DNA of 47,127 nt from a virus. A model generated the notes under the pieces. That model was not told where the DNA came from and ran no database searches. It saw nothing but the letters and a program-made list of their open reading frames with translations. Made by a program: the position numbers and the translations under genes. The number at the start of each line of letters is the position of its first letter. The stretch's first letter is position 1. Positions 1 through 47,127 of the stretch are shown here, piece by piece. The stretch lies in the IMG/VR virus record IMGVR_UViG_3300009610_000038, positions 1 through 47,127 of that record; one strand, written 5' to 3'.

Positions 1-6
1 CACATC

Positions 7-828
7 ATGTCCGCCCATATGTCTATTGTGGGGGCAATGTCTAACGACAATTGTTCAAAGTATGTATTTGAGCAATCCCCTTCCGATACGGTGGAACGTC
101 TTTACAAGGCAAAGGCCTTAACGTCTGCCCAATGGGCTAAAAACATTCAACTTCCATCGGACCCCATTTGGATAGAGTACCCTATTCTAACCCCGGTAGA
201 GCGGACCAAGATCGGGGTCTATATTGCGTCTTGCGACGTTGAAATGAAATACGAAGATGGGACAATAGCCAAGAAAGCCGAAATGTTGTCGATATCGTTC
301 GTTATGTGCAACGACGCTGTTTGCCATACGTTCGGCGTACTAGCCGTTGATATGCCTCCGTATGCTTCGCAAGAGAGTTTTGAAATGCTTACTTTGGGTT
401 GGCCTAGGACGGATGGGCTGGATAGCGAAGATACGATAACGGCTTACGTTAGAGACGCTTTGGATTGTTTGTTTGTCCTGTCCATTCCCAAGGTATGTGA
501 GATTAAAAAGACTGTTCATTCCCACAAGCTGCAAAAGGCTAGGGCTAGGCGCGGCAAACGTCCGTTGATCGAATTCAAACAAGTTACGATCATGATTGAT
601 AAGCCCCGGATCAAATACGAACCTAACTCCAATTCTACCCTTAGTGTGGGGGACAGGTTCAGGGAAAGTCCGGCCTATCATGCCGTTGAAGGTCATTTCA
701 GAACCTATCATCGGGAGCAAACAGACGAATGCATACGTTGGGTTCCCAAGTTCTGGCGGGGCGATATTCAAAAGGGTATCATCCTGAAAGAACGGCACAT
801 CAAAGCTTCAATGGAGGCCAAGGAATGA
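7..828 (+). CDS. Hypothetical protein with C-terminal GHFRTY/WRGD motif (possibly AcrVA2-like family)
   Basis: A 273-residue product, first of an overlapping five-gene operon. The frame is open back to base 1, so the true start may lie outside the window. The N-terminal half is not recognised. The C-terminal third carries a basic stretch followed by RGKRPLIEFK (about residues 181-190), then AVEGHFRTY and WVPKFWRGD near the end. This combination recurs in many phage and plasmid proteins, and I associate it from memory with the AcrVA2-like family, whose founder is a Cas12a inhibitor. That link is unverified and no inhibitor function is claimed. The stop overlaps the next start (ATGA), so translation is probably coupled. 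Confidence 0.7.
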   Translation: MSAHMSIVGAMSNDNCSKYVFEQSPSDTVERLYKAKALTSAQWAKNIQLPSDPIWIEYPILTPVERTKIGVYIASCDVEMKYEDGTIAKKAEMLSISFVMCNDAVCHTFGVLAVDMPPYASQESFEMLTLGWPRTDGLDSEDTITAYVRDALDCLFVLSIPKVCEIKKTVHSHKLQKARARRGKRPLIEFKQVTIMIDKPRIKYEPNSNSTLSVGDRFRESPAYHAVEGHFRTYHREQTDECIRWVPKFWRGDIQKGIILKERHIKASMEAKE

Positions 829-1115
829 TTGACCCGGGTAGACTACTAATCTACGGCTTATCCGTATCAATCATGATCGGAGCCTTCGTGTTCGTGTTCA
901 AGGCTCCGAACTACGTTCAATTGATCCTGCTAACCGGGCTGATATCCGCCGGGATAGTGGGGCTGGTAACGTATCTACTGTTCGTATCTATCTCCGTAGC
1001 TCTTGAACAACGAATACAGAACTACATGATATGGACAGCCATAATATCCGGCCTAGCGGCGGCGTTCCTAGGGGCGTATCTTATGACAACAATCTTAGAG
1101 GTGACAACTAAATGA
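825..1115 (+). CDS. Small membrane protein with three predicted helices (holin candidate)
   Basis: A 96-residue protein. I placed the start at 825 because this ATG overlaps the upstream stop as ATGA and follows a GGAGGCCAAGG ribosome site. An upstream in-frame start at 729 would run deep into the previous gene. Three hydrophobic stretches are visible, at about residues 8-25, 30-53 and 67-88, separated by short polar turns. Size and topology fit a class I holin or a small inner-membrane protein of unknown role. No endolysin lies beside it, so the lysis assignment is only a possibility. Confidence 0.65.
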   Translation: MIDPGRLLIYGLSVSIMIGAFVFVFKAPNYVQLILLTGLISAGIVGLVTYLLFVSISVALEQRIQNYMIWTAIISGLAAAFLGAYLMTTILEVTTK

Positions 1116-1264
1116 ACTACTCTGAAATCCGGGCGTATATCTTTGCGTTAGTGTGTCTAGCAGGTTTTACGTACTTCGTTGACGCTAAGTTAGAGCGGAT
1201 ACGCAATTCAATTGGTTACATTGGTTGGGACGTAGATACGATCAAGGAAAGGGTAAAGAAATGA
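1112..1264 (+). CDS. Small single-pass membrane protein
   Basis: A 50-residue product starting MNYSEIRAYIFALVCLAGFT, found by reading the gap between its neighbours. Start and stop overlap the flanking genes (ATGA at 1112-1115 and again at 1261-1264), which strongly supports it as real. It has one hydrophobic helix (about residues 9-22) followed by a charged tail ending KERVKK. It could be a lysis accessory protein (for example an antiholin) partnering the three-helix protein upstream, but nothing in the sequence proves this. Confidence 0.6.
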   Translation: MNYSEIRAYIFALVCLAGFTYFVDAKLERIRNSIGYIGWDVDTIKERVKK

Positions 1265-1638
1265 CTAGACATATGGCACTAATGTTCTGGAATGGTCCTT
1301 TGCACGGGACAACGAAGCAAATGGCGTTGTGCGATGAAATCGTACCAGCAAATGAACTGGCAACCGTCTTTCAGGACGTAACCTGTCAAGTATGCCGGGA
1401 CAATTTCCTGAACGCCAAGCCCTTGGGGGACGGCTCCCGGGTGACCTTCCGGGAGGCCATGGCAATCGAGGCTGTCCGGGCGGACAGGGAGGCCAAGGAA
1501 CGGGCCAAGCTGTTGACAGGCTCCCAATGGTCTACGGAGGCCCCAAAACCTCCCACAGACGAAACCGGCTGGACTACGGCCCCTTCCAAGGGGTCTACGG
1601 CCCCAATTGTGGGGGCTGGAGCATGGCGGACGGAGTAA
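1261..1638 (+). CDS. Hypothetical protein with Cys/His putative metal site
   Basis: A 125-residue protein. The start at 1261 is chosen because it forms an ATGA overlap with the upstream gene. The N-terminal half has H15, C24, C41 and C44 (the last two as CQVC), a pattern seen in small phage zinc-binding proteins. The C-terminal half is Pro/Thr/Gly-rich and looks disordered. It ends GAGAWRTE, closely matching the GAGIWRTE end of the 10559-11206 product, although the rest differs. Function unknown. Confidence 0.65.
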   Translation: MTRHMALMFWNGPLHGTTKQMALCDEIVPANELATVFQDVTCQVCRDNFLNAKPLGDGSRVTFREAMAIEAVRADREAKERAKLLTGSQWSTEAPKPPTDETGWTTAPSKGSTAPIVGAGAWRTE

Positions 1639-1805
1639 TTCCGGAACGGAGGTTGTCTGTTACCTGTACCCCCACAAGGTCCGGGCGGGCGTTCGTCATG
1701 GCGGTTCGGGGCCGGACGGCTACTGATTGGGACGAATACCGGACGCTAACCTTACTCCATTCCCGGCTGGATATCCGGCAAAAGTTCCCGTTAACTGAAA
1801 ATTAA
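1623..1805 (+). CDS. Small hypothetical protein
   Basis: A 60-residue ORF starting MADGVIPERRLSVTCT. It overlaps the end of the previous gene by 16 bases and has GGGGG about 8 bases before the ATG. It ends in KFPLTEN encoded by the regulatory box at 1784-1809, so the box doubles as coding sequence. The product is basic and unrecognised. Its reality rests on the overlap and on continuation of the tightly packed operon. Confidence 0.45.
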   Translation: MADGVIPERRLSVTCTPTRSGRAFVMAVRGRTATDWDEYRTLTLLHSRLDIRQKFPLTEN

Positions 1806-1863
1806 CCGTCTATTACACCCCCATATTTTTATCGTTGACTTGTTCGTAGGCCCGTCGTATATT
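1784..1863 (+). promoter_or_regulatory. Boxed sigma70-type promoter 1
   Basis: Box with two TTAAC half-sites 11 bp apart (1784-1809), then a 25-bp gap, TTGACT at 1835-1840, a 17-bp spacer and TATATT at 1858-1863. It drives the 1904 gene. It is one of thirteen similar promoters sharing the directly repeated heptamer box. Confidence 0.8.
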
Positions 1864-1903
1864 CCGGATTGTTGGAACGGACAACTTGAACGGAGTTACG
1901 GAA

Positions 1904-2083
1904 ATGAACGAATACGACATTAGCCGCGAAACACTGGCGAACGGTAAGACCCGTCTTTCAGTCCTGAAGAACGGCGAAGTTATCGCTACGGTTGAAGCCC
2001 GGACGGTTCTAGCCTCACAACGCAAGATGAACGCTTGCCTCCGTAATATGGGCGAAACCAAGTTCGCCTTGGCGACGAAGTAA
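1904..2083 (+). CDS. Small hypothetical early protein
   Basis: A 59-residue protein starting MNEYDISRETLANGKTRLSV. The ATG at 1904 follows the leader GGAGTTACGGAA, which recurs before several genes in this phage (for example before 2855 and, with one change, before 42666). An upstream TTG at 1886 would remove that ribosome site from use. The pattern of short beta strands and charged residues suggests a small folded DNA- or protein-binding domain, but no family is recognised. It is transcribed from boxed promoter 1. Confidence 0.65.
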   Translation: MNEYDISRETLANGKTRLSVLKNGEVIATVEARTVLASQRKMNACLRNMGETKFALATK

Positions 2084-2091
2084 CGAGCAAA

Positions 2092-2161
2092 GTTCCCGTT
2101 AACCGAAAATTAACCGTCTGTACGGAGCGTAGTTGACAAACGGAATTACGCTCCGTATATT
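2092..2161 (+). promoter_or_regulatory. Boxed sigma70-type promoter 2
   Basis: Box 2092-2117 with half-sites TTAACCG and TTAACCG 11 bp apart, a 15-bp gap, TTGACA at 2133-2138, a 17-bp spacer and TATATT at 2156-2161. It drives the 2207-2746 gene pair. Confidence 0.82.
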
Positions 2162-2206
2162 CGCGAAGTTGCTGGCGCAATACCGCGCCGAACATAGGAG
2201 GCCTAC

Positions 2207-2527
2207 ATGGCCAAGTTTCTTGCTACCAAGTTGGGCGATTTGCTGACGGCTCCCGCGAAGGCGGGGCGGGCGGTTCGTGCTTCGTCGGGCGTTCCCTTCG
2301 TTGCTGTCGTCCACGTTGAAGCGGACGACGGCTCTTGGCTGGAGTTGGACGCGGAAAGCGTTGAACACGCCAAGACGCTGGCGAATAATTGGGTTGAAAC
2401 CCAAAACGCCCGGGGCGCAAGCTGCCGTATGCTCCGCGCTAACGGCGCGGTTACGCTGAAGGCCTTCTATCTGGTCTTTGCGGACCATATGTCAGACGAT
2501 TGGTCTGATAGCGATTTCGGGGAGTAG
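2207..2527 (+). CDS. Hypothetical early protein
   Basis: A 106-residue protein preceded by a strong AGGAGG site. The first 30 residues are basic and Ala-rich (MAKFLATKLGDLLTAPAKAG). The middle (VPFVAVVHVEADDGSWLELDAESVEHAKTLA) looks like a small alpha/beta domain, and the end (SDDWSDSDFGE) is acidic. No family recognised. It sits directly against the next gene: stop TAG and start ATG are adjacent at 2525-2530. Confidence 0.65.
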   Translation: MAKFLATKLGDLLTAPAKAGRAVRASSGVPFVAVVHVEADDGSWLELDAESVEHAKTLANNWVETQNARGASCRMLRANGAVTLKAFYLVFADHMSDDWSDSDFGE

Positions 2528-2746
2528 ATGACAATGGTACGCAATGGAACTGTGTTAGTGTTCAAGGCTGGAACCTCGGAAACTGAAATCCGGGAGGCTC
2601 TTGACAAGCTGTCTGCTATCCTTGATCCGGTTTGGATTGAAAGTACGGAAGATTACTTCGTTCGGAACAAGCCTTACAAAATTGTTCCGTATCGGGTTGA
2701 AACGTTCAACGACGAATACGGCAATCCTGTTTGGTATGTGCCGTAA
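2528..2746 (+). CDS. Small hypothetical early protein
   Basis: A 72-residue protein starting MTMVRNGTVLVFKAGTSETE. It begins on the base after the previous stop, so it is probably translationally coupled. The sequence alternates beta-like segments with one amphipathic helix (about residues 17-31), consistent with a compact domain. The stop at 2744-2746 lies immediately before the next box. Function unknown. Confidence 0.65.
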   Translation: MTMVRNGTVLVFKAGTSETEIREALDKLSAILDPVWIESTEDYFVRNKPYKIVPYRVETFNDEYGNPVWYVP

Positions 2747-2825
2747 GTTCCCGTTAACCGAAAATTAACCGTAACCCGTCGTAGCCTAAAGACGTAGTTG
2801 ACATTCGTAGGGAACGGCGTATGTT
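2747..2825 (+). promoter_or_regulatory. Boxed sigma70-type promoter 3
   Basis: Box 2747-2772 (identical in its core to promoter 2), a 25-bp gap, TTGACA at 2798-2803, a 16-bp spacer and TATGTT at 2820-2825. It drives the 2855 gene. Confidence 0.78.
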
Positions 2826-2854
2826 GTGCGTATCAGCAAACGGGAGTTACGGAA

Positions 2855-3196
2855 ATGAACGACCTTTCTTGCCTTTTGGACATGCACAAAGACGCATACG
2901 GGTTTCGTCCCTCCAGCGAATATATCCGCAATGTGGCGGCTATGTCTGAGGCCGAACAGAACGCGGAACTGGACTACCTCCAGAACGCAATCGTTGAAAG
3001 CATTGACGCGGAACGGGCTGGCGAAGTCCGGGCGGCGGCGGCTTTCGAGGCCGATATGGCCAAGCTTCAGGCGGACCATGGGATTGACCGGGCTACCGCC
3101 ATTCGTTGGGACGCGCAAGCGTTGGATTGCGAGAACGACGAACCGGACTACCATTGCTACCTCCGGGGCCTCAAATACGGATATTTGGGGCGTTAA
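2855..3196 (+). CDS. Small phage protein of the 'HKDAYGFRPSS' type
   Basis: A 113-residue protein. The start at 2855 follows GGGAGTTACGGAA, the phage's standard leader; an upstream TTG at 2798 lies inside the -35 element. The N terminus MHKDAYGFRPSSEYIRN resembles a widespread small siphovirus early protein I know only as 'hypothetical'. The remainder is a long acidic helix (about residues 25-70), then an Asp/Glu-rich part and a YLRGLKYGYLGR end. Function unknown. Confidence 0.68.
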   Translation: MNDLSCLLDMHKDAYGFRPSSEYIRNVAAMSEAEQNAELDYLQNAIVESIDAERAGEVRAAAAFEADMAKLQADHGIDRATAIRWDAQALDCENDEPDYHCYLRGLKYGYLGR

Positions 3197-3264
3197 CCCG
3201 AAATTAACCGTAGGCCAACGTAGGTCAAGATCGTAGTTGACTTTCGGATAGGGGGGTGTATATT
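3191..3264 (+). promoter_or_regulatory. Boxed sigma70-type promoter 4
   Basis: Box 3191-3211 includes the stop codon of the upstream gene. A 25-bp gap is followed by TTGACT at 3237-3242, a 16-bp spacer and TATATT at 3259-3264. It drives the 3291-4421 cluster. Confidence 0.78.
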
Positions 3265-3290
3265 CCCCCTATCAGCAACGGAGAACGGCA

Positions 3291-3521
3291 ATGACGGACA
3301 AAGTTACGTTTATTCCCTTCCAAGGCCCCAACGATCTTCGGAACGTGTTGGCCTCCCATACGGCCCCGGCTCATGACGTGTACGCCGTAGCCTACCGGAC
3401 GCAATACGGCGAAGTCCGGGTTATCAACTGGCTGACGTTGGCGGAAGCGAACCGCCGGGCGGCTTTACTCAAGGGGCGGGGCTACAAAATCGTAGTTGGC
3501 CTCATGGATCATGCGGCGTAA
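3291..3521 (+). CDS. Small hypothetical early protein
   Basis: A 76-residue protein with a GGAG site about 9 bases upstream. The region VYAVAYRTQYGEVRVINWLTLAEANRRAALLKGRGYKIVVG looks like a beta-beta-alpha-beta domain. No family recognised. A GC hairpin (GGGAGGCCCC...GGGGCTTCCC, about 3524-3548) follows the stop and may reduce read-through into the next gene. Confidence 0.62.
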   Translation: MTDKVTFIPFQGPNDLRNVLASHTAPAHDVYAVAYRTQYGEVRVINWLTLAEANRRAALLKGRGYKIVVGLMDHAA

Positions 3522-3564
3522 CCGGGAGGCCCCTACGGGGGCTTCCCCACAATGGGAACGGAAC

Positions 3565-3753
3565 ATGCCGAAAAGTTTCATGGACGAAGTTGAAGCTTGG
3601 GAAATTGAGGAAGCTGCTAGACGGGCGGCGGACTTTGACCGCACCCTTCCAGCCTTCCGCAAAAAAGCGGAAGCGGAACGGATCAAAGACGCGGCTATGG
3701 AAGCGGAACAATCGGACGACGAACAGGACGACGACGACGAAACGGAGGATTGA
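3565..3753 (+). CDS. Small acidic helical protein
   Basis: A 62-residue protein starting MPKSFMDEVEAWEIEEAARR, with GGGAACGG just upstream of the ATG. It is mostly a charged helix (about residues 4-46) ending in an acidic tail (DDEQDDDDETED). Such tails can mimic DNA or bind nucleic-acid-binding proteins, but nothing specific can be assigned. A nested GC hairpin (GACAGCC...GGCTGTC, about 3753-3800) separates it from the next gene. Confidence 0.55.
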   Translation: MPKSFMDEVEAWEIEEAARRAADFDRTLPAFRKKAEAERIKDAAMEAEQSDDEQDDDDETED

Positions 3754-3817
3754 CAGCCTACCCGGCCCCGGGGCTATGCTCCCGGGCTTGGGGCTGTCAC
3801 AGGGGAGGCTAGGGGCC

Positions 3818-4063
3818 ATGGGGCGGGCGTTCGTATGGGTTCGGTACAACGGGCGTTGCTGGCCTTCCCTATGGCCTGACGGGCCTCCCGGCTCCCGTTC
3901 GGGCAAAGACGTGACGGGCGAACTTGCGGCGGTACACCCCCTCCCGGACGAACACGCTAACCTTACCTTGGACGATTTGGCGAAGCTGTACCCCCAACCG
4001 GAGGCCTCCCCGAATGTACCAATCAAAATCAAACTTAGTGACCCCGGAAAAGTTGGCGTCTAG
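3818..4063 (+). CDS. Small hypothetical protein
   Basis: An 81-residue ORF starting MGRAFVWVRYNGRCWPSLWP. The ATG at 3818 has GGGGAGG about 10 bases upstream. It contains an aromatic, Pro/Gly-rich N-terminal part and a short helix (LTLDDLAKLYPQ). It overlaps the VRR-NUC gene by 50 bases in another frame, which is unusual for this phage and lowers confidence. Confidence 0.45.
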   Translation: MGRAFVWVRYNGRCWPSLWPDGPPGSRSGKDVTGELAAVHPLPDEHANLTLDDLAKLYPQPEASPNVPIKIKLSDPGKVGV

Positions 4064-4421
4064 CGGAACCGAACACGGCGAACAAGCTGCCCTATTTTGT
4101 TGGGCGGCTACGAAGTTCCAGCTATATCCCCAACTCCGTAACCTGTTCGCAATCCCTAACGGGGGTTGGCGTGACCCGGTTGTGGCAAACAAGCTGAAAG
4201 CGGAAGGCGTTCGGGCGGGCGTACCTGACGTATTCCTAGCCGTCCCCTCCGGCGGATATCACGGGCTGTTTATCGAAATGAAAACTAGTAAGGGGCGTAT
4301 ATCGGATAGTCAAGTTGCGTGGTTTAATAAACTTGAAAGCGTAGGCTATCGTTGTGTTTTATGTTGGAGTTGGCAAGACGCTGTTACCGCAATTGAAGAA
4401 TATTTCAAACTTAACGGATAA
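4014..4421 (+). CDS. VRR-NUC domain nuclease
   Basis: A 135-residue protein that is essentially one VRR-NUC (PD-(D/E)XK superfamily) domain. Visible landmarks are E20/E23-Q24 in the first helix, FAIPNGG (residues 45-51), the catalytic core GVPDVFLAVPSGGYHGLFIEMK with D72, E88 and K90, and GRISDSQVAWFNKLESVGY. Stand-alone phage VRR-NUC proteins are structure-selective nucleases thought to act on replication or recombination intermediates. I chose the start at 4014 because of the GGAGG site and because the domain begins there. It ends the cluster driven by boxed promoter 4. Confidence 0.88.
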   Translation: MYQSKSNLVTPEKLASSGTEHGEQAALFCWAATKFQLYPQLRNLFAIPNGGWRDPVVANKLKAEGVRAGVPDVFLAVPSGGYHGLFIEMKTSKGRISDSQVAWFNKLESVGYRCVLCWSWQDAVTAIEEYFKLNG

Positions 4422-4466
4422 GTAACCCTAACGCGGAACCGGATTTTATTAACCATGTTTTTGACG

Positions 4467-4545
4467 GTTCCCGTTAACGGAAAATTAACCATATGCCAAC
4501 GTCTGCAAATTAGGGTTTGACAATGGTTCGGGAGGGGCCTACGTT
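4467..4545 (+). promoter_or_regulatory. Boxed sigma70-type promoter 5
   Basis: Box 4467-4492, a 24-bp gap, TTGACA at 4517-4522, a 17-bp spacer and TACGTT at 4540-4545. It drives the DUF932-like gene at 4597. An extra half-site (ATTAACCAT, about 4449-4457) lies upstream. Confidence 0.75.
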
Positions 4546-4596
4546 GACGGGGTAAGGCCGGTTAGGAACCGCGCCACAACCTCGAAAGGACTACAC

Positions 4597-5682
4597 ATGG
4601 CTACGTTAATGAAGGCGTCCAATCAATGGGCGTCAAGACCGGACGACGAACGCTTTACTTCGCTGACAGCGATGTTGGCGCATTTCGGCAATCAGCGGGA
4701 TCATTCCCGGGAAACCGTCGTATCTTCGCGGCGTATCGAAGCTGTCCCGTCTGAGGACCATAAGAGCCTCCTGATTGTGGGGGACAAGGGTATCGAACAT
4801 GCCCCGACACACTGGAGTTTTGGCCAACTGTCGCAATTGGCGGAAGCCCCGGCCAACTACCTTCGGACCCTTCCAGCGGAAATTTCGGCGGACTGTATCA
4901 ACTATGGCCTGAAGCACAAACGCAACATTGAAGATGTTGGCGTTCTGGTCTATGACGAACATTCGGCGGAACTTCGCGCCGCAACCGGCCCGCGTTATGG
5001 GCGTATCTGGAATTCGGATATTGTCGGATCAATGGTCCGGCAATTCGGAGACGGCGTGACAGGTTCATGGCGGGTTCCGGGCGAATTCGGTAAGGCTGTC
5101 GTTGTGGACAAGTCCAATACGACGCTGTACGCTTCGGATAGGGATATGTTCGTATTCCTTGCGGACGAAACCAATCGTATCGAAATCCCAAACCGGCGCA
5201 ATGGTTCGTCGGGGTCTTTGGCCCGGGGTTTCTTCGTTTGGAATTCGGAAGTTGGGGACAAGACCTTCGGGCTTGGTACCTTCCTGTTCGATTACGTTTG
5301 TATGAACCGTATTGTTTGGGGTGCTACGGAGTATTCCGAAATCAAGATACGGCATACGGTTTCGGCTCCCGATAGATGGTTGGGGGAAATCCTCCCGGCC
5401 CTTGACGCCTATTCCAATTCGTCCGTCAAATCCATTACGGACGGCGTGGCGGCGGCTCAGGCTTCGCGGGTTGACGACGTGGACGAATTCCTTGCCAAGA
5501 GGTTCGGCAAGCGTTTGGCTCCGTTGCTGAAGATGACGCATACGGCGGAAGAAAACCGCCCGATTGAAACCCTTTGGGACGTGACTACGGCGGCTACCGC
5601 CTACGCCCGGGGAATTGGCCGGACGGATGACAGGGTAGCAATCGAGCGTATCGCGGGCGATGTAATGGCCCTTGCGGCCTAA
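4597..5682 (+). CDS. DUF932-like phage/plasmid protein
   Basis: A 361-residue protein resembling the DUF932 (phage/plasmid-like TIGR03299) family. The typical core is visible at about residues 185-250: YASDRDMFVFLADE, then RGFFVWNSEVGDKTFGLGTFLFDYVCMNRIVWG. Members are common in phages, plasmids and conjugative elements and have no settled biochemical role. Preceded by AAAGGA. It is a single-gene transcription unit, with boxed promoter 5 upstream and a strong terminator just downstream, which suggests separately tuned and possibly high expression. Confidence 0.8.
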   Translation: MATLMKASNQWASRPDDERFTSLTAMLAHFGNQRDHSRETVVSSRRIEAVPSEDHKSLLIVGDKGIEHAPTHWSFGQLSQLAEAPANYLRTLPAEISADCINYGLKHKRNIEDVGVLVYDEHSAELRAATGPRYGRIWNSDIVGSMVRQFGDGVTGSWRVPGEFGKAVVVDKSNTTLYASDRDMFVFLADETNRIEIPNRRNGSSGSLARGFFVWNSEVGDKTFGLGTFLFDYVCMNRIVWGATEYSEIKIRHTVSAPDRWLGEILPALDAYSNSSVKSITDGVAAAQASRVDDVDEFLAKRFGKRLAPLLKMTHTAEENRPIETLWDVTTAATAYARGIGRTDDRVAIERIAGDVMALAA

Positions 5683-5693
5683 CCTACGACGAA

Positions 5694-5724
5694 GGCCCCG
5701 GGGTGAATAGCCCCGGGGTTTCTT
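5694..5724 (+). terminator. Rho-independent terminator
   Basis: Stem of CCCCGGGG paired with CCCCGGGG around the loop TGAATAG, followed by TTTCTT, 12 bases after the DUF932-like stop. Confidence 0.75.
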
Positions 5725-5742
5725 ACATGGCAGGGGGTTATC

Positions 5743-5940
5743 ATGGCGAAAAAGAAAACGTATGTCCGGGAAGGACTTTCAAAAGAACTAGTTACGTCGG
5801 ATGATTGCGGCTGTATCTACGTCGTGAATAAGCATGGCAATACGGATATTCCTCGTAGGCTTATCGGCTGTAACAATATGACGGACGAAATGGTAGACTT
5901 GATCCATTCAACGTATTGTTTCGGGATACCTTGGCATTAA
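5743..5940 (+). CDS. Small hypothetical protein
   Basis: A 65-residue protein starting MAKKKTYVREGLSKELVTSD, with AGGGGG upstream of the ATG. It has three cysteines (two in DCGC, one in GCNN) and a histidine-containing end. Two beta-like segments flank the DCGC. No family recognised. It lies downstream of the terminator without a clear promoter, so it may depend on read-through. Confidence 0.55.
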   Translation: MAKKKTYVREGLSKELVTSDDCGCIYVVNKHGNTDIPRRLIGCNNMTDEMVDLIHSTYCFGIPWH

Positions 5941-6003
5941 TTCAATTACCGTCTATTAGGGTTAACGCGGAGCCTCGAAATATAAAGGTTAACGGAGGGT
6001 TAG

Positions 6004-6225
6004 ATGGTAATGTTAGCCCGGTATCTTGATCGTATGTTCAACGGTAAGATTGTTGGACCCGAACGTAAAACGGGTTTCGTATTAATGGTCTTTCCCTACG
6101 GCGAACATATGAATAGCCGTTGTAACTATATATCTAACGGCGCGGATAGGAAAGACGTAGTTGTATTAATGAAAGAAATGATTGCAAGGTTTGAAGGTCA
6201 ACCGGAGTTGACAGGAAAGGGTTGA
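6004..6225 (+). CDS. Widespread small phage protein ('NYISNGADRKD' type)
   Basis: A 73-residue protein with GGAGGG upstream. The segment RCNYISNGADRKDVVVLMKEMIARFEGQPE is a highly conserved signature of a small protein found in many phages and prophages of Gram-negative bacteria, of unknown function. The upstream gap (5941-6003) contains two GGTTAACG half-sites but no recognisable -35/-10 pair. Confidence 0.75.
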   Translation: MVMLARYLDRMFNGKIVGPERKTGFVLMVFPYGEHMNSRCNYISNGADRKDVVVLMKEMIARFEGQPELTGKG

Positions 6226-6243
6226 TAACCCTCCGGCCCGGAA

Positions 6244-6272
6244 TTGACGTTTGTTCAGAACGGGCCTAGCGT
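6244..6272 (+). promoter_or_regulatory. Candidate promoter for the tail-fibre gene group
   Basis: TTGACG at 6244-6249 and TAGCGT at 6267-6272 with a 17-bp spacer, ahead of the 6297 gene. The -10 is weak and there is no upstream heptamer box. Confidence 0.4.
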
Positions 6273-6296
6273 CCCCAATTCACAAGGGGAACCCAT

Positions 6297-6710
6297 ATGA
6301 ATTTATCGCCATACCTAGCTAACAAGCTGGCCCGTTGGATGGCAGGACAGGCCATGCCTACGGCTCCAACGTCGCTGTTTGTGGGGCTTTGGAATGGTGA
6401 CCCGTTGGCCGGGGGTACGGAGGTTGGCGCTACGATTACGGGGGCGGCGGCTCGAATAGCGGTAGCTATCGTAATTCCGGCGAATGATGGGATTGATAAT
6501 CTAGTTGAACAATCCGCTGAAACTTCATTTGGTCTTTCAGTTTCAGTTACGCCCGTTAACGTGACCTATACAACGTTACATGACGCGGTTACGGCGGGGA
6601 ATATCTTGGCGGTTCGGGAGTTGGATACGCCAAAGACGATTGCACAAAACGATACGGTTAAATTCCCCTTGGGGGATTTGTCGTTTAGTTTCGAAAAACA
6701 TACGCCGTAA
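6297..6710 (+). CDS. Small tail/virion-associated protein ('YLANKL' family)
   Basis: A 137-residue protein. The start MNLSPYLANKLARWMAG followed by TSLFVGLWNGDPLAGGTEVGA matches a common phage family (MSLSNYLANKLLDHVLGG...YVALFTAAPT...GGTEV type) usually encoded among tail-fibre genes and annotated as tail fibre or virion protein. The rest is beta-rich and ends in FPLGDLSFSFEKHTP. AAGGGGAA precedes the ATG. Its place ahead of the BppU-like and collagen-like genes supports a role in tail-fibre attachment or assembly. Confidence 0.7.
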   Translation: MNLSPYLANKLARWMAGQAMPTAPTSLFVGLWNGDPLAGGTEVGATITGAAARIAVAIVIPANDGIDNLVEQSAETSFGLSVSVTPVNVTYTTLHDAVTAGNILAVRELDTPKTIAQNDTVKFPLGDLSFSFEKHTP

Positions 6711-6719
6711 GAGGGTATC

Positions 6720-7058
6720 ATGCCAGTATACCGGGGAACGGTTTACGAACGTATCTTTAGAGTTCAAGATAGTGACGGGGTGCCGATTGATATAACCGGC
6801 TGGACCTTTCGGGCGGATGTTCGGGAGACAGTTGAAGGGGTAGCTATCTTGGACGAATTGACAACGGCTCTTGGTAACTTTGAAGTTATTGAAGCTACGG
6901 CGGGGCGGTTCAAGTTTACGCTTAAAACGTCGAATACGACGGCGTTAGTTGCGGGTAAGAAATACCTGTTTGATTTTCTGCGGACAGACGGGGGTGACCC
7001 GGTTTATGTTATTGGGGGCAACTTCAAAGCTGCAAACCCGATAACCCGCAATGACTGA
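6720..7058 (+). CDS. BppU N-terminal-like (DUF2479-type) tail protein
   Basis: A 112-residue beta-rich protein. [20 protein letters not shown] (residues 11-30), then a strand-rich part ending [19 protein letters not shown], has the layout of the BppU_N domain, which anchors receptor-binding proteins to siphophage baseplates. It would act in the virion, connecting or capping the fibre encoded next. GAGGGTATC precedes the ATG. It overlaps the start of the fibre gene by 8 bases, so the two are probably co-translated. Confidence 0.65.
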
Positions 7059-10000
7059 TTTTGTAATCAATTCCGAACCGGATGATTTCGTAATAACGCC
7101 TACGGCGGATGAACTTATTGTAGTTCAACAATCGGACCCGGTAACTACGCCGGAGACAGCGTTAGATATTGCAGAACAAGACGACATAGTATTAGACGAT
7201 AGTGACGAAGAAATTACGATAACTCAAGAAACGGATATTATAACCGTAGTTCCTGAAGATATTTCAATAGTTCCGTCAGACGGCCCAATTACCGTTGTAA
7301 CTGAGATTGGGCTACCCGGCCCGGCTGGACAGCCCGGCGCGGATGGACCCCCGGGGCCTCCCGGCCCGGAAGGGGCTGACGGTGCCCCCGGGGTTGCTGG
7401 CCCCACCGGCCCCCCGGGGGCTATTGGTCCGGAGGGGCCTACAGGCGCTAGCGGGCCTCCGGGAGCGGATGGGGCGGACGGGGCGGTAGGTCCGGAGGGT
7501 CCGGAAGGCCCGGCGGGTCCACAAGGCCCCCAAGGCGAACAAGGCCCCATTGGTCCGGGCGGGGGTGACCAAGGCCCCCCGGGTCCAGAAGGCCCCATGG
7601 GTCCAGCGGGGGCAACGGGTCCAGCGGGTCCGCAAGGTGACCCGGGGCCGATAGGTCCAACGGGCGCGGATGGGGCTACGGGGCCTCCGGGGGCGGACGG
7701 TACAGACGGCGTTGACGGGGCAACCGGCCCGGCGGGTCCGAAAGGCGATACCGGCGCTACGGGCGCTACCGGCTCGCAAGGTCCCCAAGGAAATCCCGGC
7801 GCAACTGGAGCGCAAGGCCCCCAAGGTAACCCGGGTACTCCCGGGGCAACCGGCGCTCAAGGTATTCAAGGCGTTCAAGGTCCGATAGGTCCAACGGGTC
7901 CGGCGGGGGCAGACGGTTCAGACGCTTTTGTACCGGACTTAGTTGCGTCCCGGCTGTTGGGTCGGGGTTCGGCTTCAGGTACGGGTCAACCCGAACCTAT
8001 TACGGTTGGAGTTTCATTAGGAATTTCGGGTACGGCGCTACGACGTTCGGCGTTAACGGGAGACGTTACAGCCCCGGTTGATAGCAACGCTACGACGATT
8101 GCCAACAATGCCGTTAGTAACGTTAAGGCGGCGGACGTTCCTACGCAAACGATTAAGGGTAGGGCTACGGCGGCTACGGGTGACCCTGAAGATTTAACTC
8201 CAACACAAGTTAGGGCTATTATCAATGTTGCAGACGGAGCCAATAACTACGTTCATCCTAATCATAGTGGTGATATTACTTCTGTTAGTGATGGGAATAC
8301 GACAATCGCAGCGAACGCGGTAAGCAATACCAAACTTGCTGATATGGCGGCGGATACGCTCAAAGGGCGATTAACTTCTATAGGTGACCCGCAAGATTTG
8401 ACCGCTACTCAAGTCCGAACCCTTTTGAATATTGTTAATTATGTTCACCCTAACCATTCGGGCGATGTTGTTTCTGTAGCGGATGGGAATACGACTATAG
8501 CGGCGGATGTAGTTTCAAATACTAAGTTAGCTAACGTTCCTACTCAAACGATCAAAGGACGAACAACTACAGGAACGGGTGACCCGGAGGATTTGACCGC
8601 TACACAAGTTAGAACCTTATTGAATGTAGCGGACGGGGCTAACGCTTATGTTCACCCTAATCATTCGGGAGACGTTACTAGTGCAGGGGAAGGCGCTACG
8701 ACGATTGTAGCTAACGCTGTTACGAACGCCAAAGCGGCGGACATGCCAGCGGATACTATGAAAGGCCGGGCGCTAGGGGCCGGGGCGGGTGACCCCACAG
8801 ACTTAACCGTAGCGCAAGTCCGGGCGCTATTGGCTATCGTAGACGGTAGTTCATACGTACACCCTAACCATTTTGGGGACGTTACTTCCGTTGGAGACGG
8901 AGCGCAAACTATCGCGCTTAATGCCGTATCTAATACCAAGTTGGCGGATATGGCGGCGGATACGATAAAGGGGCGGCTAACTTCGCTAGGTGACCCCCAA
9001 GACTTAACCCCGGCTCAAGTAAGGGGGTTATTGAACGTAGCGGACGGAGCCAATAATTATATTCATCCGAACCATTTCGGGGACGTAACGTCTACCGGGG
9101 ACGGTGCAACGGTTATTGGAACTGATAAGGTTACTAATACACATTTGGCCAACATGGCCACGCAAACAATCAAGGGGCGAACTTCAGCGGGAACGAATGA
9201 CCCGGAGGACTTGACGGCTTCCCAAGTCAGGATGGTTATTGCTAAAGGTCTTTCAACTAATAGTAACCTTGTCACCAATGGCGGCTTTGAAGATGGGTTA
9301 ACGGGCTGGACGGCGACAAGTGTTGTTTTAATGAATGATGCTAACGGAATTTCGGGCGAATACTACGCTCAAATCCCTATTAATACGAATGTGCTTTACA
9401 ATGAATTCATTCCAGTTATTGAAGGCGAAGTATTGAACATATCGGTATTAGCTAAAGGTGACGTAGCTTCAGCGAACCATTTACGTATTTCGATGTTTCC
9501 TTATGATATTGGGCATATAACTGTCCCCGGTACAGCCAACATGGATAATGCGTTCACAACCGCATGGACGAAGATTGAGCGTACATGGACTGTTCCGGCG
9601 GGTGGACGGGTTGCCCGTATTCGTGTTCAACATTTGGCGGGTTCGTTAGCGTCTGTTATTAACGTTGACGAAATTAGTATAACCCGTACAACTTACGTCC
9701 ATCCTAATCACTCCGGGGACGTTGTATCTGTGGGGGACGGAGCGCAAACAATACAGGCTAACGTAGTTACAAACGCTAAGTTAGCGCAAATGCCTACGCT
9801 ACGAATTAAAGGCAATGCGACGGCTGGAACGGCGGACCCCGTAGATTTAACGGCTACACAAGTCCGAACTATTTTGAACGTAGCGGACGGAGCTAACAAT
9901 TACGTACACCCCAATCATACGGGCGATGTAACTAGTACGGGGGACGGGGCTACGGCTATCGGAGTTGATAAGGTTACGAATGTTCATCTTGCGAATATGG

Positions 10001-10449
10001 TAACGGCGCGGTTCAAAGGACGGGCGACGGCGGGGACAGGTGATCCGGAGGATATGACGGTAGCGCAAGCTAAGACGTTGCTAGCGTATACGGCGGCGGA
10101 CTTTGCGGATATTGCTTCCGGAACATATGTACCTATTCTAACTGATATTGCTAATGTTACTTCGTCTACGGCTAGTTCTTTCTTTTGGTTACGTATTGGC
10201 AGTTATGTGATGGTAACAGGACGAATACAGGCTCAACCTACGTTAGTAAATACGACAACTGAAATTCAAATTGAATTGCCTATTGCTAGTGCGTTGACGG
10301 CTGCTAACCAAATGGCCGGTTTGGCGAACGCGGACGGGGGACGTATTGAAGCGAACGCTACAACTGATAAGGCGTCTTGGAAGTGGACCCAAAACGTAGG
10401 CATATCTAACACGATTTATGCATTACATTTTGCCTATCGGCTCTTGTGA
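7051..10449 (+). CDS. Collagen-like tail fibre with HPNH repeats
   Basis: A 1132-residue fibre. Residues 1-86 are acidic and Ile/Val-rich (virion-proximal part). Residues 87-290 are about 68 Gly-X-Y triplets (collagen-like, probably a trimeric rod). From about residue 310 there are seven copies of a unit of about 67 residues containing [42 protein letters not shown]. Residues 733-880 (after the fifth copy) form an insert starting [15 protein letters not shown] that resembles carbohydrate-binding modules. The last 125 residues form a beta-rich tip. The role is host recognition. Codons are more AT-rich than in the head genes. It is the largest gene in the window. Confidence 0.9.
7309..7920 (+). 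repeat. Collagen-like Gly-X-Y repeat
   Basis: About 204 residues of uninterrupted Gly-X-Y, rich in GPxGPxGxxG triplets. The DNA is strongly GC-biased (runs of GGCCC and CCCGG), giving long false antisense ORFs across it. Confidence 0.9.
8236..10110 (+). repeat. Tandem protein repeat with inserted domain
   Basis: Seven copies of a unit of about 200 bp marked by YVHPNH[S/F/T]GD[V/I] near 8250, 8449, 8650, 8860, 9060, 9697 and 9904. Spacing is 195-210 bp, except for a 640-bp step where the insert 9246-9690 sits. The copies have diverged at the DNA level. Confidence 0.85.
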
Positions 10450-10485
10450 ACTAATTCCTATCCGAACAATCGTAGGCCTGTCGTA

Positions 10486-10515
10486 TTGACAGGGGTGTAC
10501 GTCCATGCCTATATT
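10486..10515 (+). promoter_or_regulatory. Unboxed sigma70-type promoter
   Basis: TTGACA at 10486-10491, an 18-bp spacer and TATATT at 10510-10515, about 40 bases before the 10559 gene. No heptamer box is found upstream, in contrast to the arm promoters. Confidence 0.72.
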
Positions 10516-10558
10516 CAACGTACCGGGCAATCATGCTCCGGATATGGAGAACTGAAAC

Positions 10559-11206
10559 ATGGCACGAAGTCCCCGCAAGGGTGCAACAACTACCCCGGCT
10601 CCGGCAACGGCTCCGGTCAATCTTCTGGCGGAAGCTGTCAAGGCGTTGAACGCAAATACGCCGTTCATGGCAACGGAAGCTGATATGGCGGCGCTCTTGA
10701 AGGATACCCGGGGGCCGTTGGTTGAATACAACGCGGCAATCAAGGACGGCGATAAAATCGCCTTCCGCGCAACTCCCCTTGGTTCGTCCGTCTATACGGC
10801 TACGCAACCGGCGGTCAATCCAACCCCGGCGGGTTGGGGTCCTCCGGCGGGCGCTCCGGCTCCGGCTCCGAACCCGGCTCCGAACCCGGCTCCGGCAACG
10901 GACGGAGCGAAACGGGGAACGTATAAGTTTGCGTCGAATATCCTTCCCCCGGCGGCGGCGCGGGGCGGGCGTGGTTCAACCGTCTACGGGTTCGAAACCA
11001 TGGACGTAAATCAATCGTTCTTCATTCCGGCGACGGCGGACAACCCGAACCCCGCAAAACGGATTGCGTCTACCGTATCGTCTGCAACGAAACGGCTGGA
11101 CCCGAAACGGTTCATTGTTCGGAGTGTCACCGCTAACGCGGATATGGCGGGGCAATGGGGCGTTGCTGAAGGCCAGAAAGGCGCGGGTATCTGGCGAACG
11201 GAATAG
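10559..11206 (+). CDS. Hypothetical protein with Pro/Ala linker and WRTE C terminus
   Basis: A 215-residue protein in its own transcription unit (promoter 10486-10515, terminator 11237-11273). Residues 1-80 are basic then helical. Residues 92-118 form a linker built on APAPNPAPNP. The C-terminal domain (about residues 120-215) has YKFASNILPP, VNQSFFIPA, KRFIVRSVTA and ends GAGIWRTE. The last motif matches the end of the 1261-1638 product. I read the C-terminal part as a small nucleic-acid-binding-like domain, with low confidence. Its isolation between the fibre and terminase genes suggests different timing or high expression. Confidence 0.7.
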   Translation: MARSPRKGATTTPAPATAPVNLLAEAVKALNANTPFMATEADMAALLKDTRGPLVEYNAAIKDGDKIAFRATPLGSSVYTATQPAVNPTPAGWGPPAGAPAPAPNPAPNPAPATDGAKRGTYKFASNILPPAAARGGRGSTVYGFETMDVNQSFFIPATADNPNPAKRIASTVSSATKRLDPKRFIVRSVTANADMAGQWGVAEGQKGAGIWRTE

Positions 11207-11236
11207 CCACATTGCCCTAGCGGCTCGAATGTGTTA

Positions 11237-11273
11237 ACCCCTGTCGTTGGAAACTCCAACGGCGGGGGTTTTA
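11237..11273 (+). terminator. Rho-independent terminator
   Basis: CCCC-TG-TCGTTGGA and TCCAACGGCGGGG pair around AAC, followed by TTTT. It ends the 10559 transcription unit. Its 3' arm (GGCGGGGG) also lies at ribosome-site distance from the ATG at 11274. Confidence 0.7.
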
Positions 11274-11501
11274 ATGCGTTGGCTATATGTATCGCTAATG
11301 CTTACGGCTGTCGTAGCTGAAGGTTGCGCGGTAGCCCCGGTAACAGTTTCGCCGTTGACATTCGGCTACCCGGGGGGTGTAGGTGGACCCATTGGAGCCT
11401 ATCCGGGAGGCTATCCGGCTCCGGCTCCCCCTCCTGTCCCCCCGCCTCCGGGTATGCAATCTCACATTAGGCTACCTTCTTGCGGTCAATGTCATAGGTG
11501 A
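11274..11501 (+). CDS. Small secreted or membrane-anchored proline-rich protein
   Basis: A 75-residue protein. The start at 11274 gives MRWLYVSLMLTAVVAEGCAV, a typical signal peptide or N-terminal anchor with Cys18 in an imperfect lipobox (VAEGC). The rest is Gly/Tyr/Pro-rich (YPAPAPPPVPPPPG) and ends CGQCHR. Proline-rich small lipoproteins occur as Rz1-type spanins, but no Rz partner is seen, so a spanin role is speculative. The stop overlaps the GTG/TGA region before the terminase small subunit. Confidence 0.55.
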   Translation: MRWLYVSLMLTAVVAEGCAVAPVTVSPLTFGYPGGVGGPIGAYPGGYPAPAPPPVPPPPGMQSHIRLPSCGQCHR

Positions 11502-11509
11502 ATTTTGAA

Positions 11510-11992
11510 ATGGCATGGTTAACGCAAGTTGAAACGAAGAATGAAAAGGAACTTAAACGCAAGTTTGCTGAAGAACTCTTGCGTAATCCGAATGACCCCT
11601 ACGGCGCGGCCTATCGTCTGTTCGGAACGGATACTATTCGGGCGCTACAAGTTTCGCAAGCTTGGGTTATTGACCCCTACGTATTAGAGGTTCAGGCCGA
11701 ACTACTAAAGGAATTTGGGGAAGATGAATACCTTCCGTCAAAGGCGATACTGGCCCGTCGTGTTTTTGACTTGGCGGACAGGCCTAATACGGACGTTAAG
11801 GACAGGTTGGCGGCTTATAAGCTTTACGCCGAAATCCGTTCGTTCATTGCAAAACCGGAAACGAATATCCAGAATATCCAGAACAACACTAACTTACGGG
11901 TCATGGTGGTTAAGGATTTCGGGAACGACGGAGAATGGGAGACGAAGGCAAGGAAGCATCAAACGAAGCTAATAGAACACTCAAGGGATTGA
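11510..11992 (+). CDS. terS: Terminase small subunit (probable)
   Basis: A 160-residue protein directly before the large terminase. It contains an N-terminal helical part, then NPNDPYGAAYRLFGTDTIRALQVSQAWVIDPYVLEVQAEL and KAILARRVFDLADRPN..VKDRLAAYKLYAEIRSFI. This alternating helix pattern is typical of a group of small terminases that bind the packaging site. The C terminus (LRVMVVKDFGND) would contact the large subunit. An in-frame GTG at 11498 overlaps the previous stop and would add four residues; ATG at 11510 is preferred. Assignment is by order and general pattern. Confidence 0.72.
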   Translation: MAWLTQVETKNEKELKRKFAEELLRNPNDPYGAAYRLFGTDTIRALQVSQAWVIDPYVLEVQAELLKEFGEDEYLPSKAILARRVFDLADRPNTDVKDRLAAYKLYAEIRSFIAKPETNIQNIQNNTNLRVMVVKDFGNDGEWETKARKHQTKLIEHSRD

Positions 11993-11999
11993 ATAACGT

Positions 12000-13508
12000 A
12001 TGCACGGGACTAACGCCAAGTTGAAGCCGGGGCCGGTTCCTGTTTGGGTTCCGATACCTAATTCCAGTCAAGAGTTAGCTATTGATAGCCGTGCCCATAT
12101 TACGTTGTATACGGGCGCTAGAGGCCCCGGGAAAACTGATACCCAACTCATGAAGTTTCGAAAGCGGGTAGGTATGGGCTATGGCCCGTTCTGGCGCGGG
12201 GTTATCTTTGACCGGGAATACAAGAACCTTGACGATTTGGTGAATAAGTCCCGTCGTTGGTTCAACGCATTTGGGGACGGCGCTAGGTTCCTGTCGTCGG
12301 CGCAAGACTACAAATGGACTTGGCCAACGGGCGAAGAACTTTTGTTTAGGGCTATTAAGAAACTTGACGATTACTGGAATTATCACGGGCAAGAATTCCC
12401 CTTCATAGGTTGGAATGAAGTATGTAAGTATCCTACCCTTGAACTGTTTGACCGAATGATGACTTGCAACCGTTCGTCATTCGTACCTGAAAAGGATAAC
12501 CCAAACCTACCGCCTATCCCTCTTGAAATCTTCGCTACAACTAATCCCTACGGGGCTGGACATTCCGTAGTAAAGCGGCGGTTCATAGACCCGGCTCCGT
12601 ATGGGCAAGTCATTAAACGAACCATTGACGTATTCAATCCCCGCACACAAAAGCGGGAGCCTGTCACCAAAACGCAAGTTACTATCTTCGGTTCGTATAA
12701 AGAGAACATATACCTTTCCCCTGAATACATTGCCGAACTAGAAAGTATTATGGACGAAAACCTTCGTAAAGCTTGGTTGTGGGGGGATTGGGATATAGTC
12801 GCGGGCGGCGCTCTATCGGACCTATGGCGGAAGAATGTTCACGTAATCCCGCGAAGTAAGATACCGGCGGGCTGGAGTATAGACCGGGGATTAGATTGGG
12901 GTTCAACGCAACCATTCGCTGTCCTATGGTTTGCTGAAGCTAATGGCGAAGAAATGACCCTAAGTGATGGGTCTATATTCGCCCCGGCTCCCGGCTCAAT
13001 TATCGTATTTCATGAATGGTATGGGTCCAAGGATATCGGGACGAACTTAGGATTAAGGTTATCGGCGGCGGATATAGCGGACGGAATTATAGACCGGGAA
13101 TTAACGTTACTCAAAGACGAATGGATTGTAACCCGTCCATGGCCCGGCCCGGCGGACAACTCTATTCGAGACGTTCGGGAGGCTGACGTTGATACGCTCG
13201 AAAAGAAAATGGGGGATAAGGGCGTACACTGGCAACAATCAGACAAGTCCCCCGGCTCCCGTAAGATAGGCTTACAATTGATCCGGGAACGGCTGGAGGC
13301 TGGAATAAGGCGGGAGGGGGCGGGGCTTTATTTCATGTCGAATTGTATAGCGTCTATTTCAACGTTGCCAGCGTTGCCCCGTGACGAAGATAAAATAGAC
13401 GACGTAGACACTGAAAGCGAAGATCATTGTTACGACGTAGTAAGGTATCGGGTATTAAAGGGAAGCAATCGCGCGGCTCGAAACCTAAAGCTGGTCTTTC
13501 CAACGTAA
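12000..13508 (+). CDS. terL: Terminase large subunit
   Basis: A 502-residue packaging motor. The ATPase domain has Walker A GARGPGKT (residues 39-46) and a Walker-B-like strand FPFIGWNE (133-140). The C-terminal nuclease domain starts around DRGLDWGSTQPFAVLWF (about residues 290-305), with further acidic residues downstream (DNSIRDVREADVD). It translocates DNA into the prohead and cuts the concatemer. It lies 8 bases after the small subunit, followed by the portal. Confidence 0.95.
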   Translation: MHGTNAKLKPGPVPVWVPIPNSSQELAIDSRAHITLYTGARGPGKTDTQLMKFRKRVGMGYGPFWRGVIFDREYKNLDDLVNKSRRWFNAFGDGARFLSSAQDYKWTWPTGEELLFRAIKKLDDYWNYHGQEFPFIGWNEVCKYPTLELFDRMMTCNRSSFVPEKDNPNLPPIPLEIFATTNPYGAGHSVVKRRFIDPAPYGQVIKRTIDVFNPRTQKREPVTKTQVTIFGSYKENIYLSPEYIAELESIMDENLRKAWLWGDWDIVAGGALSDLWRKNVHVIPRSKIPAGWSIDRGLDWGSTQPFAVLWFAEANGEEMTLSDGSIFAPAPGSIIVFHEWYGSKDIGTNLGLRLSAADIADGIIDRELTLLKDEWIVTRPWPGPADNSIRDVREADVDTLEKKMGDKGVHWQQSDKSPGSRKIGLQLIRERLEAGIRREGAGLYFMSNCIASISTLPALPRDEDKIDDVDTESEDHCYDVVRYRVLKGSNRAARNLKLVFPT

Positions 13509-13520
13509 GGGTTAAACCAA

Positions 13521-14960
13521 ATGCCCGTGAATACAGAACACGACGATTTGCGCGAAGTCAAGAAACAATGGGACGTAATCCGGGATTGCGTAGCGGGGGA
13601 AATAACTGTAAAGAAACGGCGGAATAAGTATTTGCCGATACCGAACCCGTTGGACGTGACGGAGGAAAACAAACTCCGATACGAAGCTTATATTATGCGG
13701 GCTGTCTTTTACAACGTTGTTAAGCGAACCCTTGGCGGACTAGTTGGCCAAATCTATTCACGGGAACCAATCATCGAAGTCCCCCCGGAACTGGAGCCAT
13801 TAAAGGACGATGCGACGGGGCTAGGCGTCAACCTTACCCAACTATCTAAATTCGGGGCGGGCTATACTGTGGGGTACGGGCGCTCCGGGCTGTTCGTAGA
13901 TTTCCCGGAGACAGGGGGAACGGTTACCCGGGCTGAACTTCAGAACGGAGATATGAAGGCGGGGTTTACGATCTTTGACCCAAAGGATATTATCAACTGG
14001 CGAACGTCTCCAAAGGGCGGACGTAGTATTCTATCCATGGTCGTAATCAAAGAAAATAAAGTTATTTCGGATGACGGTTTCGTACAAACTAAAAGGCCTG
14101 AATACAGGGTCTTAAGGTTGACGAACGGCGTATACACGGCGGAACGTTGGAGGGAGGCGGGGCGCTATCAAGAAATAACCCCCACACAAGCGAACGGGCA
14201 ACCATTCAATGAAATTCCGTTTACGTTCATTGGACCCGAAAACAATGATCCGGATGTTGACGAACCTCCGTTGTATGATTTGGCGGCGCTTAATATTGCT
14301 CATTATCGCAATTCGGCTGATTATGAAGAAAGTTGTTATATTACTGGACAGCCTACGGCGTGGTTCAGCGGATTGACCCAACAATGGGTAGATGAAATAT
14401 TCAAGGGTAAGGTTCAAATGGGGGCTAGGGCGGCTATCCCGTTGCCTATGGGGGCGCTAGCCGGAATGATCCAGCCCAACCCGAACACGTTGCCATTTGA
14501 GGCCATGAAGCACAAGGAACGGCAAATGGTGGCCTTGGGTGCCAAGCTGGTAGAACCGCAAGCCGTACAGCGAACGGCGACGGAGGCTAGCATAGACCAA
14601 AGCTATGAAACGTCTACGTTGTCGGCGTCGGCGGATAACGTATCGGACGCCTTTACCCAAGGGCTACGTTGGGCGGCGCAATTCGAAGGCGTATCCCCTG
14701 AAGCTATGAACGCTATCAAATTCGAATTGAATACCGAATTTGATTTGATTAAGCTATCGTCCAACGAACGTTCGGCGCTTATTCAGGAATGGCAAGCGCA
14801 AGCCCTTAGCTTTGGCGAAATGCGGGCGAACCTCCGGCGGGCTGGAATTGCTACTATGCCTGACGACGAAGCTTTGAAAGTTATTCGGGACGAACAAGAA
14901 AAGTTGGGGCTAGGGGACGTAACCTTAGACGAACCCGGTAGCGAACCTCCGGCGGCGTAA
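13521..14960 (+). CDS. Portal protein (DUF4055 type)
   Basis: A 479-residue protein of the DUF4055 portal family. The N-terminal YEAYIMRAVFYNVVKRTLGGLVGQIYSREP, the middle FDPKDIINWRTSP, and DLAALNIAHYRNSADYEESCYITGQPTAW are characteristic. It forms the dodecameric ring at the capsid vertex through which DNA is packaged and to which the connector binds. It starts 12 bases after terL and abuts the next gene (TAA then ATG). Confidence 0.93.
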   Translation: MPVNTEHDDLREVKKQWDVIRDCVAGEITVKKRRNKYLPIPNPLDVTEENKLRYEAYIMRAVFYNVVKRTLGGLVGQIYSREPIIEVPPELEPLKDDATGLGVNLTQLSKFGAGYTVGYGRSGLFVDFPETGGTVTRAELQNGDMKAGFTIFDPKDIINWRTSPKGGRSILSMVVIKENKVISDDGFVQTKRPEYRVLRLTNGVYTAERWREAGRYQEITPTQANGQPFNEIPFTFIGPENNDPDVDEPPLYDLAALNIAHYRNSADYEESCYITGQPTAWFSGLTQQWVDEIFKGKVQMGARAAIPLPMGALAGMIQPNPNTLPFEAMKHKERQMVALGAKLVEPQAVQRTATEASIDQSYETSTLSASADNVSDAFTQGLRWAAQFEGVSPEAMNAIKFELNTEFDLIKLSSNERSALIQEWQAQALSFGEMRANLRRAGIATMPDDEALKVIRDEQEKLGLGDVTLDEPGSEPPAA

Positions 14961-15896
14961 ATGGCGTCTTTATACGACATGATGCTAAGACACTCCCTCT
15001 ATCTGGAGGGGGCGAAGAAAGGTACAGCGGACGAATTTTCTTCGTCTGTTGTATCGGACCTTGACGCTGTAGTTAAACGGGCGTTTCAGAATATTAACGT
15101 TGACAACTTCGGAGAATTTACCAAAGCGGATTTTAATAGGTTTGTGGCAGATATCCGGCTCCGGACAAACGACGTTCATAACAAGAATACTAAAGAACTA
15201 ATGAACGATACTAAGAAGCTGTCCCGGGTTGAAACTACCTTATTCCAAGGAATGTTTCGGGAGGATACCGGAGACAGGTTAGCTACCCCCTCGAATGTGT
15301 GGGGTAGCGTGAAGAATTCCAATATTCCAGCTACCGGGCAAACCTTTCAAAAGTCTGCCAATACATTTCGGAATTCGTCTGTCGGGAATATCGAACGTCT
15401 TTTAAGGAATGGCTACGCTGATAAATTGGATACGACGGACGTATTCAAAAGTATTCGAGGGGTTAAATCATTAGGATATAAGGACGGAGTATTTGGAAAG
15501 ATTAGCGGTTGGGGCCGAACGTTGGCTAGTACCCTAATGTCGCATACTAGTTCTTCGGTAAAGGATAAGATAGCCCCATCTTACTACGACGAATACCAAT
15601 GGGTTTCTGTATTGGACGACGTAACTACTGAAATCTGTTGGGAACGTGACGGCGAGATTTATAAGATGGGGGAAGGTCCGCAACCTCCAGCCCATTACAA
15701 CTGTCGTAGTACGACGGTTCCAATTAGCCCTAGCCGGGAAGATATTGAGGAACCGGATACGTTAGCCGAATGGTTAGACGGACAACCTAGCGAAGTCTTA
15801 AAGGATATCTTTGGGGACGTGGACCCTAGCCTTGACAACGTTAAGGTTATTTCGTTAGACGGGCTACGGGATAAGTTGGATATCATCTTGATCTAG
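14961..15896 (+). CDS. Head morphogenesis / minor capsid protein (Mu F / SPP1 gp7-like)
   Basis: A 311-residue protein with the C-terminal signature of the phage Mu F / SPP1 gp7 family: WVSVLDDVTTEICWERDGEIYKMGEGPQPPAHYNCRSTTVPI (about residues 212-253), with a conserved Cys, His-Tyr-Asn-Cys and Arg. Members are minor head proteins carried with the portal. The N-terminal part is mostly helical. No protein-toxin or ADP-ribosylation extension is seen. Confidence 0.88.
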   Translation: MASLYDMMLRHSLYLEGAKKGTADEFSSSVVSDLDAVVKRAFQNINVDNFGEFTKADFNRFVADIRLRTNDVHNKNTKELMNDTKKLSRVETTLFQGMFREDTGDRLATPSNVWGSVKNSNIPATGQTFQKSANTFRNSSVGNIERLLRNGYADKLDTTDVFKSIRGVKSLGYKDGVFGKISGWGRTLASTLMSHTSSSVKDKIAPSYYDEYQWVSVLDDVTTEICWERDGEIYKMGEGPQPPAHYNCRSTTVPISPSREDIEEPDTLAEWLDGQPSEVLKDIFGDVDPSLDNVKVISLDGLRDKLDIILI

Positions 15897-15909
15897 TGAG
15901 GGTGTACCC

Positions 15910-16677
15910 ATGGCAATGAAGCGCAAGCTAACCAAGGAAGAATATACGAAGCTAGCGGACGGTATCAAAGAACAATATACCGAAAGCGGGGACAGCTATA
16001 TTCTTGATCTTGAGGGGGACGACGATACGGCAGAACTCCGGCGGGCGCGGGATAGGGAAAAGGCGGACAAGAAAAAGGCTCAAGACGATTTGAAGAAAGC
16101 ACAAGCCCGGTTGAAGGAACTGGAGGGAGACGACGAAGGCGACGAACCCGGCGAAGATGACGAAGGGGAAGGCGATAGGCGTAGGCGTCCGAACAAACGA
16201 AAGACAACGGATATTGCCAAGCTTCAGAAAGCTTGGGACGACGAAAAGGGCGAACTGTCTACGAAGCTTTCAAGTAAGGACGAATTCATTAAAAAGCAAA
16301 TGGTCAACGCGGCGGCTAACGAAATCGCTAGTCGTATTTCATCGGCTCCAACCCTTATGTCAAAGGCGTTACTTGAACGTCTTACCGTATCATTTGACGG
16401 AGACGAACCGGAATTAGTTATCTTGGACAAGGACGGGCAATCGTCGAAATTGACGACGGCGCAACTGGAAAAGGAATTTGTTGCAAATAAAGAATTTGCA
16501 GCTATTATTATCGGCAGTAAGGCTAGCGGCGGCGGTGCCCCGCGAAGTAGCCCGGATAGTAGGCCCCCCGGTGGCGGGGCTTCCGAAACTCAAAAGCCTG
16601 TTGATCTTTCAAAGGCTTCCGCTAAGGATTTGGCGGCGCATTTGAAAGCGAAACGGGAAGCGGCGTCGGAAGCTTAA
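15910..16677 (+). CDS. Capsid scaffolding protein
   Basis: A 255-residue, highly charged protein placed between the minor head protein and the major capsid protein, as expected for a scaffold. Residues 40-75 form a Lys/Glu/Arg-rich coiled coil, followed by an acidic stretch (DDEGDEPGEDDEGEGD, about 74-89) and a basic one (RRRRPNKRK). The middle is helical. Residues 205-230 are a Gly/Pro/Ser linker and the last 25 form a basic helix suited to bind capsid subunits. No protease motif seen. Confidence 0.82.
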   Translation: MAMKRKLTKEEYTKLADGIKEQYTESGDSYILDLEGDDDTAELRRARDREKADKKKAQDDLKKAQARLKELEGDDEGDEPGEDDEGEGDRRRRPNKRKTTDIAKLQKAWDDEKGELSTKLSSKDEFIKKQMVNAAANEIASRISSAPTLMSKALLERLTVSFDGDEPELVILDKDGQSSKLTTAQLEKEFVANKEFAAIIIGSKASGGGAPRSSPDSRPPGGGASETQKPVDLSKASAKDLAAHLKAKREAASEA

Positions 16678-16693
16678 CCCAACGGAGGTAACT

Positions 16694-17650
16694 ATGGCCC
16701 TTTCTGATTTGGCCGTCTTTTCCGAATTCGTCTATTCGTCTCAGACGGAAGTTCTGAAACAGCAAGTTGATTTGTTCAACGCGGCTTCGCGGGGAACTAT
16801 CGTCTTGTCTACGAAGGCTCATGTCGGGGACTATTCGGACGAAGCCTTTTGGAAAAAGATTTCGGGTCTTGTTCGTCGGCGCAATCCCTACGGTTCAGGC
16901 GCGGTTACGCCAAAGACCCTTGAACATCTTGTGGCAACCATGGTCAAGGTTGCGGCGGGTACTCCCCCGATTTCGTTGCCTCCGTCTCAATTCCGTTGGA
17001 TACAGCGCAACCCGGAGGAAGGCGGCGCGGTTGTTGGGCAGCAATTGGCCAAAGATACCATGGCCGATATGTTGAATACGGCGCTTATGGGGACGGTTGC
17101 AGCGTTGAACAACACGGCGGAAATTCTTACGTCCCAAGCTGCTATTGCGACCATTTCATCTTTCAATGTGGCGCAATCCAAATTCGGGGACAGCTACCAA
17201 GACATTCTAGCTTGGGTTATGCACTCGAAACCGTTGTTCGATATCTACGGTTCGGCCCTTGCGAATTCGGAAGCGTTGTTCTCATTCGAAACTATCAACG
17301 TTCGTCAAGATGGTTTCGGGCGCGTGTTCGTTGTGTCGGATAGTCCTTCGTTGACGAACCCGGCGGCTACGCCGGATACGTTCAACACGTTGGGCCTTGT
17401 TGCGAACGCTGTTCAGGTTGACCAGCAAAACGATTTTGACGACAACATGAGCACGACGAACGGCGACGAAAATATCCTTCGCGACTATCAGGCCGAATGG
17501 TCCTACGAACTTGGCGTGAAGGGTTACGCTTGGGATAAGGCCAGCGGGGCGGCGGCTCCGAATGACGCGGCTATTGCGGTCATGACCAATTGGGACAGGT
17601 ACGCTACGTCCCATAAGGACTTGGCGGGCGTTCTGTTGGTTACCCAATAA
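16694..17650 (+). CDS. Major capsid protein
   Basis: A 318-residue protein directly after the scaffold, with a strong GGAGG site and the most regular codon use in the window, as expected for the most abundant virion protein. Landmarks include an N-terminal helix (FSEFVYSSQTEVLKQQVDLFNAASRG), PISLPPSQFRWIQRNPEEGG, and a late ALANSEALFSFETINVRQDGFGRVFVVSDSPSL. Size and position fit an HK97-fold capsid protein. The family was assigned by context, not by recognised homology. Confidence 0.85.
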   Translation: MALSDLAVFSEFVYSSQTEVLKQQVDLFNAASRGTIVLSTKAHVGDYSDEAFWKKISGLVRRRNPYGSGAVTPKTLEHLVATMVKVAAGTPPISLPPSQFRWIQRNPEEGGAVVGQQLAKDTMADMLNTALMGTVAALNNTAEILTSQAAIATISSFNVAQSKFGDSYQDILAWVMHSKPLFDIYGSALANSEALFSFETINVRQDGFGRVFVVSDSPSLTNPAATPDTFNTLGLVANAVQVDQQNDFDDNMSTTNGDENILRDYQAEWSYELGVKGYAWDKASGAAAPNDAAIAVMTNWDRYATSHKDLAGVLLVTQ

Positions 17651-17709
17651 CGTTAACACCCTATCCCCTGTCCACCCTGTTAACGTTCGTAAGTTGAATG
17701 GAGTTTGTC

Positions 17710-17997
17710 ATGGCGGTTAAAGGTCCAAAGGTTCTTTACTTTGTCGCTGGTAGTCGTCCGTCAAACGACGATATGGAGGCCGGGGCGAAGATGGGGCCGG
17801 GGGTCTTTTACCGAAATGCGAACTTCATTCAACCCGAAATTCCGCTAGAGGCTTGCGACTATGTAGCTGGCCCGGCAATCCCGGCGAACTACCGGGAAGC
17901 GTTCCCAAAGTTCAAATTGAAAAAGGAAAAGCCGGAGGAACCTACGGAGGAACCCCCGGCCAACCCTAGCAGTTGGAAATCCGGGGAACCCAAATGA
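17710..17997 (+). CDS. Small head-associated protein
   Basis: A 95-residue protein starting MAVKGPKVLYFVAGSRPSND. The ATG at 17710 has GGAG 7 bases upstream; an in-frame ATG at 17698 would overlap that site. A small N-terminal domain (about 60 residues) containing GVFYRNANFI and EACDYVAGPAIPANYR is followed by a Lys/Glu/Pro tail. The next gene begins in an ATGA overlap and also carries a REAAD/ALEPADGLAGTIPAAY-like element, so the two may be related accessory head proteins. Confidence 0.6.
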   Translation: MAVKGPKVLYFVAGSRPSNDDMEAGAKMGPGVFYRNANFIQPEIPLEACDYVAGPAIPANYREAFPKFKLKKEKPEEPTEEPPANPSSWKSGEPK

Positions 17998-18518
17998 ACG
18001 CATTAAAGGTTTTGTTCTTTTGTGTAACGAAAATCCCTACGGCGGGGGAACAATCGCAAATTGATACGTTGAACAATCGTTACGGCGTGGTAGGGGTTCG
18101 GGCGGCGGATATTCCGTTGAACGGCTCCCTTGAACCCGCTGACGGTTTGGCGGGGACTATTCCGGCGGCTTATACGTCGGCTATTGCCAACTACCCATTA
18201 GGGGTAGTTGCAGCTACGCCAATGAATGAAATGAAAGACGCTGTTGTAGTTCCGGCGGCGGTTAGTATTGCGGCGCTAGCTACGACGCAACTTAAAGCTA
18301 TCATTTCGGAGATTGTTGGAAGCGATATTGTTATGTCGGAAAAGACTTCCGGCGCGGGGATTACTTGGACTAGTGCAACTCCGGCGGCGGCTACTGTCAA
18401 CGCTAGCGGTTTGGTGACAGGGGTTGCGGCGGGTTCGTCTGTCGTTACATGGAAATGGATTTATCAGGCAAGCCCGGAACTATCCCTGTCCAAGACTTCA
18501 ACGGTTACCGTCACATAA
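17994..18518 (+). CDS. Head decoration-like protein with BIG2 Ig-like domain
   Basis: A 174-residue protein. Residues 1-65 resemble the preceding small protein in layout (LFFCVTKIP..., GLAGTIPAAYTSAIANYPLG). Residues 84-174 form a bacterial Ig-like group 2 domain: VSIAALATTQLKAIISEI ... ITWTSATPAAATVNASGLVTGVAAGSSVVTWKW. Such domains decorate phage capsids and tails and are thought to promote weak binding to surface glycans. The start overlaps the preceding stop. Confidence 0.72.
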   Translation: MNALKVLFFCVTKIPTAGEQSQIDTLNNRYGVVGVRAADIPLNGSLEPADGLAGTIPAAYTSAIANYPLGVVAATPMNEMKDAVVVPAAVSIAALATTQLKAIISEIVGSDIVMSEKTSGAGITWTSATPAAATVNASGLVTGVAAGSSVVTWKWIYQASPELSLSKTSTVTVT

Positions 18519-18527
18519 GGCGGACCA

Positions 18528-19031
18528 ATGACGCTGTTAATCGAAGATGGTTCGAACGTTCCGGACGCTAATAGCTTCGTAACTCTTGACGAAGTTAAAG
18601 AGTATGCGACGGCGCGAAACCGTACCATTCCTGAAGATGACGTAGAATTAGAAGCCTTGACTATCCGGGCTATGGATTTCATCATAGCGAACCGGGCGCG
18701 ATATCAAGGAACGAAAACTTACTCCGATCAACCATTACCCTTCCCAAGGACGGGAATGTATATTGACGGCACATTGATTGCCCCGGACGTTATCGTACCT
18801 GAAGTCAAGAACCTTGAGTGTCAACTAGTCGTAGACGGAGCGGCGGGCGTTGATTTCCTCCCCACAACTCAAGGCGGGGCAGTCAAACGTAAGGTAGTTG
18901 GACCCCTTGAAACCGAATGGTTTTCGGCGGACCAATCGGCTAACTATTCGTCGTCGGCGGCTGTCGATAGTTGGCTGGACCCTTTGCTTAAGCAATACGG
19001 CGGCGGACCCTTGCGAGTGGAAAGGGTCTAG
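18528..19031 (+). CDS. Head-tail connector (DnaT-like ssDNA-binding family)
   Basis: A 167-residue protein beginning MTLLIEDGSNVPDANSFVTLDEVKEYATARN, the signature of the phage 'DnaT-like ssDNA-binding' family, which by gene order is a head-completion adaptor of the gp6/gp15 type. It continues with an all-helical part (ALTIRAMDFIIANRARYQG) and a Trp-containing C terminus (VDSWLDPLLKQYGGGPLRVERV). It would bind below the portal ring. Confidence 0.8.
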   Translation: MTLLIEDGSNVPDANSFVTLDEVKEYATARNRTIPEDDVELEALTIRAMDFIIANRARYQGTKTYSDQPLPFPRTGMYIDGTLIAPDVIVPEVKNLECQLVVDGAAGVDFLPTTQGGAVKRKVVGPLETEWFSADQSANYSSSAAVDSWLDPLLKQYGGGPLRVERV

Positions 19032-19033
19032 CT

Positions 19034-19384
19034 ATGGGCGTATACGACGCGGAACGGCAATCGGCTAAAGCGGACATTGAAGCGGCGGGCGTTCGTGCGA
19101 CTATACGGCGCGGTTCTACCCGGGCTTCTGTTTCGCTGTTGTTGCTGTCCTACGAAGCTGAAGAACGGGACGGCGAACTTATTCAGTTTTCGGATATTAA
19201 GGCTATGTGTCCAGCCTTGGGACTTGACAGCGTTCTAATCCCGAACCCGGAAACAGACAGGGTAGTAATCGAAAGTTCAGACAAAGAACTGGCCCCTAGT
19301 GTGGGGGATTATCGTTTAGTTACGTCTAAACCTTTCATGCCTAACGGCGTGGCTATCTACTTTGATTTGCAGATACGCAAATGA
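19034..19384 (+). CDS. Head-tail joining (stopper-like) protein
   Basis: A 116-residue, beta-rich protein between the connector and the tail terminator. Its position and size match a head-closure or stopper protein. DIKAMCPALGLDSVLIPNPETDRVVIESSDKEL and GVAIYFDLQIRK are the most regular parts. It overlaps the next gene by 4 bases (ATGA). Assigned by gene order. Confidence 0.65.
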   Translation: MGVYDAERQSAKADIEAAGVRATIRRGSTRASVSLLLLSYEAEERDGELIQFSDIKAMCPALGLDSVLIPNPETDRVVIESSDKELAPSVGDYRLVTSKPFMPNGVAIYFDLQIRK

Positions 19385-19839
19385 GGGATAGGCGTGAAGA
19401 AATCTTGGCCCGGCTATATGTCGTAGCTCAAGAGGCTGAAGGCGTTAAGAGTTGGGTACGGAATAGGGGCGAACTTCCGAACGACAAACGCCCCGGGATT
19501 ATAGTGTTTGACGGTGACGAACTGGCAAAGGAAGGCGACATAGGCCGGGGCCGTCCGTCGAATGCTCCGAATATGGTAACGGCTACACCGGAAGTATACT
19601 TTATCTTGGACGACAAGAAACCGGCGAACCTAACGGTAGGTACGGAGTTGAATACGTTCCGCCGTAAGTTTATTCATAGCGTGTTGTATGACGCGGCGTT
19701 ACAGGGTATTGTAGGTACGTCGGGGTCAATGCGGTATGACGGGCTAGTGACAGACTTAGCGCGCGGGCGTCAAATGGTTGGGGAATTGGGTATGTCGTTT
19801 TCGTTTACATACCCGCTAATCCCTAGTGAACTTACCTAA
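19381..19839 (+). CDS. Tail terminator-like protein
   Basis: A 152-residue protein located just before the tail-tube gene, where the tail terminator is usually found. RREEILARLYVVAQEAEGVKSWVRNR (N-terminal helix) followed by RPGIIVFDGDEL and a final beta strand, MSFSFTYPLIP, is a layout often seen in the alpha/beta tail-terminator fold. It would cap the tail and join it to the connector. Confidence 0.68.
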   Translation: MRDRREEILARLYVVAQEAEGVKSWVRNRGELPNDKRPGIIVFDGDELAKEGDIGRGRPSNAPNMVTATPEVYFILDDKKPANLTVGTELNTFRRKFIHSVLYDAALQGIVGTSGSMRYDGLVTDLARGRQMVGELGMSFSFTYPLIPSELT

Positions 19840-19851
19840 CGGAGAACGTCA

Positions 19852-20661
19852 ATGACAATCTCTATAGCTTCCCCGAATGTCGATAACTATTCAATCGGCA
19901 AGGCCAAAATCTACTTTCAGCGTACCGGACAATCGGGCGCTATCTTGGATCATGAAATCGGCAACTGTACGGAAGCCGAATTCACGCCAACGGTTGAAAC
20001 TCTTGACCATTTCTCTAGCCGGGAAGGGGTCCGGAAAAAGGACAAGTCCGTAGCGTTGGAAACGTCGGCGCAAATCCGGCTTGTTATGGAAGAATTCACC
20101 CCCGAAAACTTGGGACGTATGCTTATGGGTATTCCGAATGTATCGGACCCGGCTAACGTTACCATTGATATTCTTTCGGAGGCTGAAATTGACGGACATT
20201 TGCGTATTGTCGGGACCAATGACGTAGGCCCGAAATGGACTTTTGACTTTCCTACCGTATCGTTCAAGCCTTCGTCGTCCATGAACCCCATTTCTGACGA
20301 ATGGAATAACATGGAGATTACCGGCGAAGTCTTGGCGTCGGGTTCGCCCGAAAGCTTCGGAACGGCTTCCGCTGATTTCTCTGATAACGTTGCTCCGGCG
20401 AATACGGCGCTCCCGTCTATTGCGGGTATTGCTCAAGTTGGGCAGACGTTGACGGCGAACAATGGTTCTTGGTCCGGTAACCCCGCAAGCTTTACGTACA
20501 AATGGCAGAAAGCGGCGGTTGATATTCCGGGCGCGATTGCGTCAACGTATGTTCCTGTTGTGGGGGACGTTGGGGCGGCGCTTACCGTTATCGTTTCGGC
20601 AGTCAATGCAACGGGTACAACTCCGGCAACTTCGGGAGCTACGGCTAACGTTATTGCCTAA
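19852..20661 (+). CDS. Major tail tube protein with C-terminal Ig-like domain
   Basis: A 269-residue protein with GGAG upstream. Residues 1-178 form the tube domain: IGKAKIYFQRTGQ, DHEIGNCTEAEFTPTVETLDHFSSREGVRKKDKS (typical of tail-tube proteins with a 'LDH' element) and a late EWNNMEITGEVLAS. Residues 184-269 form a separate Ig-like domain, LPSIAGIAQVGQTLTANNGSWSGNPASFTYKWQKAAVDI. It polymerises into the tail tube, and the Ig domain should project from its surface. Confidence 0.85.
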   Translation: MTISIASPNVDNYSIGKAKIYFQRTGQSGAILDHEIGNCTEAEFTPTVETLDHFSSREGVRKKDKSVALETSAQIRLVMEEFTPENLGRMLMGIPNVSDPANVTIDILSEAEIDGHLRIVGTNDVGPKWTFDFPTVSFKPSSSMNPISDEWNNMEITGEVLASGSPESFGTASADFSDNVAPANTALPSIAGIAQVGQTLTANNGSWSGNPASFTYKWQKAAVDIPGAIASTYVPVVGDVGAALTVIVSAVNATGTTPATSGATANVIA

Positions 20662-20679
20662 CTATAGGATACATGGCGA

Positions 20680-21087
20680 ATGGTTGGGCTATTGGATATT
20701 GCTCCGTCATTCTTGACGGTGCAAGGGGTCACGGTATCGGGGATATCGGCGCGGGGCGTTGTGGCGCTCTTGCAAGATTTCCCCGCCTTAAAGGAAGTTC
20801 TAGCAGGACGGGAGGCCAAAGGATTGAATGGGGCTACTGTCCTTCAGCTTGTTCCGGACGCGGCGGCGGCTATCATAGCGGCGGGGACAGGCAACCCCGG
20901 GAACGACGAACACAAGAAAGCGGCGGACCTGTTACCATTGGGAACCCAAGTTGAATTCTTGGACGCAATCGTAACCTTAACGTTCCCAACGGGTGTTGGC
21001 CCTTTCGTCGCAACTCTAGAAAAGTTGGGAGTAATTCCAAAAGACATAGTAGACGAAAACTTTGGCAAGGAAGCGGGTACGAAATAG
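20680..21087 (+). CDS. Tail assembly chaperone, upstream frame
   Basis: A 135-residue protein between the tail-tube and tape-measure genes, the usual place of the gpG-like chaperone. An ATG at 20673 in another frame is nearer the AGGAT site but opens a GC-shadow frame; 20680 fits the spacing and gives a hydrophobic helical protein. It should bind the tape measure during tail assembly. The downstream frame 20955-21299 is open at -1, indicating a frameshifted longer form. Confidence 0.75.
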   Translation: MVGLLDIAPSFLTVQGVTVSGISARGVVALLQDFPALKEVLAGREAKGLNGATVLQLVPDAAAAIIAAGTGNPGNDEHKKAADLLPLGTQVEFLDAIVTLTFPTGVGPFVATLEKLGVIPKDIVDENFGKEAGTK

Positions 21088-21299
21088 CTTCCGCAATTGA
21101 GCAACTAATATCATTGGGGCATAGATCGGGAGACGTTTGGGAGTATACGCCAAGGCAACTTGAAGGGTTCTTAGACCTAGCCGAACGTCGGAAGTATCGG
21201 GAGCTAATTGAACAACTACACTTGATAACGCTAGGCCAACATGGGGACGTTAAAGAAATCAAGAAACAGATAAAGCAATGGGAAGCTAGAACGGCTTAA
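20680..21299 (+). CDS. Tail assembly chaperone, predicted -1 frameshift product (gpGT-like)
   Basis: The frame ending at 21299 has no ATG and only a TTG (21114), but it is open from 20955 and encodes SAIEQLISLGHRSGDVWEYTPRQLEGFLDLAERRK, a helical T-like domain. Relative to the first frame it is -1, as in lambda G/GT. Candidate slip sites are TCCAAAA (about 21036-21042), CGAAAAC (about 21054-21060) and the final ACG-AAA before the stop. None is a classical XXXYYYZ heptamer, so the exact junction is unresolved. Only the segment 21088-21299 is unique to this product. Confidence 0.6.
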
Positions 21300-21311
21300 C
21301 GGAGGTTCGCC

Positions 21312-21518
21312 ATGATTGACGTTTTAGTATATATCGCAATTCTTGTTATCGTCTTAATCTTTGTCTTTTGGCTAATTCAACAAATCCCGGCGAACCTTTT
21401 ACCGGGTCCATTGAAACAGATTGTATCTATTGTCCTTGTCGTTATTGCTGTGGTTGCGCTTATCATAATCTTATTACAGTTGACGGGAACGGGTCCATCG
21501 TTACGGCTTCCGCGTTGA
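21312..21518 (+). CDS. Small two-helix membrane protein (Thivi_2564-like; holin candidate)
   Basis: A 68-residue protein with GGAGG upstream. Two transmembrane helices (residues 3-24 and 35-57) are joined by the turn QQIPANLLPGPLKQ. This resembles the small Thivi_2564-type membrane proteins common in proteobacterial phages. Topology fits a class II holin, and its place inside the tail operon would give late timing. No endolysin is adjacent. Confidence 0.68.
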   Translation: MIDVLVYIAILVIVLIFVFWLIQQIPANLLPGPLKQIVSIVLVVIAVVALIIILLQLTGTGPSLRLPR

Positions 21519-21522
21519 ACCT

Positions 21523-22080
21523 ATGGCCTTAGCTTTCGTATTTACAAACAAGAACCTAGATAAACAATGGCGTGACCAAATGAGGAAGATGGTTACAGCT
21601 ATGGCTAGGGCTACGACGTTGGGAGCGCGGCAAGCGTCAAAGGATATTGAGAACGAAGGCCGGGCGAATATCAAAGGGGCGGGTAAGTTTGGCCAACGTT
21701 GGAGGAAGGGGTTAGTAGCTACGACGTATCCAACGTCCGGAGTTTTGATTAATGCTCGCATTGACGTAACCCATGACCAGATAGGCGCGGGGCTGTTCGA
21801 ACACGGGGGCGTTGTCCGGGGGAAGCCCCTGCTATGGCTCCCCTTGACCTATGCAAGGCTGAAGGGCGTTCGGGCGCGGGATTATGCCCGAACCCAAGGC
21901 GGCTTGTTCCGGGTCAACCGGCGCGGGCGTGCCCCGTTGTTGCTGTCAATCAAAGATAAGAAGCCTAAGTATGTGGGGCTAAAGTCCGTTCGTATTCCTC
22001 AGAAATGGACTATTCGTCAAATCTGTTTGAACATTTTGAAGAATTGGAAATCATACTATGACCGAAACTTAAGGGTGTAG
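21523..22080 (+). CDS. Minor tail / tail completion protein (DUF6441-like)
   Basis: A 185-residue basic protein just before the tape measure. The C-terminal GRAPLLLSIKDKKPKYVGLKSVRIPQKW, together with ASKDIENEGRANIKGAGKFGQRWRKGL, resembles the DUF6441 / minor tail protein Z-like group encoded in this position in many siphoviruses. It probably helps tail completion or tape-measure engagement. It ends 1 base before the tape-measure start. Confidence 0.65.
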   Translation: MALAFVFTNKNLDKQWRDQMRKMVTAMARATTLGARQASKDIENEGRANIKGAGKFGQRWRKGLVATTYPTSGVLINARIDVTHDQIGAGLFEHGGVVRGKPLLWLPLTYARLKGVRARDYARTQGGLFRVNRRGRAPLLLSIKDKKPKYVGLKSVRIPQKWTIRQICLNILKNWKSYYDRNLRV

Positions 22081-22081
22081 T

Positions 22082-24163
22082 ATGGCAATCAAGGCTCAAG
22101 ACCTATTACAACGTCTACTGTTTGAAGGTGAAAAGGAAGCTACGGCTTCCCTAAATAATATTGCGTCGGCGGGCGAACGTTCGTTTAAGTCTTTGGACAA
22201 ATCAGCGGCGGGGCTTAATACAACCTTCAAAGGTATAGACCAAACTATAAAGCGAACTGAAGCCGGGGCAAAGTCTTTCGGAACTAATATTGACAACGTA
22301 GCTAGCCGGATAGCGGCGGCGGGAACGGCAATTAAATCGGCGGCTCTTGTAACTGGTATTGCAGCTATCGGCGTAGCGTTCAAGAAATTAGCCGGGAACG
22401 CGGGAGACGCGGCGGACAGTATCGGAGACGGGGCGGCGCAAACTGGACAATCAACCAAGGACTACCAAGAACTAACTTACGCAATCAATCAAACGTCAAG
22501 AGGCCTTGGTAATCTTGATCTAGTATTCAATTCGTTGAACGATATCATATCGCAAGCCCAAGCCGGAGGAAACGCAACTACTAAAGTATTCGAGGATATG
22601 GGCGTTAGGTTAGTTGATGGAGCTAATCGGGCGCGTTCGGGTACGGCTGTTCTTCGGGATTTCGCCAAAGCATTAGAACGGATACCGGACCCGGCGGATA
22701 GGGCAGCAAAAGTTATCAGCGTATTCGGGCGGCGTATTGGCGGGCCGTTGGTTGCGTTGCTTGGGGAAGGTGAAAAGGGTATTGATAACTTCATTAAAGA
22801 GGCTCAAAGGTTAGGCCTTGTTTTGACTGAACAAGAGGTAGAGATAGGAGACAAATACGACAAGAGCCTAAAGAAGTTGAACGCTACGCTAGGAACTACG
22901 ACAACCAAACTTGGGTTGTTGTTTACCCCACAATTGACGGCGGGGCAGGATTGGATTGCGGAGTTTATTGCGCGCAATCAGGAAAAGATTTTGAGCTTCG
23001 GTAGGTCCGTTGAAAAGGTTGTCAACGAATTAGTGTTGGCATTTACGGGGCGCTCCGATCAAGTCCAAAGTACGTTTATATATGCTATTGGGAAGATCAT
23101 AGAGGGTATTGGTTTGGGTATTAAGAACGTTGTTATTCCTGTATTCAATGGCTGGATTATTATTCTTGAAAAGACATTTGAATGGGTTAACAAAATATTC
23201 GGTACAAACTTTTCAATGTCTGACTTAGGTTTGGTTGCCGGAGTTCTCATAGCGGTTAAGGCGTTCACGTCGTTGTTAAGCGTCTTACGTTTGGTAACTA
23301 CGGCATTGGGCCTAGCCCGGGTAGCTTCGCTGGCGCTGTCCTTTACGCCATGGGGGATTGCGATTACGGCTATAGTTATCGGGCTAGGCCTACTTATAGA
23401 GAACTTGGATAAAGTTGATTGGCAAAAGTTTGGAAAGGCGGCGCTAGAGGTTGTTCAGTCCATTGGTAAAGCGTTGTCTGATTTCGCTAAATGGATTGGT
23501 GATATCTGGACTGATTTAGAGGCAAAATGGGACGCATTAGTAGCCAAAGTAGCGGAGTGGAATAAATGGGCGGCGGATGAATTAGGTAAGCTTCCGGACC
23601 TTATCCGTCAGAAATGGGACGAACTATGGAATTGGTTGGGCCAGAAGGTTCAATGGGCTATTGAGCAATATCAGAAGCTAATTGACAAGGCCCGGGAATG
23701 GTTGGGCATGTCAAAGATCAACCGGGAAAAGACGGCGGAAGGCGGCGGGGGTGGCGGTTGGGCTAGGGGCGGGCCGGTTTGGGGTGCGGGCGGGTCTACG
23801 TCGGATAGTATCCCGGCGTGGCTATCCAATGGCGAATGGGTCATGAAGGCTCGGGCGGCGCGGTACTATGGCAATCGGATCATGGGGGCGCTAAACTCCA
23901 TGGCGATACCCCGCGACAACTTCCAATACGCTATGGGAGGGGCCGTAGGCGCTCTAGCCCCCCGTACAGCCCGGTTCGCTCAAGGGGGCTTGGTAGCCCT
24001 TCCTAGGGTCGGGGGGAGGCCTATAAATCTGACAATCGAGGGGCAACGATTTGAGGGGTTGACGGTGCCGGAAGATACGGCGGAAAGCTTGGTACGGTTC
24101 GCAACTAGACGGCAAATGAGTTCCGCCGGACGCAAACCTAACTGGTATCATGGCAAGAAATGA
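22082..24163 (+). CDS. Tail tape measure protein
   Basis: A 693-residue protein, the longest in the tail operon after the fibre. The N-terminal half is coiled-coil-like with many Ala/Ser/Lys. Hydrophobic segments occur near residues 83-105 and 385-450, the latter a multi-helix patch that may insert into the host membrane during DNA injection. The C terminus has GWARGGPVWGAGGSTSDSIPAWLSNGEWVMKARAARYYG, a well-known end motif of tape-measure proteins. If about 1.5 angstrom per residue holds, the tail would be about 100 nm. The next gene overlaps by 4 bases. Confidence 0.92.
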   Translation: MAIKAQDLLQRLLFEGEKEATASLNNIASAGERSFKSLDKSAAGLNTTFKGIDQTIKRTEAGAKSFGTNIDNVASRIAAAGTAIKSAALVTGIAAIGVAFKKLAGNAGDAADSIGDGAAQTGQSTKDYQELTYAINQTSRGLGNLDLVFNSLNDIISQAQAGGNATTKVFEDMGVRLVDGANRARSGTAVLRDFAKALERIPDPADRAAKVISVFGRRIGGPLVALLGEGEKGIDNFIKEAQRLGLVLTEQEVEIGDKYDKSLKKLNATLGTTTTKLGLLFTPQLTAGQDWIAEFIARNQEKILSFGRSVEKVVNELVLAFTGRSDQVQSTFIYAIGKIIEGIGLGIKNVVIPVFNGWIIILEKTFEWVNKIFGTNFSMSDLGLVAGVLIAVKAFTSLLSVLRLVTTALGLARVASLALSFTPWGIAITAIVIGLGLLIENLDKVDWQKFGKAALEVVQSIGKALSDFAKWIGDIWTDLEAKWDALVAKVAEWNKWAADELGKLPDLIRQKWDELWNWLGQKVQWAIEQYQKLIDKAREWLGMSKINREKTAEGGGGGGWARGGPVWGAGGSTSDSIPAWLSNGEWVMKARAARYYGNRIMGALNSMAIPRDNFQYAMGGAVGALAPRTARFAQGGLVALPRVGGRPINLTIEGQRFEGLTVPEDTAESLVRFATRRQMSSAGRKPNWYHGKK

Positions 24164-24591
24164 CTATAGAAAGTACGTTGATAGTTATTACGCCGTTTGG
24201 TATGCCTCCCTATTCGGCGCGGGGGTTGACCCAATCATTGGACCCTATTACAGCGTCCCAACAACTCCGGCGAACTGTCAACGGAGATTTGGCGGACATT
24301 TCCGCTGTTCAGTTTCAAAAGTATTCGTCTGTTATTACCTGTCAAGATATGGACGCTCCGGCGCTAGACGGTATATGGCCCGGTCAACTAGTCCAGATAG
24401 ATTGCGCTGTTGAACTTTCGTATTTGACCGGCGGCGCTCCGGCTAAGAACGTTGTTCCCGGTAGCTCTAGGGAAGCGGACGGGTATACGTTCTATAGGCC
24501 CCGGTTGACTATGCGGGTTGTAGCCTACAATAATAGCAAGGACGAATGGGCGGCTAGTCACCAATGGTCTTTGACGTTAGAGGAAGTCTAA
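24160..24591 (+). CDS. Distal tail / minor tail protein
   Basis: A 143-residue protein overlapping the end of the tape measure. LADISAVQFQKYSSVITCQDMDAPALDGIWPGQLVQIDCAVELSYLTG is a pattern common in minor tail proteins located immediately after the tape measure. It is beta-rich throughout. It probably sits at the tail tip between tube and hub. Confidence 0.7.
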   Translation: MTIESTLIVITPFGMPPYSARGLTQSLDPITASQQLRRTVNGDLADISAVQFQKYSSVITCQDMDAPALDGIWPGQLVQIDCAVELSYLTGGAPAKNVVPGSSREADGYTFYRPRLTMRVVAYNNSKDEWAASHQWSLTLEEV

Positions 24592-24595
24592 CGGT

Positions 24596-26479
24596 ATGGT
24601 AGACTTGCAATCCCCCTTTCAAGGTTCGGGCCGGTTCAATAGCTATCCGTTAACGGCCCCGGTTGGGCCGTTCCTGTTTGCTTGGGTTGACCCCACAGAA
24701 ACAACCTTTGGGCCGGAACATTATCGGGTAGATGAAAGCGTTTTCAGTTTCGATCTAGAGCATAGTGAGGGGGAATTCAGTACGTTAAGGTTAGGGGTTC
24801 GTAATCCCAAGATTGGGCTATTGGCCCCCGGGCGTAAGTTTTGGTCATGGTTCGCCTACAACGACGGGACTACGATAACTCCCCTGTTCTTCGGGCGGCT
24901 TGTGGGGGTCCCGTCTGAACTTCAGGCGGAAGTTATTTCGTTGGACTTTGTAGCTAGGCCTTCGGACTATATCGAACAAAAGGAAGCATTAGCCGCAACC
25001 CTTCGGGTTCCTCCGTATTGGAACCCTGCATTTATTGAACCGGATAGACGGGAAGATTTAGACGCTGTTCTAGAGGCCCGTTCCCAACTCTATCATATTG
25101 ACCGGCTAACCCATGACGTTAGCGTATCTGACGTATTGACCGGGGAAGATGGGTTAGTAGATTTCACAACGGACAAGGTTTTCTATGATGGGGTTCAAAT
25201 CAATCTTTCAGGGATACCCCTACGGGCGGTTGAAGTTGAGGCCGAATTGCCATGGACACAATCGGCAATAGCTGGACTAGACCTACGGGATTATCTCCAG
25301 TCTAAATGGCCAAACGATATTGAAACGAAGCTTATAACGTCCTTCAGCGGGGAAGGATTGGTAGGCGATTGGCCCAAGGATGAAAGTAATATAGGCGGGG
25401 GTTGGGAAGTTAAGACGGGCCTAGCCGAACCCCAACACGGTAAGGTTATCCCGGACGAATACGACGCCTTTGAACTTATCCATAGAGTTGTTGTTCCCAA
25501 GGGTACGCCTCCGGGTTCAATCCTTATTCCAACGTTTCAGGTAAGAGGGGCGCTTAGCGCGTTCTATGAAACTATCGTTGTTCCTTTGTGGCATATCAAA
25601 CCTACGTTAGTTGTTGGTTATGATGTTAGCCGGGAGTATATGGAACGGGTAAAGTTTATTATGCGGGCGTCTATGCAACCTATCGTAACATTAGCGGCGG
25701 ATGACGAACGGGCAAAGATAACTATTAACTCCGTAGACCTGTCGGAACTGATTGACGGACAAGCCCCTATCGTTGACGCTAGGCGGCGTAGTTTCCTGAC
25801 GACGGATAACGGCAAGCTGGCGATTGACTATCTCATGATGCTAGCGCGGGCGAACCTGATACATCGGGCGCGGGCCGTTCAAGTCAAGTTTGAAACCCAA
25901 TTTGAAAACGTGTTAACGTTAAGCTGTCGGAAGTCCGGGCTAATTCATGATCCGCGTTTACCCGGCGGACAGGCAACGGGTAAGGTTGTCAACTACGGCG
26001 CAAGTCTTGACGGAGCTACGGGCGCTCTTGTGGGGCGGGTGACCCTTGGCGTAGCTGTCGGATATGGGGACGCTATCGCGACGGCTCCCGGGTTGCCAAT
26101 GTATGTTGAAGATGGTTATACGGAAGATTATCAAGAACGTTCGGGAACGATTGTAGCTGTTGGCCCCGGCGACGTTGGCTATACAATTCCGGAAGCTAAC
26201 CCTAATGACGATGGGGTAGATTTTATTCGTGGATTTACCCCACATACTGCAATTAAAGAATTTGATGTGACTAATTCCCCGTCTGTTCAACGGGAGGCGG
26301 TTGAACTTACTAGGGAGGCAAAGGACGAAGCTTTAACAAAACAAGCTATATCGGATCATCCTACCCGGGTTCGGATAGAATTCGTGCCATTGACCGGCGG
26401 GCCATTCGAAACGTTGTATACGATACAACCTACAACGTTGGTAATCCCACAAGGTATTGACCTAGAGGCGGCAACATGA
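24596..26479 (+). CDS. Tail tip / hub protein
   Basis: A 627-residue protein downstream of the distal tail protein. The N-terminal 140 residues (FLFAWVDPTETTFGPEHYRVDESVFSFDLEHSEGEFSTLRLGVRNPKIG ... FFGRLVGVPSE) resemble the hub-domain layout of siphovirus tail-tip proteins. The middle holds a large beta-rich part, and residues 430-500 include another hub-like barrel (GGQATGKVVNYGASLDGATGALVGRVTLGVAVG). No peptidoglycan hydrolase motif is recognised. It overlaps the next gene by 4 bases. Confidence 0.72.
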   Translation: MVDLQSPFQGSGRFNSYPLTAPVGPFLFAWVDPTETTFGPEHYRVDESVFSFDLEHSEGEFSTLRLGVRNPKIGLLAPGRKFWSWFAYNDGTTITPLFFGRLVGVPSELQAEVISLDFVARPSDYIEQKEALAATLRVPPYWNPAFIEPDRREDLDAVLEARSQLYHIDRLTHDVSVSDVLTGEDGLVDFTTDKVFYDGVQINLSGIPLRAVEVEAELPWTQSAIAGLDLRDYLQSKWPNDIETKLITSFSGEGLVGDWPKDESNIGGGWEVKTGLAEPQHGKVIPDEYDAFELIHRVVVPKGTPPGSILIPTFQVRGALSAFYETIVVPLWHIKPTLVVGYDVSREYMERVKFIMRASMQPIVTLAADDERAKITINSVDLSELIDGQAPIVDARRRSFLTTDNGKLAIDYLMMLARANLIHRARAVQVKFETQFENVLTLSCRKSGLIHDPRLPGGQATGKVVNYGASLDGATGALVGRVTLGVAVGYGDAIATAPGLPMYVEDGYTEDYQERSGTIVAVGPGDVGYTIPEANPNDDGVDFIRGFTPHTAIKEFDVTNSPSVQREAVELTREAKDEALTKQAISDHPTRVRIEFVPLTGGPFETLYTIQPTTLVIPQGIDLEAAT

Positions 26480-26895
26480 CGAACCTTGAATTAGTTGTTA
26501 GGCCTCATGAAAGCTTGTACGTTGGCCCCCGGAAGCGGACAACCCCCAAACAGAAACCGGAGGTTGACGAAGCTGTATTAGAATTCGGTTCGGCGGGGGA
26601 CGATGTTTTTACGGCGAAGTTCAATAGGCATACTGAAGTAATTGTTGAAACTGAAACGCACGAAGTTAGGCGTCATGTCGATATCATCCGGGTTAAGAAC
26701 AAGGACAATCCAGAGAACTACGTTGACGTAGAAAGCGTTCGCCAAATCGTATCGCAATCCGCTGCTAATTCTGGCGAAACTGGCAAGCAAGTAGTTTATT
26801 ATAATCCAATGGGGGACTTTGGGAACGTAACGGACGCAACTTATGAACTCCGTAAGAAGAACATGATTATAGACACACAACATTACAACAAATGA
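26476..26895 (+). CDS. Tail-tip associated hypothetical protein
   Basis: A 139-residue protein starting MTNLELVVRPHESLYVGPRK. The centre TETHEVRRHVDIIRVKNKDNPENYVDVESVRQIVSQSA is a mixed alpha/beta region, and the end (YNPMGDFGNVTDATYELRKKNMIIDT) is polar. No family recognised. Four-base overlaps on both sides place it in the tail-tip operon, so a structural or assembly role is likely. Confidence 0.62.
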   Translation: MTNLELVVRPHESLYVGPRKRTTPKQKPEVDEAVLEFGSAGDDVFTAKFNRHTEVIVETETHEVRRHVDIIRVKNKDNPENYVDVESVRQIVSQSAANSGETGKQVVYYNPMGDFGNVTDATYELRKKNMIIDTQHYNK

Positions 26896-27752
26896 ATGAG
26901 ATATATTATAGAACGTTACCGGCTACTAATCTTGTCAACGTCCAATGGGCGGGCGGGGATATTGCTTCATTATTTCTAACGTATTCCCGAAAGTTTGGTC
27001 ACCCCGCATTTACATTACATAGCCTTCCATTTCCTAGCGGTTCTTATAATCCATTCGCTTTTGATTTGCGTGTTATGGACCCGGATATTCCCGGCGCTAT
27101 TCCTCCGTATGTTGATCCTATTTCGGATGATATGATGGGTAAGCTGTTTATGTGGAACGGTGAACCTAAAGTGGACCATGTAAGCGATATCTACCGGGGC
27201 TTCGCTACGTTGTTCTTCAACGTTGGAAAGATACGGGCGGAAAATCCCGGCGCTACTGAAGTAACTTTTATGTTGAATACTCCGGCGGGTTCGGCTCCCA
27301 TAGAAGTACCCGTTACAAGTTATTGGGTTTGGTCTAGTGCCTTTGGGGCAACGAACCTAGCAGAAAATCAGGCTAATCCTTTTACAACGGGGGACTTAAG
27401 AACTCCGGACCCTACAGACATAGTTTCAATTCCAATCGCATTTGATACGCAAGCGGAAGCGCAAGCGTTTATTGATTTAGGATATAATGATAGTAGTGTG
27501 AGTTACTTTATTGAAGCCCAAACAGTAAACCATTTTGAAGGTGACAACTTTGGTTGGGGGACTATCTTTTCGACGTATAAAGATAAAGTAGATTTCCCCG
27601 TAGACGAAGGCTCCCCCGGTTGGCCGGAACAAGACGCGGAGCATATCATCTATGAAAGCGCGGGTCCGGTAGAAACTGGCGCATTGCCCCCTTATATGGT
27701 AACCTATACGCTCAATCTGGAAACGCTAGAGCTATCAGCAACAAAGGCCTAG
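26892..27752 (+). CDS. Tail-tip or receptor-binding hypothetical protein
   Basis: A 286-residue beta-rich protein with many aromatic residues (YWVWSSAFGATN, HFEGDNFGWGTIFSTYKD). No catalytic motif was found. Its location between the hub and the short fibre-like genes suggests a tip or adaptor component. Codons are more AT-rich than those of the head genes, as also seen in the tail fibre, which may reflect exchange of host-range genes. Confidence 0.62.
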   Translation: MNEIYYRTLPATNLVNVQWAGGDIASLFLTYSRKFGHPAFTLHSLPFPSGSYNPFAFDLRVMDPDIPGAIPPYVDPISDDMMGKLFMWNGEPKVDHVSDIYRGFATLFFNVGKIRAENPGATEVTFMLNTPAGSAPIEVPVTSYWVWSSAFGATNLAENQANPFTTGDLRTPDPTDIVSIPIAFDTQAEAQAFIDLGYNDSSVSYFIEAQTVNHFEGDNFGWGTIFSTYKDKVDFPVDEGSPGWPEQDAEHIIYESAGPVETGALPPYMVTYTLNLETLELSATKA

Positions 27753-27755
27753 GCC

Positions 27756-28223
27756 ATGGCTATTCTTTTCCGGACAGACGACGCCTTAAAATGGGGTATG
27801 GGTAAAGGTTCAAACCTAACCCCAACGGAAGTTGATTTGAACTTTTGGGAACTAGTTTCGCGCGTTACTTCCATCGAAGAAAACCCCCCTGAACCTAATG
27901 AGATTTCGAATATCTTAGTTGAAGGCCATCTATTCACAATCTACCTTGAAGATGGTACGCAATTTGGGCCGTATGAATTACCAGTTGCTACGTTTGCTTG
28001 GCGCGGGGAATGGACCCCGGATACAGCTTACTTTGCATTCGACGTGGTTACCGTATTAAACGTAGGACTATTCATGGTAACTAAGGATCATATTTCAGCG
28101 GCAACCTTTGACCCTAACGCCGTTGACGCAAGCCTAGAGGCGTTGTATCAACAAATGTTCGGCGTGGCAGTAAGTCCCCCGCTGTTGAACGCCTTATACC
28201 ATGGGGCCTTTGGAGGAATATGA
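27756..28223 (+). CDS. Tail fibre adaptor-like protein
   Basis: A 155-residue protein. Its N terminus, WGMGKGSNLTPTEVDLNFWELVSRVTSIE, is a segment common in phage fibre proteins that bind the tail tip. The second half, FAWRGEWTPDTAYFAFDVVTVLNVGLFMVTKDHISAATFDP, resembles a carbohydrate-binding (chitin-binding-like) module often attached to fibre ends. It probably links the tip to surface recognition modules. Confidence 0.7.
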   Translation: MAILFRTDDALKWGMGKGSNLTPTEVDLNFWELVSRVTSIEENPPEPNEISNILVEGHLFTIYLEDGTQFGPYELPVATFAWRGEWTPDTAYFAFDVVTVLNVGLFMVTKDHISAATFDPNAVDASLEALYQQMFGVAVSPPLLNALYHGAFGGI

Positions 28224-28224
28224 A

Positions 28225-28653
28225 ATGGCACTAAACAAAACCCCCACATTCGTAAACAAGCCTCGAATAGCTTTGGCGCAAATCTTGGACGCTGACGTAA
28301 CAAACCCGGTTGACGTATTCACGGCGGGCGCTAGCGGGGCAAAGGTTACGGCAGCTATTGCGGCGGGCGAAGATACGGCGGCGCGGAACGTTCAACTGAT
28401 TATCAAACGGGCGTCAATGTCCAACGTCTTACAAACCGTAGCGGTTCCACAGAACGCGGGCCTAACTAATACCGTAGGCCCGGTCAATCTTATGGGCGGG
28501 GACTTGTTGGACATTCTCCCCCGTGACGCTGACGCCCAACCCTACTTATTCTTGGAAGCGGCGGACGTTCTACAGGTTCGGGCGTTAACGGCAGTTACGG
28601 CGGCTAAGTCCGTTCAAGTGTCTGTCGTATACGGTGACTTTGACGGAGTGTAA
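28225..28653 (+). CDS. Virion-associated hypothetical protein
   Basis: A 142-residue protein starting MALNKTPTFVNKPRIALAQI. The ATG at 28225 has GGAGG about 8 bases upstream; an in-frame ATG at 28201 would overlap the previous gene. It is a single beta-rich domain with VNLMGGDLLDILPRDADAQPYLFLEAADVLQVRAL, similar in feel to small tail-tip or fibre proteins. Family not recognised. Confidence 0.65.
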   Translation: MALNKTPTFVNKPRIALAQILDADVTNPVDVFTAGASGAKVTAAIAAGEDTAARNVQLIIKRASMSNVLQTVAVPQNAGLTNTVGPVNLMGGDLLDILPRDADAQPYLFLEAADVLQVRALTAVTAAKSVQVSVVYGDFDGV

Positions 28654-28656
28654 TCC

Positions 28657-29313
28657 TTGTTCGGTACTCCGGGCGTATCACGGCACAACGTCATTAGGCG
28701 GCAAACCCGGCCCCCTCTAGGCCCGGCCACGATAAGGCTGGACGCTCCATTCGTTGCTGTAGGGTCTATGCGGGCGGTACTCCGGCTAGGCCTGTCCTTG
28801 CGCTCCCCCTTCGTCGGGGCGGGGCTTATGGAAGCTGTCCTAGCTAGCGTCCCGGCGGGCGGGGGTTCCTATACGAACCCGGGCGGGTCCGGGGACAGGA
28901 CGGCTAGCCTCCCGGTGACGACGACGCTAACCGGGGGCCGGACGGATGTTGTGGGGAACGCCGTAGACGGGGCTTTTGGTAATAACGTCTTTGACGGCTT
29001 TTGGGCGGCGGACCAAGCTAGCGTCGGATTGGAAATCAAATTCAATCTATCGTCGTATGGGACTAAAACTATTGAGCGTATCAAATGGTATCAGCAAGAC
29101 GCTAACGGACATGGCGTATGGCAACCCCAATATTCTCCGAACGGTTCAACGTGGACTAACGCCGGATCAACAATCAACCTTGGCGGGGCTACGGTTTCAG
29201 AATACATATTCACTAGTCCCGGTGCCGGGCAATGGTTTAGGTTGCTAGGTGTGTCGGGGAACTTCAATAGTAATCCTTGGATACAGGAAGTTGAATTTTA
29301 TATTACGGCGTGA
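28657..29313 (+). CDS. Receptor-binding-like protein with discoidin (F5/8C)-like domain
   Basis: A 218-residue protein with a TTG start at 28657, 8 bases after GGAG; the first ATG (28768 region) would remove the N-terminal domain. The N-terminal part contains two short repeats (RLDAPFVAVGSMRAVL and RSPFVGAGLMEAVL). The C-terminal 125 residues (NAVDGAFGNNVFDGFWAADQ ... IERIKWYQQDANGHGVWQPQYSPNGSTWTNAGS ... WIQEVEFYITA) look like an F5/8 type C glycan-binding domain. It is last in the virion operon and probably a surface-recognition protein. Confidence 0.7.
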   Translation: MFGTPGVSRHNVIRRQTRPPLGPATIRLDAPFVAVGSMRAVLRLGLSLRSPFVGAGLMEAVLASVPAGGGSYTNPGGSGDRTASLPVTTTLTGGRTDVVGNAVDGAFGNNVFDGFWAADQASVGLEIKFNLSSYGTKTIERIKWYQQDANGHGVWQPQYSPNGSTWTNAGSTINLGGATVSEYIFTSPGAGQWFRLLGVSGNFNSNPWIQEVEFYITA

Positions 29314-29322
29314 CGCGGCTTG

Positions 29323-29356
29323 CTAGCCCCGGGCGCGAACCCGGGGCTAGTCTTTT
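29323..29356 (+). terminator. Strong rho-independent terminator ending the virion operon
   Basis: Perfect 11-bp stem CTAGCCCCGGG / CCCGGGGCTAG with loop CGCGAA and tail TCTTTT. It sits between the end of the plus-strand virion genes and the convergent minus-strand genes. Confidence 0.88.
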
Positions 29357-29358
29357 GG

Positions 29359-29541
29359 CTAGGCGACGGGCGCGGCTATGATCTTGGCCAACTCCCGTTG
29401 GAGACGGCTCCGGCGGGTCCGTAGCGCCGATAGCTTGTTACTCCAGCGAATGACCCGGCCCATAGCCCGGTCAAGTTCATTCATACAAGCGATTAATTCG
29501 CTTTCGTATTTTTCTTGTTTCGGGTCTTTCTTTCTTGCCAT
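29359..29541 (-). CDS. Small basic coiled-coil protein
   Basis: A 60-residue protein starting MARKKDPKQEKYESELIACM, with GAGGTAACGAAC before the ATG. It is almost entirely a basic amphipathic helix with heptad-like Leu/Ile spacing, suggesting a dimeric coiled coil, perhaps nucleic-acid-binding. It is the last gene of the minus-strand leftward block, immediately beside the virion terminator. Function unknown. Confidence 0.62.
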   Translation of the reverse strand: MARKKDPKQEKYESELIACMNELDRAMGRVIRWSNKLSALRTRRSRLQRELAKIIAAPVA

Positions 29542-29551
29542 GTTCGTTACC

Positions 29552-29815
29552 TCATTTCGTGTTGATCGTAAGTTCTGTCCAGCTTGCGCGGAAGGCCCGG
29601 TAGGTTCGTCCGCTTGTGTTCATCGGTTCAAACAAACCGCCGAACGTTTCACCCATAGCCTTCAAATCCTTTCGGATAATTGAAGCTACTTCAGCCTCCG
29701 TCTGACAGGTTCCAACCCGTCCGGTAAACGGTTTGGTTAGTCCGTTCTTTCCGTTGGGTTTAACCGTGACAAAGACGTAAATAGCCGGGGGGCTATTCCA
29801 TTTGTTGTCTGCCAT
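29552..29815 (-). CDS. Small hypothetical protein
   Basis: An 87-residue protein starting MADNKWNSPPAIYVFVTVKP. The ATG at 29815 follows GGAGAACAGACGA and lies downstream of a boxed promoter, so the longer in-frame start (29947), upstream of that promoter, is rejected. The mixed alpha/beta sequence (EAEVASIIRKDLKAMGETFGG) suggests a compact domain, unrecognised. Having its own boxed promoter sets it apart from the rest of the replication block. Confidence 0.65.
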   Translation of the reverse strand: MADNKWNSPPAIYVFVTVKPNGKNGLTKPFTGRVGTCQTEAEVASIIRKDLKAMGETFGGLFEPMNTSGRTYRAFRASWTELTINTK

Positions 29816-29851
29816 TCGTCTGTTCTCCGTTGTTGTCAACTTAACATACGG

Positions 29852-29915
29852 AGGATAGCACGGCGGGTCTACGTTGTCAACTTCAATCGTAGATACGGTT
29901 AATGAACCGTTAATC
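29852..29915 (-). promoter_or_regulatory. Boxed sigma70-type promoter 12 (minus strand)
   Basis: Read on the minus strand: box 29895-29915 with half-sites TTAACGG and TTAACCG 11 bp apart, overlapping the polymerase stop codon, a 14-bp gap, TTGACA (29875-29880), a 17-bp spacer and TATCCT (29852-29857). It drives the 29552-29815 gene. Confidence 0.75.
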
Positions 29916-31898
29916 TTCCAGTTCACCCCAAGACGGCCCCCGGTCAAAATCTACGATAACAGGAACGCGGAGTTTAATAGCGTTCTCTAGTATGTATCGT
30001 AGTTCTTTGAAAGCTTCATTTTGTTGGGGGTTATCATCTACGACACTAAAATCTAATTCGTCATGAACCTGTAGACGGGGAACGCCGGTTACGTTGAATA
30101 CTCCAGCGTAAAAAGCTTTGACCATACCGGCTTTGATTTGATCGGCGGCGCTCCCCTGTAGCCTGTAATTAATTGCCTTGTGTTCTCCAGCCCTTTTAAT
30201 TCGTGAACCCCAACGGTGAATAGCTAGGTCGTAGGGCAATGGGTAGGGGCGTTGTTCGTTGTAGTCATGTTCAATAGGCTCCCAAGTATTAAAGTGTATA
30301 CGTCGTCCGGTTACAGTAGTGATATAGCCCAAGGCTTGCATTTCGTCCGCAGCGGCTTTCATTGTGGGGCGGACGTATGGGTTACCTAAATGATAGGCCT
30401 TGAATACTTCGCGCCCGTCTTTGTCTGTAAATCCATTCTGCCGAATAAGTTTCTTTTCAGACATTCCGTAGATTAGTCCAAAGTTCAAATTCTTAATAGG
30501 CCTCCGGTCAATCTCTTTACCCGTTAGGTTCTTCACATTCGTTTGGGTTGCCTTATGGTAATCCGTCCGGGGGTCACGGCAGTAAGTTTCGCGCAAGGCG
30601 TCACTACCCGGACCTACGGCGTAATGTGCCAAACCCCGGTATTCGATTTGGCTATAGTCATTCTTTTCCCAACATAAATGAAGCCTATCTTTAACGAATA
30701 TCTGGCGAACTCTTTTCCCTAACTTAGTACGAACCGGGATATTCTGTAGGTTCGGATCACTAGAACTGAACCGGCCCGTTTTAGTCCCGTCGTCGTCTCC
30801 CCGTAGCGGGTGAAATTGGCAATGGATTTTCCCGTTAACATTACCATCTAGAATGTAGTTCTTAACGAAGGTTGATCTAACCTTTTCATGCTCCCGTATG
30901 TCGTTGATTAAGGTTGCTACGGGGTGTTCAAGGTTCTTCAACCAATCCTTTCGAAACGACGGGTTGCCTTCCGCTGTTGTGGGGTAGCTAATTCCTACGG
31001 CGTCGAATATCTTAGCTACGTCCCGTCCCGATTGTACGCTGTCAATAGCTATGCCAGTTAGCTCGAATAGGCTAACGTATAACCGGGCAATGTCTACGGC
31101 TAATTCTTCGTACAGTTGTTCGGCTAGGTCTAGGTCTACGGTGACCCCTTCAATCCTCATTTGAATAAGTAACGGGATTAGATCACATTCCATTCGATAT
31201 AATTCTAGTAGCCCGGCGGCTTGTAATCGGGGCCATTGTTTTTCAAGGATACGTATGGGGCTATCAGCGTCCCGTTCTGCATACGGCCCCACAAGGCGGG
31301 GGCTTGCGCGCCAGATATTCAATCGTTGGGTTTGGTTCGGCTTGCCTCCGTAAGCGTTGGCTAGCCATTCGTATAGTTGGGAGGTTTCTTTGCCTTGGCC
31401 TAGATAGGTTACGCCTAGGTTATCTAGGTTCACTAGATTATCTGTATCTAATAAAGCTTCAGCGTATTGTACGTCATGTAATTCCCCTTGAACATGAATA
31501 CTATCATCCGTCAATGAACCTATATCGTATAATAGATTAGCTCCAACTTTTGGGACGTTGGTTTCTAGGATACTCTTTAGCCAACGTAAAGACGGTTCAC
31601 GTTCAAGGTTGTATTGGGGTTCTATCTTATGTCCGATTGGGAAATACCAAGCCCCTTCGTTGCCTAGCCTGTCCCGGGCGGCTACGGAAAACCCTACAGT
31701 TTCAGCCTTGCCCCGTCTCCAGCCCGGCCCGTGTTCGGGGTCATGCTCCCGGCGCTCTAGGTCAATCCCTAGGATGGTTGCGGCGGATAGGTTGGGGTAT
31801 TCGCGGGGCGGGGTCCATCCTGTCGCGGGGGTTGGGGGCGGAACCTTTAATAGGCTCCGTCCTTTCTTAGGCCCCATTTCGTCGTCGTCAAAAAACAT
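29910..31898 (-). CDS. Family A DNA polymerase with 3'-5' exonuclease domain
   Basis: A 662-residue replicative polymerase. The exonuclease domain starts with GIDLERR (D46, E48). The polymerase domain carries TKTGRFSSSDPNLQNIP, motif A KNDYSQIEYR, motif B RRPIKNLNFGLIYGM and motif C LQVHDELDFSV, with the catalytic Asp residues present in A and C. Length is close to other phage enzymes of this type (about 600-750). It copies the phage genome, presumably with the adjacent clamp-like protein. The start overlaps the region just after the clamp stop. Confidence 0.95.
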   Translation of the reverse strand: MFFDDDEMGPKKGRSLLKVPPPTPATGWTPPREYPNLSAATILGIDLERREHDPEHGPGWRRGKAETVGFSVAARDRLGNEGAWYFPIGHKIEPQYNLEREPSLRWLKSILETNVPKVGANLLYDIGSLTDDSIHVQGELHDVQYAEALLDTDNLVNLDNLGVTYLGQGKETSQLYEWLANAYGGKPNQTQRLNIWRASPRLVGPYAERDADSPIRILEKQWPRLQAAGLLELYRMECDLIPLLIQMRIEGVTVDLDLAEQLYEELAVDIARLYVSLFELTGIAIDSVQSGRDVAKIFDAVGISYPTTAEGNPSFRKDWLKNLEHPVATLINDIREHEKVRSTFVKNYILDGNVNGKIHCQFHPLRGDDDGTKTGRFSSSDPNLQNIPVRTKLGKRVRQIFVKDRLHLCWEKNDYSQIEYRGLAHYAVGPGSDALRETYCRDPRTDYHKATQTNVKNLTGKEIDRRPIKNLNFGLIYGMSEKKLIRQNGFTDKDGREVFKAYHLGNPYVRPTMKAAADEMQALGYITTVTGRRIHFNTWEPIEHDYNEQRPYPLPYDLAIHRWGSRIKRAGEHKAINYRLQGSAADQIKAGMVKAFYAGVFNVTGVPRLQVHDELDFSVVDDNPQQNEAFKELRYILENAIKLRVPVIVDFDRGPSWGELED

Positions 31899-31899
31899 T

Positions 31900-33063
31900 T
31901 TAGAACGGGATATCGTCGGGGATAGTTTGAACTAATTGCGGACCCGTTGGCTGGATATCCCGAACCTCCGGAGTTTTCTGAATAAGGATTTGCATTAGCA
32001 TACCCCGGAACCTATCTCCGTAGAATATACCCATTTGATTGTTCTTGGCCTGAAAATCGGCTTGTGTCGCAAGTCCTTTGAACATTCGTAGGTAGTCAAT
32101 ATCGTAGCAGATACCGGAGGGGATACCGTCTATTTCGTAGATAGCTCCGGCTTCGTCAATGTTATGGGTTTGGAGTTTAAGGTTACCAAAGTATACCCGT
32201 CCGTCGTCCGCTTGTCCTTCAATCTTTTCCAAGGCTTCAAAGAAACCTTCCGGAATAGGTATGGCGTTAGCCTGTTCGTTTAGTATCCTGTCAACGTTAG
32301 GATACTGTTCGGTATACAGTTGGGTTCGTATCCAAGATTGATCCTCGAAATAGATTGAAGCTGTCGTAGCTGTAGCGGATATTCCCACAATCTTTTTAGG
32401 TATCTTGGATAGGGCGGTTACGAACGCCTTAGGGAATACTACGCCGGGTTCGGGAATGTATTGTCCATGCCATGCCTCGAAAATGATAGTCCCGTCTGTT
32501 GCGACGGCGGACCCATTACGTAGCAGGACGGACGCGGCAACCATCCGGGGTGCGGTATCGGAAACAACCTCCCCCACAATAGCCAACGCTTCCCTAACGC
32601 TATCGTCAATCGGAAGCATCATAGGGGTTGGAGGTTCGATAACGATTAGCTCCGGGTCTACGCAAGGTATGCTAGCGGAGTATCTACCGGACTTAATGGA
32701 TATCGTATTTGCCAGTTGGGTAATTTGCGTCTTGTCGTCACACTTGGACAAAGCATTTAGAAGCTTCATTGCATTGGGACAGGCTTGGATATCCGTATCA
32801 ATCTTCGTTGCCAGTGTAATAACTCCATTGAAGGCGACGGCCCAACCATTGGTCAATAGGCAATGGGTTTGGTTTACCTGTCCTTCGTCAGACATTGCGG
32901 GTTCTAGGAACTTCAACGCGGATAGTAGCGGGGCAGTAGCAGGGTTAGCTTTGTTAGCCCGGGGTTTCTTTGCCATGTTCGTAGCTCCATAGTAGCAGGG
33001 TTGTCCGATAGGTAACGGGCATAGTTCAACGTCCGTTAGTTCTTTGCCACAAGAACATTTCAC
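31900..33063 (-). CDS. Sliding-clamp-like protein (DNA polymerase III beta-like) with SSB-type C-terminal tip
   Basis: A 387-residue product from GTG at 33063, or 358 from ATG at 32976, which has the better ribosome site (GGAGCTACGAAC). The body (LLSALKFLEPAMSDEGQVNQTHCLLTNGWAVAFNGVITLATKI and later beta-alpha repeats such as PIPEGFFEALEKIEGQ) resembles beta-clamp-like proteins of other siphoviruses encoded next to PolA. The N-terminal extension has Cys3, Cys5, Cys15 and Cys23. The C terminus ends QTIPDDIPF, an SSB-style acidic tip. It probably tethers the polymerase and recruits partners. The GTG overlaps the upstream stop. Confidence 0.75.
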   Translation of the reverse strand: MKCSCGKELTDVELCPLPIGQPCYYGATNMAKKPRANKANPATAPLLSALKFLEPAMSDEGQVNQTHCLLTNGWAVAFNGVITLATKIDTDIQACPNAMKLLNALSKCDDKTQITQLANTISIKSGRYSASIPCVDPELIVIEPPTPMMLPIDDSVREALAIVGEVVSDTAPRMVAASVLLRNGSAVATDGTIIFEAWHGQYIPEPGVVFPKAFVTALSKIPKKIVGISATATTASIYFEDQSWIRTQLYTEQYPNVDRILNEQANAIPIPEGFFEALEKIEGQADDGRVYFGNLKLQTHNIDEAGAIYEIDGIPSGICYDIDYLRMFKGLATQADFQAKNNQMGIFYGDRFRGMLMQILIQKTPEVRDIQPTGPQLVQTIPDDIPF

Positions 33064-33242
33064 GGCTTACGATTTGCGTTACAGGCTTCAATGAAAGTTT
33101 TCAAAGCCCATTCATATTTCTGCCGGTAGTAGGGGTAATCGTCGTCTACTACTGCAATACGTTTTAAGGTTTCCCATTCTTTGGCTAAGTCTGTTAGAGC
33201 GTCGAATTCTTTATTTTGTAGTTCTAGGCGTTTGATATCCAT
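33060..33242 (-). CDS. Small helical hypothetical protein
   Basis: A 60-residue protein starting MDIKRLELQNKEFDALTDLA. The ATG at 33242 follows GGAGCTACC; a TTG at 33257 would overlap the helicase stop. It is two long helices (residues 3-28 and 38-56) with a conserved-looking DDDYPYYRQKYEWALK. It lies between helicase and clamp genes and is overlapped by the GTG start of the clamp gene. Possibly a replication accessory subunit. Confidence 0.6.
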   Translation of the reverse strand: MDIKRLELQNKEFDALTDLAKEWETLKRIAVVDDDYPYYRQKYEWALKTFIEACNANRKP

Positions 33243-33253
33243 GGTAGCTCCGT

Positions 33254-34834
33254 TCAATAGATGTAGCTCAAGACTTGAGGATGGGGGCGGTTAATCCAAA
33301 CGCGGACCTTTCGGGGTGTACGAAGTCTAGCTATCTGTTGTAAGGCAAGGTCCGTTGATAGCGGCGGTTCGTCGGCGCTACGCTGTCTCCACCACTCATT
33401 AGCCCTATGTTTCGCGAAGCCTATATGGTCAAACGAAACGTATTCCTGAAACATCTTCAGGCCACAGAAATAGGTTATCTTGATATTTGCAATGCCGGAT
33501 TTCTTACCAATGTGACGGTTATAATGCGTCCGGTCTACGTCGTAGGTTTCGATTAAAGGTTGGCCCGTAGATATCAGGTCCCGGGTATCAGCTTGGCGTA
33601 CCATCTTTTGAGCAAAGACGAATTCAGTACCGCAACCAATACAGAACTTGGCGCGGGCATGGTTATAGGTTCCGCATACGTCGCAAATCTTTACGGGAGC
33701 GTCCCCGCCTACGTTGGCCCCTTTGGTCCGGGGGATACGGGGATCATCTATCGGGCCTAGCCGGAGGGTATTGCGGGCGAAGTCCAAGACAAGGCAATTG
33801 GTCTTGCCTGTCTCCGGGGACGGGCGGGTACCGCGTCCAACCATTTGAACCCATAGGCCGGGCGATAGTGTGGGGCGTAACATTCCAATCATGTCTATGG
33901 GCGGATGATCGAAGCCCGTAGTCAATACGTTGTTGTTCGTGACAGCCCGGAGCCTTCCGGCTTTGAAATCGTCAATGATCTTTTCCCGGTCTTTGGTCTT
34001 GGAATGTACGGCTCCGGTTGGGATACCGTAATAGTTCAGGATTTCGGCAACGTGTTCGGCGTGTTCGATACCGCTACAGAATATCAACCAAGCTTGGCGG
34101 TTATGCCCGTGCTTAATCATTTCCTGAACTACGGCGTTATTAATGTCGTTCTTGTCTACGGCTTTCTGCAATTGGGATTGGATATACTCCCCCTTTGCCA
34201 TGTCTACGTTTGCAACGTCCAAGGCGGTTTGCGTCTGACGGGGGATAGGGGTTGATAGATAGCCTTCCGATATCAGCCGGGTAAATCCGTCCGTATTGCA
34301 AATGTTGTAGCAAAGGTCCGTAAATATTCCGTTGGTTGTCAATAGCCCTTGGCCTAGCCTGTACCATGTCGCGGTTAGACCAATGACCTTTAGATGCGGG
34401 TTGATAACCTTCAATCCTTCAATGACCCGCTGATACATTGTGCTACTGTCGGGGTTCAGTAAATGTGCTTCGTCAATAATTAGCAAGTCACGGTGTCCAA
34501 ACCGTTCAATACATTTTACGACGGAGGCAACGCCCCCAAACATGATTGGTTGCACGAAGTCACGTTGACCTAGCCCGGCGGAATAGACGCCGATAGGTGC
34601 GGTAGGCCATGCCAACTGTAAGTGTTTAATGTTCTGTTCAATCAACTCCCGGACATGAGTTAAAATCATTATCCGTTGCCAAGGCCAGTAATGAAATACG
34701 GTACGGAGGAAGTCCGCTATGACGATAGATTTGCCTGTCCCCGTTGGCATTGCAATAACGGGGTTCCCCTTGTTTTCGTTGAAATACGAAAACAAACTAT
34801 TGACGGCTTCCGTTTGGTAGTAACGCGGTATCAT
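33254..34834 (-). CDS. DEAH-box superfamily 2 helicase with zinc finger
   Basis: A 526-residue helicase. Motif I MPTGTGKS (residues 29-36), motif II DEAH (121-124), motif III TAT (about 153-155), and motifs V-VI with TTGFDHPPIDM and QMVGRGTRPSPETGK. A CxxC...CxxC zinc finger (CDVCGTYNHARAKFCIGCG, about residues 385-403) follows the helicase core. Similar phage helicases act in replication initiation or fork remodelling. The gene overlaps the nuclease gene upstream by 4 bases. Confidence 0.93.
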   Translation of the reverse strand: MIPRYYQTEAVNSLFSYFNENKGNPVIAMPTGTGKSIVIADFLRTVFHYWPWQRIMILTHVRELIEQNIKHLQLAWPTAPIGVYSAGLGQRDFVQPIMFGGVASVVKCIERFGHRDLLIIDEAHLLNPDSSTMYQRVIEGLKVINPHLKVIGLTATWYRLGQGLLTTNGIFTDLCYNICNTDGFTRLISEGYLSTPIPRQTQTALDVANVDMAKGEYIQSQLQKAVDKNDINNAVVQEMIKHGHNRQAWLIFCSGIEHAEHVAEILNYYGIPTGAVHSKTKDREKIIDDFKAGRLRAVTNNNVLTTGFDHPPIDMIGMLRPTLSPGLWVQMVGRGTRPSPETGKTNCLVLDFARNTLRLGPIDDPRIPRTKGANVGGDAPVKICDVCGTYNHARAKFCIGCGTEFVFAQKMVRQADTRDLISTGQPLIETYDVDRTHYNRHIGKKSGIANIKITYFCGLKMFQEYVSFDHIGFAKHRANEWWRQRSADEPPLSTDLALQQIARLRTPRKVRVWINRPHPQVLSYIY

Positions 34835-35664
34835 AGAATAGACTTCCAGTTGGTACAGCCTTTCGGGATAAACTCCGTTGGTATTGTCTGTTGAAAGTGT
34901 CTACAGAACCATTGCCCGTTATCAATGGGTTCGGCATTGAAGCACGAACGGCAACTAATGTCAAGACGTTCTCCCCTATGGCATACGCCTACGAATGGGC
35001 ACATTTTACATTCGAAGTAGGTTTCTTGTAGGGCAATGCGGGGCGGTAGGACCATTGAACGAATGATCTTGTCCGCCTTAGCGTGTAAGTACTCGGCTTG
35101 GGTATAGTCCAGCTTCACAACTTCAATATGTATATCATCGTCATTCTTGCCAACGGCGTAATATAATCCGTTCTTATATCCGTAGGTTTGTCCATAGCTA
35201 CACATTTGGGCGTAGTGTCGGGGCTTGGAACGGAGTAGCCCCTTATCCTTCAAATCGGCAAACGATTTAGAATTATGGGTTTTGAATTCCAATACCATAG
35301 GCTCCGGGAAATCCTTATACGGTGTTGTCCCAATACTATCCGTTGAACCTCCGTAATGACCCCCATACCCCACAATACGGAACTGTTCGTTATTCGGAGC
35401 GTCATAGATATTGAAACCAATACCCTTTAGATATTCAATACAACGCTGTTCTTCGCGGTGCCCCCGATTGAATAACCGGAGCATACGTCCGCTGAATATT
35501 TCCTTTCTAGCCCAACGAAACGCTAGCCAAATATAGGCTTCGCAATCGTGCCCTATTACGCTGGCCCCTAAATGGTTACGGTGTTCTTCAGCGTATAGTT
35601 CAACGCAATGCCTATCAATATCATTGCGTATACGTTCGGATAGTATCTTGAGGTTTATAGACAT
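34831..35664 (-). CDS. PD-(D/E)XK (Cas4/RecB-like) exonuclease
   Basis: A 277-residue nuclease. The active-site pattern is GGSTDSIG (D109) and MVLEFKTH (E126, K128), with an upstream H39 (IGHDCEAY) as in RecB-family enzymes. A cysteine cluster follows (FECKMCPFVGVCH, then ISCRSCFN), resembling the Fe-S cluster of Cas4/AddB-type nucleases. With the adjacent SSB and Sak4 genes it forms an exonuclease-SSB-annealase recombination set. It does not look like an adaptation Cas4, as no other cas gene is present. Confidence 0.88.
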   Translation of the reverse strand: MSINLKILSERIRNDIDRHCVELYAEEHRNHLGASVIGHDCEAYIWLAFRWARKEIFSGRMLRLFNRGHREEQRCIEYLKGIGFNIYDAPNNEQFRIVGYGGHYGGSTDSIGTTPYKDFPEPMVLEFKTHNSKSFADLKDKGLLRSKPRHYAQMCSYGQTYGYKNGLYYAVGKNDDDIHIEVVKLDYTQAEYLHAKADKIIRSMVLPPRIALQETYFECKMCPFVGVCHRGERLDISCRSCFNAEPIDNGQWFCRHFQQTIPTEFIPKGCTNWKSIL

Positions 35665-35720
35665 ACGTTCCCAAAAATATAGAAAACCGGGAACCTCCAG
35701 AACAAAACGTGAACGGGGCA

Positions 35721-35770
35721 GACGGGGGGTTCACGGGGGTTTGGTGTGTGCCAAAGTTGAACCCCCCGCC
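35721..35770 (-). other. Nested GC-rich inverted repeat in operon gap
   Basis: In the 139-base gap between the SSB and nuclease genes, GGGGGGTTCA (35724-35733) pairs perfectly with TGAACCCCCC (35758-35767). GAC/GTC pairs lie outside and TTTGG/CCAAA lies inside. On the transcript it would form a long stem-loop with no U-run. It may be a processing, stability or attenuation element. Confidence 0.6.
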
Positions 35771-35803
35771 GTCCCAACTCCCTAAACGGGGTCGCCAAGG
35801 GAG

Positions 35804-36649
35804 TTAGCGGGGGCCTCCCCAAGCTGGAGCCTGTCCCGGCGCTCCGGGCTGGCCCGGCCATTGCGGGGCAGCTTGTGGGGGCTGTTGGGGTGCCCCGGGC
35901 GCGATCGCTCCCCATTGGGGCTGTCCGGGCATTGGCGCGGGGGCCGGGGCCGGAGGGGGCGGGTAGGGTTGGCCCGGGAAGGGCTGTCCGGGCGGCGGGG
36001 CCGGGGGTAGGGGCTGTCTAGGCGTTAGGCCGGGGGGAAGGGGCTGGTCTCCCCAAGGTTGCCCGGGGGGCGCTCCGGCGGGTTGCGGGGCGGCGGTAGT
36101 CCATTGACCGGCGGCGGGCGGCGGCGCTCCAGTAGGCGCGGGCGCTCCCCCTTGCCATGCTCCGGGCGCGGTACCGCCTTGCGGGAACTGTTGGGCCGTC
36201 TGTTGTGGGGCCTGTCCCCCTTTGCCGGGGTCGTTGCCCATTGTGTCTTTGAGGCCCCGAATATTGTTGATTGGTCCCCGTTCGCCTTGGGTAACTACGG
36301 CGTGAACCATAAAGGGGACGTTGTGCAACATTGGAAGGTAGTTGTCGGCGGGGGCGTTGTCTTGGGCTACGATATCATATTGCCCCACAACATGGCAGAT
36401 AGCGGACAGTTGCTTATAGGCGATTTCAACTGTCGTCGCATTGCTATGCCAAAGGTTCAGATTATAGTATAAGACCCGGGTTTGAAATTGTCCTTCAATG
36501 ATCTTGCATTGAAGTTCAATCATGCCATTTTGGCCGTCCCGGGTAGGTTTGACGTTGGATTTGTCAATGACAACTTTGTACCATCCTTCGGGTACAGGGT
36601 CCAACGCTACTTGTGGGGCTACCGTTCTCGCATTGAATTGAAACGCCAT
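35804..36649 (-). CDS. Single-stranded DNA-binding protein (DUF669 type) with long disordered tail
   Basis: A 281-residue protein. Residues 1-140 are a DUF669-type SSB domain: VPEGWYKVVIDKSNVKPTRDGQNGMIELQCKIIEGQFQTRVLYYNLNLWHSNATTVEIAYKQLSAICHVVG. Residues 145-281 are a Pro/Gly/Gln/Ala-rich disordered tail with PPG and PAP repeats, ending QAPAWGGPR, without the acidic DDDIPF tip common to bacterial SSBs. The codons of the tail are extremely GC-rich and repetitive. AAAGGAC precedes the ATG. Confidence 0.85.
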   Translation of the reverse strand: MAFQFNARTVAPQVALDPVPEGWYKVVIDKSNVKPTRDGQNGMIELQCKIIEGQFQTRVLYYNLNLWHSNATTVEIAYKQLSAICHVVGQYDIVAQDNAPADNYLPMLHNVPFMVHAVVTQGERGPINNIRGLKDTMGNDPGKGGQAPQQTAQQFPQGGTAPGAWQGGAPAPTGAPPPAAGQWTTAAPQPAGAPPGQPWGDQPLPPGLTPRQPLPPAPPPGQPFPGQPYPPPPAPAPAPMPGQPQWGAIAPGAPQQPPQAAPQWPGQPGAPGQAPAWGGPR

Positions 36650-36662
36650 GGTTTAGTCCTTT

Positions 36663-37352
36663 CTACCGTTTGGCTACATGACCTGACATTATCTTTTGAA
36701 AGATGTGAGACAAGTTGGGAGGTTCCCATTCGTCCAAGGCCCCGGACCTGTCCCCTGCTATGTTAGTTTGATCCGGCCAACAACGCAAGGCTTCTATTCT
36801 TTGGCCGGTTTGCGGATTGCGTAAAATATTATATTGAAAGATTTCGTCCGGAAAATACGGAACTTGGTTCTGCAATTGTTGGCCCGGGAATGACGGTTGA
36901 TTGAACATCATTCCGGTTTGGTCTTTGCTGTATTCTTGTTTCGCAATCAATACGACGTTTCTATCCGGCATATCCCGGAAGTCCCGGACTATCTGCAAAC
37001 CTTGGGTAATGATTTCGCCGTAGGCCTTGCGAGGGTCACGGGTCTTAGCCATTTCGGCCTTTAGTATCTGTTCAACGATTTCGGAAATACTATCAAGTCC
37101 TATAGTGTTGAATTGGCGGCTTTCGTTGCTGCTAATGCTCCAATGGTAAGCCTCCCGCAAATCGCTAAGGTTACGGATTTCAAAATACGGGAGGTTATAC
37201 GTTCGTAAGCTTAATAGTCCGCCTTCCGCTGAAAATATGACGGGAGTAGGGGCGGTAGCGATTAGCCGGGTCTTTCCAACTTTCGGGGGGCCATAGACCA
37301 GAACCTTAACGCCCCGGGATTGGTAAGACGCTGTAGATTGTAGCTGTATCAT
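36663..37352 (-). CDS. Sak4-type (RecA/Rad51-like) single-strand annealing protein
   Basis: A 229-residue RecA-core ATPase. Walker A GPPKVGKT (residues 21-28), AEGGLLSLR after strand 2, and Walker B-like NTIGLDSIS (D87). The small size and an adjacent SSB match the Sak4 / AAA_24 group, phage recombinases that anneal strands together with their cognate SSB. It overlaps the upstream gene by 4 bases. Confidence 0.9.
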   Translation of the reverse strand: MIQLQSTASYQSRGVKVLVYGPPKVGKTRLIATAPTPVIFSAEGGLLSLRTYNLPYFEIRNLSDLREAYHWSISSNESRQFNTIGLDSISEIVEQILKAEMAKTRDPRKAYGEIITQGLQIVRDFRDMPDRNVVLIAKQEYSKDQTGMMFNQPSFPGQQLQNQVPYFPDEIFQYNILRNPQTGQRIEALRCWPDQTNIAGDRSGALDEWEPPNLSHIFQKIMSGHVAKR

Positions 37353-37585
37353 TCTTGAGGCTCCGGCCCGGTGATTTCGTCGCCTTCTGGAGCCGGTTTA
37401 TCCGCCGGAGTTTTCGCCGTAATTTCGTCCGCCATTTCGTTAGCGGCAACGATAGCTATAGTCATTTCTGTAGCTGTTTCGGAATGTTGATAGCGGGTAG
37501 CTACTCTAGTGAATAGTGACCTAGCGTGTTGTAATTCGTCAACTGTCATAATGTCGAATACTGGCATTACTTTGGTTGCGTCCAT
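37349..37585 (-). CDS. Small paralogous helical protein A
   Basis: A 78-residue protein. Residues 13-32 (MTVDELQHARSLFTRVATRY) are closely similar to residues 12-31 of the 37840-38094 product (FNVDEMQHLRSLLTRVAARL), so the two genes are paralogues. The C-terminal half is acidic and Pro-rich (PADKPAPEGDEITGPEPQE). Probably a partner or regulator within the recombination operon. AAGGGAATGAACC precedes the ATG. Confidence 0.62.
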   Translation of the reverse strand: MDATKVMPVFDIMTVDELQHARSLFTRVATRYQHSETATEMTIAIVAANEMADEITAKTPADKPAPEGDEITGPEPQE

Positions 37586-37836
37586 GGTTCATTCCCTTTC
37601 CCTGTTCGATGTACGTTACCTTTGTTGAAATGGGGTTCTAAATGTTCTTCGCTTGTTATTACTAGAAATCCGTTCTTATCTTCAATTACATATCTGAATT
37701 GAAGGTTGCTACGTTTCCTAAATCGTGCGACGACGGTAGCCATAACTTTAATATCTTCGTTCTTATATACGACGCTATCGAACAAGGCGAACTTATATTC
37801 GCCTTGTCCAATAATGTTATGTCGAAACCGCGCCAA
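37567..37836 (-). CDS. Small beta-rich hypothetical protein
   Basis: An 89-residue protein with a TTG start at 37836, 3 bases after the upstream stop. GEYKFALFDSVVYKNEDIKVMATVVARFRKRSNLQFRYVIEDKNGFLVITSEEHLEPHF looks like a small beta-barrel of the SH3 or Tudor kind. Similar small proteins are common in phage replication operons. The N-terminal start is uncertain because of its weak ribosome site. It overlaps the next gene by 19 bases. Confidence 0.6.
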   Translation of the reverse strand: MARFRHNIIGQGEYKFALFDSVVYKNEDIKVMATVVARFRKRSNLQFRYVIEDKNGFLVITSEEHLEPHFNKGNVHRTGKGNEPWTQPK

Positions 37837-37839
37837 GGG

Positions 37840-38094
37840 TTAGGCCTTGGGCGGCGGAGGAACGGGTTCGGCTTCCGCCGGGGGCTGTTCGGACTTCGCG
37901 GGGTCCTCCGGGGGCGTCTGTTCGGACGCGGAAACCTGTTCGCTGATTTTGGTTCCCAAGGCGTCGGCGGCGGCTTGGACTTCCGCCTTGTCCGGTTTGG
38001 CCAACCGTGCCGCAACCCGAGTCAAGAGGGAGCGTAGATGTTGCATTTCGTCAACGTTGAAGTGTTTCAACGCGGCGCTAATGATCTTATCCAT
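37840..38094 (-). CDS. Small paralogous helical protein B
   Basis: An 84-residue protein, paralogue of the 37349-37585 product through the shared VDE[LM]QHxRSL[FL]TRVA[TA]R helix. The C-terminal half is again acidic/Pro-rich but different in sequence (TPPEDPAKSEQPPAEAEPVPPPPKA), which suggests duplication followed by free drift of a disordered tail. AAGGAAGGACA precedes the ATG. Confidence 0.65.
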   Translation of the reverse strand: MDKIISAALKHFNVDEMQHLRSLLTRVAARLAKPDKAEVQAAADALGTKISEQVSASEQTPPEDPAKSEQPPAEAEPVPPPPKA

Positions 38095-38347
38095 TGTCCT
38101 TCCTTCCTTTGTTGTAGGCCTGTAGAAAGGCCCCTTGGTATTCGCCGTCTTTAGCGAATTGGTCCGCCAACTTCTGAACCGCTATACGCTCCCAACAATT
38201 CAAATCATGAAACCCCTTACTAAAAGCGTCGGCGTATAACAGTATATCCCCGTAGGGTAATTTAACGGCGGTAGCTAAGTTCAAGAATGGGTAGCTGTTA
38301 CCAATCGTCTGTATCAAACGAAGATGGGGCGGGCGGGTTCGTGCCAT
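38087..38347 (-). CDS. Small hypothetical protein
   Basis: An 86-residue protein starting MARTRPPHLRLIQTIGNSYP. It is mostly helical with FLNLATAVKLPYGDILLYADAFSKGFHDLNCWERIAVQKLADQF. It overlaps the next gene by 8 bases and begins 1-2 bases after the upstream stop. No family recognised. Confidence 0.6.
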   Translation of the reverse strand: MARTRPPHLRLIQTIGNSYPFLNLATAVKLPYGDILLYADAFSKGFHDLNCWERIAVQKLADQFAKDGEYQGAFLQAYNKGRKDNG

Positions 38348-38348
38348 G

Positions 38349-38843
38349 TTACGCTTTAGGTTCCTCTAACTCCAGTTGGGGCGCTCCGGGAGTAATGGTC
38401 AATACTCCGTCAATCAGTTTCTTGATTTGTTGTTCTTCCGGAGTTAGTTCCGGCTTTTCCAATAGCCGGTATTCCTTGATTGAAAGTTCAGGCTTCCAGT
38501 TTACAAGCCTGTCCCCCACAACTTCAGCCTTGGCGCTAATCTTCGCAATAGCGGCTTGGACCCCTTCCGTAGTGTCTTTGTCTAGCCGGTAGTTCTGAGG
38601 GTATACGGCTTTCAGAAACCATCCGTTGCCAATGGCTACCCGTTGGGTTCCCTCTTTTGCGTCCGGAAATTGGACTTCGAATACGGCCCGGCGCAACCCC
38701 ATTTCGGTAGCCTTGGCGGCTTCCAATTCGGCGTGTTTCGCTTGCCACAACTGGAGCAAAGCGTTTATATCGCCTTGCACATATGTTAGCAAACGTTGGG
38801 TATCTGGCGTATACGTCTTAGCCGTTGCTGTTTGCCATGACAT
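38349..38843 (-). CDS. Phage replication/recombination accessory protein (unrecognised)
   Basis: A 164-residue protein. A long N-terminal helix (residues 13-58) is followed by FEVQFPDAKEGTQRVAIGNGWFLKAVYPQNYRLDK, a beta-rich segment I have seen in phage proteins (DUF7173-like) near recombination genes, then a mixed C terminus ending in Pro/Glu-rich residues. It may interact with the Sak4/SSB pair. GAGGAAA precedes the ATG. Confidence 0.65.
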   Translation of the reverse strand: MSWQTATAKTYTPDTQRLLTYVQGDINALLQLWQAKHAELEAAKATEMGLRRAVFEVQFPDAKEGTQRVAIGNGWFLKAVYPQNYRLDKDTTEGVQAAIAKISAKAEVVGDRLVNWKPELSIKEYRLLEKPELTPEEQQIKKLIDGVLTITPGAPQLELEEPKA

Positions 38844-38845
38844 AG

Positions 38846-39172
38846 CTATTTCCTCTTGAGGGTTTCAGCCTCTTGCGAAGTAACATTAATCAGACTTTTC
38901 ATACTGTCCATGACGTTAGCACATTCGGCGCTAAATCTCATATGGTTCTGAATTTCCTGTTTGACCCTATCGGCGTCTGCAATGATAGCTGTTCGCATTG
39001 CTTGCATTTCGCTAACGATAGCGTCAATACGTTCTAGGACAGTTGCACTAGCAAGGTCCAGTGTATTCGCTACCCTGTCCGCTAGGACTTCCCCTTTGGT
39101 TGGGGCTTCAGCTACGGCGGTACTAGCCGCTTGTCGTATACCGTTCTCAAGTTCTTCAAAGTTCTTTGCCAT
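38846..39172 (-). CDS. Coiled-coil protein
   Basis: A 108-residue, almost entirely helical protein with heptad-like patterns (LADRVANTLDLASATVLERIDAIVSEMQAMRTAIIADADRV). First gene of the minus-strand replication operon, directly after the structured leader. GGGGAAAGAACC precedes the ATG. Function unknown. Confidence 0.65.
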   Translation of the reverse strand: MAKNFEELENGIRQAASTAVAEAPTKGEVLADRVANTLDLASATVLERIDAIVSEMQAMRTAIIADADRVKQEIQNHMRFSAECANVMDSMKSLINVTSQEAETLKRK

Positions 39173-39204
39173 GGTTCTTTCCCCGTTTGGAACTACGATA
39201 TAAA

Positions 39205-39278
39205 GGGCCGGGTATCAGGCGATAGGAGTTGGCGACAAATACAAGCTACCCGGCCCCGTTGCTGTAACGCTGCAACGG
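39205..39278 (-). ncRNA. Structured leader of the replication operon (two hairpins)
   Basis: On the minus-strand transcript, CCCGTTGC/GCAACGGG (8 bp, 9-base loop) is followed by GGGCCGGGTA/TACCCGGCCC (10 bp, 31-base loop), overlapping by 2 bases, and then UUUAUAU. The second stem with its U-rich tail looks terminator-like, so this may be an attenuator. It lies between the candidate promoter (39340-39368) and the first gene. Confidence 0.5.
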
Positions 39279-39339
39279 GCGTGCCGTTTCGCTAACCCGG
39301 GTGTGTTTGCCAATAGTCCATATCCCGTTCCCGTCCGGT

Positions 39340-39368
39340 AGTCTGTCCCCGTAGGCCAAACCTGTCAA
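39340..39368 (-). promoter_or_regulatory. Candidate promoter of the replication operon (minus)
   Basis: Minus strand: TTGACA (39363-39368), a 17-bp spacer and CAGACT (39340-39345). The -10 keeps the key A2 and T6 positions. There is no heptamer box. It is divergent from the primase promoter, with 18 bp between the two -35 hexamers. Confidence 0.45.
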
Positions 39369-39386
39369 GACGCTACCCATGGGGGT

Positions 39387-39416
39387 TTGACAAGGGCCAC
39401 ATGACGGAAGCATGAT
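39387..39416 (+). promoter_or_regulatory. Candidate promoter of the primase gene (plus)
   Basis: TTGACA at 39387-39392, an 18-bp spacer and CATGAT at 39411-39416, with no heptamer box. If correct, transcription begins near 39423, after the ATG at 39412, which supports translation from 39496. Confidence 0.45.
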
Positions 39417-39495
39417 ACTCCCCGGGAACGATTTTCCGAAAGCTAAAAAACGGGGCCGGGGCGGCGGGCAACCTCAAGTGTGGGGGTTGAATGAC

Positions 39496-41880
39496 ATGGC
39501 ATACGACGATATTCCACAAGAGTTGAAGCAATATCCCAACTGGATTTGTTGGCGCTATGAAGAACGGGACGGCAAACCTACGAAAATTCCCTATGACCCT
39601 AAGACGGGGTTTCCGGCTAAAGTAGACGATTTTAGAACTTGGGTACCGTTTGAACACGCCTTGTCTACTTACTCAACTGTCAATGGATATTCGGGGTTGG
39701 GGTTTGTCCTTTCGGATACGGACCCGTTTGCGTTCATTGATTTAGACAAGACGACGGACGCGGCAACGCTCCAACGGCAAATTAAAATCTTTGAAGCGTT
39801 TGACAGTTACGCCGAACGTTCGCCTAGCGGGTTCGGTTGCCATATCATCTTTAAGGCTCATGTCCCACAAGGACGGCGGCGCGGCAATATCGAATTATAT
39901 TCTTCACATAGATACATGACTGTAACGGGAGACGTAGTAGCAGCGAAGCCGATAGCCGAACGTCAATCCTTGGCCAATACACTTTGGCACGAAATGGGAA
40001 AGGATATCAATGGACATGCTATAACCATTGACGAACCCCAAACGTTAGACGATAACACACTAATATTAAAGGCTATGGAAGAAAGCGCGAAGTTTGCGGC
40101 GCTATTCATGGGAGAATGGCAGGGGGTTTATCAATCGCAATCGGAAGCTGATTTTGCGCTGATAGATATGTTAGTATTCCATACGAAGAACCGGGAGCAA
40201 ATCGCGCGGGTCTTTCGTATGTCGGCGCTAGGCCAGCGTACCAAGGCGCTCCGTAACGATTACGTCAATACAATGGTGGTTCGTAGCTTTGACCGCTACA
40301 TGCCCCCGATTGATTTTAGTAACCTTAAGGCGTCGTTTAGCCGTATAAACGAGACGGCCCCGAACGTAGCGGACCTATGGTCAACCGCGCCGGGGCCGTC
40401 TGCTATGGGCGGGGCCGTACAACAACGGGGAACGGGGGTAGGCCCGGAACCGCATAGCGTGACGACACTGGTAGCGGGTAGTTCTCCGGCTGTCAATCCC
40501 TACACATTGCCCCCCGGATTAATGGGCGAAATTGCAGATTTCATTTATAAGGCGGCTCCCCTCCCCGTTCCTGAAATCGCATTAGCCGGAGCTATCGGGC
40601 TTATGTCCGGACTTTGCGGACGGGCCTTCAACACCTATAGCGGGGCCGGTTTGAACCTCTATACGTTGCTGGTAGCTGAAAGCGGACGCGGTAAAGAGGC
40701 CATGGCGTCGGGGATTTCGAAACTTATTAATTCGGCGGCAACGTTAATTCCGAACCGGCCCGGGGCTGTAGCTACTCCGTCAATCGTTGAATTCCTTGGC
40801 CCGGGGGAAATACGTTCGGACGCGGCACTACTCCGGGAGTTGGATAGGCGCTCTTGTTTTGTTTCTGTCATTGGTGAATTTGGTTTGAAGCTTCAGGCCA
40901 TGACAGCGCAAAACGCTAGCGGCTATCTTGTGGGGTTGCGTAGTGTTCTGTTGGATGTATACGGCAAGTCCGGGGCGGGTAACGTTCTCCGTCCCATGGT
41001 CTATTCGGACAAGGACAAGAATACGAAAATCTTGAATTCTCCAGCGTTCTCTATTCTGGCGGAAACTACGCCGGGAACATTCTACGAAGGTTTAACGGAA
41101 GGTATGATATCTCAAGGCCTCTTGCCCCGGTTCCTGATTATTGAATACTACGGCGAACGTCCCCCATTAAGCGAAACGTTTCATATAGTCCAACCCCCTA
41201 TGGAACTTGTCCAGAAGATAGCGGCGCTAGGGGCACAATGTCATGACCTAATGGCTAAGGGGCAAACCGTCATTCCAACATTTACGGATGACGCTAAAAA
41301 GTTGGAACGGATATATGGCGAATATGCCAGAACGGCAATTAATAAGCCTGAGAATAAATCAATGGCAGAACTATGGAACCGCGCGCATCTTATAACGCTC
41401 AAGGTTGCTAGCCTGATAGCCATAGGGATCAACCCCCATAGCCCCACAATTGACGCTCCGATATGGGAATGGTCGGAACGTCTCACTACGTCCAGTATCC
41501 GCAATATCTCTAGCCGGTTTGAACATGGCGAAGTAGGCAAGGACGATACAACCTCGAAACAAGAGACGCAAGCTATGAGGATATGTAATGAATATGTAAA
41601 TTCAGATTTTAATAATGTATCTAATTACGTTAAACAAATGGGGTCATTTGCTGCTAACTTACATAAACAACGTATTGTGCCGTATCTTTATATTAATAAA
41701 CGTTTGTCTGTTATATCTGTTTTCAAGAATGACAGATTTGGAACTACCCAAGCTATAAATAAGACGTTGCAAGCGTTAAAGGACAACGGCGAATTATTCG
41801 AATGTACGGAGGAATTCTTAAGGAAGGAAGGCGCTCCCAAGGCGGCTAAGGGTACGCTACGGGCGTTCCAAGTTGGTTAA
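39496..41880 (+). CDS. Primase-polymerase / DUF3987 helicase-like protein
   Basis: A 794-residue protein from 39496 (an in-frame ATG at 39412 would give 822, but it lies upstream of the likely transcription start). Residues 1-200 are an archaeo-eukaryotic-type prim-pol: DLD (82-84), SGFGCH (111-116) and MTVTGD (141-146). After a Gly/Pro linker, residues from about 330 form a DUF3987-type helicase-like module: PPGLMGEIADFIYKAAPLPVPEIALAGAIGLMSGLCGR, a degenerate P-loop (AESGRGKE) and VIGEFG. It should prime and help unwind at the fork. The last 90 residues are unusually AT-rich. Confidence 0.88.
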   Translation: MAYDDIPQELKQYPNWICWRYEERDGKPTKIPYDPKTGFPAKVDDFRTWVPFEHALSTYSTVNGYSGLGFVLSDTDPFAFIDLDKTTDAATLQRQIKIFEAFDSYAERSPSGFGCHIIFKAHVPQGRRRGNIELYSSHRYMTVTGDVVAAKPIAERQSLANTLWHEMGKDINGHAITIDEPQTLDDNTLILKAMEESAKFAALFMGEWQGVYQSQSEADFALIDMLVFHTKNREQIARVFRMSALGQRTKALRNDYVNTMVVRSFDRYMPPIDFSNLKASFSRINETAPNVADLWSTAPGPSAMGGAVQQRGTGVGPEPHSVTTLVAGSSPAVNPYTLPPGLMGEIADFIYKAAPLPVPEIALAGAIGLMSGLCGRAFNTYSGAGLNLYTLLVAESGRGKEAMASGISKLINSAATLIPNRPGAVATPSIVEFLGPGEIRSDAALLRELDRRSCFVSVIGEFGLKLQAMTAQNASGYLVGLRSVLLDVYGKSGAGNVLRPMVYSDKDKNTKILNSPAFSILAETTPGTFYEGLTEGMISQGLLPRFLIIEYYGERPPLSETFHIVQPPMELVQKIAALGAQCHDLMAKGQTVIPTFTDDAKKLERIYGEYARTAINKPENKSMAELWNRAHLITLKVASLIAIGINPHSPTIDAPIWEWSERLTTSSIRNISSRFEHGEVGKDDTTSKQETQAMRICNEYVNSDFNNVSNYVKQMGSFAANLHKQRIVPYLYINKRLSVISVFKNDRFGTTQAINKTLQALKDNGELFECTEEFLRKEGAPKAAKGTLRAFQVG

Positions 41881-41896
41881 CGTTTTGGGTCTTTGG

Positions 41897-41925
41897 GTTA
41901 ACCTTAATAGATTGCTAATAGTTCA
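41897..41925 (+). repeat. GTTAACCTTAATA repeat copy 1
   Basis: GTTAACCTTAATA followed by a diverged TTG-TAAT-GTT match. A similar copy begins at 45798 and a shorter match lies at about 42775. It lies in the 99-base gap after the primase gene. Confidence 0.5.
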
Positions 41926-41944
41926 AATTGTAACTATGGGTCAA

Positions 41945-41975
41945 AGAAAGTCCCGGGGGTTCGCCCCGGGGTTCG
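41945..41975. terminator. Bidirectional terminator between convergent genes
   Basis: CCCGGGG/CCCCGGG stem around GTTCG (41952-41971). It is followed by TTCGTT on the plus strand and by ACTTTCTTT on the minus strand. It ends the primase transcript and the minus-strand 41980 gene. Confidence 0.72.
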
Positions 41976-41979
41976 TTGG

Positions 41980-42282
41980 TTACTGCCGGGCCTTCCAATA
42001 GGCGTAGCCTTGGCCCTTCCATTCGGCAAGCTGTCCGGACTTCAACCAAGACAGGATATGGGGCAGGATGAACCCCTTGGCCTCCAGAATGTCCAACGGG
42101 GACTGTTTGGCCTCCCGGGCGTTGAAGTATTCTTCAACCGTGAAGTTCTTCACAAGGAACCGGGCGAACGCGGCGGCGGCTTTGGAGCCTTGATGTTTGA
42201 ACCGGCCAACGAACTTGCGCTCCGGCCCGTAGTCCAGATATCCGCCCCAATAGTGGAATTCGCTCTTAAGAAACTTTGTCAT
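41980..42282 (-). CDS. Hypothetical early protein
   Basis: A 100-residue protein starting MTKFLKSEFHYWGGYLDYGP. The ATG at 42282 follows GGGAGAACGGAC, the phage leader type; a longer in-frame start (42315) would lie at the transcription start. It contains FVGRFKHQGSKAAAAFARFLVKNFTVEEYFNAREAKQSPLDILEAKGFILPHILSWL, a mostly helical fold, and an aromatic end. Function unknown. Driven by boxed promoter 6. Confidence 0.68.
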   Translation of the reverse strand: MTKFLKSEFHYWGGYLDYGPERKFVGRFKHQGSKAAAAFARFLVKNFTVEEYFNAREAKQSPLDILEAKGFILPHILSWLKSGQLAEWKGQGYAYWKARQ

Positions 42283-42323
42283 GTCCGTTCTCCCGTTGGG
42301 CCTTGGCCCGTTCAACTGTCACG

Positions 42324-42388
42324 AATATACGGCACGAACCTACGATAGTCAACCCCTCCCGTAGTATACGGTTAATTATCCGTTAACG
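42324..42388 (-). promoter_or_regulatory. Boxed sigma70-type promoter 6 (minus strand)
   Basis: Minus strand: box 42368-42388 (TTAACGG and TTAACCG, 11 bp apart), a 15-bp gap, TTGACT (42347-42352), a 17-bp spacer and TATATT (42324-42329). The box overlaps the last codons of the 42376-42666 gene (PVNG, stop). Confidence 0.82.
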
Positions 42389-42666
42389 GGGGCAACTTCG
42401 CCCCCGATGACGTGAACCCTATCCGGGGCGGTAGCGGCTTCGTTCAACCGAGTTGTCAAGGCTTTTTCGGCAAGTTCCTTCGTAGCTGCAAAGCCTACTT
42501 TGGTATAGTGGTGGAACACTGGAATTTCCGCGTCCGGGTTTTCCGGGTCGTAGCAAAATGCTTCGTACCATGACGAATATTTGTAGGCGTAGGTATACGC
42601 CCGTTCTGACTTGCGGCTATGGGTGGCCCCGTCCTTGAAAGTTACCGTATAAGTTTTCTTGGCCAT
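42376..42666 (-). CDS. Hypothetical early protein
   Basis: A 96-residue protein starting MAKKTYTVTFKDGATHSRKS. The ATG at 42666 follows GGAGTTACGGAC; the in-frame start at 42729 would lie upstream of the promoter -10. It contains AYTYAYKYSSWYEAFCYDPENPD and a helix (ATKELAEKALTTRLNEAATA). The last codons (PVNG) are encoded by the regulatory box for the next gene. Function unknown. Confidence 0.68.
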   Translation of the reverse strand: MAKKTYTVTFKDGATHSRKSERAYTYAYKYSSWYEAFCYDPENPDAEIPVFHHYTKVGFAATKELAEKALTTRLNEAATAPDRVHVIGGEVAPVNG

Positions 42667-42700
42667 GTCCGTAACTCCGTTCCGTTGTTCCGATAGTGAG

Positions 42701-42780
42701 AATATACGGGCTGGACCTACGATAGTCAACTACGTTGAATACGTACGTAGTTTCGCCGTATACGGTTAAGAACCGTTAAC
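42701..42780 (-). promoter_or_regulatory. Boxed sigma70-type promoter 7 (minus strand)
   Basis: Minus strand: box about 42762-42780 with half-sites 10 bp apart, a 32-bp gap (the outlier of the set), TTGACT (42724-42729), a 17-bp spacer and TATATT (42701-42706). It drives the 42376-42666 gene. Confidence 0.7.
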
Positions 42781-42804
42781 CTTAATCAATCGTATACGGG
42801 CAAC

Positions 42805-42837
42805 GAAAAAGCCCCGGAGGGGGGACCTACCGGGGCT
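42805..42837 (-). terminator. Rho-independent terminator (minus strand)
   Basis: Minus strand: AGCCCCGG / CCGGGGCT stem with a 12-base loop, followed by TTTTT. It ends the 42865-43071 gene. Confidence 0.8.
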
Positions 42838-42864
42838 GTTCCTTATCACCTTCCTTTCTGTTGA

Positions 42865-43071
42865 TTACTGGAACGTCTTGAAACCATGAACCGCAAACAC
42901 GGCGATATACCCGCCGTCAATCCCGGCCATGGACAGGGAGAAAATAGCCGTCCAACGTCCTTCCGAATTCCGAACAACCATCGGGCGCTTATCAGCGAAC
43001 CCAAGACGCTCAAGAGCTTTCATGAGGTTTTCGCGGGTGGCGTAGGACTTGGCGGTATCAATGTCCATCAT
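42865..43071 (-). CDS. Small hypothetical early protein
   Basis: A 68-residue protein starting MMDIDTAKSYATRENLMKAL, preceded by AGGAACTACGAAC. The fold looks alpha-beta: helix (residues 4-23), then VVRNSEGRWTAIFSLS and YIAVFAVHGFKTF. It is flanked by boxed promoter 8 and a terminator, so it is a single-gene unit. Function unknown. Confidence 0.66.
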   Translation of the reverse strand: MMDIDTAKSYATRENLMKALERLGFADKRPMVVRNSEGRWTAIFSLSMAGIDGGYIAVFAVHGFKTFQ

Positions 43072-43118
43072 GTTCGTAGTTCCTGTCTGTGGGGCCTTGC
43101 CCCGTTCCTGATAGTCGG

Positions 43119-43193
43119 AATATAGACGACGGACCTACGATAGTCAACTACGAAAATGGGGGACGTTGGCGTATAGTAAACAAACCGTTAATG
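43119..43193 (-). promoter_or_regulatory. Boxed sigma70-type promoter 8 (minus strand)
   Basis: Minus strand: box 43173-43193 (TTAACGG and a diverged TTTACTA, 11 bp apart), a 25-bp gap, TTGACT (43142-43147), a 17-bp spacer and TATATT (43119-43124). The box includes the stop codon of the 43188 gene. Confidence 0.75.
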
Positions 43194-43442
43194 GGAACTC
43201 CAACCCTGTTTGCGGGCGGTATCAGCGTACCTCCCAAACGTATCTATGGCAAGTAGCAGCGTATCGCACCATTTCTCTAAATCCGGAATACCGGGGCCTA
43301 ACAAGGCGTAGCCCGGAATAAACGCCGTGACCCGGTAGAGTTGGGACGTAGGGGTAGAATAATTCGTGACCCGAATTTCCCCTAGTTCCGTATCCCGTAT
43401 CAGGGTAAGAATTTTAACGTCGTAGCCCGGAGGCTTTGCCAT
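43188..43442 (-). CDS. Small hypothetical early protein
   Basis: An 84-residue protein starting MAKPPGYDVKILTLIRDTEL, with TAGGACC upstream. It comprises a beta-rich first half (GEIRVTNYSTPTSQLYRVTAFIPGY) and a C-terminal helix (DLEKWCDTLLLAIDTFGRYADTARKQ). It begins 4 bases after the stop of the 43447 gene, so it shares boxed promoter 9. Function unknown. Confidence 0.62.
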   Translation of the reverse strand: MAKPPGYDVKILTLIRDTELGEIRVTNYSTPTSQLYRVTAFIPGYALLGPGIPDLEKWCDTLLLAIDTFGRYADTARKQGWSSH

Positions 43443-43446
43443 GGTC

Positions 43447-43731
43447 CTAGGCCCCTACCGCATTGTAGTAGCCAACTGCCCTAACCCGGTATTCGCAAAC
43501 AAGCTGATTGAAGCTTTCGAACACGGGGCCTTGGGGTTCGAATGTGGGGACGCATCCGGCAAAGAAGATAACGGCTTCCGTTACCAAGTTGCGCTGTTCG
43601 GGGGTCAAGATAACCCGGGCGTCAACTGGATACTTCCAATTGGTCTTGTTAACAACCAAGTTGAAAGCCTCCGAAAGTTCGCCCCGGGTTACGTCCCGTC
43701 CGTTGACGTTCGCTACGATTTGAGAGTTCAT
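43447..43731 (-). CDS. Conserved small phage protein ('TRGELSEAF' type)
   Basis: A 94-residue protein with GGAGG upstream. NVNGRDVTRGELSEAFNLVVNKTNWKYPVDARVIL ... AVIFFAGCVPTFEP ... VRAVGYYNAVGA matches a small protein I know from many Gram-negative phages, of unknown function. The C-terminal GYYNAVGA is typical. The plus-strand ORF over the same bases is a shadow. Confidence 0.72.
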   Translation of the reverse strand: MNSQIVANVNGRDVTRGELSEAFNLVVNKTNWKYPVDARVILTPEQRNLVTEAVIFFAGCVPTFEPQGPVFESFNQLVCEYRVRAVGYYNAVGA

Positions 43732-43777
43732 TAGAGCCTCCGTCTATGGGGACCATTCCCCGTTGCTCATGAATTAG

Positions 43778-43836
43778 AATATACGGGGCCTAGCTACGTT
43801 CGTCAACTACGACGATTGATAGTGGTTAACAAATTG
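43778..43836 (-). promoter_or_regulatory. Boxed sigma70-type promoter 9 (minus strand)
   Basis: Minus strand: TTAACCA half-site with a diverged partner 11 bp upstream (about 43820-43836), a 15-bp gap, TTGACG (43801-43806), a 17-bp spacer and TATATT (43778-43783). It drives the 43447 and 43188 genes. Confidence 0.72.
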
Positions 43837-43841
43837 ATAAA

Positions 43842-43868
43842 GAAAAACCCCGGGTTGTGGCCCGGGGC
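43842..43868 (-). terminator. Rho-independent terminator (minus strand)
   Basis: Minus strand: CCCCGGG / CCCGGGG stem with a short loop, followed by TTTTTCTTT. It ends the beta-helix gene cluster. Confidence 0.8.
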
Positions 43869-43886
43869 TTCGCAACCTATCCGATA

Positions 43887-44843
43887 TCAGGCTCCGGGGG
43901 CCGGGGGTAGGTTCGCTGCAAAGAACAAGTTACGCCCCTCCAAACTTTCGGGCATACGCCAATCCTTGCCACTAGCTACGCTGATACGGTTCGCAAGAAA
44001 TACGGATTGTTTCGGGTTGTTCAGATAGATTGCAGCGTCTAGGAACGGATGGGTACCGGAGCTAACGCCGTTCCCCATGAACAAGATTTCCTCCCCATCA
44101 TGGACGTATAGCCCGGCATGTTTATCGGGCGTATTGTTCGTAATTGCATTCCCGCTGATTTCAATGGAGGCCCCGGCCCGAACATAGATACCGTAGTCGT
44201 TACTTTCCATGGATAGGCCCGAAATCTTGGCCCCGGTAGATTGGAACGTTTCACCCTTTTCATTCTGCCCCAAGTGAAACGCAATCCCGTTTACTTCGTA
44301 CCTACCGCCCATAACCGTAAGGCCTAGGTTTTGATGACGTACCCCTTCGTTACAGCCCGTAATATCACAATTGAATAGGGCTGTAGCATTTCCAGCCATA
44401 ACCCCAACACCCCTGATACCGATGACGTAACAGGTATTCATTGTAAGACATTGTGAATTGAACGTTTCAATTCCTACCTTGCATTGACCTTGAAACCCAC
44501 AATTGGATACTTCAGCCGTAACGCAAGAATGAAGCATCAAACACTTACCGTCTTTATGCCCGTTCTCGAATATCAGTTTTTCGATAACGTGAACACCTCC
44601 GATTGGTGACTTTACGCTACGCTTGAATAATGCGTCCGGGAAGTTGCCTACGATACCGGCCCCGGGTTCGCCTTCGTAATGAAAGTTCAAGTTGGGAGTT
44701 TCAAAGCTGATAGGGCTGGAAATGAGATAGCGCCCCTTGGGGAAATAGATGTGTCTGTCGTCTCCGTTGATTGCGTTCTGTAGTGCTTCTGTATCGTCCG
44801 TTGTTCCGTTGCCTTTCGCACCTAAGTCTTTAACGTTAAGCAT
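43887..44843 (-). CDS. Pectate-lyase-fold beta-helix protein (depolymerase candidate)
   Basis: A 318-residue protein. MLNVKDLGAKGNGTTDDTEALQNAI (residues 1-25) is the signature start of the Pectate_lyase_3 / phage tailspike beta-helix. Regular strands with Asn/Gly turns follow (VSNCGFQGQ, MNTCYVIGIRG, ALFNCDITGC), and SMESNDYGIYVRAGASIEISGNAITNN continues the helix to the end. This fold degrades or binds polysaccharide. There is no virion-anchor domain, no signal peptide and no neighbouring virion gene. GAAAGGATATTCC precedes the ATG. It is unusual as part of the early-type arm. Confidence 0.8.
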   Translation of the reverse strand: MLNVKDLGAKGNGTTDDTEALQNAINGDDRHIYFPKGRYLISSPISFETPNLNFHYEGEPGAGIVGNFPDALFKRSVKSPIGGVHVIEKLIFENGHKDGKCLMLHSCVTAEVSNCGFQGQCKVGIETFNSQCLTMNTCYVIGIRGVGVMAGNATALFNCDITGCNEGVRHQNLGLTVMGGRYEVNGIAFHLGQNEKGETFQSTGAKISGLSMESNDYGIYVRAGASIEISGNAITNNTPDKHAGLYVHDGEEILFMGNGVSSGTHPFLDAAIYLNNPKQSVFLANRISVASGKDWRMPESLEGRNLFFAANLPPAPGA

Positions 44844-44867
44844 TGGAATATCCTTTCAGGATGGGGG

Positions 44868-44966
44868 TTAGTGGAATAGCAACCATAGCACAACTAGAAC
44901 TAAAATCCATGCCTCCAGCAACATGACCGCAAGTAGCATTTTGACCCCCGGGCGTAGGCGCATCAT
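44868..44966 (-). CDS. Tiny single-pass membrane peptide
   Basis: A 32-residue ORF found in the gap before the beta-helix gene. It starts MMRLRPGVKMLLAVML and is hydrophobic to the end, with a basic N terminus and one helix. It overlaps the preceding stop as ATGA. Such peptides can be holin-like, toxin-like or translational leaders for the next gene. Support is the overlap alone. Confidence 0.4.
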   Translation of the reverse strand: MMRLRPGVKMLLAVMLLEAWILVLVVLWLLFH

Positions 44967-45229
44967 TGATTTTCCTTGTCCAGCTTGCGGAAGAACGCCC
45001 CGAAATGTTGGGCCTCCAATAATTGCTTGTCTCCGGCTACGGCAACGATTTCGGCGTCTGTCAAGTCACGCAATCCAAGAGTGTCTGTAAATGCCATGAC
45101 GTGACCGCAATAGACGCAAACGGATATATCCCCGGGCTTGGGTCCAATGTCCATTGTGGGGTGTGTAGCTCCGTCTAGTTCAAGTTGGCAATTCGTACAA
45201 TTCGTTTTAAGGGTTCGGGTTTGAGGCAT
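44963..45229 (-). CDS. Zinc-ribbon protein
   Basis: An 88-residue protein. The start at 45229 forms TAATG with the upstream stop and follows AAGGAAAG. Two CxxC pairs (NCTNC and VCVYCG, about residues 11-45) make a zinc ribbon; the rest is helical (LTDAEIVAVAGDKQLLEAQHFGAFFRKL). It may be nucleic-acid-binding, but no specific role can be named. Confidence 0.7.
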   Translation of the reverse strand: MPQTRTLKTNCTNCQLELDGATHPTMDIGPKPGDISVCVYCGHVMAFTDTLGLRDLTDAEIVAVAGDKQLLEAQHFGAFFRKLDKENQ

Positions 45230-45477
45230 TATCTTTCCTTCCATACGTCATAGGATTGCCGAACTTCAACGGCGTATCGCATTGCCCCTTGCATTGAACG
45301 AAATTTCTTCTGGATTAGTTCCCCTCTTACTACGGCCCGATACGTCAATGAATGGGGGTAGCGATAGGCCTCTAGTTCTGTATCGTCACTAACCCATTTG
45401 AACCGGAGGCCTACGACATGATAGCAGCGAAAGGTTACGTTGTTGATATGGATTGGTTGGGCGCTAGTAGCTTGCAT
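45229..45477 (-). CDS. Small hypothetical protein
   Basis: An 82-residue protein starting MQATSAQPIHINNVTFRCYH. It is beta-rich (VVGLRFKWVSDDTELEAYRYPHSLTYRAVVRGELIQKKF) with a C-terminal helix. It overlaps the upstream gene by 43 bases and the next start by 1 base. Function unknown. Confidence 0.62.
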   Translation of the reverse strand: MQATSAQPIHINNVTFRCYHVVGLRFKWVSDDTELEAYRYPHSLTYRAVVRGELIQKKFRSMQGAMRYAVEVRQSYDVWKER

Positions 45478-45704
45478 TTGCGAAACTCTTGTGATGGGTA
45501 GGCCTCGAATAGCAGTTGGGCGGCTAGTCGGCTGATTGTATCCCCTTTCAGCCTCCAGAAGCTAGAAATAACTTTGCCGTATGTTCTATGGGACTTATAA
45601 TGACTTGTGACGGATATTAGTAGTAACTTATCCCCACACTTGATGTATGCCCTATGTTCAATGTTAGTATACTTATGGGACTTGGCCTCTAGGTCCTTGA
45701 ACAA
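45435..45704 (-). CDS. Small hypothetical protein, TTG start
   Basis: An 89-residue protein. The TTG at 45704 follows AGGAGGGCAGA, a strong ribosome site, and no ATG lies near. AYIKCGDKLLLISVTSHYKSHRTYGKVISSFWRL is beta-rich, followed by a helix (TISRLAAQLLFEAYPSQEF). It is the first gene of the beta-helix cluster and is driven by boxed promoter 13. Function unknown. Confidence 0.6.
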   Translation of the reverse strand: MFKDLEAKSHKYTNIEHRAYIKCGDKLLLISVTSHYKSHRTYGKVISSFWRLKGDTISRLAAQLLFEAYPSQEFRKCKLLAPNQSISTT

Positions 45705-45727
45705 TCTGCCCTCCTATGTGGGGGTCC

Positions 45728-45780
45728 AGCCTAGGCATATCCTTATTTATACGTCAATAGTTATCTTGTATCATGGTTAA
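45728..45780 (-). promoter_or_regulatory. Boxed promoter 13 (minus strand)
   Basis: Minus strand: TTAACCA half-site (box 45773-45780), a 15-bp gap, TTGACG (45752-45757), an 18-bp spacer and TAGGCT (45728-45733). A second TTAACG half-site lies two 11-bp steps upstream. The -10 is weaker than in the other boxed promoters. Confidence 0.6.
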
Positions 45781-45797
45781 TAAAGTTGGGGGGTGGC

Positions 45798-45826
45798 GTT
45801 AACCTTAATACTTTGATAATGAGTTA
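45798..45826 (+). repeat. GTTAACCTTAATA repeat copy 2
   Basis: Second copy of the repeat seen at 41897, again adjacent to a gene end and a terminator, with matching TTG-TAAT spacing. Confidence 0.5.
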
Positions 45827-45854
45827 AAAAGAAACTAGCCCCTATGTGGGGCTA
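45824..45854 (-). terminator. Rho-independent terminator (minus strand)
   Basis: Minus strand: TAGCCCC / GGGGCTA stem (45836-45854) with loop ACATA, followed by GTTTCTTTTT. The stop codon of the 45835 gene lies within the stem. Confidence 0.78.
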
Positions 45855-45990
45855 ATCTTCCGATTTCATGTTCTAGTGCCATGATATGGGTTTCAATCTT
45901 GACAATCGTATTCCAGTCATTCTCTAACTTGATACGAACAATCCAGTACGCAATTTCGGATTGTAGCTGTTTGATTAGTTCCGTAGACAT
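45835..45990 (-). CDS. Small coiled-coil protein
   Basis: A 51-residue ORF, too short for routine calls. It starts MSTELIKQLQSEIAYWIVRI and is one continuous amphipathic helix with Leu/Ile at heptad positions. It begins 3 bases after the upstream stop and ends inside a terminator stem, so it is the second gene of the boxed promoter 10 unit. Function unknown. Confidence 0.55.
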   Translation of the reverse strand: MSTELIKQLQSEIAYWIVRIKLENDWNTIVKIETHIMALEHEIGRLAPHRG

Positions 45991-45993
45991 TTA

Positions 45994-46176
45994 TCAATCC
46001 TCCAGCTTGTTCAGGTATACAAGTGCGTCACGGGCATTGGTGTAAGCCCGGTTCAACTGTTCTTGTGAGGAATTCGAAAACGAAATCCCCGAAACGCACA
46101 CCAATTGGTGAATATTCTTAGCTGCAACTTCGCTGCAACCAAAGAATTTCTGTATTTCGTTCTGGTAGTAGGTCAT
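45994..46176 (-). CDS. Small hypothetical early protein
   Basis: A 60-residue protein starting MTYYQNEIQKFFGCSEVAAK. The ATG at 46176 follows GGGAG; the in-frame start at 46233 lies upstream of the expected transcription start. It is helical, with FFGCSEVAAKNIHQLVCVSG resembling a helix-turn-helix. This makes it one candidate for a DNA-binding regulator, but the resemblance is weak. Confidence 0.6.
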   Translation of the reverse strand: MTYYQNEIQKFFGCSEVAAKNIHQLVCVSGISFSNSSQEQLNRAYTNARDALVYLNKLED

Positions 46177-46204
46177 GTCTGTCTCCCGTTGTTCAACTTC
46201 ATTC

Positions 46205-46278
46205 AATATACGTTGGGAATGTAGTGTTGTCAACTTCTAAGATTGGAGTGTTGGGAGACGGTTAATTATCGGTTAACA
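46205..46278 (-). promoter_or_regulatory. Boxed sigma70-type promoter 10 (minus strand)
   Basis: Minus strand: box 46258-46278 (TTAACCG and TTAACCG, 11 bp apart), a 24-bp gap, TTGACA (46228-46233), a 17-bp spacer and TATATT (46205-46210). The box overlaps the last codons (PVNR, stop) of the 46266 gene. Confidence 0.82.
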
Positions 46279-46457
46279 GGGGGTTTGCCTGCGATAATGA
46301 TACATTTCATATTCTTAGTTTTATGCAAAATGTAATTAATCCATAGATTAGATATGTTCATTTTGTTTCGTACTATACTTTGTTCGTCTGTCTCTAGTTC
46401 CCAATGTTGGTAGATAACTTCGTTTTCATCTTTGATTATTAAGACAAGCTTAGACAT
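46266..46457 (-). CDS. Small hypothetical early protein
   Basis: A 63-residue protein starting MSKLVLIIKDENEVIYQHWE. The ATG at 46457 follows GGGGAAG; the longer in-frame start at 46526 overlaps the promoter. Beta strands at the two ends (LVLIIKDENEVIYQHWEL and MKCIIIAGKPP) flank a helix. The nearest coding gene to the AT-rich right end. Function unknown. Confidence 0.62.
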   Translation of the reverse strand: MSKLVLIIKDENEVIYQHWELETDEQSIVRNKMNISNLWINYILHKTKNMKCIIIAGKPPVNR

Positions 46458-46497
46458 GTTACTTCCCCACAAATTAGTGTTGTGTAGTCGGGGCGGT

Positions 46498-46552
46498 ATC
46501 ATAGGGGTATATAGTGTATACGTCAAGAACTCTATGTAAATACGGTTAAAAG
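46498..46552 (-). promoter_or_regulatory. Boxed sigma70-type promoter 11 (minus strand)
   Basis: Minus strand: TTAACCG half-site (box from 46542) with a poorly conserved partner, a 15-bp gap, TTGACG (46521-46526), a 17-bp spacer and TATGAT (46498-46503). It drives the 46266 gene. Confidence 0.68.
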
Positions 46553-46559
46553 TTGTTGT

Positions 46560-46800
46560 TGGGAGGCAATATCTATTATATCTAGGGGGCGATAGATATT
46601 GGTAAGCTATTGATATTAAACAATAATAATCAATATCTATGATATCTATGGAAACCGGCCTTTCTATACACCTCTATACTGTCCAACTACTCTCTTTTTT
46701 AATAGATAATAATAGATATAATAGATATTAAGTAAGAACAAGGGCTTAGCCCCTTGTGGGGTGCTAGATATCTGATAGATAGTATTCATACAGCGTATAC
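46560..46800. repeat. AT-rich cluster of TAGATA/TATCTA repeats (origin candidate)
   Basis: About ten copies of TAGATA or its complement within 240 bases, many as ATATCTAT/ATAGATAT, in both orientations. No gene is present. Together with the high AT content this resembles iterons next to a DNA-unwinding region. Origin function is an inference. Confidence 0.5.
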
Positions 46801-47127
46801 ATGATTAACCCTAATCGTTAGTGCTAACCGCTACTTACCATACTAACATAGGTTGCAATAATAAGGCGACCGCCTTATATTCCATAATGTATGTTATGCG
46901 AACACACTATGGTTGTATGAATGTGAAGCGTATGGCTGTACCTACATACATACATACATGGTGTATACCCGTTAACGTTAATTAATTACCCTAACACTCG
47001 TTAAGTATTCAAATTAAAATTAATTTTAATCAATAGACAACAACACCCAAAGCGAATTCGTTAACGTTAACGCCACCCCCCACCTACCCCTAAAATTTTA
47101 TTCAAAACGTCGGGGCTACCCCATTTC
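46801..47127. other. AT-rich non-coding right end with palindromes
   Basis: No convincing gene. Contains an 18-bp near-palindrome ATAAGGCG-AC-CGCCTTAT (46861-46878), TACA/TACATACA microrepeats (about 46943-46960), a perfect 18-bp palindrome ATTAAAATTAATTTTAAT (47013-47030), and the 12-bp palindrome GTTAACGTTAAC (47060-47071). GTTAAC elements recur as in the promoter boxes. The + strand gene at base 7 is next if the molecule is circular. Confidence 0.5.

Follow-up and report, generated by a model that had tools for sequence, protein, structure and literature searches.

The C-terminal tip of bacterial SSB (SSB-Ct; MDFDDDIPF in E. coli), in which D-D-I-P-F stands at the extreme C terminus after a flexible linker, is among the best-studied bacterial docking peptides and is usually regarded as part of SSB. 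Bacterial clamps are not known to have a C-terminal tail with an SSB-type tip. The pockets into which SSB-Ct docks hold the terminal Phe and acidic residues; in E. coli RadD, which SSB-Ct binds and stimulates, the pocket contains Arg21, Arg49, and Arg145 (PMC10238739). In phage HK620, the end of the cognate SSB (its last six residues, NDYPPF) is required by the annealase Sak4 both for stimulation and for binding to single-stranded DNA covered with SSB, and an active Sak4 is also encoded by phage PA73 (PMC5928155).

The window analyzed here, the 47,127-base viral record IMGVR_UViG_3300009610_000038, has in common with HK620 a replication/recombination block with Sak4 (Table 1) and in common with bacterial SSB a D-D-I-P-F end following a flexible linker. 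In HK620, however, the functionally required tip is on SSB, whereas the DUF669 SSB of the window phage is tipless and the sequence places the tip on the sliding clamp; in relatives, it is found on a small four-cysteine (Cys4) protein or a RadD-like helicase, and not on an OB-fold SSB. A search of the available literature for an SSB-type tip on a clamp found no paper. We propose that the clamp tail is a selected docking peptide of the SSB-Ct type that has moved off SSB onto the clamp, the small Cys4 protein, or the helicase, usually onto one of them, and we put the probability of this reading at roughly 0.7.

Table 1. Replication genes of the window and the tail features of its clamp
Feature	Position	Strand	Basis and remarks
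Family A DNA polymerase	29910..31898	-	PF00476, E = 2e-67; directly downstream of clamp
Sliding clamp (DNA polymerase processivity factor)	31900..32976	-	358 aa from likely ATG; phrog_947, fold, profile
SSB-Ct-type tip DDIPF	31903..31917	-	Followed by stop TAA (31900-31902); sequence, conserved in homologues
Linker, last clamp strand to tip	31918..31983 (limits approximate)	-	Low confidence, probably disordered
RadD-like SF2 helicase	33254..34834	-	Best PDB match E. coli RadD, E = 2.8e-57; possible tip reader
Cas4-type exonuclease	34831..35664	-	phrog_1990, E = 1e-90
SSB-like protein (DUF669)	35804..36649	-	PF05037, E = 3e-10; phrog_6015; tipless, ends AWGGPR
Sak4-like annealase	36663..37352	-	phrog_124, E = 2e-43; possible tip reader

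The identity of the clamp rests on several matches. It matches phrog_947, annotated as "DNA polymerase processivity factor" (E = 6e-58), and a profile of the clamp family finds DNA polymerase III beta (E = 7e-6). The AlphaFold2 model (mean pLDDT, 91) has the three-domain fold of the beta sliding clamp, and the 50 Foldseek matches listed for it (best E = 5e-18) are all beta clamps from bacteria, alone or in complexes. The predicted fold and the detectable profile match are shared with DnaN, the bacterial beta clamp, but identity in structural alignments is 11 to 16%, and DnaN is not known to have the tipped C-terminal tail. The minus-strand clamp frame opens with GTG and spans 31900 to 33063; the true start is probably the ATG at 32976 rather than the GTG at 33063, as suggested by a GGAG 8 nt upstream of the ATG and by the clamp homologues. 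The in-frame extension before the likely start (32977 to 33063) encodes the Cys-rich stretch MKCSCGKELTDVELCPLPIGQPCYYG.

This frame ends ...LVQTIPDDIPF, with TIPDDIPF at 31903 to 31926, exactly as the initial annotation had read it. The likeness to bacterial SSB that was claimed there holds as to type, with (D/E)n-I/V-P-F at the extreme C terminus, and amounts to five of the last six residues when PDDIPF is set against the E. coli end FDDDIPF. The pattern (D/E)(I/V)PF followed by a stop codon occurs once in the entire 47,127-base record, at the end of the clamp. In the model, mean pLDDT falls from about 80 to 66 past residue 360 and is 66 to 67 over residues 371 to 387. This low-pLDDT tail, together with homologue linkers that are variable in length and unalignable with one another, is consistent with a flexible linker such as precedes SSB-Ct. 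The OB-fold SSB domain (PF00436) is absent from the tip-bearing protein, the carrier being a beta clamp.

Homologues were collected by clamp similarity alone, regardless of the tip, and the set is therefore not selected on it; clustering at 90% identity gave 68 nonredundant clamps (lineages), 27 of which end in the tip. Residues past the last conserved strand number 18 to 93 in tipped clamps versus 5 to 14 in tipless ones. Tails of more than 14 residues are found in 29 of the 68 clamps, comprising the 27 with an exact tip and 2 whose longer tails end in what look like decayed tips (EEDDNFPPF in L038 and DYSDDISV in L043). Conservation of the last three tip positions is partly due to the definition used, which required just one acidic residue within the last eight. 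No such effect explains the Asp run at -4 to -6, where Asp predominates beyond what the definition demanded. These comparisons support a clamp tip of the SSB type that is under selection. Two clamps close to tipped ones, L065 (DDEIQF) and L043 (DDISV), have either decayed tips or sequencing errors.

Most genomes with a tipless clamp have the same tip at the end of a small open reading frame that lies between the helicase and clamp genes. Its product has roughly 65 to 100 residues and a Cys4 pattern of roughly (S/T)C-x-x-C ... C ... PP-x-x-x-I/V-x-x-G-C ... DIPF. All four of the small proteins tested match phrog_23504 (function unknown), and in the papers searched the family had not been connected with clamp tails or with a tip of the SSB type. 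A Rhizobium phage fits the pattern, having a tipped small protein and a tipless clamp. When the first set was searched with a small-protein profile that was built from tipped examples and is biased accordingly, tipless small proteins were found only in L061, L083, and the L075 group, and the clamps of all three are tipped. On the tree of clamp-core columns these three cluster within a group in which the other members combine a small-protein tip with a tipless clamp.

The initial annotation had named homologues that lack the tip without compensation as grounds for refutation, and this check turns out mostly in its favor. For 31 of the 41 tipless-clamp lineages the tip is found elsewhere, on the small Cys4 protein in 29 (including phiAxp-1, checked individually) and on the RadD-like helicase in 2, but the other 10 show no exact tip. 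Across all 68 lineages the tip is thus on the clamp only in 25, the small protein only in 29, the helicase only in 2, the clamp and small protein alike in 2 (L055 and L074), and on none in 10. These last include the two decayed clamp tails and several fragments; by the strict pattern, three long records (D0, L046, and L088) have no tip in the whole record, so the tip is not strictly required. One tip per replisome is usual, a strong tendency and not a law. Avoidance between the carriers gave a Fisher p value of 1.6e-8 with kinship ignored. On the clamp-core tree the clamp tip must change about 7 times, with 5 or more of the changes on well-supported branches, and kinship-corrected pairing for exclusivity yielded 3 independent well-supported contrasts only, a number at which significance is unreachable. 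The earlier proposal that the tip was transferred to the clamp stands insofar as the clamp carries it and the phage SSB does not, but it was too narrow, since the tip has three alternative carriers and the clamp is just one of them.

The third carrier, the helicase, is encoded in the same block as the clamp and just upstream of it. E. coli RadD is its closest solved relative, but the window protein scores 272 bits against the cutoff of 720 for the RadD equivalog NF053632 and is by this profile RadD-like, not RadD. In the Queuovirinae phages JenK1 and NP1 the tip is at the end of this helicase (e.g., PDFDDDIPF). Phages of Escherichia alone thus show all three placements, on the small protein in Shy, the clamp in FtMidnight, and the helicase in JenK1. 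A second, separate set of 34 lineages was obtained by a search with the NP1 helicase. The helicase is tipped in 25 of these, none of which has the small protein; 4 combine an untipped helicase with a small protein that is tipped, and 5 have neither in exact form, although in two of the five the small protein has a variant end. All 16 clamps with complete ends in this set are untipped. In a predicted structure of a tipped helicase, the tail (residues 569 to 591) was below pLDDT 50 and gave no information on docking of the tip in the RadD pocket of the same protein.

Other proteins of the block were surveyed for the same end. The DUF669 SSB of the window ends ...AWGGPR, which bears out the earlier remark that it has no tip, and the tip is absent from all 56 DUF669 homologues. 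The SSBs of these 56 lineages have a recurrent C terminus of their own, often P/A-W-G-x-R after a Q/P/G-rich linker, which is possibly a different docking tip. The tip is also found in none of 42 Sak4 proteins, none of 58 polymerases, and 1 of 60 Cas4-type exonucleases (L068, 2547 to 3629, ending DSDIPF). The C-terminal Cys motif of the exonuclease is similar to that of the tip-bearing small protein of relatives, and the small-protein profile weakly matches the C terminus of the window exonuclease (E about 4e-4). The window polymerase starts MFFDDDE and is without the C-terminal (L/M/S)FF of many relatives, which resembles clamp-binding peptides; MFFD starts occur in several relatives, mostly with tipless clamps. 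A classical SSB (PF00436) was found in 0 of 17 records (the window and 16 relatives), as was a bacterial-type clamp loader when searched for as delta-prime/delta (PF13177 and PF06144). Positive controls gave matches.

Several other explanations of the tail were weighed against the docking-peptide reading. A chance C-terminal likeness in the window clamp alone might be argued from a match to E. coli SSB of just five of the last six residues, but it is refuted by the homologues, with the tip in 27 of 68 clamp lineages and 25 of 34 helicases as well as on the small protein, and its probability is negligible. Some DNA-binding proteins are regulated by acidic C termini, and the tails here are often acidic, as would be expected if they worked by charge alone, through DNA mimicry or autoinhibition of the clamp or helicase, with no SSB-Ct pocket. 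This is very improbable, given that Ile-Pro-Phe recurs at the extreme C terminus of three unrelated carriers, that linkers vary freely, and that long tails without Ile-Pro-Phe are almost absent. The tip could also be a decoy for host SSB-interacting nucleases or helicases, or could hide the phage fork from defense, which would fit with a phage SSB that lacks the tip and with carriage of the tip by any replisome subunit. A decoy need not sit on fork proteins, however, and every carrier seen either functions in replication or recombination or is encoded in that gene block, making this account unlikely.

It is a tenable alternative, to which we would give somewhat less than even odds, that a phage protein encoded in the same operon reads the tip, so that the annealase Sak4 or the RadD-like helicase is brought to the clamp or small protein. 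The dependence of HK620 Sak4 on the end of its SSB is a precedent; PA73, the other phage with an active Sak4 (PMC5928155), is taken to be Pseudomonas phage 73 (L014), whose clamp ends YEDDIPF. In addition, all 56 of the relatives' records searched contain a match to the Sak4 family, with a profile that also matches many cellular genomes. Sak4 could nevertheless be served by the recurrent C terminus of the phage SSBs themselves, often P-W-G-x-R. A RadD-like reader is attractive because the helicase adjoins the clamp and because E. coli RadD binds SSB-Ct (PMC10238739), and phage homologues retain the hydrophobic positions of the pocket and have Lys at position 145 in 59 of 64 cases. Arg21 and Arg49, two of the three pocket arginines, are nevertheless gone in nearly all of them, and Queuovirinae-type phages have the tip on the helicase itself; the simple model in which RadD reads the tip was dropped on these two grounds. 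Furthermore, across hosts the tip departs very little from the host SSB consensus, as would be expected if host pockets read it.

Under the preferred reading of the tail as a docking peptide, the DUF669 protein would coat phage single-stranded DNA without a tip, leaving the fork with no SSB-Ct landing pad, and the tip would be supplied on another fork protein: the clamp in the window, or else the small Cys4 protein or the RadD-like helicase. On its flexible linker, the tip would use its terminal Phe and its acidic residues to dock in SSB-Ct pockets, and the docked partners would be proteins needed at the phage fork. In the bacterial beta clamp the C terminus is at the edge of the cleft where partners bind, and the tail would therefore project on the side of the polymerase and loader. 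A wider interpretation, for and against which the odds appear evenly balanced, is that these phages have a "split SSB," with DNA coating and partner docking in two proteins and a portable tip, maintained by selection in about one copy per replisome, whose carrier changes among the clamp, the RadD-like helicase, and a dedicated small Cys4 adaptor that would mainly present the tip.

The recruitment of host SSB-binding proteins that the initial annotation proposed is only partly supported. Host SSB-interacting proteins are favored, if weakly supported, as the main partners: the preference for host readers is modest and comes from the closeness of the tip to the SSB consensus of hosts, which is seen on all three carriers and across many hosts. 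Among them the chi subunit of the host clamp loader is an attractive candidate reader, because the phages encode a beta-type clamp without a recognizable bacterial-type loader. A match between tip variants and hosts was also considered, some alphaproteobacterial phages having DEIPF, but was dropped because the Rhizobium phage has GDIPF. The search of plasmid SSBs yielded mainly those of enterobacteria.

If phages retain the tip while changing its carrier, then the tip is a modular signal independent of single-stranded DNA binding, and the alternative carriers are natural swaps for asking which SSB partners the phage fork really needs. The arrangement suggests how a beta-type clamp without a recognizable loader gene of its own might engage the host machinery, and it offers a testable role for phrog_23504.
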